Part shown: positions 1 through 38,929 of the stretch, piece by piece
How positions within the stretch are numbered: the first letter of the stretch is position 1
Layout: every line of letters begins with the position of its first letter
Origin: Candidatus Aminicenantota bacterium
GTDB taxonomy: Bacteria > Acidobacteriota > Aminicenantia > Aminicenantales > UBA4085
Assembly (NCBI GenBank): GCA_026393865.1
Contig: JAPKZI010000231.1
Location: 1-38,929, forward strand
Length of the DNA stretch: 38,929 nucleotides
Direction of reading: 5' to 3'
The notes under the pieces: model-generated
The model's database searches: none
What the model saw: the letters and a program-made list of their open reading frames with translations, nothing else
What the model was told of the DNA's origin: nothing
Made by a program: the position numbers and the translations under genes

Positions 1-284
1 GATTGGCGCAGGCCGCGGAATTTGTCCCGGCGGCCGGTGATGATCTTGTGCGTGTAGCTCTGGTGCCCGACGTCCCAGATGATCTTGTCGCGGGGCGTAT
101 CGAACACATAATGGAGGGCCAGGGTGATCTCGACGACGCCCAGGTTCGCCGACAGATGGCCGCCGTTCTTGGAGACGACCTCGATGATATAGGCCCGGAC
201 CTCCTCCGCCAGCTTCCCGAGGTCCTCGACGGAGAGTTTTTTGAGGTCCTGCGGTCCCGAGATCGCGTCTAAGAGCTTAGCCAT
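1..284 (-). CDS. dxs: 1-deoxy-D-xylulose-5-phosphate synthase, N-terminal part (truncated by window edge)
   Basis: Reverse-strand translation [94 protein letters not shown] matches the DXS N-terminal signature (GGHLs.nLGVVElTlALH..f..P.D.iiwDVGHQ.Y.HKiltGR). Confidence 0.95.
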
Positions 285-311
285 GATGCCTTTATGAGGT
301 CGATTATACAC

Positions 312-1160
312 CTATTTCTCTAAAAGTCGCCCGGCCAGACGGCGAAGGAGAGGCCCTTTGACGCCCCCCGTCTCGAGGGCCTCGAGGCCGGCTTCGACGA
401 AATGCCGGAGATGGTCACGGGCTCGATCGGCGCCGAACACCCGGGCATAGTTGGGCCCGGCCGGCGCCCCTTTTTTGGGCTTTTCGGCCGCGTCGTAGAT
501 GTCGTCCCGGACCTGGAAGGCCAGGCCGAGGTTCTCGCCGAAGGCCGTCACGGCCTTGAGCCCGGCGGAGGAAGCGCCCCCGAGGAGCGCGCCGGCCCGG
601 ACCGAAGCCGTGATCAAAGCCCCCGTCTTCTTGAGCATCAGTTCGCCGAGGCTCGCTTCGGTCGCGTTTTCGGCGGAGAAGGTGATATCCAGGAGCTGGC
701 CGCCTATCATGCCCTCGGCGCCGGCCAGCTCGGCGGTCTCGCCGATGACCTGGATCTTCCTCGTCAGAAGCCGGCGCGGGACCTCGGCCCGGGCCATGAG
801 TTCGAAGGCCAGGGTCAGCAGGCCGTCGCCCGCGAGAAGGGCGACGTCCTCGCCGAATTCTTTATGGCAGGTCGGCCGGCCGCGCCGGACGTCGTCGTCG
901 TCCATGCAGGGCAGATCGTCGTGGATAAGGGAATAGCTATGGATAAGCTCGACGGCGCAGGCGAAGGGCAGGATGACGGCCGGCTCCGGGGCGAAGGCAT
1001 CCGCGGCGGCCAAACATAGGAGAGGACGGAAACGCTTCCCCCCGCCCAGGACGCTGTGGCGCATGGCCTGGAACAAGATCGTGTTGCTCCGTGAAAGAAC
1101 TCGTTCGAGTTCCCGGTCGACGGTCTTTTTGAATCGGTCAAGTCGTTGTTCGATGGTCAT
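312..1160 (-). CDS. ispA: Polyprenyl (farnesyl/geranylgeranyl) diphosphate synthase
   Basis: MTIEQRLDRF... with GGGKRFRPLL, LIHDDLPCMDDDDVRRGRPT (FARM/DDxxD) and FQVRDDIYD motifs; downstream of xseB as in many bacteria. Confidence 0.92.
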   Translation of the reverse strand: MTIEQRLDRFKKTVDRELERVLSRSNTILFQAMRHSVLGGGKRFRPLLCLAAADAFAPEPAVILPFACAVELIHSYSLIHDDLPCMDDDDVRRGRPTCHKEFGEDVALLAGDGLLTLAFELMARAEVPRRLLTRKIQVIGETAELAGAEGMIGGQLLDITFSAENATEASLGELMLKKTGALITASVRAGALLGGASSAGLKAVTAFGENLGLAFQVRDDIYDAAEKPKKGAPAGPNYARVFGADRARDHLRHFVEAGLEALETGGVKGPLLRRLAGRLLEK

Positions 1161-1174
1161 GATATTATCAAATA

Positions 1175-1233
1175 GGGGGACGAGGCACAGTGTCCCCATT
1201 TCTCGGAAATGGGGACACTGTGCCTCGTCCCCC
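1175..1233. repeat. Perfect 28-bp inverted repeat with a 3-nt loop (REP-like family D, copy 1)
   Basis: gggggacgaggcacagtgtccccatttc-tcg-gaaatggggacactgtgcctcgtccccc. Confidence 0.9.
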
Positions 1234-1246
1234 TTTATTCCCTTTA

Positions 1247-1606
1247 TTAAAACGGAAGCTTGTCGCCTCCGTCATCGGCGGTTTTCTTTTTCGTTCCGCG
1301 CGCCGCTTTCTTTTCCGGCGCGCCGTCGCCCTCCTCGTCCTTGCCATCCTCTTCGGCGGCCTCACCGGCGTCGGCATCCTCAAGGCTAAAGGGCTCGCGG
1401 CGAATACCGCCTTTATCGTCCTTGAGAAGGATCTCGACTTTTTTCTCCGCCTTCTCCAGTTCGGCCCGGAGATACTTGGCCAGATGGACGCCCTTCTCGA
1501 ACAGCCCAAGCGATTCGTTTAGGCCGAGCCCGCTCTGTTCCAGTTTCTCGACGAGCTTTTCCAGGTCGGCAAGGGCTTTTTCGAAATTCAATTCCTTGTC
1601 TTTCAT
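1247..1606 (-). CDS. xseB: Exodeoxyribonuclease VII small subunit with extended acidic/basic C-terminal tail
   Basis: MKDKELNFEKALADLEKLVEKLEQSGLGLNESLGLFEKGVHLAKYLRAELEKAEKKVEIL is the XseB core; adjacent to xseA. Confidence 0.92.
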   Translation of the reverse strand: MKDKELNFEKALADLEKLVEKLEQSGLGLNESLGLFEKGVHLAKYLRAELEKAEKKVEILLKDDKGGIRREPFSLEDADAGEAAEEDGKDEEGDGAPEKKAARGTKKKTADDGGDKLPF

Positions 1607-1628
1607 GACCGCTCCTTTATCCGGTAAA

Positions 1629-1652
1629 GGGGGACACCATGCGTCGTCCCCC
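1629..1652. repeat. Short REP-like family D relative
   Basis: gggggacaccatgcgtcgtccccc between xseA and xseB; shares the GGGGAC...atgcgtcGTCCCC core with 13391-13462. Confidence 0.55.
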
Positions 1653-1660
1653 ATTTCCTC

Positions 1661-2995
1661 CTATTCTTTTTCTTCAACATCCCGGGATTCGATCGGCTTG
1701 TCCGGGTCCACATCCTCGACCCGGCAGCGGAACTCGCCTTTATAGAACGAGACGCGCAGCGAGTCCTCGGCCCGGACGTTCTCGATGGACGTCACAGCCG
1801 TCCGTCCGTCCCCCGTCCAGCACAGCGCGTAGCCCTTTTTGAGGATGCCGAGGGGGCTGTGACCGTGAAGGCCGGCCGAGAGGCGTTCCCAGGCGGCCAA
1901 CCGCTCACGAAGCAGGCGCCGGACGCTGTTGGCCGCGTGTTCCCAAAGCAGGTCGGCCCGGCCCCGCGCCTCGGAGATCTTCCTCTGCTCTCCACGCACG
2001 ACCTCTCGGGCCCGCGATTCGAGCTCGTCGACGTCCTGGGCGATATTCATCAAACGGACCTTGAAATTCTGAAAAATCCGGTGCTGGGCCAGGCTCATGA
2101 CGTCCTGCCTGCGCCCCTGGATGGCGTAGCGCGCGCCCTGGAGCGCCCGGCGCTCCAGGTTCTCAATCCGCTCGGCGAAGGCCGCTTCTTTTTCGACGAC
2201 CATCTCGGCCGCCGCCGTCGGCGTCGAGGCCCGGATGTCCGCGACAAAATCGGCGATGGTGAAGTCGACCTCGTGCCCGACGGCCGAGATGACCGGCACC
2301 GGGCAGCGGGCGATCGCCCGGGCGACCTTCTCCTCGTTGAACGCCCAGAGGTCCTCCATCGAACCGCCGCCCCGCCCGACGATGATCGCGTCGAGGTCGC
2401 CGAGGCTCCCGAGATAATCGAGCCCCGCGGCGATCTGGTCGGCGGCGCCTTCGCCCTGGACGAGGGCCGGATAGATCAGAATCCGCAGTTTCGCGAACCG
2501 CCGCTCCAGCGTCCGCAGGATGTCGACCAGGGCGGCCCCGGTCGGCGAGGTGACGACCCCGATCTTCTTCGGCAGGAGCGGCAGCTTCTTCTTGCGGGCC
2601 TCGTCGAAGAGCCCTTCGGCCCTCAGCTTATCCTTGAGCTGTTCGAAGGCCAGTTGGAGCGCGCCCTTGCCCTTCGGCTCGGCCTGGTCGACGACGATCT
2701 GGTATTCCCCGCGGGCCTCATAGACGTTGATCCGGCCCCGGCAGATGAGTTGGAGTCCGTCCTTGAAGGCGAACTTGATCCGGACCGCGTCGCTCCGCCA
2801 CATGACGGCCTTCAACTGGCATTTTTCGTCCTTGAGCGAGAAATAGACGTGGCCGGAGGCGGCGGGCCGGAGATTGGAGACTTCGCCGGTCACCAGGACG
2901 AGGGGAAAAGCCTCCTCGAGCTTCTCCCGGATCAGTTTGGTGATCTCGCTGACGGAATAAATTTTGACCGGAAGATCGATCATCGCGTTTTTCAT
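1661..2995 (-). CDS. xseA: Exodeoxyribonuclease VII large subunit
   Basis: YSVSEITKLIREKLEEAFPLVLVTGEVSNLRPAASGHVYFSLKDE..., VVTSPTGAALVDILRTLERR, GRGGGSMEDLWAFNEE. Confidence 0.96.
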   Translation of the reverse strand: MKNAMIDLPVKIYSVSEITKLIREKLEEAFPLVLVTGEVSNLRPAASGHVYFSLKDEKCQLKAVMWRSDAVRIKFAFKDGLQLICRGRINVYEARGEYQIVVDQAEPKGKGALQLAFEQLKDKLRAEGLFDEARKKKLPLLPKKIGVVTSPTGAALVDILRTLERRFAKLRILIYPALVQGEGAADQIAAGLDYLGSLGDLDAIIVGRGGGSMEDLWAFNEEKVARAIARCPVPVISAVGHEVDFTIADFVADIRASTPTAAAEMVVEKEAAFAERIENLERRALQGARYAIQGRRQDVMSLAQHRIFQNFKVRLMNIAQDVDELESRAREVVRGEQRKISEARGRADLLWEHAANSVRRLLRERLAAWERLSAGLHGHSPLGILKKGYALCWTGDGRTAVTSIENVRAEDSLRVSFYKGEFRCRVEDVDPDKPIESRDVEEKE

Positions 2996-2997
2996 CG

Positions 2998-3053
2998 GTC
3001 TTCTATCTTCTGCCTTCTGCCTTATGTCTTCTGTCTTCTATATTCTATCTTAT
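2998..3053. repeat. Degenerate heptamer tandem array (about 8 x 7 bp)
   Basis: gtcttct atcttct gccttct gccttat gtcttct gtcttct atattct atcttat in strict 7-nt register. Confidence 0.85.
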
Positions 3054-3862
3054 GTCCCCTTATTTTCGTCTTCGTCCTCCACGACGATCTCGCGAATGAT
3101 GGACAGCGCCCGGCCCGAGGCCGCGTCGATCACGATGAAAACGGCGGAGAGGAAGACGCCTCCCTTTTCCGGCTCGAACCGCTGCGGCCGCGCGGTCAGG
3201 AATTTCTGGATGGCCTGCTCGCGCTTGATGCCGATGACCGAATTCCGGGCGCCGGCCATGCCGACGTCGGTGATAAAGGCCGTCCCGCCCGGCAGGATGC
3301 GCTCATCCGCGGTCGGCACGTGCGTGTGCGTCCCGAGGACGGCCGAGACGCGCCCGTCCAAGTACCAGCCCAAGGCCTGCTTCTCCGAGGTCGCTTCGGC
3401 GTGGAGGTCGACGATGACGATCGGCGTCTCCCGCCGGAGCTTTTCTATCTCCGCGTCGGCCGTCCGAAAAGGGCAGTCGATCGCCTCCATGAAGACGCGG
3501 CCTTGGAGGTTCAGCACGCCGACCTTGATCCCCCCGGCGTCGGTCACGACCACGGCGCCCTTCCCGGGATTCCGGGGAGGATAGTTCGCCGGCCGCAGCA
3601 GCCGCGGCTCCTTGTCGAGGTAGGTCATCGCTTCCTTCTTGTCCCAGACGTGATTGCCCGAGGTCAGCACGTCGACGGACTCGAAGAGGTCCTTGCCGAT
3701 CTCCTCGGTGATGCCGACGCCGCCGGCGGCGTTCTCGCCGTTGACGATGATGAGCGAGGGTTTGTGCTTTTTCGTCAGCGCGGGCAGGGCCTTGGCGAGC
3801 GCGTTGCGGCCCGGCCGGCCGATGAGGTCGCCGACGAAGAGAACCCCGACCTTAGCGGGCAT
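3050..3862 (-). CDS. ymdB: TIGR00282/YmdB family metallophosphoesterase
   Basis: VLFVGDLIGRPGRNAL, NGENAAGGVGIT, SGNHVWDKKE, DLHAEATSEKQALGWYLDGRVSAVLGTHTHVPTADERILPGGTAFITDVGM. Confidence 0.94.
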   Translation of the reverse strand: MPAKVGVLFVGDLIGRPGRNALAKALPALTKKHKPSLIIVNGENAAGGVGITEEIGKDLFESVDVLTSGNHVWDKKEAMTYLDKEPRLLRPANYPPRNPGKGAVVVTDAGGIKVGVLNLQGRVFMEAIDCPFRTADAEIEKLRRETPIVIVDLHAEATSEKQALGWYLDGRVSAVLGTHTHVPTADERILPGGTAFITDVGMAGARNSVIGIKREQAIQKFLTARPQRFEPEKGGVFLSAVFIVIDAASGRALSIIREIVVEDEDENKGT

Positions 3863-5417
3863 ATTCCACGGCCCTCATTTCCCGGATGACGGTGACCTTA
3901 ATCTGCCCCGGGTATTCGAGATCGCTCTTGATCTTCACCGCGATGTCCTTGGCGATCAGGGCCGCCTTGTCGTCGGAGACCTTCTGGGCCTCGACCATGA
4001 TCCGGATCTCGCGGCCGGCCTGGAGGGCGAAGGCCTTGCTCACGCCCTCGAAGCCCTTGGCCAGCCCCTCCAGCTTTTCGAGGCGCTTGATATACGTTTC
4101 GAGGAGTTCCCGGCGGGCGCCCGGCCGGGCGGCCGAGAGCGTGTCCGCGGACTGGATGAGGACGGCCTCGATCGACGGAAAGTCGACGTCGCGGTGGTGG
4201 CTGGCGATCGCCTGGATCACCGCCTCCGCCTCGCCGTACTTGCGGCAGAGCTCGACGCTGAGCTCGGTGTGCGTCCCTTCGACCTCCCGGTCGACCGCCT
4301 TGCCGATGTCGTGGAGGAGCCCGGCCCGGAGGGCGACCTGCGTGTTGAGCCCGAGTTCGGTGGCCATGGCCGCCGCAAGAAAGGATACTTCCTTAGAGTG
4401 CTGGAGGACGTTCTGGCCGTAGCTCGTCCGGTAATGCAGCTTGCCCAGGAGCTTAATCAGCTCGGGGTGGATGTTCTGGACGCGGAGCTCGTAGGCGACC
4501 GCTTCACCCTCCTGGCGGATCTTCTCTTCGAGGTCGGCCCGGACGTTCTCGACGATTTCCTCGATCCGGGCGGGATGGATCCGGCCGTCCACGACGAGCT
4601 TCTGGATGGCCAGCCGCGCGGTTTCCCGGCGGATCGGGTCGAAGCTCGAGAGGATGACGGCTTCGGGCGTGTCGTCGACGATGATGTCGACGCCCGTGGC
4701 CATCTCCAGGGCCCGGATGTTCCGGCCTTCCCGGCCGATGATCCGCCCTTTCATGTCCTCCGACGGCAGGTCGACGACGGACACGGTCGTCTCGACGACG
4801 TGCTCGGCCGCCGAGCGCTGGATGGCCTGGCTGATGATCTCAGCGGCGAGCTGGCGGCTCTTGGCCCGCGTCTCTTCCTCGACCCGGCGCACGACCTGGA
4901 CGGCCTCGATCCGGGCCTCGTCCTCGATCTTCTTGATCAGTTGGCCTTTGGCCTCGTCCTGGGTCAGGCCGGCAACCCGCTCCAGCTCCTCCATCTGCTT
5001 CTTGATCAGGGCGTTGATCTTCTCGTCCTGGAGGTCGAGTTCCCGCTCGCGCTGCTGGATCCGGCGCTCTTTGGCCGAGATCTCCCGCTCCTTGCGGTCG
5101 AGGCCTTGGAACTTCCGCTCCAGGTTCTCCTCCTTGATGATCAGGCGCCGCTCCATCTCGTTGATCTTGCGGTGCTTCTCGCGGGACTTCTGCTCGAACT
5201 CGGCATCGACCGAAGCGAGCTTGTCCTTCGCCTGCTGGAGGGCCTCCTTGGTGATCTTTTCGGACTGGGATTGGGCCTTTTCCAGGACCTCTTTGGCCTC
5301 CTGCCCGGCCCGCATGAGCCCCCGCGCGCCCGCGTTCTTCTTGAGCAGGATGATTATGATCACGGCGGCCAGAACGATGAGAACGGCCAGGCCCGCGTAA
5401 AACATGATGTTGTTCAC
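3852..5417 (-). CDS. rny: Ribonuclease Y (GTG start)
   Basis: N-terminal TM helix, coiled coil, KH domain (GRIIGREGRNIRALE), HD domain (LLHDIGKAVDREVEGTHTELSVELCRKYGE); GTG start preceded by GAGGAGGTG. Confidence 0.96.
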   Translation of the reverse strand: MNNIMFYAGLAVLIVLAAVIIIILLKKNAGARGLMRAGQEAKEVLEKAQSQSEKITKEALQQAKDKLASVDAEFEQKSREKHRKINEMERRLIIKEENLERKFQGLDRKEREISAKERRIQQRERELDLQDEKINALIKKQMEELERVAGLTQDEAKGQLIKKIEDEARIEAVQVVRRVEEETRAKSRQLAAEIISQAIQRSAAEHVVETTVSVVDLPSEDMKGRIIGREGRNIRALEMATGVDIIVDDTPEAVILSSFDPIRRETARLAIQKLVVDGRIHPARIEEIVENVRADLEEKIRQEGEAVAYELRVQNIHPELIKLLGKLHYRTSYGQNVLQHSKEVSFLAAAMATELGLNTQVALRAGLLHDIGKAVDREVEGTHTELSVELCRKYGEAEAVIQAIASHHRDVDFPSIEAVLIQSADTLSAARPGARRELLETYIKRLEKLEGLAKGFEGVSKAFALQAGREIRIMVEAQKVSDDKAALIAKDIAVKIKSDLEYPGQIKVTVIREMRAVEYAR

Positions 5418-5528
5418 GGCAATTCACCTCCTCGAGACAAGGTGAGGCCGAGAGAAGATACCCGAGAGGATTAAGGAGCCGGCGTCCCCGGCGGAGCATC
5501 CCGCACAACGTGGAAGGTTATGTCCATC
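5418..5528 (-). ncRNA. Structured zapA-rny intergenic region; candidate 6S-like RNA or rny leader
   Basis: Reverse strand GTTGTGCGGGATGCTCCGCCGGGGACGCCGGCTCCTTAATCC contains GCGG/CCGC and GCCGG/CCGGC hairpins; position downstream of zapA is the usual 6S site in proteobacteria. Fold and family not computed. Confidence 0.25.
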
Positions 5529-5858
5529 TTAAGATGTCGCTTTTTCGATGTTGGGGTACTCAAGGCCGTCTTGGAACAGACGCTTCTCCAAATCATCCAT
5601 CTCGGTTTCCATCTGGCCGATGACGTCGCCCAGTTGATCGAACTTCTGCTGCGTCAGGAAATATTCATCCGCGATGTTCAAGGCCGCGAGCACCGCGATC
5701 TTGAGCGGGTCCGTGGATTTCGATTTCACCGCGATCTCCTCCATCTTCTGATCAACATAGGACGTCAAATGGCTGATGTACTTCTCGTCTTCTTCGCCCT
5801 TGACTCGTATTTTATAGGTTCGTCCATAAATCTCGATTTCGATGATCTTGTCAATCAT
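5529..5858 (-). CDS. zapA: Cell division protein ZapA
   Basis: EIEIYGRTYKIRVKGEEDEKYISHLTSYVDQKMEEIA...DPLKIAVLAALNIADEYF typical ZapA pattern. Confidence 0.88.
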   Translation of the reverse strand: MIDKIIEIEIYGRTYKIRVKGEEDEKYISHLTSYVDQKMEEIAVKSKSTDPLKIAVLAALNIADEYFLTQQKFDQLGDVIGQMETEMDDLEKRLFQDGLEYPNIEKATS

Positions 5859-6115
5859 ATGCCGAGCTTGTCGATCTGGCCGATGATCGCCTCGACCTTC
5901 CCCCGGACGAGGTCTCTCTCATTCTCATACCTTTTTAGGTCCTCGTCAAGCTTTCCGGCGCGCTTGGCCAGCTCCTCCATGTCCTTCTTTTCGACGCGGA
6001 GGTCCTTGATCTGCTGTTTCAGTTTCTCGTTCTCGGCGGACAGCTTGGTGATATATTCGAGGACATGGCTGATCTTCGTTTCCAGGATCTTCATCCGGTC
6101 CAGTTCGGTGCTCAC
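5855..6115 (-). CDS. ZapB-like short coiled-coil protein
   Basis: 86 aa, heptad coiled coil (LSAENEKLKQQIKDLRVEKKDMEEL); overlaps zapA start. Confidence 0.6.
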   Translation of the reverse strand: MSTELDRMKILETKISHVLEYITKLSAENEKLKQQIKDLRVEKKDMEELAKRAGKLDEDLKRYENERDLVRGKVEAIIGQIDKLGI

Positions 6116-8166
6116 GACGATCCTCCTCCTTCCCTGAGTTGGATTTTACAAGCGGATATGAGGCTTTTGACGATCTTCTGCTCGGCCTTGTCCACGTCCT
6201 CGGCGACGAGCGTGGCCTTGGGATTGCGGAAAGTGAAACGGAGCGAGAGACTCTTCTTGTCCTTGGGGATGTTCGCTCCGGCGTAATGGTCGATGACCTC
6301 GAAATCCTCGAGATGGGGCAGGCCGAGCTTGTCGATGGCCAGCTTGATCACCTGGTAGGGAACGTCGCGCCCGACGAGGAACGACAGGTCGCGGACGACG
6401 CCCGGAAACCGGGGGAGCGGTACGTATTCGAAGGCCCGGGGCTGTTTGCCGAAGAGGAGCTCTAAATTCAGCTCCGCGGCATAAACGGGGCCCTTGACCG
6501 AATACAGGTCGAGCAGGCGGCCGTGGACTTGTCCCAGCCGGCCGATCGTCTGTCCCTTGAACGAAACCGCCAGCGAATAATCGTCCTCGAAGAAGGCGCA
6601 GGCCGCCTCCTCGAAGACGAGCGGCGCGTAGCGGAGGTTTTCCAGGGCGGCCTCCAAAGCGCCTTTGAGGTGGAAGAGATCGGTCTCCGCCGGCTTCCCC
6701 TTCCAGTGCGGCCCGCCGAGCGGTCCCGCCGTGGACAGGCCCAGGCCCTGTTCCTCGGCCGCGGCGTTCTCGTTCCAGGAATAAACGTTGCCGATCTCGA
6801 AGATGTGGACGCCGTCCTGGCCGCGGTTCCTGTTCCAAGCGGTGTTCTCGAGCAGGCCGCCGAGGAGGGTCGTCCGCAGGACCGAGGCCTTGGTCGAAAT
6901 GGGATTGCGGATCTCGACGGGGGTCTTGCCGCCGCGGAGGACACTCTCCCGTTCGGGATCGGCGAAGCTCTGGTTGATGACCTCATCGAACCCGTAATGG
7001 AAGAGCCCCTCGTTGAGCTTGCGGAGCCTGTCCTTGTCCGAAGGGACCGCCTCAAGAATATCGAACGGAGGGACGACGGCCGGGATCTTGTCGTAGCCGA
7101 AGAAACGGGCGATCTCCTCGATCAGGTCGGCTTCGCGCTCGATGTCGACGCGGAAGAACGGGACCTGGACGCGCCAGAGACCCTGCTGGTTCGCTTTTAG
7201 GGCGAACCCCAGGTCCTCGAGCGTTTTCTCGACGAACGCGTCGCCGACCTCGACGCCGAGAAGATCGGCGATCCGGCGGCTGCGGAGGACGATCTCCTTG
7301 GGCTTGCGCGGCCGGGGATAGACGTCGACAGGCTCCCTCGCCACCTTGCCCCCGAACCGCGTCAGGAGCGAGGCGGCCATGAGCGCGGCCTGCGGGGCGA
7401 AAGAGATGTCCGCGCCCCGTTCAAAGCGGTACGCCGCGTCGGTCTGGATCTCGAGCGCTTTGCGCGTCCTGCGCACGGAGGCGGGATCGAAGGTGGCGCT
7501 CTCGATGAACACGTCCTGGGTCTCGGCCGTCACGGCCGAATCCTCGCCGCCGATGACGCCGGCGATCGCCACGGGCTTTTTCTCGTCGGCGATAACCAGC
7601 ATCTCCGGCGAAAGGGCGACCGTCTTGCCTTCGAGCGTCCGGATGGTCTCGCCCTTCTTGGCCCGGCGGATGAGGATCCGCGGCCCGGCGATCCGGGACA
7701 GGTCGAAGGCGTGGATGGGCTGGGCCGTGGCGAACAGAACATAGTTCGAGACGTCGACGATGTTATTGATGGGTTTGAGGCCCATGGCCTCGATCCTCAC
7801 CCGGAGCCAATCGGGCGAGGGTCCGGTTTTGACGCCCTTGACGACGACGCCGCAGTATCGCGGGCAGAGGTCCTCGTCCAGGATCTGGACGTCGACGAGC
7901 TCGGATGTCCTGACCGGGAGATCGGTCAGAGGCCAGGTCTGGTCCTTGAGCGGCGAATGGAGCATGGCCCCGACCTCCCGGGCCATCCCGAGATGGCCGA
8001 GCGTATCGGGCCGGTTGGCGTAGGTCTCGACGTCGAGGATGACGTCGCCCGCCTTCTCCTCGCGGTCTTCGGCGACAAGCCCGATCATGGTCAGGCGATC
8101 CAGGAGTTCGCGGAGCGGGAGGCCGATGTCCACATAGTCCTTGAGCCAATTCAGACTGATTTTCAT
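6112..8166 (-). CDS. pheT: Phenylalanyl-tRNA synthetase beta subunit, short form
   Basis: [14 protein letters not shown]..., DVETYANRPDTLGHLGMAREVGA, NNIVDVSNYVLFATAQPIHAFDL, C-terminal FDX-ACB-like domain; 684 aa. Confidence 0.96.
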   Translation of the reverse strand: MKISLNWLKDYVDIGLPLRELLDRLTMIGLVAEDREEKAGDVILDVETYANRPDTLGHLGMAREVGAMLHSPLKDQTWPLTDLPVRTSELVDVQILDEDLCPRYCGVVVKGVKTGPSPDWLRVRIEAMGLKPINNIVDVSNYVLFATAQPIHAFDLSRIAGPRILIRRAKKGETIRTLEGKTVALSPEMLVIADEKKPVAIAGVIGGEDSAVTAETQDVFIESATFDPASVRRTRKALEIQTDAAYRFERGADISFAPQAALMAASLLTRFGGKVAREPVDVYPRPRKPKEIVLRSRRIADLLGVEVGDAFVEKTLEDLGFALKANQQGLWRVQVPFFRVDIEREADLIEEIARFFGYDKIPAVVPPFDILEAVPSDKDRLRKLNEGLFHYGFDEVINQSFADPERESVLRGGKTPVEIRNPISTKASVLRTTLLGGLLENTAWNRNRGQDGVHIFEIGNVYSWNENAAAEEQGLGLSTAGPLGGPHWKGKPAETDLFHLKGALEAALENLRYAPLVFEEAACAFFEDDYSLAVSFKGQTIGRLGQVHGRLLDLYSVKGPVYAAELNLELLFGKQPRAFEYVPLPRFPGVVRDLSFLVGRDVPYQVIKLAIDKLGLPHLEDFEVIDHYAGANIPKDKKSLSLRFTFRNPKATLVAEDVDKAEQKIVKSLISACKIQLREGGGSS

Positions 8167-9212
8167 TTGAGGTCAAACTGCCGGATGAAGCGGAGGTCGT
8201 TCTCGAAGAAATAGCGCATATCCGAGATCCCGTAGGCGAACATGGCCGTCCGGTCGATGCCCAGGCCGAAAGCCCAGCCGGAATATTTCTCGGGGTCGAT
8301 GTTGACGTTCTTGAACACCTGGGGATCGACCATGCCCGATCCCAGGATTTCCTTCCAGCCCGTCCCGCCGCAGATGCGGCAATCGGGGTCCTTGGCCCCG
8401 CAGGCCAGGCATTCGATGTCCACCTCGGCCGAGGGTTCGGTGAACGGGAAAAAGCTCGGCCGGAAGCGAATCTTGATCTTGTCGCCGAACAGCCGTTTGA
8501 GGAAGAATTCGAGCGTGCCCTTGAGGTGGGCGAAGGTGATCCCCTCGTCCACCACCAGCCCTTCGAGCTGGAAGAACATGGGCAAATGGGTCGGGTCCGG
8601 CACGTCGCGGCGGAAGACCTTGCCGGGGATGACGATCCGGATCGGAGGCTTCTGTTTCTCCATGACCCTGATCTGGACCGGGGACGTGTGCGTCCGGAGG
8701 AGAAGCTTGTCCGTGATGTAGAGCGTGTCCCAGTCGTCGCGCGCCGGATGGTGGGGGGGGAAGTTGAGCGCTTCGAAATTATAATAGTCCGTCTCGATCT
8801 CGGGACCGTCCTCGACCGAAAAGCCCATGGACAGGAAGATGTCCTCGATCTCCCGCTGGAAGAGGCGGATCGGATGGGGCGCGCCCCGGTATCTCTTTTC
8901 GCCCGGGAGGGTCAGGTCGATCTCGCGTTTCGGCTTGGCCGGCGCCTTGAGCCGGGTCTCGAGCCCGGCCAGCGTCTCTTGGATCTCGTTCTTCAGGGCG
9001 TTGACCAGCTGGCCCGCGGCCGGCTTCTCGTCCGGAGCGAAGGCCTTGAGCTCCTCCAGCAGGATCGTGACATAGCCGCGTTTACGGCTCAGAAACTGAT
9101 GGCGCAACTCGTCGAGCGCCTTCAGGTCGTTGATCTGGGCGGACTGCTCCGCCAGTTTCGTTTTATACGCGTCGATCGTATTTTGAAACGTCCTCAGATT
9201 AGGCGATGGCAT
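8163..9212 (-). CDS. pheS: Phenylalanyl-tRNA synthetase alpha subunit
   Basis: [75 protein letters not shown]. Confidence 0.97.
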
Positions 9213-9555
9213 CTTTCACTTTCGCGGCGATGCGGCCGAAGGTCTGCGGCTGGTTCACCGCGAGCTCGGCCAGGACCTTCCGGTCGAGTTCGATGTTCAG
9301 TTGCTTGAGGCCTTGGATGAAGCGGCTGTAGGTCAGGCCGTTCAGGTTGGCGGCGGCCTTGACCCGGACGATCCAGAGCCGGCGGAAGTCGCGCTTCCGG
9401 GCGCGGCGGTCGCGGTAAGCGTACGTCAGGGCATGCTCCACCGCCTCCTTGGCTATCCGGTAGTTCGAGCTTCTCGCTCCCCAATAGCCCTTGGCCAGCT
9501 TGAGGACCTTGATCCGCCGGTTTTTCCTTTTAAAACCTCTTTTAACGCGTGGCAT
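9199..9555 (-). CDS. rplT: 50S ribosomal protein L20
   Basis: [64 protein letters not shown]. Confidence 0.97.
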
Positions 9556-9568
9556 TTTTACTCCATTC

Positions 9569-9769
9569 TTAGAACTCGTACGGGAGCATCTTCTTGACGG
9601 TCTTCCGGTCGGCCTGGCTGACGATGGCCTTCCGGCCAAGATTGCGTTTCCGCTTGGACGACTTCTTCGTCAGGATGTGGCTCTTATTGGCCTTCTTGTG
9701 GACGATTTTCTTTTTCGCCGTGACCTGGAACCTCTTTTTCGCTCCCCTGTGGGTTTTTAACTTGGGCAT
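9569..9769 (-). CDS. rpmI: 50S ribosomal protein L35
   Basis: [66 protein letters not shown]. Confidence 0.96.
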
Positions 9770-10325
9770 CTTTTCCTCCTGATTTCACAGGAACGAGCAG
9801 CGCCGAGACGGCCCAATCCTGTTTTCGAACGTTTCCGTCCGGTTTTCCCTGCCCCTGCACGTCCCCGATCACGCGAGCCAAGACCGCCAAGCCCATCTCC
9901 GGCCGCGATTTCTCGCGGCCCCGGAGCATGATCGTGATCTTGACCTTGTTGCCTTCCTCGAGGAAGCGCTGGACGTGCTTCAGCTTGAACGTGTAGTCGT
10001 GGATGCTGATCTTCGGCCGGAACTTGATCTCCTTGATCTGGATCGTCTTCTGGTGCTTCCGGGCTTCGTGGTCCTTCTTGTGGAGCTCGTAGAGAAACTT
10101 GCCGTAATCCATGATCCGGCAGACCGGCGGGACGGCCGCCGGGGCGATCTCGACCAGGTCCAGCCCTCGCTGCCGGGCGAGAGAGAGGGCGTCGGACGCG
10201 AGCATCACGCCCAACTGGTTCTTCTCCTCGTCGAGGACTCGGATTTCGACGGCGCGTATCATCTCATTGATCTTGTGGGGCTTCGGTCTTCCGCTCGGCG
10301 GAAACGGTTGTCTTCCTCTAAAAAT
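9684..10325 (-). CDS. infC: Translation initiation factor IF-3, AUU start, C-terminus overlapping rpmI
   Basis: In-frame upstream extension I(AUU)[40 protein letters not shown] restores the conserved IF3 N-terminus (INe.IRa.eVRvid); AGGAGG precedes the ATT at 10325-10323. Confidence 0.88.
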
Positions 10326-10337
10326 GATCGGCCTCCT

Positions 10338-12122
10338 TTACATGCTTACGGTTAAAGATTTATTGTCATTCAATCGTTTGACTTTTGCAAGGAATTCGCC
10401 CGTCTCCACCGGTCCCTTGTCGCCCTGGCCGTGGACGCGGAGCGAGGCGGTGCCGGCCACCACCTCCTTGTCGCCGACGACCAGGATGAGCGGGATCTTG
10501 TGGAGCTCGGCCTCGCGGATCTTGTAATTGACCTTCTCCCGGCGTTCATCGACCTTGGCCCGGAGACCGTTCTCGTCGAAGAAGGCCTCGAGCTTGCGGG
10601 CGTATCCGACGTGCCGGTCGGCGATGGGCAGGATCAGGATCTGGACGGGCGCCAGCCAAAGCGGGAAAGCGCCGTTGTAATGCTCGATGAGGACCCCGAA
10701 GAACCGCTCGAGGGACCCCAGCAGGGCCCGGTGGACCATGTACGGGCGGTGCTCCTTGCCGTCCTCGCCGACGAAGGTCATGTCGAACCGTTCGGGATTG
10801 TTGAAGTCGAACTGGATGGTCGTGCACTGCCAGAGGCGGCCGATGGCGTCCTTGACCTTGATGTCGATCTTCGGGCCGTAAAAGACCGCCTCGCCTTCCT
10901 TCCGCTCATAGCTCAGGCCGCGGATCTCGAGAGCCTTGACCAGGGACGCCTCGGCCTGGCGCCACATGTCGTCGACCCCGCAGTACTTTCCCGGGTTCTT
11001 GGGGTCGCGGACGGAAAGCTCGATCTTGTTGTCGACGAAGCCGAAAGCGGCCAGGATGTCGATCGAAAAGTCCAGGACGCGCAGGATCTCGTCCTCGATC
11101 TGGTCGGGCGTGCAGAAGATGTGGGCGTCGTCCTGGGTGAAGCCGCGGACGCGCAACAGGCCGTGGAGGACGCCGCTCCGCTCATAGCGATAGACCGTCC
11201 CCAGCTCGGCCCAGCGTAGCGGGAGGTCCCGATAGGACCGGCCCCGGGACTTGTAGATGGAGATGTGAAAGGGGCAGTTCATCGGCTTGGCGTAATAGTT
11301 CTGCCCGTCGATGTCCATCGGCGAATACATCGAGTCCTTGTAGAAATCGAGGTGGCCCGATGTCTGCCAGAGCCGTTCCCGGCCGATATGGGGGGTATAA
11401 AGGACGTCGTAGCCGCCCTTCCAATGCCGCTCTCGCCAGTACTGCTCGATGATCGCCCGAATTCGGGCGCCCTTCGGGTGCCAGAGAACGAGCCCGCTGC
11501 CGACGTTCTCGTCGAAGCTGAAGAGATCCAGTTCGGGCCCGAGCCGGCGGTGATCCCTTTTCTTGGCCTCCTCGAGGAGGAGGAGGTAGTCATCAAGCTC
11601 TTTCTGTGTCGGGAAGGCGGTCCCGTAGATGCGCTGGAGCTGCTGGCCTCTCTCATCGCCTTTCCAATAGGCTCCGGAGACGGACAGGAGCTTGAAATGC
11701 CGGATAGCCCCGGTCGAGGCCAGGTGCGGCCCAAGGCAGAAATCGAGGAAACTCCCCTGCCTGTAACAAGTGACGGAGTCGCCTCCCTTATCCCGGATGA
11801 GCTCGACCTTGAGAGTCTGGCCGCCGTCCGCGAAGAGCTTCAAGGCCTCTGCCTTGGTCATGGTCACTTTTTCGATGGGGACATTCTCGGCGGCGAGCCG
11901 GCGCATTTTCTGTTCGATCTCGTCAAGGTCCTGGACGCTGAACGTCTCGGCGCGCAAAAAGTCGTAAAAAAAGCCGTTGTCCACGGCCGGCCCGATGCCG
12001 ACCTGGGTCCCGGGGAAGAGATCGAGAACGGCGTGGGCCAGGAGGTGGGAGGCGCTGTGCCTCAAGACCTCCAGTTCGCTCTCCGCCTCCTTGTCCGCAT
12101 TCCTCTTATTGTCGTTGTCCAT
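10338..12122 (-). CDS. thrS: Threonyl-tRNA synthetase lacking the N-terminal TGS domain
   Basis: EVLRHSASHLLAHAVLDLFP, GSGLVLWHPKGARIRAIIEQYWR, MNCPFHISIYKSRGRSYRDLPLRWAELGTVYRYERSGVLHGLLRVRGFTQDDAHIFC. Confidence 0.96.
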   Translation of the reverse strand: MDNDNKRNADKEAESELEVLRHSASHLLAHAVLDLFPGTQVGIGPAVDNGFFYDFLRAETFSVQDLDEIEQKMRRLAAENVPIEKVTMTKAEALKLFADGGQTLKVELIRDKGGDSVTCYRQGSFLDFCLGPHLASTGAIRHFKLLSVSGAYWKGDERGQQLQRIYGTAFPTQKELDDYLLLLEEAKKRDHRRLGPELDLFSFDENVGSGLVLWHPKGARIRAIIEQYWRERHWKGGYDVLYTPHIGRERLWQTSGHLDFYKDSMYSPMDIDGQNYYAKPMNCPFHISIYKSRGRSYRDLPLRWAELGTVYRYERSGVLHGLLRVRGFTQDDAHIFCTPDQIEDEILRVLDFSIDILAAFGFVDNKIELSVRDPKNPGKYCGVDDMWRQAEASLVKALEIRGLSYERKEGEAVFYGPKIDIKVKDAIGRLWQCTTIQFDFNNPERFDMTFVGEDGKEHRPYMVHRALLGSLERFFGVLIEHYNGAFPLWLAPVQILILPIADRHVGYARKLEAFFDENGLRAKVDERREKVNYKIREAELHKIPLILVVGDKEVVAGTASLRVHGQGDKGPVETGEFLAKVKRLNDNKSLTVSM

Positions 12123-12167
12123 TTTCGTCGTCCGTTAAAAAATCATAAAAAACCGCTTTGTTCGTTC

Positions 12168-12272
12168 GACAGCGGCCGGGGCCCCGGGCTTTGCCCGGGG
12201 GTCCACTTCCGCCGTACTCGCCCGTGGATATAAGCCAATGGCGAGTGGCGAGCCGAAGGCTCGTCCCTTGAC
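12168..12272. repeat. Family B element, copy 1 (~105 bp, multi-hairpin)
   Basis: Near-identical in reverse complement to 30693-30796; hairpins ccccgggc/gcccgggg, cgagcc/ggctcg and an imperfect actcgccc..(t)ggcgagt stem. Confidence 0.85.
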
Positions 12273-12392
12273 CAGACCCCTTTTCGCCGTTTGCCGAATC
12301 CGGCCGCCTGGAATTTCACGTGAACACGGCCGGAATAACCATCAAACGATGACCCATATATCCGTCCGAAAAGACGCTCCTTCGTTCGCTAA

Positions 12393-12467
12393 TGGTAGGC
12401 GCGGAGGGGATTGAACCCACGGCCTCTTCCGTGTCAGGGAAGCGCTCTCCCACTGAGCTACGCGCCT
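12393..12467 (-). tRNA. tRNA-Val(GAC), CCA encoded
   Basis: AGGCGCGTAGCTCAGTGGGAGAGCGCTTCCCTGACACGGAAGAGGCCGTGGGTTCAATCCCCTCCGCGCCTACCA; anticodon loop CTGACAC. Confidence 0.95.
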
Positions 12468-12532
12468 ATAGTTGCCGTTTAGAGCGGATACATCTTAATG
12501 AAAACACCTTATAGAGTCAATTAAAAATCGTT

Positions 12533-12682
12533 CGGGGGAGGCCGCCCGTCACCACGCGGATTTTCCCCAGCGCGGAAAATCCGCTCGGACCTCGCTCTCG
12601 CGCTCTCGGAAAAACTTCGTTTTTCCGAACCGTGCCCGCGCTCGCTCTCGGACGGGCTCCGGGCGGCATTCCCCCTCGCTCA
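12533..12682. repeat. Family C MITE-like element, copy 1
   Basis: Inverted copy of 13789-13943; imperfect terminal inverted repeats (GGGGGxxGCCGCCCGTC .. GACGGGxtCCGGGCGGCAtxCCCCC) and two internal hairpins. Confidence 0.8.
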
Positions 12683-12759
12683 AACGAAAATAAAGAAATA
12701 AAAAAAAAAGGAGAAACGAATTTCTTTAGCCACTCAATATGTACGGCTTTATAAACCAG

Positions 12760-12881
12760 GCCGAGATGGCGGGGTCGCCCCCAAGGCTCCCATAGCGGAG
12801 GGGGGTCCCCTCGGCTTAGCCGAGGGGGGAACCGACGGGACTGGTTCCCCAGGGAGCCGGGGGCGACCCTGTCGTCTCGGC
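12760..12881. repeat. Family A element, copy 1
   Basis: gccgagatggcggggtcgccccc ... gggggcgaccctgtcgtctcggc imperfect TIRs; core catagcggaggggggtcccctcggcttagccgaggggggaaccgacgggactggttcccc. Confidence 0.85.
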
Positions 12882-12913
12882 GACAAGTTCCGTAATTCTG
12901 TTATAATTAGCTT

Positions 12914-13287
12914 ATGATCGGTATCATGGCCGATTCCCACGACAATTTGATCGCCGTCAGGCGAGCGGTCGAACTGTTCAAGAACGCCGGGTGCGACCTC
13001 GTCATTCACGCCGGGGATTTCGTCGCCCCGTTCGCCGCCCGGGAGCTGGCCAAGGCCGGATGCCCGCTCAAAGCGGTCTTCGGGAACTGCGACGGTGAAA
13101 AAAAGGGGCTGGCCGCAGCCATTCAACCCTTCGGCGAGATCAGGGAAGCGCCTCTTAAGTTTAAATATAATCAAATCAATATCCTGGTGACCCATATGAA
13201 CGCGCCCGCGGCGGCTGGCTGACCGGGAAAAGCACGGTCGCTCTGTTCGATCCGGCAACGGGCGACGCGCGCATCATAGGAGTCTGA
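12914..13287 (+). pseudogene. MJ0936/YfcE-family metallophosphoesterase, internally deleted
   Basis: MIGIMADSHDNLIAVRRAVELFKNAGCDLVIHAGDFVAPFAARELAKAGCPLKAVFGNCDGEK...ILVTHMN then frame shift to GWLTGKSTVALFDPATGDARIIGV*, the family C-terminus; GHTH-containing middle is absent. Confidence 0.8.
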
Positions 13288-13390
13288 TCTGGCCCATCCG
13301 ATCAATCGGCGGCAGAAACCGACGTGGCGGCCGGTCCGGAAGCCCCTTCCCCCTGTTTCAAAGCTCCGCCCTGACAAAAAGAGATTAAAT

Positions 13391-13462
13391 GGGGACGACG
13401 CATCCTGTCCCCTAAAAAGAAAAGGCTAATTGGAGAATATGGGGACAGGATGCGTCGTCCCC
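13391..13462. repeat. REP-like family D, copy 3: perfect 22-bp inverted repeat with 28-nt loop (REPIN-like)
   Basis: ggggacgacgcatcctgtcccc ... ggggacaggatgcgtcgtcccc. Confidence 0.9.
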
Positions 13463-13504
13463 CTTAACCCAGCGTTCGAAGCGAGCGGGGTTCCCCAGAT
13501 GGAT

Positions 13505-13576
13505 GAACGCACTCATAAAATTAGCTGGGGCGAGGGGGTATGCCGCCCGGAACCCGTCCGAGAGCGAGAGCGGGCA
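13505..13576. repeat. Family C partial copy, direct repeat of 13768-13839
   Basis: gaacgcactcataaaattagctggggcgagggggtatgccgcccggaacccgtccgagagcgagagcgggca, few mismatches to 13768-13839. Confidence 0.85.
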
Positions 13577-13650
13577 CTTTTCTTGTATGCTTGCGAGCGA
13601 AGAAACGGGCGAATTCTCTTTCGGAAAAACACCAATCAGTTTCGAAGATG

Positions 13651-13767
13651 CGACGGCAGGGCTGGCCCTAAGGCCCCCATAGCGGAGGGGGGTCCCCTCG
13701 GCTTAGCCGAGGGGGGAACCGACGGGACTGGTTCCCCAGGGGGAGCGAATAGGACCCTCACAGCGTC
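13651..13767. repeat. Family A element, copy 2
   Basis: ggcccccatagcggaggggggtcccctcggcttagccgaggggggaaccgacgggactggttccccaggg, same orientation as copy 1. Confidence 0.85.
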
Positions 13768-13943
13768 GAACGCACTCAAAAAATTGGCTGGGGCGAGGGG
13801 GTATGCCGCCCGGAACCCGTCCGAGAGCGAGAGCGGGCATGGTTCGGAAAAACAGAGTTTTTCCGAGAGCTCGAGAGCGAGGTCCGAGCGGATTTTCCGC
13901 GCTGGGGAAAATCCGCGTGGTGACGGGCGGCATCCCCCGAGCC
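13768..13943. repeat. Family C MITE-like element, copy 2 (with left flank shared with 13505-13576)
   Basis: Reverse complement closely matches 12533-12682. Confidence 0.8.
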
Positions 13944-13949
13944 CCCCTC

Positions 13950-13978
13950 TTGAGGAAAGAGGCGTTTTCGGGTATACT
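13950..13978 (+). promoter_or_regulatory. Putative sigma70-type promoter for the COG2403-arcC-argF cluster
   Basis: TTGAGG-17 bp-TATACT immediately after element C2; SD ggaggagagg precedes ATG 14036. Confidence 0.55.
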
Positions 13979-14035
13979 ATCCTTTTTAATTCTGACAATT
14001 TATCATTTGGACGCGATTCTGGAGGAGAGGTATAT

Positions 14036-15340
14036 ATGAAAAAAGTGATCATCATGGGCGCCGCCGGGCGGGATTTCCACAATTTCAACACCTATTTCCG
14101 GGACAACCCGCACTTCCAGGTCGTCGCCTTCACCGCGACCCAGATCCCGGACATCGCCGGCCGGAAATATCCGGCCGCACTGGCCGGCAAGTTGTACCCC
14201 GAGGGCATTCCGATCTTCGCCGAAGAGGACCTCGACAACCTGATCAAGAAACACGGCGTGACCAAGGTCTATTTCTCCTACAGCGACGTCTCCCATGAGT
14301 ACGTCATGCACAAAGCCTCCCAGGTCCAGGCGGCCGGGGCGAGCTTCGTCCTCCTCGGCCCCCAGGACACGATGATCAAGAGCCGGAAGCCTCTCGTGTC
14401 GGTGTGCGCGGTCCGGACCGGCTGCGGCAAGAGCCAGACGTCCCGCAAGGTCTCCAAGATCCTCAAGGCCAAGGGACATCAGGTGGCGGCCATCCGCCAT
14501 CCCATGCCTTACGGCGACCTCGAGAAACAAAAGGTCCAGCGCTTCGCGACCTACGAGGACCTGGACAGGCACGAGTGCACCATCGAGGAACGCGAAGAGT
14601 ACGAGCCCTACATCAAGAACGGGCTCATCGTCTATGCCGGGGTCGATTACGAGGCCATCCTCCGCGAAGCTGAAAAGGAAGCCGACGTCATCCTCTGGGA
14701 CGGCGGCAACAACGACTTCCCCTTCTATAAATCCGACCTGGAGATCGTGGTCGTCGACCCCCATCGCCCGGGCCACGAGATGCTCTATTACCCCGGCGAA
14801 ACGAACTTCCGCCGCGCGGACGTCCTCGTCGTCAACAAGCTCAACACCGCCTCCCAGGAGAACGTGGACTTGATCATGGCCAACATCCGGAAGATCAATC
14901 CGTCGGCCGCGATCATCCGGGCCAACTCGACGATCATCGTCGAGGACGGCGAGCGGATCCGGGGCAAGCGCGTCCTCGTCATCGAGGACGGCCCGACCGT
15001 GACCCACGGCGGGATGACCTTCGGCGCGGGCTTCGTCGCCGCCCGGCAGTTCGGCGCGGCCCAGATCGTCGACCCGCGGCCCGCGGCCGTGGGCAGCATC
15101 AAAAAGACGTTCGAAAAATACAACCATCTCGAGAAGGTCCTGCCGGCCATGGGCTACGGCGAGACGCAGGTCAAGGAGCTGTCCGAGACCATCGCCCGGA
15201 CCGACTGCGACCTGATCGTTTCCGGCACGCCGATCGACCTCAACCGCCTGGTCAAAACGCGGCAGCCCCTGCTCTCCATCGGCTACGAGCTCGAAGAAAT
15301 CGGGACGCCCACGCTCGAGGACGTGCTCAGGAAGTTCTGA
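14036..15340 (+). CDS. COG2403 predicted GTPase / cyclic 2,3-diphosphoglycerate synthetase-like protein
   Basis: MKKVIIMGAAGRDFHNFNTYFRDNPHFQVVAFTATQIPDIAGRKYPAALAGKLYPEGIPI..., VRTGCGKSQTSRKV P-loop, VILWDGGNNDFPFYKSDLEIVVVDPHRPGHE. Confidence 0.85.
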   Translation: MKKVIIMGAAGRDFHNFNTYFRDNPHFQVVAFTATQIPDIAGRKYPAALAGKLYPEGIPIFAEEDLDNLIKKHGVTKVYFSYSDVSHEYVMHKASQVQAAGASFVLLGPQDTMIKSRKPLVSVCAVRTGCGKSQTSRKVSKILKAKGHQVAAIRHPMPYGDLEKQKVQRFATYEDLDRHECTIEEREEYEPYIKNGLIVYAGVDYEAILREAEKEADVILWDGGNNDFPFYKSDLEIVVVDPHRPGHEMLYYPGETNFRRADVLVVNKLNTASQENVDLIMANIRKINPSAAIIRANSTIIVEDGERIRGKRVLVIEDGPTVTHGGMTFGAGFVAARQFGAAQIVDPRPAAVGSIKKTFEKYNHLEKVLPAMGYGETQVKELSETIARTDCDLIVSGTPIDLNRLVKTRQPLLSIGYELEEIGTPTLEDVLRKF

Positions 15341-15353
15341 CGCCCGAGGATCC

Positions 15354-16325
15354 ATGCCGGTCAACCGACGTCTCGCCCTGATCGCCTTCGGCGGCAACGC
15401 CCTGCTCCCCGAGAACCAGCGCGGGGTCCAGGACGAGCAGATGAAGAACGCCGAGAAGGCCGCGGAGCTGATGGTCCACGTCGTCCGCAAGGGCTACGAG
15501 CTCATCATCGTCCACGGCAACGGCCCTCAGGTCGGTAATCTCCTCATCCAGCAGGAAGAGGCCGTGACCAAGGTCCCCCCATACACGCTCGACGTCTGCG
15601 ACGCGATGACCGAGGGCAGCATGGGTTTCATGCTCGAGCGGGCCATCACCAACGAGCTGCGCCGGCATTCGATCGACAAGGACGTCATCACCCTCGTCAC
15701 CCAGGTCCTGGTGGACGTGAACGACCCGGCCTTCGAGAATCCGACCAAGCCCGTCGGGCCGTTCTACACGAAATACCGGGCCCAACAGCTCGTCCGCGAA
15801 AAGAAATGGACGATGGTCGAGGACGCCGGCCGCGGATACCGCAAAGTCGTGCCCTCGCCCAAGCCGATCGATATCGTCCCGAAATGGATCATCAGCGACC
15901 TTGTCCGGGCCGGCCGGATCGTCATCGCCGCCGGCGGCGGAGGGATCCCGGTCATCCTCAACGGCCGGGGACTGTTCGAGGGCGTCGAGGCCGTCATTGA
16001 CAAGGACTACGCGGCCGGCCTGATCGCCCGCGAGGTCAAGGTGGACCTGTTCATCATCCTAACCGGCACCGAGAGGGTCTATCTCGACTTCGGCAAACCG
16101 GAGCAGAAAGAGATGCCGGTGATGACGATTGAGGAGGCCCAAGCCCACTTGGACGGCGGGCAGTTCCCGCCCGGCTCGATGGGGCCGAAGATCCGGGCGG
16201 CCGTCGAATACGTCAAGGCCGGCGGCAAAGAGGTGCTCATCACCGACGCCAATCACCTCAAGGCCGCCCTGATCAACCGCTCGGGAACGCGGATCGTCGA
16301 ATCGCGGCGGGAGAACATCCTTTGA
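15354..16325 (+). CDS. arcC: Carbamate kinase
   Basis: LIAFGGNALL, IVHGNGPQVGNLLIQQE, IVIAAGGGGIPVI, VDLFIILTGTERVYLDFGKPEQK, GSMGPKIRAAVEYVKAGGKEVLIT. Confidence 0.95.
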   Translation: MPVNRRLALIAFGGNALLPENQRGVQDEQMKNAEKAAELMVHVVRKGYELIIVHGNGPQVGNLLIQQEEAVTKVPPYTLDVCDAMTEGSMGFMLERAITNELRRHSIDKDVITLVTQVLVDVNDPAFENPTKPVGPFYTKYRAQQLVREKKWTMVEDAGRGYRKVVPSPKPIDIVPKWIISDLVRAGRIVIAAGGGGIPVILNGRGLFEGVEAVIDKDYAAGLIAREVKVDLFIILTGTERVYLDFGKPEQKEMPVMTIEEAQAHLDGGQFPPGSMGPKIRAAVEYVKAGGKEVLITDANHLKAALINRSGTRIVESRRENIL

Positions 16326-16386
16326 TGCCGTCGCGAGGAGTCCGGCCTGAAATGTCCGCGATGACCGTCTTTCTTAGGAGATAGCC

Positions 16387-17310
16387 ATGCAAAAGGATTT
16401 TTTGTCCATCCACGACATCACTCCCTATGAATTCCACGAACTTCTGGATATGACCCAGGACATCAAAGAGAACCCGGACAAATACCGCAAACGATTGAAG
16501 GGCCAGGTCCTGGCGATGATCTTCGAGAAGCCCTCCCTCCGGACGCGGATGACCTTCGAGGTCGGGATGCTCGGACTCGGGGGGAAGGCCATCTACCTCA
16601 GCCCGAACGAGATCCAGCTCGGCAAGCGCGAAACGGTCGAGGACGTCGGGCACAACCTCGAACGCTGGGTGGACGGCATCATGATCCGGACCTTCGCCCA
16701 CGAGAACGTCGTCCGGCTGGCCAAAGCCTCCTCCGTCTCCGTCATCAACGCCCTGACCGACCTCAGCCATCCCTGCCAGGGCATGGCCGATTTCTTCACC
16801 CTGCGCGAGAAAAAGGGAGGGCTGTCGCGGACCAAGCTGGCCTACGTCGGCGACGGCAACAATGTCTGCCACAGCCTCATGCTCGCGGCCGCGAAAGCCG
16901 GCACCCGGATGGCCGTGGCCACGCCGAAAGGCTACGAGCCGAACGCCGGGATGGTCAAGGCCGCCCTTGAGGACGGCCGGGACACGGGTTTCTCGCTCCA
17001 AATCACCACCGATGCGCGCGAAGCCGTGAAGGACGCGGACGCCGTTTACACCGACGTCTGGGCCTCCATGGGACAGGAGCAGGAAAAAGAGGCCCGGGCC
17101 AAGATCTTCGCCCCGTACCAGGTGAATCCGGCGCTCATGGCCGCGGCCAAACCGGACGCGGTCTTCATGCACTGCCTCCCGGCCCATCGCGAAGAGGAGG
17201 TCGCGGCCGCCGTGCTCGATTCCCCGCGCTCCGTCGTGTTCGACCAGGCCGAGAACCGGCTGCATATCCAGAAAGCGATCATGCTCCAACTGATGGGGAA
17301 AAAAGGATAA
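16387..17310 (+). CDS. argF: Ornithine carbamoyltransferase (family call; substrate not proven)
   Basis: FEKPSLRTRMTFEVGMLGLGGKAIYL, LSHPCQGMADFFTL, YVGDGNNVCHSLMLAAAKAG, MHCLPAHREEEVAAAVLDSPRSVVFDQAENRLHIQKAIM. Confidence 0.92.
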   Translation: MQKDFLSIHDITPYEFHELLDMTQDIKENPDKYRKRLKGQVLAMIFEKPSLRTRMTFEVGMLGLGGKAIYLSPNEIQLGKRETVEDVGHNLERWVDGIMIRTFAHENVVRLAKASSVSVINALTDLSHPCQGMADFFTLREKKGGLSRTKLAYVGDGNNVCHSLMLAAAKAGTRMAVATPKGYEPNAGMVKAALEDGRDTGFSLQITTDAREAVKDADAVYTDVWASMGQEQEKEARAKIFAPYQVNPALMAAAKPDAVFMHCLPAHREEEVAAAVLDSPRSVVFDQAENRLHIQKAIMLQLMGKKG

Positions 17311-17311
17311 C

Positions 17312-19435
17312 ATGGATAAGGACAACGCCCTCGTCCAGGTGACACCGGACGATATCGCCTTCGTCGAGCAGGAGCTGGCCAAGTCGCGCAAACCCTTCCT
17401 GCTCCGGGAGCTCGTCGAGAAGCTGGCCTTCCTCAAGACCGCCGCTCAGCGCATCCAGGACGTGAAGATCTACGACCCGAACAGCCTCTACGAGGTGGGC
17501 GACTCGATCTACAAAGAGTATGACGAACGCCTGACCGTGAGCAGCAAGACCGTCGAGCCCTTCAAGGGAGTGGTGGTCCTGAATGTCGTGAAGAAGATCG
17601 TCTACAAGGGCTTCGACTGCGAGATGCTCGAGGTCGATTACACGGGCGGAGGGACGTTCCGCAAATATATCGACTACATGAAGAAGACCAAGACGCAGGT
17701 CCTCCTCCCGGCGAACTGCGGCGGCGCGAACCAGCCGGCGAAAATCATGGGCAAGGGCGAGGACCCGCGCCTGACCGAGCTGCCGATGACCGACCGGGAC
17801 CTCAAGACTCTCGAGCGGAGCCTGAAGACCGCCATGGCCAAATCTCCGACGTTCTTCTCCTGGAACGAATTCTGGCAGCTCAGCGCCGACCAGCCCGCCA
17901 TCCCCGAAGAGAAGATCAAGGAGATGGAAACCCACCTGGAGACGACAAAGCTTTCGGCGGCCACCGGCGACCTGATCAAAATGTTCCTGGGGTTCGAGGC
18001 CTCGCACGACCTCTTCGACATCCATTGCCTCGGCCTGAACCATCTGCTCGAGACCAAGTATAAAAAGGAGTTCCTCCAGGTCTCTCCGCTCGTCTGGGGA
18101 AAATGGCACCTCAAGAGCGTGCTCAACGCCCTCCCGGAGAACCTCCCCCTGGCGGCCGGGGAAGCGCCGCTCCCCGAATTCGAAACCTCCGAGCCGGTGC
18201 CGGCCGCGCCGTCCCACGAGTTCCCCCTCAAGGTCTACCTGACCTGGCGGGAGATCCTCTCGGGCGGGGTCCGGATCCCCAAGGCGTTCCACAAGGAGTT
18301 ATCCCACTCGCGGGAATACATTTTCACGGACGCCGACGACAACAAGACCCACACCGTCTATTTCTATCCCCAGCAGGGGATCTTCCTGGGGCTCAAGGAC
18401 TTTTTCGCCGCGCATAACATTCCCCAGGGCACGAGCATGACCCTGGAGCGCAAGGGCCCGGTCCAGTTCCACTTCTGGTTGAAGAAATCCAAGAAGAAAC
18501 TGTCCATCGCCAAGCTGGCCTACGATCCGGCGACCGACATGTTCGCCGACGCGGGAGAAGCCCCGACGCTGGCCCTGCCCAACAAGATCATCTATATCGA
18601 ACGCGAAACGGTGCAGAAGCTCATCGCCCTTTACTCCCAAAGGGACGGCCTCAATCTGAGGGACCTGCTGATCCTCATCTTCAAGAGTTTCGGCCTTCCA
18701 TCGGCGAATCATTCGCTCCACTATATGCGCGCTTATCACCTGGTCGACGTTCTGAAAAAGACGTCCCAAGAGGATGTCGAACGGACCCTGCTGAACACCT
18801 TTGAGTTCTCCCAATCCGACAAGAAGAAGGGCATTTTCAATTATCATGAAGCCGCGCCGGCCAAGGTCCTGATCGAGGAGATGGCGGCGGAAGTCCCGGC
18901 CGAGGCGGAGGAGATCGCCGCGGGCGAGATCCCGGTCCTCGAACTTGTCGAGCAGTTGGGAGAGGATCTCGATCTCGATATCGCGGCCGCCGAGCTCGAG
19001 CAAAAGCCCAAAGCGGAGGCCGGCGGTCCGGCGGCCAAGAAAGAAAAGCCGCACAAGAAGAAAAAACCAACGTCCGAAGGCGAAAAAGCGCCGCACCCGA
19101 AAAAGAGCGAACGCCGGGTCATCGAAGAGCGGATCGCCGAGGAAGAGTCCGAACTCGAAGCTCTCTACGCCGGGAAGGCGGTCGAGGACGAGGAGATCGA
19201 AGGCGCCGAGATCGCGGTCGAAGCCGAGGCCGAGGCCGAAGCCCCGGCCAAAGCGCCGGCCGCGGCCAAGGCCGAGGCTCCGGCGGAAGAAGAACCGGCG
19301 GTCGAGGAGGAAGAGCCGAAGCCCGAAGAGGCCAAGCCCGCGGCGGGGGGATTGTTCGGGGACCTCTTCGCCGAAAAGCTCAAGTCCGCGCTGACCAGGA
19401 AGCGGGCGGAAGACGCGCAGAAAAAAGACGATTAA
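17312..19435 (+). CDS. Uncharacterised 707-aa protein with acidic/Lys-rich C-terminal tail; possible WH-like and B3-like pseudobarrel segments
   Basis: Long ORF 1 bp after argF, good coding character; segment TWREILSGGVRIPKAFHKELSHSREYIFTDADDNKTHTVYFYPQQGIFLGLKDFFAAHNIPQGTSMTLERKGP. Confidence 0.85.
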   Translation: MDKDNALVQVTPDDIAFVEQELAKSRKPFLLRELVEKLAFLKTAAQRIQDVKIYDPNSLYEVGDSIYKEYDERLTVSSKTVEPFKGVVVLNVVKKIVYKGFDCEMLEVDYTGGGTFRKYIDYMKKTKTQVLLPANCGGANQPAKIMGKGEDPRLTELPMTDRDLKTLERSLKTAMAKSPTFFSWNEFWQLSADQPAIPEEKIKEMETHLETTKLSAATGDLIKMFLGFEASHDLFDIHCLGLNHLLETKYKKEFLQVSPLVWGKWHLKSVLNALPENLPLAAGEAPLPEFETSEPVPAAPSHEFPLKVYLTWREILSGGVRIPKAFHKELSHSREYIFTDADDNKTHTVYFYPQQGIFLGLKDFFAAHNIPQGTSMTLERKGPVQFHFWLKKSKKKLSIAKLAYDPATDMFADAGEAPTLALPNKIIYIERETVQKLIALYSQRDGLNLRDLLILIFKSFGLPSANHSLHYMRAYHLVDVLKKTSQEDVERTLLNTFEFSQSDKKKGIFNYHEAAPAKVLIEEMAAEVPAEAEEIAAGEIPVLELVEQLGEDLDLDIAAAELEQKPKAEAGGPAAKKEKPHKKKKPTSEGEKAPHPKKSERRVIEERIAEEESELEALYAGKAVEDEEIEGAEIAVEAEAEAEAPAKAPAAAKAEAPAEEEPAVEEEEPKPEEAKPAAGGLFGDLFAEKLKSALTRKRAEDAQKKDD

Positions 19436-19451
19436 ACCGGTCCGGCCGATT

Positions 19452-20228
19452 TTAAAGGATCGCCCGCGTCGAACCGTCCCGGCGGGTCACTCCCATCTCG
19501 TCCAGAAATTCGAGGATCGGGATGGCGAACTTGCGGCTGAGGCCGGTCATCGTTTTGAAGTCGGCCACACTCAGCTCTTTCCTGCCCAGACCCCGGATCT
19601 TGGCGATGATCCCGTCCAACCAAGCGGCGGGAAAATAAAAGCCGGCGGGGATCACCACGACCTTCTTCCGCTCGATGAGGATATCGAGCAGGCTCTCGAG
19701 CTTTTGCGGAGTGAGGGGGATTCGCTCGAGGATCTCCTTGGTCGTCAAAGCCTGGAACTCCCCCTCGAAACACGTCGTCTCGAGCTTCCGGAGAAGCTGT
19801 TCCTCCCGGGGGGGGAGCTGACGCCGGAAATCCGCCAGGGCGAACTCTCCGCTCTCCTGCTTGAGCCGGCCGTCATGGACGAGCGTCATCACGGCCAGGA
19901 GGAGGATCTTGGCCGGCGCGTCGAACCTTTTTTTCAGCCGGTCGAGCGAGATGCCGTTCTCTTTCGGATTTTTCTGGTGAAATTGGGAAATGTGCGGCAG
20001 GATCTTTTGCCCGAGGAAATCGACGCTTTCGCGGGAGACGATGAACAGCGGAGCGAAGGAAAGGATCCGGACCTGGCCTTTTTCCTCAAGCGTCCCGGCC
20101 AGCTCCGCCAACTTCGCCGCGTCGAGGGGCAGCCGTTCCTCCGCTTCGCTCTCCCGCAGGCCCTTGAGGCCTTTCTCGCGGGCCAGTTCGAGGAGGATAT
20201 CGGCTTCACCGGCGGGCTTGGTCTTCAT
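19452..20228 (-). CDS. Stand-alone SelB C-terminal winged-helix-like protein (no GTPase domain)
   Basis: QFHQKNPKENGISLDRLKKRF..., ELSVADFKTMTGLSRKFAIPILEFLDEMGVTRRDGSTRAIL resembles SelB WH3/WH4 (v.dFRd..GlSRKyAlPLLEwfDr.GvTRRvGd.R.L). Confidence 0.82.
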   Translation of the reverse strand: MKTKPAGEADILLELAREKGLKGLRESEAEERLPLDAAKLAELAGTLEEKGQVRILSFAPLFIVSRESVDFLGQKILPHISQFHQKNPKENGISLDRLKKRFDAPAKILLLAVMTLVHDGRLKQESGEFALADFRRQLPPREEQLLRKLETTCFEGEFQALTTKEILERIPLTPQKLESLLDILIERKKVVVIPAGFYFPAAWLDGIIAKIRGLGRKELSVADFKTMTGLSRKFAIPILEFLDEMGVTRRDGSTRAIL

Positions 20229-20323
20229 GGTTCGCTGATTATATTATCAACTTTTCGAACCTAAGCCTATCTTTATGTGTTTGCCTTGATTAAAGTGACA
20301 TCGCGCGGCGCTAAACAACGCTT

Positions 20324-22408
20324 CTAATCCCCCCTCCCCCCCTTTAGCAAAGGGGGGGACTGCTGGTCGGCGGGGACCAGGCTCATCCGCCGCAGGACGG
20401 GATCCACGGCGGCCAAGATCACATGGAGGGATTGGCCGACCTCGAATGTCTTCCCCGATCGTCTCCCCGACAGGACCCCGCGCGTCCGTTCCTGGAAATA
20501 ATCGCCGCCGAGGTCCTCGTAAGAAACGACGCCCTTGACGAAATAATCGTTGAGCTCCACGGCCAGCCCCGCCCGGGTGATGTCGACGACGATGCCGGTG
20601 AATTCCTCGCCCAGTTTCTCCTTGAGAAAACGGAAGATCCGCCATTCGACGAGGTCCTGCTCCGCGCCGGCCGCCTTTCGCTCCTGCCCGGACGCGTGGA
20701 GGGCGACGGCCGCGAGGGGCTCCGCCGCGGGGGGAAGCCCCGCCAGGACCCGCTTGAGAAGGCGATGGACCGCGAGGTCCGGGTAGCGGCGGATGGGGGA
20801 GGTGAAATGCGTATATTCCTTTTTGGCCAGACCGTAATGCCCGAGGTTCTCTTCGGAATAAACGGCCAGCTTCATCGCCCGCAGAACCTGGACGTTGACG
20901 TATTTTTCGCCGGGCTTGCCTTCGGCCTCTCGAATGGCCCGCTGCAGGTCGGCCGAGCGGATCTTGTCGGGCTTGGGAAGGGCGATCCCGAAATGAAAGA
21001 GGATCTCGCGGAGTTTTTCCAGGTCGGCGGTGGAGGGCGGAGGGTGGACGCGGTAGATCGAGGCGACGTCTTTGCGGTTAAGGAAAGAGGCCACGGCGAC
21101 GTTCGCCGCCACCATGAACTCCTCGATGAGCTTGTGGGCCTCGTTCTGGGCGAAAGTCGCGATCGAGGCGAGACGGCCTTCCTTGTAAACGAGCTCGGGC
21201 TCGAGGAGGTCGAAATCGAGGCTGCCTTCGCCGACGCGCTTCCCCCGGAGGAGCCGGGCCAGGTCCCGCATGATCAGGAGGTCCGGGACGAGGGCGGCCT
21301 GCTTCCGCCGTTCGTCCGCCTCGTTCTCGAAGATCTTGAACACGGAGGTGTAGGTCAGCCGCTCGGCCGTCCGGATGATCGAGGGATGAAAATCGGCGTG
21401 GACGACGCTTCCGTCCGCGTCGATCTCCATCACCGCCGAGACCGTCAGCCGGTCCTCGCGGGGCCTCAGGCTGCAAATGTCGTTCGACAGCTTCTCCGGG
21501 AGCATGGGCAAGGTCAGGTCGGGGAAATAAACGCTCGTCCCGCGGGCGCAGGCGTCCCGGTCGAGGGCCGATCCCGCCTCGACATAATGGGATACGTCGG
21601 CGATGTGGACCCCGAGGAGATAGCGGCCGCCTTCGAGTTTTCTGACGCTCACCGCGTCGTCGAAATCCTGGGCCGTCTCGCCGTCGATGGTGAACGTCGT
21701 CCAGCCGCGGTGATCGACGCGGCCCGCGGCGAGGACGGGGCGGCCGGCGGCCTCATCGGCCTCGGCCAGGGCCGGCCCGGAAAATTCCTCCGCCAGACCG
21801 TATTTCCGGATGACGACCTTGGTGTCCACGCCGGGCGCGTCCGGCATCCCGAAGACCTCGGTGATCGTCAGGCGGCCGCGGTCCGCGGCGATGACCTCCC
21901 CCGGCGCGGGAAAGAACCCGCCCCGCGAAACGAGCCGGATCTCCTCGAGCGAGGGGGCGTCGAACGGAACGAGGACGGGCGCGCCGGAGCGCTCTTCGTA
22001 GAGGCCGATGATGCTCTTCTTTTCCTTTTTGAGGATGCGCACGACCCGGCCTTCGGATTTCCCTTTGAGTCCGCGCTCCGCGAAGAGGATTTCGACGGTG
22101 TCGCCCTGCATCGCTCCTTTGGCGAAACGCCCGGGAACAAAGACATCGGCCGTCGACCGGTCTTCGGGGACGACAAACCCGAAGCCCCGCCCCGAGGTTT
22201 CGAACCGGCCGCGGAGGAGGTCGGACTGGACCGGGAGGAGGTAGCGGTTCTTGACCCGGCGGATGAGCTTTTTGTTCTCCAGGTCGATGAGGCGCCCTTC
22301 GAGCTTGGCTCGTTCCTTGCGGGTGACGCGGAGTTCCTTGAAGATGTGCTGGAGGGTCAACCCCTGCCGGTTCCGGCGGAGAAGCTCGAGGATGCGTTGT
22401 TCTTCCAT
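20324..22408 (-). CDS. rnr: Ribonuclease R
   Basis: DHRGWTTFTIDGETAQDFDDAVSV, GVHIADVSHYVEAGSALDRDACARGTSVYFPDLTLPMLPEKLSNDICSLRP, YTHFTSPIRRYPDLAVHRLL, C-terminal S1 domain. Confidence 0.96.
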   Translation of the reverse strand: MEEQRILELLRRNRQGLTLQHIFKELRVTRKERAKLEGRLIDLENKKLIRRVKNRYLLPVQSDLLRGRFETSGRGFGFVVPEDRSTADVFVPGRFAKGAMQGDTVEILFAERGLKGKSEGRVVRILKKEKKSIIGLYEERSGAPVLVPFDAPSLEEIRLVSRGGFFPAPGEVIAADRGRLTITEVFGMPDAPGVDTKVVIRKYGLAEEFSGPALAEADEAAGRPVLAAGRVDHRGWTTFTIDGETAQDFDDAVSVRKLEGGRYLLGVHIADVSHYVEAGSALDRDACARGTSVYFPDLTLPMLPEKLSNDICSLRPREDRLTVSAVMEIDADGSVVHADFHPSIIRTAERLTYTSVFKIFENEADERRKQAALVPDLLIMRDLARLLRGKRVGEGSLDFDLLEPELVYKEGRLASIATFAQNEAHKLIEEFMVAANVAVASFLNRKDVASIYRVHPPPSTADLEKLREILFHFGIALPKPDKIRSADLQRAIREAEGKPGEKYVNVQVLRAMKLAVYSEENLGHYGLAKKEYTHFTSPIRRYPDLAVHRLLKRVLAGLPPAAEPLAAVALHASGQERKAAGAEQDLVEWRIFRFLKEKLGEEFTGIVVDITRAGLAVELNDYFVKGVVSYEDLGGDYFQERTRGVLSGRRSGKTFEVGQSLHVILAAVDPVLRRMSLVPADQQSPPLLKGGRGD
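20327..20362. repeat. Dispersed-type palindromic repeat (ccccccttt/aaaggggggg) at the 3' end of rnr
   Basis: atcccccctccccccctttagcaaagggggggac, encodes the final residues SPPLLKGGRGD of rnr. Confidence 0.7.
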
Positions 22409-22417
22409 GCCGGTCTC

Positions 22418-23053
22418 TCAATAATAAAATGGCGAAAGATAGGGAATCCTGTGCCGGTCGCGGACGCGCTTGACGAGCTTGAGATCGACCGCAGCCGCCA
22501 GCGCCGCCCCGCGCAGGCTCTTGTGCTCGGCCAGGATCTCCCTTTGGGCGGCCGCCCGTTCTTCCGCGCCGGACCGGGCCGCCAGAATTTTTTCCAGGTC
22601 GGCCTCGAGCCGTTCCAGCGCCTCGTCGGAAACGGCGGACCTGGCCAGTTCCTTCCGCGCCTCAAGAAAGATCGGCTTCAAGGGGCCGATGCCGTTCGGG
22701 AGACTTTTCAAGAAGCCCTCGACCTCGGCCCGGATCCTCGTCCATTTATCGCTCCGGCCGGGAGGCTGTCTCGTCCCGCCGACCTTGCGATCGCGATCGC
22801 GCTCGAACGCGCTTTCGACCTGGGCCCGGCAGAACGAGAGGGCAAGAACCTTCCCCCTCATCAGAGCTCCGGCGCGGCGGGCCGCGAAAGCCTTCTCGAT
22901 CCCCTCCAGGACGATCGGAAGCGGGACGCCGGTCCGTTCCCAGGCGGAGATGAGGTCCAGGTCTTTGGCCGACAGAAAGAAGGGGGCGCCGCGCCGATCC
23001 AGGAAATGCCGGGCGATCTCCTGGAAATAGCGTTCGCTAACGGTTTCGCTCAT
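22418..23053 (-). CDS. Conserved-looking hypothetical protein
   Basis: MSETVSERYFQEIARHFLDRRGAPFFLSAKDLDLISAWERTGVPLPIVLEGIEKAF...; overlaps coaX 3' end, ends just before rnr start. Confidence 0.75.
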   Translation of the reverse strand: MSETVSERYFQEIARHFLDRRGAPFFLSAKDLDLISAWERTGVPLPIVLEGIEKAFAARRAGALMRGKVLALSFCRAQVESAFERDRDRKVGGTRQPPGRSDKWTRIRAEVEGFLKSLPNGIGPLKPIFLEARKELARSAVSDEALERLEADLEKILAARSGAEERAAAQREILAEHKSLRGAALAAAVDLKLVKRVRDRHRIPYLSPFYY

Positions 23054-23801
23054 AAATGATCCGGAGGCCTTCCAGGACGAGGTTCGGCTCGTAGGCCGTG
23101 ATGGTTTTGAGCTCGGCGCTGATCTGATCGCCGAAACCGCCGGTGGCAATGACCTTGGCCTCTTCGCCCAGCTCCTTGCGGATCTCCCCGATGATGTTAC
23201 GGACGAGGCCGACATAGCCGAAATAGAGGCCCGACTGCATGCTGGCGACCGTCGTTTTTCCGACGGCCTTGGCCGGTTTTTTGATCTCGATCCGGGGCAG
23301 TTTGGCCGTTTTCAGGTACAGGGCTTCCGCGGAGATCTGGATGCCGGGGGCGATCGCGCCGCCCAGGTATTCGCCCTTGGCCGAGACGGCGTCGAAGGTC
23401 GTGGCGGTCCCGAAATCCAGGACGATGCACGGCCCGCCGATCTTTTCGTAGGCGGCCACGGCCGCCACGACCCGGTCGGCGCCCACTTCGAGCGGGGCTT
23501 CGTAAAGGATGGGCATCCCCGTTCGCAAGCCGGGTCCGACAACCAGGGCTTTGAGGCGGAAAAGGTCGTGGCTCAAGGTCTGGAAGATCGGCGTGAGCGG
23601 CGGAACGACGCTCGAGACGATCACGGCCTTGACCGCGGCGGGGTCCAGTCCGGCCGACGCGAGCAGATTCCGAAGGATGATCCCGTACTCATCGCCGGTC
23701 TTGTCCCGGTCCGAACGGACCCGCCAGTGATGGGCCAGGGTCTTGTCCTTGAACAGGCCGATGGCCACCGTGGTGTTGCCTATATCGAGAGCCAAGAGCA
23801 T
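23037..23801 (-). CDS. coaX: Type III pantothenate kinase
   Basis: MLLALDIGNTTVAIGLFKDKTLAHHWRVRSDRDKTGDEYG, GADRVVAAVAAYEKIGGPCIVLDFGTATTFDAVSAKGEYLGGAIAPGI, ATGGFGDQI. Confidence 0.96.
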   Translation of the reverse strand: MLLALDIGNTTVAIGLFKDKTLAHHWRVRSDRDKTGDEYGIILRNLLASAGLDPAAVKAVIVSSVVPPLTPIFQTLSHDLFRLKALVVGPGLRTGMPILYEAPLEVGADRVVAAVAAYEKIGGPCIVLDFGTATTFDAVSAKGEYLGGAIAPGIQISAEALYLKTAKLPRIEIKKPAKAVGKTTVASMQSGLYFGYVGLVRNIIGEIRKELGEEAKVIATGGFGDQISAELKTITAYEPNLVLEGLRIIYERNR

Positions 23802-23830
23802 GGTCGTTCTCCTTACCTTTGGTCGGTCGA

Positions 23831-23950
23831 CGCGTCGACAGCATCGGCCCCCGGCTCCCTGGGGAACCAGTCCCGTCGGTTCCCCCCTCGGCGAAGCCGA
23901 GGGGACCCCCCTCCGCTATGGGAGCCTTGGGGCCAATCCTGCCGGCGCGT
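23831..23950. repeat. Family A element, copy 3 (inverted relative to copies 1-2)
   Basis: gcccccggctccctggggaaccagtcccgtcggttcccccctcggcgaagccgaggggacccccctccgctatgggagccttggggcc. Confidence 0.85.
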
Positions 23951-23993
23951 CCTTGGATCATCCACGAAGACAAATGAATGGAAGAAATCCATA

Positions 23994-24731
23994 TTATATT
24001 ATTCCCACGATCTCTGCGCTCGAAAATCGGCGAATCTCATCTCCGACGAGCAGCATGAGCGACCCGTCATGGCCGATCCCTTGATAAACTCCCTGAATCG
24101 TTTTTTCGTCGTCAACGACCTTCACGGAATCGCCTTTTGTAAAAATTGAAAATGCCTCGAACACCCGGACGATTTCGGCCCGGCCCGCCGGGCCGGCCAG
24201 CGCGGTACGCCACTTCTCGAGCTCCGACAGAAGACAGCGGAGAAGTTCTCCGCCGTCGGCCGGACGCCGGGCGGCCAGGTGGACCGAAACGGCCAGGGCC
24301 CGGATGTCTTCCGGGAAATCGTCGAGGTCGTGGTCCACGTTCAGCCCCACACCGAGAATAACATATTCCGGGCGGTTTCCCAAAAATCCGCTCTCGCAGA
24401 GGATGCCGCCCAATTTCTTCCCCTCCCACAGGATATCATTGGGCCAGCGGAGCCGGGCGGACAGCCCGTGCGACCGCTCGACCGCCTCGCGCGCGGCCAG
24501 GCCGGCGGCGAGAGGAAGAAGCGTGATCTCCGCCGCCGCGGGCCGGAGGACCAGGGAAACGTACAGGCCTTTCCCCCGGGGCGAGTGCCACGAGCGGCCT
24601 TTCGTCCCCCGGCCGGCCGTCTGCTCGTCGGCCACGACCGCCGTTCCCTCGGGCGCGCCCCGGAGGGCCATCTCCCTGGCGACGTCATTGGTCGAGGTGC
24701 ACGTCTCGAATTTATGAATATGAAATTTCAT
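23994..24731 (-). CDS. birA: Biotin-[acetyl-CoA-carboxylase] ligase
   Basis: TCTSTNDVAREMALRGAPEGTAVVADEQTAGRGTKGRSWHSPRGKGLYVSLVLRP, LRWPNDILWEGKKLGGILCE, VILGVGLNV. Confidence 0.94.
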   Translation of the reverse strand: MKFHIHKFETCTSTNDVAREMALRGAPEGTAVVADEQTAGRGTKGRSWHSPRGKGLYVSLVLRPAAAEITLLPLAAGLAAREAVERSHGLSARLRWPNDILWEGKKLGGILCESGFLGNRPEYVILGVGLNVDHDLDDFPEDIRALAVSVHLAARRPADGGELLRCLLSELEKWRTALAGPAGRAEIVRVFEAFSIFTKGDSVKVVDDEKTIQGVYQGIGHDGSLMLLVGDEIRRFSSAEIVGII

Positions 24732-24759
24732 CTCTTGCAAACGAAACCGAAGACACGTA

Positions 24760-24779
24760 CCGAATTCCGGAGAATTCGG
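24760..24779. promoter_or_regulatory. 20-bp perfect palindrome upstream of birA
   Basis: ccgaattc-cgga-gaattcgg. Confidence 0.4.
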
Positions 24780-24799
24780 ATACATGTCCCCCTTTTATT

Positions 24800-25429
24800 T
24801 TATATTTTACGCGTGTCGATGCCCTTGAGTTCCTCGACGAGCAGCTTCTTGAACTCGGCGGAAATGATCTCCCGGGCGACGGTCTCCATCTCGGCGCGGC
24901 TGTTCCGGATCTCCTCGCGGACCAGGCCCCGGACCTTTTTGTCCAGGTCGCCCGGCCCATCCGGCCCGGCGAGCACCGCCGCCGTCACGCTCTCCGGAGG
25001 TTTTGGAGGCTCCGCGGCCGTCTCCAGGACCGGCTCTTCCGGCAGCGAGGGGAGCTCCTTTTTCCGGTCGATGGTCTCCCGGACAAGCATGGCCACGGTC
25101 TCGCCGTCGAAGGGCTTCTGGACGACGCCGTCGGGATCCGTTCCGGCGGCCCGGCCCATGTCGATCGGCTCGAACGTTCCCCGCAAATAAAAAAGGGCGA
25201 TCGCCCGGCCTTCCGGCTGGGCCCGGACGAAGGCGGCCACGTCATAACCGTCCTTGGAGGCCGGCGAGAGCGCGGTCAGGACGGCGTCGGGCCGCCCGTC
25301 GCGGATGGCCTCGATGGCCTCAAGGCCGTCGCTGAAGACGGCGATCTCGAATTCCGGCGCCGGAAGGGCCAGCTCGGCCGCTTTCTGACCGTACGGCGAA
25401 CCGTCGGCGATGATCACTTTATAAGACAT
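24800..25429 (-). CDS. Receiver-like (pseudo-receiver) protein with C-terminal amphipathic helical region
   Basis: MSYKVIIADGSPYGQKAAELAL...FSDGLEAIEAIRDGRPDAVLTALSPASKDGYDVAAFVRAQPEGRAIALFYLRGTFEPIDMGRAAGTDPDGVVQKPFDGETVAMLV; CheY-like pattern. Confidence 0.8.
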   Translation of the reverse strand: MSYKVIIADGSPYGQKAAELALPAPEFEIAVFSDGLEAIEAIRDGRPDAVLTALSPASKDGYDVAAFVRAQPEGRAIALFYLRGTFEPIDMGRAAGTDPDGVVQKPFDGETVAMLVRETIDRKKELPSLPEEPVLETAAEPPKPPESVTAAVLAGPDGPGDLDKKVRGLVREEIRNSRAEMETVAREIISAEFKKLLVEELKGIDTRKI

Positions 25430-25467
25430 GCCCTCTCCGCGCTTTGACAGACCCGCTTGCGTCCTCC

Positions 25468-28400
25468 TCAATACTCCACATGCACCGCCTCCTCGCCGAG
25501 CAGGCTCTCGACCGTCCGGGTCAGCTCGTCGGACGGCAGCACCCCGCCGACCTCGGCCGACTGGGCGATCACCCGAAAGGCGTGGGGTGTCTCGAGCTCG
25601 AAGACGACGGGACATTCGCCGGCGTGTTTCTCCAGGACGTCCTTCAGTTCGTCGAGGAGCGATTCTTCAAGGCCCGGGACGAAGACACGGATGACCATCC
25701 GCTTGACCAGCTTCTGGAAGGCCTCGGCCAGCGGCATGACGGCCGTCAGCTGGATCTTTCGGCTTTCGCCTTCGCCCACGAACTTTCCCTTGAGCCAGAC
25801 CAGCTGGTCTTCGTGAAGGAACTCGTAGTTCTTGCGAAACGCGTCCGGGAAGGCGATGACCTCGATCCGGCCGCTCATGTCCTCCAGGAAGAAGGCGGCC
25901 ATGCGCTCGTCCTTTTTCGTCTTGAGCGGCCGGAACATGGTGATGACGCCGGCCAGGCGCACTTCGGCGTTGAAATCCTTTTCCTCGTCGAGGTCGCTGA
26001 CCAGATGCGAGACGAGCCGGCCGAGGTTCTTGAACTGGGCCAGGGGATGGCCGGTGATGTAGAATCCCAGGGCGTCCTTCTCGTACGACAGCATCAAGGA
26101 CTCGTCCCACTCGCGCATGGACCTGACCTCGGTCGGGACCTCGGGTGGTTCGACGTGGTCGCCGCCGAAGAGCAGGTTCTGCCGGGTCGCCTTGGCCTTC
26201 TGGGCCTCGTGCGAGAAATCGATCATCCTGTCGATCAGATGAAAGCACTGGGATCGCGGCCATTTCAGGGAATCGAACGCGCCGGCCTTGATCAGGCTTT
26301 CAAGGACCTTCCGGTTGATGGCCCGGCTGTCGACGTGGGCGACGACGTCGAACGGCGTGGCGAACTTCCCGTGCTCCCGGCGGATCTTGATGATGTCGCG
26401 GGCGGCCGTCTCGCCGACGTTCTTGACCGCCGACAGGCCGTAGCGGACGGAGTTCCCGGCCACGGTGAAATTGAAGTCGCTCTCGTTGATGTCGGGAGGG
26501 AGCACGGCGATGCCCATCTGCTGGCATTCGTTGATGTATTTCTGGACCTGGGCCGTCCCGCCGCGCTCGGCCTCGGAGGTCATCAGGGCGGCCATGAAAT
26601 GGTACGGATAGTGGGCCTTGAGGTAAGCCGTTTGAAAGGCGAGAGCGGCGTAGGCCGCGCTGTGGGACTTGTTGAAACCGTACTCGGCGAAGTTCTTGAT
26701 GTTCTCAAAGAGCTTCTTGGCCTTGTCCGCCGAGATGAGGCCCAACTTCCGGGCCCCCTTGAGGAAATTCTCCTTCTGCGACTTCATGATCTCGGCGACC
26801 TTCTTGCCCATGGCCTTGCGCAGCATGTCGGCCTCGGCCAGGGTGAACCCGGCCAGCTCGGTCGCGATCCGCATGACCTGCTCCTGGTAGACGATGATCC
26901 CGCGCGTTTCGCGGAGGACGGGCTCGAGCTCGGGGATCTCGTAGGCCACCTGGTCGGGATGGTGCTTGCGCTTGACGAACTCGGCCGTCATGCCGCTCTT
27001 GAGAGGACCGGGCCGGTAGAGCGCGTTCAGGGCGATGAGGTCGCGGAACTCGTCGGGCTTGTAGCTCCGCAGCAGCTCTTTCATCCCCCGGCTCTCGAAC
27101 TGGAAGACGCCGTCTGTGTTGCCCGCCTTGAACAGGTCGAACGTCGGCGGGTCGTCGATGGGCAGGTTCTTCATATCGACGCGGACGCCGAAGTCCGTCT
27201 CGATGAGGTCGAGGGCGTCCTGGATGATGGTCAGGTTGCGCAGGCCGAGGAGGTCCATCTTGAGCAGGCCGATGTATTCGACATCCTCCATCGGGAACTG
27301 GGTCGTGATCTCGCCCTTGACCGACTGGTAGAGCGGCAGGAACTCGGTCAGCGGTTTGGGCGTGATGACGAGGCCGGCGGCGTGGGTCGAGGGATGGCGG
27401 ACCTGGCCCTCGACCTTCTGGGCGATGGACAGGAGGTGGGCGATCTTCTGGTTCTTGTCCCGCAACTCGTTGAGTTGCGGGATCGAGGCGATCGCCTTCT
27501 CGATCGTGACGTCGGTGCCGAAGGGGATCATCTTGGCGATCCGGTCCACCTCCGGCAGCGGCACCTCGAGCGCCCGGCCGACGTCGCGGATCGCGGCGCG
27601 CGCGGCCATCGTCCCGAAGGTGATGATCTGGCTGACGTTGTCCCGGCCATATTTCTCCGTGACGTATCTGATGACCTCCTCGCGCCGCCTCGCGCAGAAA
27701 TCGATGTCGATGTCGGGGAGGCTGATGCGGTCCGGGTTCAGGAACCGCTCGAAGAGGAGGTCGTATTCGATCGGGTCGATGTCGGTGATGCCCAGGCTAT
27801 AGGCCAACAGGCTCCCGGCCGCCGAGCCGCGCCCCGGCCCGACGGGGATCTCCTGGGCGCGCGCCTCGCGGATGAGGTCCCAGACGATGAGGAAGTAGCC
27901 CTCGAATCCCATCCGTTCGATGAGCTTGATCTCTCGTTCCAGCCGCTCCTCGTATTCCTCGAGCGGATGGGCGAGCGGTCTTCCCTCCCGCTTTTCGGTC
28001 AGGGCCTGCATGCGCCCGTGGAACCCCTCCCGGACGACCCGCTCGAAGTACTCCTTGAGCTCCATCCCCTCGGGCGGCGTGAAGCGGGGCAGGAAGCGGT
28101 CCGAGGTCGGGAAATGAAAATCGCACTGGCCGGCGATATGAACCGTGTTTTCCAGGGCCTCGGGGACCTCGTGAAAGAGGCGGGCCATCTCCTCGCCGGA
28201 CTTGAAATAGAACTCCGTCGTCCCGAAGCGGATCCGGTCCTGGTCGCTGAGCTTCTTGTTCGTCTGGATGCAGAGAAGGACGTCGTGGCTCTCGGAATCC
28301 TCCTTGCGGTAATAGTGGACGTCGTTGGTGGCCACCAGCGGAAGGCCGAGCTTGCGGGCCAGGCGGACGAGCTTCGGATTGACCTCCCGCTGGGGCGGAA

Positions 28401-28944
28401 GACCGTGGTCCTGGAGCTCGATGTAAAACCGGCCTTTGCCGAAAATGTCGGCATAGATCCCGGCGGCCGCTTCCGCGTCCTCCTCCAGGCCTTTTCCGAG
28501 AAGGAAGGAGACCTCGCCCTTGAGGCAGCCCGACAGGCCGATCAAGCCTTCGCTATGTTGGGCCAAGAGCTCCTTATCGATGCGCGGGCGGTAATAGAAC
28601 CCCTCGGTGTAGGCCTTGGTGAGGAGGCGGCAGAGGTTCGTGTAGCCCTGTTCGTTCGCGACCAGGAGAACGAGGTGGAAATGGATCTGGTCCCGCTCGC
28701 CGGCCTGGCGGTCGAAGCGGCTCTTGGGCGCGACGTATGTCTCGCAGCCGAGGATGGGCTTGATCCCCTTTTTCTTGGCCTCCTTAAAGAAGGGAACGGC
28801 GCCGAAGATATTGCCGTGGTCGGTCAGGGCCACCGCGGGCATATTATTCTGGAAAGCGGCGTCGGCCAGGTCGGCGATGCGGACGGCGCCGTCGAGGATG
28901 CTGAACTCGCTGTGGTTGTGGAGATGGATGAAGTTCTGGGACAT
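25468..28944 (-). CDS. dnaE: DNA polymerase III subunit alpha
   Basis: FIHLHNHSEFSILDGAVRIADL (PHP), VGPGRGSAAGSLLAYSLGITDIDPIEYDLLFERFLNPDRISLPDIDIDF, FNKSHSAAYAALAFQTAYLKAHYP, C-terminal OB fold. Confidence 0.98.
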   Translation of the reverse strand: MSQNFIHLHNHSEFSILDGAVRIADLADAAFQNNMPAVALTDHGNIFGAVPFFKEAKKKGIKPILGCETYVAPKSRFDRQAGERDQIHFHLVLLVANEQGYTNLCRLLTKAYTEGFYYRPRIDKELLAQHSEGLIGLSGCLKGEVSFLLGKGLEEDAEAAAGIYADIFGKGRFYIELQDHGLPPQREVNPKLVRLARKLGLPLVATNDVHYYRKEDSESHDVLLCIQTNKKLSDQDRIRFGTTEFYFKSGEEMARLFHEVPEALENTVHIAGQCDFHFPTSDRFLPRFTPPEGMELKEYFERVVREGFHGRMQALTEKREGRPLAHPLEEYEERLEREIKLIERMGFEGYFLIVWDLIREARAQEIPVGPGRGSAAGSLLAYSLGITDIDPIEYDLLFERFLNPDRISLPDIDIDFCARRREEVIRYVTEKYGRDNVSQIITFGTMAARAAIRDVGRALEVPLPEVDRIAKMIPFGTDVTIEKAIASIPQLNELRDKNQKIAHLLSIAQKVEGQVRHPSTHAAGLVITPKPLTEFLPLYQSVKGEITTQFPMEDVEYIGLLKMDLLGLRNLTIIQDALDLIETDFGVRVDMKNLPIDDPPTFDLFKAGNTDGVFQFESRGMKELLRSYKPDEFRDLIALNALYRPGPLKSGMTAEFVKRKHHPDQVAYEIPELEPVLRETRGIIVYQEQVMRIATELAGFTLAEADMLRKAMGKKVAEIMKSQKENFLKGARKLGLISADKAKKLFENIKNFAEYGFNKSHSAAYAALAFQTAYLKAHYPYHFMAALMTSEAERGGTAQVQKYINECQQMGIAVLPPDINESDFNFTVAGNSVRYGLSAVKNVGETAARDIIKIRREHGKFATPFDVVAHVDSRAINRKVLESLIKAGAFDSLKWPRSQCFHLIDRMIDFSHEAQKAKATRQNLLFGGDHVEPPEVPTEVRSMREWDESLMLSYEKDALGFYITGHPLAQFKNLGRLVSHLVSDLDEEKDFNAEVRLAGVITMFRPLKTKKDERMAAFFLEDMSGRIEVIAFPDAFRKNYEFLHEDQLVWLKGKFVGEGESRKIQLTAVMPLAEAFQKLVKRMVIRVFVPGLEESLLDELKDVLEKHAGECPVVFELETPHAFRVIAQSAEVGGVLPSDELTRTVESLLGEEAVHVEY

Positions 28945-28945
28945 C

Positions 28946-30478
28946 TTACTCCCACTCGATCGTTCCCGGCGGTTTGGTCGTCACGTCGTACACGACCCGG
29001 TTGACGCCCTTGACCTCGTTGACGATGCGGGTCGAGATCCGGGAGAGCAGGGCCGGGGTCGCCGGAAACCAGTTGGCCGTCATGCCGTCCACGCTCTCGA
29101 CGAGGCGGATGACGGCCACCCGCTGGTAAGTCCTCCGGTCTCCCATCACGCCGACCGACTTGACCGGGAGCAGAACGGCGAAGGCTTGCCACAACTTGTT
29201 GTAAACGCCTGCTTTGCGGACTTCCTCGAGGACGATCTCGTCGGCTTCGCGGAGGATCTCGAGGCTTTCCTTGTCGACTTCGCCGACGATCCGGACGGCC
29301 AGCCCGGGTCCCGGGAAGGGATGCTGCCGGACGAAATCCTTGTCCACGCCGAGCTCCAGGGCGAGGGCCCGCACTTCGTCCTTGAACAGCTCGCGGAGCG
29401 GCTCGATGAGCTTGAACTTGAGGTCCTTGGGAAGGCCGCCGACGTTGTGATGCGATTTGATGGTCGAGGACGGCCCCTTGACCGGGTTGCTTTCGATGAC
29501 GTCGGGATAAATGGTCCCCTGGGCCAGGAATCTGACCCCGCCGATCTTGGCCGCCTCGCGGTCGAAGATCCGGATGAACAGGCCGCCGATGATCTTCCTC
29601 TTGCGTTCGGGCGAGACAACGCCGCGGAGGGCCGCGACGAACTCGTCGGCCGCGTCCACCCCGTCGACTTTGAGGGCCAGTTTCTTGCGGAACTTATCCA
29701 TGAGGTCGTGGTACTGCCCTTTGCGGAGTAAGCCGTTATCGACGAAGACGCAGGTCAGGCGCCGGCCGATGGCCCGCTGGATGATGAGCGAGGTGACGAG
29801 CGAATCCACGCCGCCGCTCAGGCCGCAGACGACTCGCTCCTTCCCGACCGCGCGCCGGATCTCCCCGGCCTTGAGCTCGATGAACGAGCTCATGTTCCAG
29901 TCGGGCCGGAGGCCGGCGAGCTTGAAAAGGAAATTGCCGAGGATCTTCTTGCCTTCCTTGGTATGAATGACCTCGGGATGGAACTGCACGCCGTAGAACC
30001 GGCGGTCCTTGTTTTCGATGACGGCCGCTTTGGTGTTCGTCGTCCGGCCGGTGATGCGGAAGCCGGGCGGCAGCGTCTCGAGTCGGTCGCCGTGGCTCAT
30101 CCAGACCTGTTTGGAATCCTTGACGCCGGCGAGAAGGCCGCTCCGGTCCATGACCCGGAGCGAAGCGAAGCCGTATTCCCGCTTGGCGTGGGACTTGACG
30201 GCGCCGCCGAGGAGATGGGCGGTGAGCTGCAGGCCGTAGCAGATGCCGAGGATGGGAATCCCCAGGTCGAAGATCCCCGGCGGCGGGAGGGGAGCGCCTT
30301 TCTCATAGACGCTCTGCGGGCCTCCGGACAGAACGAGCGCCTGCGGCCGCATCTTTTTGAGCCGGGCCGAGGTCGTGGCGAAGGGCAGGATCTCCGAATA
30401 GACGCCGAGCTCGCGGATCTTGCGGGCGATGAGTTGGGTGTACTGCGACCCGAAATCGAGGACCAGGACCTTGCCCAT
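28946..30478 (-). CDS. guaA: GMP synthase (glutamine-hydrolysing)
   Basis: VLDFGSQYTQLIARKIRELGVYSEI, GICYGLQLTAHLLGG, VCGLSGGVDSLVTSLI, VNEVKGVNRVVYDVTTKPPGTIEWE. Confidence 0.98.
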   Translation of the reverse strand: MGKVLVLDFGSQYTQLIARKIRELGVYSEILPFATTSARLKKMRPQALVLSGGPQSVYEKGAPLPPPGIFDLGIPILGICYGLQLTAHLLGGAVKSHAKREYGFASLRVMDRSGLLAGVKDSKQVWMSHGDRLETLPPGFRITGRTTNTKAAVIENKDRRFYGVQFHPEVIHTKEGKKILGNFLFKLAGLRPDWNMSSFIELKAGEIRRAVGKERVVCGLSGGVDSLVTSLIIQRAIGRRLTCVFVDNGLLRKGQYHDLMDKFRKKLALKVDGVDAADEFVAALRGVVSPERKRKIIGGLFIRIFDREAAKIGGVRFLAQGTIYPDVIESNPVKGPSSTIKSHHNVGGLPKDLKFKLIEPLRELFKDEVRALALELGVDKDFVRQHPFPGPGLAVRIVGEVDKESLEILREADEIVLEEVRKAGVYNKLWQAFAVLLPVKSVGVMGDRRTYQRVAVIRLVESVDGMTANWFPATPALLSRISTRIVNEVKGVNRVVYDVTTKPPGTIEWE

Positions 30479-30637
30479 GCCGAGATTCTATCACTCGCCC
30501 CAAACGCAGACAAGGGGGCTCGCTCGAAGTGGGCGAACGCTCTTATCGTCGCGGGGCCTGGTGACAAGATCGGGAATCGGCCTCGCTCCCGACTCTGGTT
30601 TTAACGCCGTTTTCTCTCCATCTTTTTCGGCTGCGAG

Positions 30638-30880
30638 GTCTTTGGTCGACGCGGCGACAGGGTGGCCCCCGGCCCCCTGGGGAACCAGTCCCGTCAAGGG
30701 ACGAGCCTTCGGCTCGCCACTCGCCCGTGACTTATATCCACGGGCGAGTACGGCGGAAGTGGACCCCCGGGCAAGCCCGGGGCCCCGGCCGCTGTCGGTT
30801 CCCCCCTCGGCCAAGCCGAGGGGACCCCCCTCCGCTATGGGGGCCTTAGGGCCAACCCTGCCGTCGCGGCCTTTGATCAA
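30638..30880. repeat. Family A element, copy 4, interrupted by a family B element
   Basis: A-family halves ggccccctggggaaccagtcccgtc | ggttcccccctcggccaagccgaggggacccccctccgctatgggggcc separated by 101 bp. Confidence 0.88.
30693..30796. mobile_element. Family B element, copy 2, nested inside family A copy 4 (non-autonomous, MITE-like)
   Basis: gtc-aagggacgagccttcggctcgcc...cccgggcaagcccggggccccggccgct-gtc; reverse complement of 12168-12272; gtc present on both sides, once in uninterrupted A copies. Confidence 0.75.
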
Positions 30881-31177
30881 CCGTCGAAAAAACCGAACGG
30901 TAGCGGCGAGATCTCTCCTATTTGTCGCTCAGCCGTATCCCGATCTTGTCGTTCGGCTCAATCCGCGATTAGTGCGTTCGCCCGCTTCTTCGCTCGCGGA
31001 TAATTAAAAACAATCTCTCACTAATGTTGCGTAAATCGAGTGGATCTGCTCTTATCCAATTTTTCCCAAGTCTTGTCCAAGCGAAAACAAAATAGAAGAG
31101 AGCCCAAAAAAATCCGTAACTTTTCCGACTTTTTTCCTGTATATATCAATGAGAAAGACCGCTGGAGGAGGGCGCGC

Positions 31178-33421
31178 ATGCGGAAGAACTGTTTCTGCCT
31201 GATCATGATATTGCTGGCGATCGGATCGGCGGCGCCGGCGGCCGGCCAGCTTCCGCCGCCGGACCGCTTCACCATCACCGCGGCCGCTTCTAAGATCAAA
31301 GTGGACGGAATCCTCGATGAGGAGGCCTGGCGGAAAGCCACAGCGATCAAACTGCCCTACGAACAGCTGCCGGGCGACAACACGCCGGCCCCGGTCGAGA
31401 CCGAGTGTCTCCTCGCTTTCGACGGCGCCCATCTCTACATCGCCTTTCGCTGTTTCGATCCCGAACCGCAGAAGATCCGGGCCCATCTGATGGACCGCGA
31501 TGCCATCGACACGTTCATCCAGGACGATCACGTCTCCGTCATCATCGACTCCTTCAACGATGAGCGGCGGGGCTTTCAGTTCCGGGTGAATCCCCTGGGC
31601 GTGCAGGCCGACGCGAACTTCAGCGAACTCGAGGGCTATGAGGATTTCTCCTGGGACGCCATTTGGGCTTCGGCCGGGAAGATCGCCGACTGGGGTTATG
31701 CCGTGGAAATGGCCATCCCCTTCAACCAGCTTCGTTTCGCCCGGACCAACCAAGCGCGGACCTGGGGCTTCTCGGCCGAGCGCTCCTGGCCCCGCAGCGT
31801 CCGCCACCGCATGGGATCGTACCCGCGCGACCGCAACCGGGCCTGCCTTCTCTGCCAGTTCAATAAGATCAGCGGGTTCGAAGGCATCTCTCCCGGCCGC
31901 AACCTGGAGTTCGACCCGACCCTGACCATGAACCGGACCGACGCCATGGACATGGGGGCCTTCCCCGACGGCGGGCTCGCGACGGGAAAGGTCGCGGCGA
32001 AGCCGGGCATCACGGCCAAGTGGGGACTCACTCCGAACCTGATCCTCAACGGTACGATCAATCCGGATTTTTCCCAGGTCGAGGCCGATGTCGCCCAGCT
32101 CGACGTGAACACGCGCTTCGCCCTCTATTATCCGGAGAAGCGGCCCTTCTTTCTTGAAGGAGCGGATTTCTTCCTCACCCCCGTCCAGGCCGTTTTCACC
32201 CGGACCGTGGCCGATCCGGTGTGGGGGGCGAAGCTGACCGGCAAGACAGGCCGCAGCGCCCTGGGTTTCTTTGCCGCCCAAGACCGGATCAACAACCTCC
32301 TCTTCCCTTCGAATCAAGGCTCGCTCGCGACGTCCATCGATGAGAACGTCCTCGGCGGGGTCCTCCGCTACCGCTACGACGTGGGCCAAGGATCCACCCT
32401 CGGCCTGCTTTATACCGGCAGGGTGGGCAAGGACTACGGCAATCATGTCGGCGGAGCGGACGGGTTCATCCGCTTAGGCCGGAGCGACAGCCTCCGTTTT
32501 CAGTTCCTCGGCTCCGAAACGAAATACCCCGGAGAAATCGCCGGCGATTTCGGCCAGAAACAGGGCCGGTTCGGAGGATTCACCCTTCAAGCCCAGTACG
32601 CCCATCTGACGCGCAATTGGCAGGTCTTGGCGGGCTACACCGATCTCAGCTCCGGCTTCCGGGCCGACTATGGATTCGTGCCCCGCGTGGACGCTCGCAC
32701 CTTCGACGCCGAGGTTTGGCGGATCTTCTGGGGCGACGGCAAAACGTGGTTCGACCGCCTGATGTTCTGGGTCCGCGGCTATCACACGAGCGATCACAGC
32801 GGCCGGATGACCGATTCGCGGATCGCCATGGGAGGAGCTTATCTCGGGCCATGGCAGAGCCAGGTCTCGGTGATCGGCCGGCTGAACCGGGAGTTCTACA
32901 ACGGCCTGACCTATGACGTCAGCGACCTGGTCTTGTCTCTCAGCTTCAAGCCGGCCGGCGGATGGAGCTTGGGTTTCGACAGCAGCCTGGCCAAGGCCAT
33001 CGACTACAACAATTCCCGCCCGGCCGTGGCTTTGCGGCTCGGGCCCTCGATCGAACTCGCGCTGGGCCGCCACATCAACCTGAACGTCTCCCACCTCCTC
33101 GAGCGGCTGTTGAGCGACGGATTACGGACCTATACGGCCAATCTCACTCAGGTCCGGCTCATCTATAATTTCAGCACCCGGGCTTTCATCCGGGCGATCA
33201 TTCAGTACCAGGACCTGGACCGGGTTCCGGAGCGCTATACGTATCCGGTGGACGCTCGAATGAAGGGGATCTTCAGCCAGCTGCTCTTTTCCTACAAGCT
33301 CAATCCCCAGACCGTCCTCTTCCTCGGCTACTCGGACAACTCGCTCGGCCTCCGGGGCATCGATATCACCCGCACCGACCGTACCTTCTTTTTAAAAATC
33401 GGCTATGCCCTGGTCCTCTAG
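31178..33421 (+). CDS. DUF5916 family protein with N-terminal CBM9-like domain and C-terminal predicted beta-barrel
   Basis: Signal peptide MRKNCFCLIMILLAIGSAAPAAG; KIKVDGILDEEAWRKATAI (CBM9-like); FALYYPEKRPFFLEGADFF; ends FFLKIGYALVL. Confidence 0.85.
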   Translation: MRKNCFCLIMILLAIGSAAPAAGQLPPPDRFTITAAASKIKVDGILDEEAWRKATAIKLPYEQLPGDNTPAPVETECLLAFDGAHLYIAFRCFDPEPQKIRAHLMDRDAIDTFIQDDHVSVIIDSFNDERRGFQFRVNPLGVQADANFSELEGYEDFSWDAIWASAGKIADWGYAVEMAIPFNQLRFARTNQARTWGFSAERSWPRSVRHRMGSYPRDRNRACLLCQFNKISGFEGISPGRNLEFDPTLTMNRTDAMDMGAFPDGGLATGKVAAKPGITAKWGLTPNLILNGTINPDFSQVEADVAQLDVNTRFALYYPEKRPFFLEGADFFLTPVQAVFTRTVADPVWGAKLTGKTGRSALGFFAAQDRINNLLFPSNQGSLATSIDENVLGGVLRYRYDVGQGSTLGLLYTGRVGKDYGNHVGGADGFIRLGRSDSLRFQFLGSETKYPGEIAGDFGQKQGRFGGFTLQAQYAHLTRNWQVLAGYTDLSSGFRADYGFVPRVDARTFDAEVWRIFWGDGKTWFDRLMFWVRGYHTSDHSGRMTDSRIAMGGAYLGPWQSQVSVIGRLNREFYNGLTYDVSDLVLSLSFKPAGGWSLGFDSSLAKAIDYNNSRPAVALRLGPSIELALGRHINLNVSHLLERLLSDGLRTYTANLTQVRLIYNFSTRAFIRAIIQYQDLDRVPERYTYPVDARMKGIFSQLLFSYKLNPQTVLFLGYSDNSLGLRGIDITRTDRTFFLKIGYALVL

Positions 33422-33495
33422 GGTGATGGATCGGCCGCGACTTTAGTCCGCTATTATAGACATCAGGCTGAATCTGAAATATTTTCATTATTATA

Positions 33496-33522
33496 TTGAC
33501 AATATATATTATATAGTATAAT
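33496..33522 (+). promoter_or_regulatory. Putative sigma70 promoter in AT-rich island
   Basis: TTGACA-15 bp-TATAAT upstream of ORF 33554. Confidence 0.5.
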
Positions 33523-33553
33523 AGTAGAAGTAGAATAATAAGAGTAGAAATAT

Positions 33554-33793
33554 ATGACTAGATTTATATTGAGAAAAAACGCCTATGAATATACAAAGGA
33601 GGACTTCGAGAGAGAGCTCATCGGCCTCGAGCCCGAGATCATCAGGCTGTATTACGTCGAGATCAACGGCAAGAAATTCCCGCCCAAACAGGTCATCGCC
33701 CATGTCCTTCGTCTGGGCAAGGTCGAATTCACGACCATGGACGCGGCCAATATCCTGCGGAGATTGGGATTTCGGCTGAGACATCTCGAATAA
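33554..33793 (+). CDS. Small (79 aa) uncharacterised protein
   Basis: MTRFILRKNAYEYTKEDFERELIGLEPEIIRLYYVEINGKKFPPKQVIAHVLRLGKVEFTTMDAANILRRLGFRLRHLE; promoter-like sequence upstream. Confidence 0.7.
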   Translation: MTRFILRKNAYEYTKEDFERELIGLEPEIIRLYYVEINGKKFPPKQVIAHVLRLGKVEFTTMDAANILRRLGFRLRHLE

Positions 33794-33814
33794 ACCGTCC
33801 GCCGGCCTCTTTTA

Positions 33815-33843
33815 TTGACACGTCGAGCCGGTTCTTCTATAGT
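33815..33843 (+). promoter_or_regulatory. Putative sigma70 promoter of apgM
   Basis: TTGACA-17 bp-TATAGT; -10 box ends 9 bp before the ATG. Confidence 0.65.
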
Positions 33844-33852
33844 GAACTCGCT

Positions 33853-35055
33853 ATGAATTGGGAAGATATCGCCAGAGAATTAGCGGTTCAAACGGATTCG
33901 AAGATCGTCCTGCTCGTCATCGACGGCCTGGGCGGGCTGCCCGTCCAGGGCAAGACCGAGCTCGAGACGGCCCAGACGCACAACCTCGACCGGTTGGCCA
34001 TGCGCGGCTGCTGCGGCCTGACCGATCCCGTCCTCATGGGGATCACGCCGGGCAGCGGCCCGGCCCACCTGGCCCTCTTCGGCTACGATCCGCTCCGCCA
34101 TCAGCTCGGCCGGGGCATCCTCGAGGCGCTCGGCTCGGACGTCGAGGTCCGGCAGGGCGACCTCGTTGCGCGCGGCAACTTCGCCACGCTCCGGGGCGGC
34201 CTCATCGTCGACCGGCGCGCCGGCCGCATCCCGACGAGCGAATGCGAGCGCCTCTGCACCGCCCTGAACGCGGCTTTCGCGGCTCAAGCCGATCCCGAGA
34301 TCGCCTTGTTCCCGGGCAAGGAGCACCGCTTCGTCGCCCGCTTCCGGACGCCGGGCCTGGCCGACGCTCTGGCCGACGCCGACCCGCAGAAAGACCACAA
34401 GCCGCCCGTCCCGACGGCCGCCCTCGCTCCCGAAGCGGCCAAGGCCGCCGCCATCGTCAACCGCTTCCTGGCCGACGTCGTCGCGATCCTTAAAAACGAG
34501 CCGGTGGCCAACGCGGCCCTCCTCCGCGGCTTTTCGGTTCAACCCTCGATCCCCCCGATGCAGGACCTGTTCAAGCTCCGCCCCGCGGCCATCGCCAACT
34601 ACCCCATGTACAAGGGCTTGGCCAAGCTCCTCGGCATGGCGACCTATACGGTCGGCGCCGAGACGGCGGACCTTTTCGAAACGCTCGAGGCCCATTACCG
34701 GGAGCACGACTTTTTCTACATCCATTTCAAAAAGACGGACGCCGCCGGCGAAGACGGAAATTTCCAGGCCAAGGTCAGGGCGATCGAGGAGATCGACGCC
34801 TTCATCCCCCGGCTCGAGGCCCTCAAGCCCGACGTCCTCGTCGTCACGGCCGATCATTCGACGCCGTCGCTTATGAAAGGCCACTCCTTCCATCCGAATC
34901 CGTTCCTGCTTTTCGCCCCGACGGCCCTCCCCGACGAGACCGGTTCTTTCACCGAACGCGAATGCGCCAAGGGCCTCCTCGGCCGGTTCCGCTCGCTCTA
35001 CGCCATGCCCCTTATGCTCGGCCACGCCGGCAAGCTGAAGAAGTTCGGAGCCTAA
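33853..35055 (+). CDS. apgM: 2,3-bisphosphoglycerate-independent phosphoglycerate mutase, archaeal type
   Basis: KIVLLVIDGLGGLPVQGKTELETAQTHNLDRLAMRGCCGLTDPVLMGITPGSGPAHLALFGYDP, FFYIHFKKTDAAGEDGNFQAKV, VTADHSTPSLMKGHSFHPNPFLLF. Confidence 0.95.
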   Translation: MNWEDIARELAVQTDSKIVLLVIDGLGGLPVQGKTELETAQTHNLDRLAMRGCCGLTDPVLMGITPGSGPAHLALFGYDPLRHQLGRGILEALGSDVEVRQGDLVARGNFATLRGGLIVDRRAGRIPTSECERLCTALNAAFAAQADPEIALFPGKEHRFVARFRTPGLADALADADPQKDHKPPVPTAALAPEAAKAAAIVNRFLADVVAILKNEPVANAALLRGFSVQPSIPPMQDLFKLRPAAIANYPMYKGLAKLLGMATYTVGAETADLFETLEAHYREHDFFYIHFKKTDAAGEDGNFQAKVRAIEEIDAFIPRLEALKPDVLVVTADHSTPSLMKGHSFHPNPFLLFAPTALPDETGSFTERECAKGLLGRFRSLYAMPLMLGHAGKLKKFGA

Positions 35056-35101
35056 GGCCGAGATTTTATTTATTTTATAGATTTAGTATAATTAAAAGGA
35101 A

Positions 35102-36292
35102 TTGAGGCAGATACGATTTCCCTGGGGCGCGGCGCTTCTGGCCGTCATCCTCCTCGCCGGCCCTCTCTCCCCCGGCCAGGATTCGACCGTCGAGGTCTAT
35201 AACCTCCGCCACTTCACCCACCCCAACTTCACTCGGATCGTCGTCGACGTCGGAACGCTCCGGGAATACGCTCCTATGGAGAACCACGAGCCCGGCTCCA
35301 TCTATGTCGATATTTTCCAAGCGCGTCTGAACCCGATCGTCCGCGAGGATGCGATCCCGTCCAAGTGCGACTATATCAACCTCATCCGGATCACCCAGAA
35401 ATCGCCGGGGACGGTGCGGGTGACGGCCGAGGTGGATTTCAGCCGCATCCGGCGCTACCAGGTCTATCACGTCTTCGACCCGTTCCGGATCGTCATCGAC
35501 ATCTTCCCGCAGGACAAGACGGCGGCGCCTTATTCCACGCCGGCCGCGAAAAAAACGCCCCAGCCTCCCCAGCCGGCCAAGTCCGGATACAGCATGGCCC
35601 GCCAGCTCGGGCTGGGCATCAAGACGGTCATCATCGACCCCGGGCACGGCGGCTTCGACCCGGGCTGCCTGGACTCCTCGGGCCTGAAGGAAAAGGACCT
35701 GACCCTGGACATCTCGCTCCGCCTCAAAGCCCTTCTCAAGGCCAACACCAAGCTCGACGTCATCCTGACCCGGGAAAGCGACATCCTCGTCCCGCTCGAG
35801 AACCGGACCGTGGTCGCCAACCAGAAGAAGGCCGACCTGTTCATCTCCATCCATGTCAACGCCTTCCCGGACAAAAAGCGGCGGGGGATCGAGAGCTTCT
35901 ACCTCAATTTCAGCTCCGACCCGAGCGTCAACGCCACGGCCGCCCGGGAGAACGCCACGACGACCAAGACCATCGGCGAGATGGACAAGATCATCCGGAA
36001 GATCGTCCAGAACAGCAAGATCATCGAGTCCAAGGAGCTGGCTGAACAAATCCAGCAGAATCTGGTAAAATCTCTCTCCCGCCAGTACCCGGATATCAGG
36101 AATCTGGGGACGCGGGGCGGGCCTTTCTGGACGCTCATCGGCTGCGAGATGCCCTCGATCCTGGTCGAGGTTTCGCACATCTCCAATGCCCAGGAAGCGC
36201 AGCGGTTGAAGACCGAAGCCTACCGCCAGCAGGCGGCCCGGGGGATCTACGAGGGCATCCTGGCCTACATGCAATCGCTCGGAAAAGGATGA
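35102..36292 (+). CDS. N-acetylmuramoyl-L-alanine amidase with AMIN domain (TTG start)
   Basis: AMIN-like EVYNLRHFTHPNFTRIVVDV..., Amidase_3 TVIIDPGHGGFDPGCLDSSGLKEKDLTLDISLRL, LFISIHVNAFPDKKRRGIESFYL, SILVEVSHISNAQEAQRL. Confidence 0.92.
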   Translation: MRQIRFPWGAALLAVILLAGPLSPGQDSTVEVYNLRHFTHPNFTRIVVDVGTLREYAPMENHEPGSIYVDIFQARLNPIVREDAIPSKCDYINLIRITQKSPGTVRVTAEVDFSRIRRYQVYHVFDPFRIVIDIFPQDKTAAPYSTPAAKKTPQPPQPAKSGYSMARQLGLGIKTVIIDPGHGGFDPGCLDSSGLKEKDLTLDISLRLKALLKANTKLDVILTRESDILVPLENRTVVANQKKADLFISIHVNAFPDKKRRGIESFYLNFSSDPSVNATAARENATTTKTIGEMDKIIRKIVQNSKIIESKELAEQIQQNLVKSLSRQYPDIRNLGTRGGPFWTLIGCEMPSILVEVSHISNAQEAQRLKTEAYRQQAARGIYEGILAYMQSLGKG

Positions 36293-36296
36293 CGAC

Positions 36297-37193
36297 ATGG
36301 ACCGAAGGGACTTTCTCAAAGATATGGCCCTCGGCGGCCTTGTCGCCGGGCTGGGGCCGAGGCTCATGGCCCAGGCCCCGAAGCCAGCCGGCGGGCCGGA
36401 CCTGGCCTTCGTTCAAGGGGATTCGCCGGCCAAGATCACCAAGGAGGCCGTCGCTGTCCTGGGCGGCATGACCAGGTTCGTGGCCAAAGGCGACGTGGTC
36501 ATGATCAAGCCCAACATCGGCTGGGACCGGACCCCGGAGATGGCGGCCTGCACCAACCCCGAGGTGGTCAAAGCGCTCGTCGAAATGTGCCTCAACGCGG
36601 GGGCGAAGAAAGTGGTCGTCATGGACAACACGACCAATCAGGCCCAGCGCTGCTATATGCGGTCCGGCATCCAGGCCGCGGCCAAGGAGGCCGGCGCGGA
36701 CGTGCCCTACGTCAACGAACGCCGGATCAAGAAGATGGCGATCAAGGGCGAATGGCTCAAGGACTGGGACGTCATCCAGGACTTCGTCGAGGCGGATAAG
36801 CTCATCAACGTGCCCATCGCCAAGCACCACAGCCTGTGCCGGGTGACGATCGGGATGAAGAACTGGCTGGGAGCGATCGGCGACCCGCGCAACCAGCTTC
36901 ATCAAAAACTCGATCAGGCCGAGGTCGACCTGTCGGCCTTCTTCAAACCGACCCTGACCGTCCTCGACGCGTACCGGATCCTCGTCCGGAACGGCCCGCA
37001 GGGCGGCCGGTTGAGCGACACCAGGCTCCTCAAGACGATCGTGGCCGGCACGGACTACGTCGCCATCGACGCCCTCGGCGCTTCGTTCTTCGACATCCCT
37101 CCCGCGGAGCTGCCCTTCCTGAAGCTCGCCAATCAAAGAGGTCTCGGCGAGATCAACCCGGAGAAGCTGCGCATTGAAAAAAGAACGGTCTAG
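36297..37193 (+). CDS. DUF362 domain protein with Tat-like signal
   Basis: MDRRDFLKDMALGGLVAG signal; VAKGDVVMIKPNIGWDRTPEMAACTNPEVVKALVEMCLNAGAKKVVVMDNT. Confidence 0.85.
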   Translation: MDRRDFLKDMALGGLVAGLGPRLMAQAPKPAGGPDLAFVQGDSPAKITKEAVAVLGGMTRFVAKGDVVMIKPNIGWDRTPEMAACTNPEVVKALVEMCLNAGAKKVVVMDNTTNQAQRCYMRSGIQAAAKEAGADVPYVNERRIKKMAIKGEWLKDWDVIQDFVEADKLINVPIAKHHSLCRVTIGMKNWLGAIGDPRNQLHQKLDQAEVDLSAFFKPTLTVLDAYRILVRNGPQGGRLSDTRLLKTIVAGTDYVAIDALGASFFDIPPAELPFLKLANQRGLGEINPEKLRIEKRTV

Positions 37194-38769
37194 GAAATAC
37201 AGGGCCCTCCAGCTCGTCCGGGTCGGGGTCCAAGCCGCCTTCTTCGCCCTGTTCCTTTATCTATTGTTCAGGACGCATTTCACCGGCCAGGATTACATCG
37301 GCAGCGTCGAGGTCTACTTCCATTTCGATCCGCTCCTGGCGGTCGCGACGGCCGTCGCCTCGCGCGCCGTCTTCACCGCTTTCGCCCTGGCCGCGATTAC
37401 GATCGCCGTGACCTTCATCCTGGGCCGCGTCGTCTGCGGCTGGGTCTGCCCGCTCGGCGCCGTCCATCAGTTCTTTTCGTGGCTGTTCAAAAAGACCAAG
37501 CTCCTCCGGCCGAAGAAGATCGTCACCGGGGGATTGAGCTGGAAGTATTTCGTCCTCATCTTCATCCTGGTCAGCGCCGTCTTCACTTTGGACGTCGTCG
37601 GGATCGTCGATCCTCTGTCCTTCCTCTACCGGACCATCGTCACGAGCGTCCTGCCCGCGTTCGGGCAGGGCTTCATGATGCTCACGGGATTCACCTACAA
37701 CCTGGGGCTGGCCGGGCTCGGCGACAAGTTGACCCAATTCTTCGAAACATTGACCATCAACGCCACGTTCCGGCAGGGTTTTCTCATCGGGCTGATCTTT
37801 CTCGGGTTCGTCCTCCTCAACATGTTCCGGGAGCGGTTCTGGTGCCGCACCATCTGCCCGCTGGGGGCCTTCCTGGGGCTCGCCTCGCGCTGGAACCTGT
37901 TCAAGCTGAAGGTCGACGAAAACAAATGCATCAAGTGCAACCTCTGCACGCTCCACTGCGAGACCCAGGCCCACCCCTGGCCGGACGAGAAATGGAAAAG
38001 TTCGGAGTGCGTCTATTGCGAGACGTGCGCCGCGATCTGCCCGACCGCGGCCATCACCTTCCCGGCCAAGGGCGCGCCGGAGAAGCTCCCGGCCGTCGAT
38101 CTCTCCCGGCGGAAGGTCCTGACGGCCACGTTCCTGGCCTTCTTTTCCGTGCCGTTCTTCCGCATCTCGCAGGCCGCCAAGCGGGCCAGCGAGAAGCTCA
38201 TCCGGCCGCCGGGAGCGCTGCCCGAAAAGGCCTTCCTCCAGAAATGCATCAAGTGCGGCGAGTGCATGAAAGCCTGCCCGACGAACGCCCTCCAGCCGGC
38301 TTTGACCGAGGCGGGACCGGAGGGGCTGTGGACGCCGGTCCTGGTGCCGAAGATCGGATACTGTGAATACTACTGCTCGCTCTGCTCGCAGGTCTGCCCG
38401 ACGGGCGCGATCAAGGAGCTGACCGTCCCGGAAAAGCTCAATGTCCGGATCGGCACGGCCTGGATCAACAAGAACCGCTGCATCCCCTACTTCCTGGGCC
38501 GGCCGTGCATCGTCTGCGAGGAGCACTGCCCGACATCGCCCAAGGCCATCAAATTCGTCATGGTCGAGGCCAAGCTCCCCGATGGGACGGTCGCGACGCA
38601 GAAGGCGCCGGTCATGGACCTCGACCTGTGCATCGGCTGCGGCATCTGCGAGAACAAGTGCCCGGTCATGGACGATCCGGCGATCTACGTCACAAGCGTC
38701 GGCGAGCAGAGGTCGGAGAAGAACCGGCTTCTCTTACAGATCGGCCCGGACCAACCCCCCATCAAATAG
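37174..38769 (+). CDS. NapH/MauN-type membrane polyferredoxin (4Fe-4S)
   Basis: Multiple TM helices, GRVVCGWVCPLGAVHQFF, FWCRTICPLGAFLGL, and repeated CxxCxxCxxxCP clusters; overlaps DUF362 ORF by 20 bp. Confidence 0.9.
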   Translation: MKKERSRKYRALQLVRVGVQAAFFALFLYLLFRTHFTGQDYIGSVEVYFHFDPLLAVATAVASRAVFTAFALAAITIAVTFILGRVVCGWVCPLGAVHQFFSWLFKKTKLLRPKKIVTGGLSWKYFVLIFILVSAVFTLDVVGIVDPLSFLYRTIVTSVLPAFGQGFMMLTGFTYNLGLAGLGDKLTQFFETLTINATFRQGFLIGLIFLGFVLLNMFRERFWCRTICPLGAFLGLASRWNLFKLKVDENKCIKCNLCTLHCETQAHPWPDEKWKSSECVYCETCAAICPTAAITFPAKGAPEKLPAVDLSRRKVLTATFLAFFSVPFFRISQAAKRASEKLIRPPGALPEKAFLQKCIKCGECMKACPTNALQPALTEAGPEGLWTPVLVPKIGYCEYYCSLCSQVCPTGAIKELTVPEKLNVRIGTAWINKNRCIPYFLGRPCIVCEEHCPTSPKAIKFVMVEAKLPDGTVATQKAPVMDLDLCIGCGICENKCPVMDDPAIYVTSVGEQRSEKNRLLLQIGPDQPPIK

Positions 38770-38834
38770 CCGGAGCGTGAAAGCAGCTCACCCCCCCCGA
38801 TTTCCGAATTCCCGTTGTTCGTTTATTTAGATAA

Positions 38835-38929
38835 TCAGCGTTCGGCGAAAAGCTTTTTGAATTCTTCCTTGAGGGCCGGGACGACCTGAAAGAGATCGCC
38901 GACGATGCCGTAGTCGGCGATCTTGAAGA
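38835..38929 (-). CDS. etfA: Electron transfer flavoprotein alpha subunit, C-terminal end (truncated by window edge)
   Basis: Reverse strand [30 protein letters not shown] matches the EtfA C-terminus. Confidence 0.85.

Follow-up and report, generated by a model that had tools for sequence, protein, structure and literature searches.

Palindromic elements that lie in frame within genes are best known from Rickettsia, and to our knowledge neither a target nor a mechanism of movement has been established for these Rickettsia palindromic elements (RPE). Their in-frame insertion into genes was described by Ogata et al. (2000, 2002), according to the summaries in the MITE review PMC10969869 (section 4.2) and in PMC3733652, and intragenic REPs have been reported from several species (Di Nocera et al. 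2013, PMC3733652). REPs of the CGTC-tagged type have a stem of 8–9 bp that starts with a paired A-T, a loop of 4–5 nt, a CCA tail and the CGTC tag (PMC3733652). For Aminicenantes, full-text searches, the scope of which leaves most subscription papers outside, found no account of in-frame palindromic elements. Here we describe a repeat, B, of a Candidatus Aminicenantota genome, which is very probably a hairpin-rich non-autonomous mobile element, mobilised in trans, that inserts at GT|SGR and whose frame-keeping copies are retained in genes.

A nested repeat in the window

The window, i.e. the whole stretch of 38,929 nucleotides that was analysed (contig JAPKZI010000231.1), contains three uninterrupted copies of a repeat that we call A. 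These copies (12758–12884 on the minus strand; 13650–13743 on the minus strand, with one arm diverged; and 23825–23960 on the plus strand) read CCCGTCGGTTCCCC, or its complement, at the empty site. The fourth copy (30645–30871, plus strand) is split by 101 extra bp and reads CCCGTC-(AAGGG...GCTGTC)-GGTTCCCC; the inserted DNA matches the reverse complement of 12168–12272 with an identity of about 96%. Comparison with the uninterrupted copies thus confirms the insertion of B into A that the original prediction had proposed, and a chance match is excluded because at least 42 distinct copies of B, at unrelated places (E down to 1e-47), and about 40 copies of A could be extracted from this genome.

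The focal B (30693–30793, plus strand; register GTCAAGGG...CCGCT) belongs to a 101-bp subfamily with a CAAG loop, and exactly these 101 bp are missing from the empty A copies. Because the GT is repeated, a register one dinucleotide later (30695–30795) is equally compatible. The left part of the interrupted A occupies 30645–30692 and the right part, which begins with the target bases GTCGG, 30794–30871, both on the plus strand. The free-standing B (12171–12272, minus strand) has the standard 102-bp form and differs in length from the focal copy by one nucleotide in a loop. Both are intergenic, the free-standing one lying upstream of an ORF that starts at 12122 on the minus strand. About 30 bp to the left of the focal A there is an empty copy of a third palindrome, D (30568–30612, minus strand; ACCAGAGTCGGGAGCGAGGCC on that strand). 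In Rfam neither A nor B of the window had a match at E up to 1.

Two other repeats of the window deserve mention. An inverted repeat of 157 nt, 92% complementary (12532–12688 and 13784–13940), brackets two of the A copies and the remnant of a phosphodiesterase-like gene. The palindrome GGGGACAGGATGCGTCGTCCCC is found at 1174–1234, 1628–1654 and 13388–13465; elsewhere it flanks the only RAYT-type Y1 transposase gene of the genome (L109:1477–2145) in inverted orientation (1348–1370 and 2146–2170), which is the typical REP-RAYT arrangement.

The A core, GGRACCAGTCCCGTCGGTTCCCCC...GGGNCCCCYTCCGCTAYGG, is present in 23 of the 59 Aminicenantes genomes searched, with many copies in several of them; it can also be written GAACCAGTCCCGTCGGTTC ... 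CCTCCGCTAYGG (A copies of the window; L059, L060, L077, L078, L288–L311). It lies within long outer stems whose sequence differs from place to place while the pairing is kept. When the consensus is folded, compensatory changes are seen in 8 of the 17 pairs, and an inner hairpin covaries as well. At other loci, too, Rfam gave nothing above threshold for A, only sub-threshold microRNA matches. Possibly, A is an undescribed family of structured RNA or of single-strand DNA.

Copies, distribution and structure of B

The copy numbers given here are lower bounds. For B, the genome search returned about 40 strong matches, with 40 of the 86 candidates scored. Further copies occur in relatives, and B was found in 10 of the 59 genomes searched within the order. 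A 33-base B pattern was also run against about 85,000 species genomes; the titled matches listed were Candidatus Aminicenantes, one MAG labelled Acidobacteria, which corresponds to G022 and is of the same order, and one contig labelled Spirochaetes. This last copy (L225, JAPLSM010000184.1) comes from Lake Pavin sediment, from which Aminicenantes genomes have also been assembled, and would represent either a transfer between phyla or a contig that is possibly mis-binned.

In a set of 97 de-duplicated copies from this genome and its relatives, 75 have a length of 102 bp. The other forms are mostly multiples of three as well: 63 bp, in which hairpin 2 has been lost, and 138, 141 and 180 bp, which carry extra modules; the one-base variants (101, 100, 137 and 179 bp) differ in their loops. 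A related 78-bp module, CACTCACCCGCG...CTGCCGCCGC, occurs both nested in B and free-standing (L090, L146, L234, L258); in L258 a related module sits at a GT|GGA target, as for B. The search for an autonomous element with B ends among the partial copies in relatives turned up nothing but nested modules, internal deletions and contig ends.

B folds into three hairpins (fold z about -6.3 on both strands), with stems of 12, 7 and 8 bp in addition to the short hairpin 1. Compensatory changes in 10 of the 27 stem pairs, a number reached in none of 500 shuffles (16 B-like modules from six genomes), support these predicted hairpins. Since several reading frames are used when B lies in a gene, what is conserved is the hairpin structure of the nucleic acid and not a peptide. 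There are no terminal inverted repeats: the left end, CAAGGGACGAGCC, does not match the complement of the right end, ACRGCGGCCGGGG.

Edges and target of B

As the original prediction had advised, B-like sequences were collected and their flanks aligned; the flanks are unrelated among copies, the edges are identical, and empty sites could be defined. To the left of B there is random sequence, then nearly always GT and then an invariant C (97/97), while the right end, CCGC(C/T), is followed by GT-S-G-A/G and then again by random sequence. Among the right-flank pentamers are GTCGA (28), GTGGA (18) and GTTGA (6), and of 81 right flanks 52 have GA after GT-N, where 13% would be expected (P 4e-27). 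The base that comes next after GT on the right may be C, G, T or A and is derived from the target; the left and right triplets are often unlike (GTC/GTG, ATC/GTG). Because empty orthologs fix the register, the third base can be assigned to the target on the right and to B's own C on the left. For example, the site in a phosphomannomutase gene reads GTGGGC when empty, and in the filled gene GTGGGC stands again to the right of B; the site in a methyltransferase gene reads GTCGAG in both states. For a GH28 gene (L165) and the sugar isomerase of G016 (L153), the empty homologs have diverged too far for the junctions to be placed to the base. B is inserted as a discrete unit, almost always of 102 bp, at GT|SGR (most commonly GTCGA or GTGGA), with GT on both sides.

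This bears on the 3-bp target-site duplication suggested earlier from the GTC that flanks B in the window. A GTC does stand on both sides of both window copies, but only the GT is a true repeat; the apparent duplication is a constant GT plus, on the left, the element's own C. A duplication copied from the target would be expected to differ between sites and to agree on the two sides, but the flanking dinucleotide does not change with the site. The opposite assignment, in which the left GTC would be all target and the right GTC all element, was dropped in view of the GTG and GTT copies and the empty sites, which show the third base to be the target's.

Three more copies of B (C85, C230, C146) lie exactly at A's own 5' GTC|GACGCGG, and among the about 40 A copies of this genome no other is interrupted at the focal internal site. 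Copies of B lie within B as well, at the internal GCGGCGGAAGT|GGACC (L182/L218, L173/L262), and copies of D related to that of the window carry B at GAGT|CGGGA in G000 (L002) and G001 (L274). Thus the empty A sites, the empty gene orthologs and the insertions into B and D all share the same edges, and the earlier proposal is upheld that B moved as one piece, into an A that was already there.

Insertions within genes

The statement that B encodes no protein, if taken to mean that it has no coding consequence, is not supported, for B has open reading frames and sits in frame inside genes. The 102-bp form amounts to 34 nearly stop-free codons, and a variant with a TTG loop is open in five of the six frames. 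The six-frame openness of B shows no excess over chance for its composition (P about 0.1), and for this reason we do not claim selection for it. Roughly 18 of the 97 copies lie in frame in genes that are otherwise intact, in several reading frames and mostly with insert-free orthologs. The count is approximate, for this class is defined by an imperfect hexamer coding score, in which the 90th percentile of non-coding sequence overlaps with weak coding scores. All 18 measure 102 bp, as against 75/97 overall (P 0.006).

The clearest view comes from eight ortholog pairs of G000 and G001 (about 90% identical where compared), in each of which one member is filled and the other empty, the length difference is 102 bp and the frame is kept. 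They encode a methyltransferase, a GlpA-like oxidoreductase, a 3-keto-disaccharide hydrolase, a phosphomannomutase, a MacB/FtsX-like permease, a sulfatase/TPR protein, a PhzF-like protein and a DUF985 cupin; the junction bases themselves have diverged in the pairs for the PhzF-like protein and the permease. In a ninth gene, for a sugar-isomerase TIM barrel, B is in frame in G016, and a related copy in G022, the upstream half of which differs, carries the 63-bp form in frame with private substitutions as in G016. Pfam matches to Methyltransf_23, 3keto-disac_hyd, Cupin_5, AP_endonuc_2 and Pect-lyase span the insert, and the PGM_PMM_II match is split exactly at it. The frame of the host gene is preserved with B in place, and the function of the host protein is probably retained. 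There is one clear frameshifting insertion, a 101-bp B, equal in length to the intergenic focal copy, between H and VSTDEVYG in an rmlB-like gene of G022 (L100). Because this copy shifts the frame, insertion is unlikely to be frame-aware; we infer that insertion itself is frame-blind and that retention depends on the frame.

Mechanism and alternatives

As the empty and filled sites show, B is inserted precisely at GT|SGR, though it has no terminal inverted repeats; we propose that it lands wherever this short target occurs, be it in A, in D, in itself or in genes. Within genes, the frame-keeping insertions would be the ones that persist, given that the length of the 102-bp form is divisible by three and that most of its frames are open, and the host protein would gain about 34 residues. 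Movement would most likely be due to an enzyme that acts in trans on the folded B, perhaps a single-strand Y1 transposase (IS200/IS605- or RAYT-like). Such a mover is suggested by the GAC at the 5' foot of hairpins 1 and 3, which could pair, over 2–3 nt only, with the flanking GTC. The search for a transposase with matching ends, which the original prediction had also advised, found none. The single RAYT gene of G000 is flanked by palindromes unrelated to B, the IS200 ends of G001 are equally unrelated, and G022 has no Y1 gene, yet carries B. Derivation from IS110 or IS607, which join DNA at a 2-bp core, was rejected since a matching transposase is not present in all of the six B-bearing genomes examined (IS110 only in G000, G001 and G006). 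None of the six has a serine recombinase, and the families of reverse transcriptases do not track B. The mover may have been lost, may be divergent or may lie in unassembled sequence (G000 is 86% complete). A bolder version, which we regard as doubtful, would have B found a gene-colonising class outside the Rickettsiales, with main modules in multiples of three (63, 102, 138, 141 and 180 bp) that were selected for entering genes in frame without harm, and with an enzyme that joins DNA at GT as the mover.

Three other explanations have to be weighed against this one. B could be a MITE of the classical kind, with a DDE transposase as its mover and a short duplication of the target, and the GTC on both sides of the two window copies, and of roughly half of all copies, would suit this. 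Yet the triplets on the two sides are often unlike, the dinucleotide stays constant from site to site, the empty sites assign the third base to the target and B has no terminal inverted repeats, so we give this largely refuted explanation little credence. Even less can be given to the idea that intragenic B goes untranslated, either because it is cut out of the RNA or because the ribosome skips it, for which the mitochondrial byps elements and a mini-intron would be analogues. The stability of the hairpins and the position of inserts inside conserved domains, e.g. the Rossmann fold of the methyltransferase, speak in its favor, but skipping needs neither a length that is a multiple of three nor open frames, whereas every in-frame intragenic copy has 102 bp; moreover, the 101-bp copy breaks the rmlB-like frame in G022, and no known self-splicing intron is nearly as short as B.

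Finally, recombination between repeats might have brought A and B together, or the A copies without B might have arisen by deletion from an ancestral A+B unit. Both repeats are multicopy and often neighbours, but identical B edges recur at dozens of unrelated sites, among them genes, D and B itself, and no other A copy of the about 40 has B at the focal site. As the gene orthologs of the sister genome lack exactly the element, these matched empty sites refute this scenario, to which we attach almost no probability.

With its nearly identical copies, which number in the dozens, the empty sites that match them in a sister genome, a defined target and insertions within other repeats, B makes two questions testable: which enzyme moves such elements, and whether inserts of 34 residues in conserved folds (B-encoded peptides would come from VKGRAFGSPLARGLYPRASTAEVDPRAKPGAPAAV) are tolerated. 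B also shows how selfish DNA could lengthen proteins in a distant phylum of bacteria.

Comparison with known systems

Non-autonomous elements derived from IS200/IS605 resemble B in that they lack terminal inverted repeats, have subterminal hairpins that share one orientation, and use a fixed short target with no variable duplication. However, no Y1 gene with B-like ends was found, the target of B is only GT with a preference for SGR, and G022 is without Y1. The MITEs are also short, non-autonomous, multicopy and sometimes intragenic, but they possess terminal inverted repeats and, usually, target duplications that vary from site to site, neither of which B has.

The CGTC- and GTAG-tagged REPs resemble B in that they are palindromic and sometimes located inside ORFs, and the CGTC type, again like B, has no known transposase (PMC3733652). 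They are, however, single hairpins of 20–40 bp with a CGTC or GTAG tag, and stems of 8–9 bp (CGTC type), and they form dimers, while B has 102 bp and three hairpins. B was rejected as a CGTC-tagged REP, as its stems differ and the target supplies the fourth base of what looks like a terminal CGTC.

The closest likeness is to the RPE: both are short palindromic multicopy repeats, many of which lie in frame in unrelated, apparently functional protein genes, and for both the mover is not known. B is found in Aminicenantes rather than Alphaproteobacteria, is GC-rich and measures about 102 bp as against about 150 bp; it also uses several frames, has a defined GT|SGR target with matched empty sites and inserts into itself. 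With its multicopy hairpins in the range of 100–150 bp and its in-frame insertions into genes that have insert-free orthologs, B appears to work like an RPE, outside the Rickettsiales and with a defined target, the likeness being one of kind, as judged by these features.
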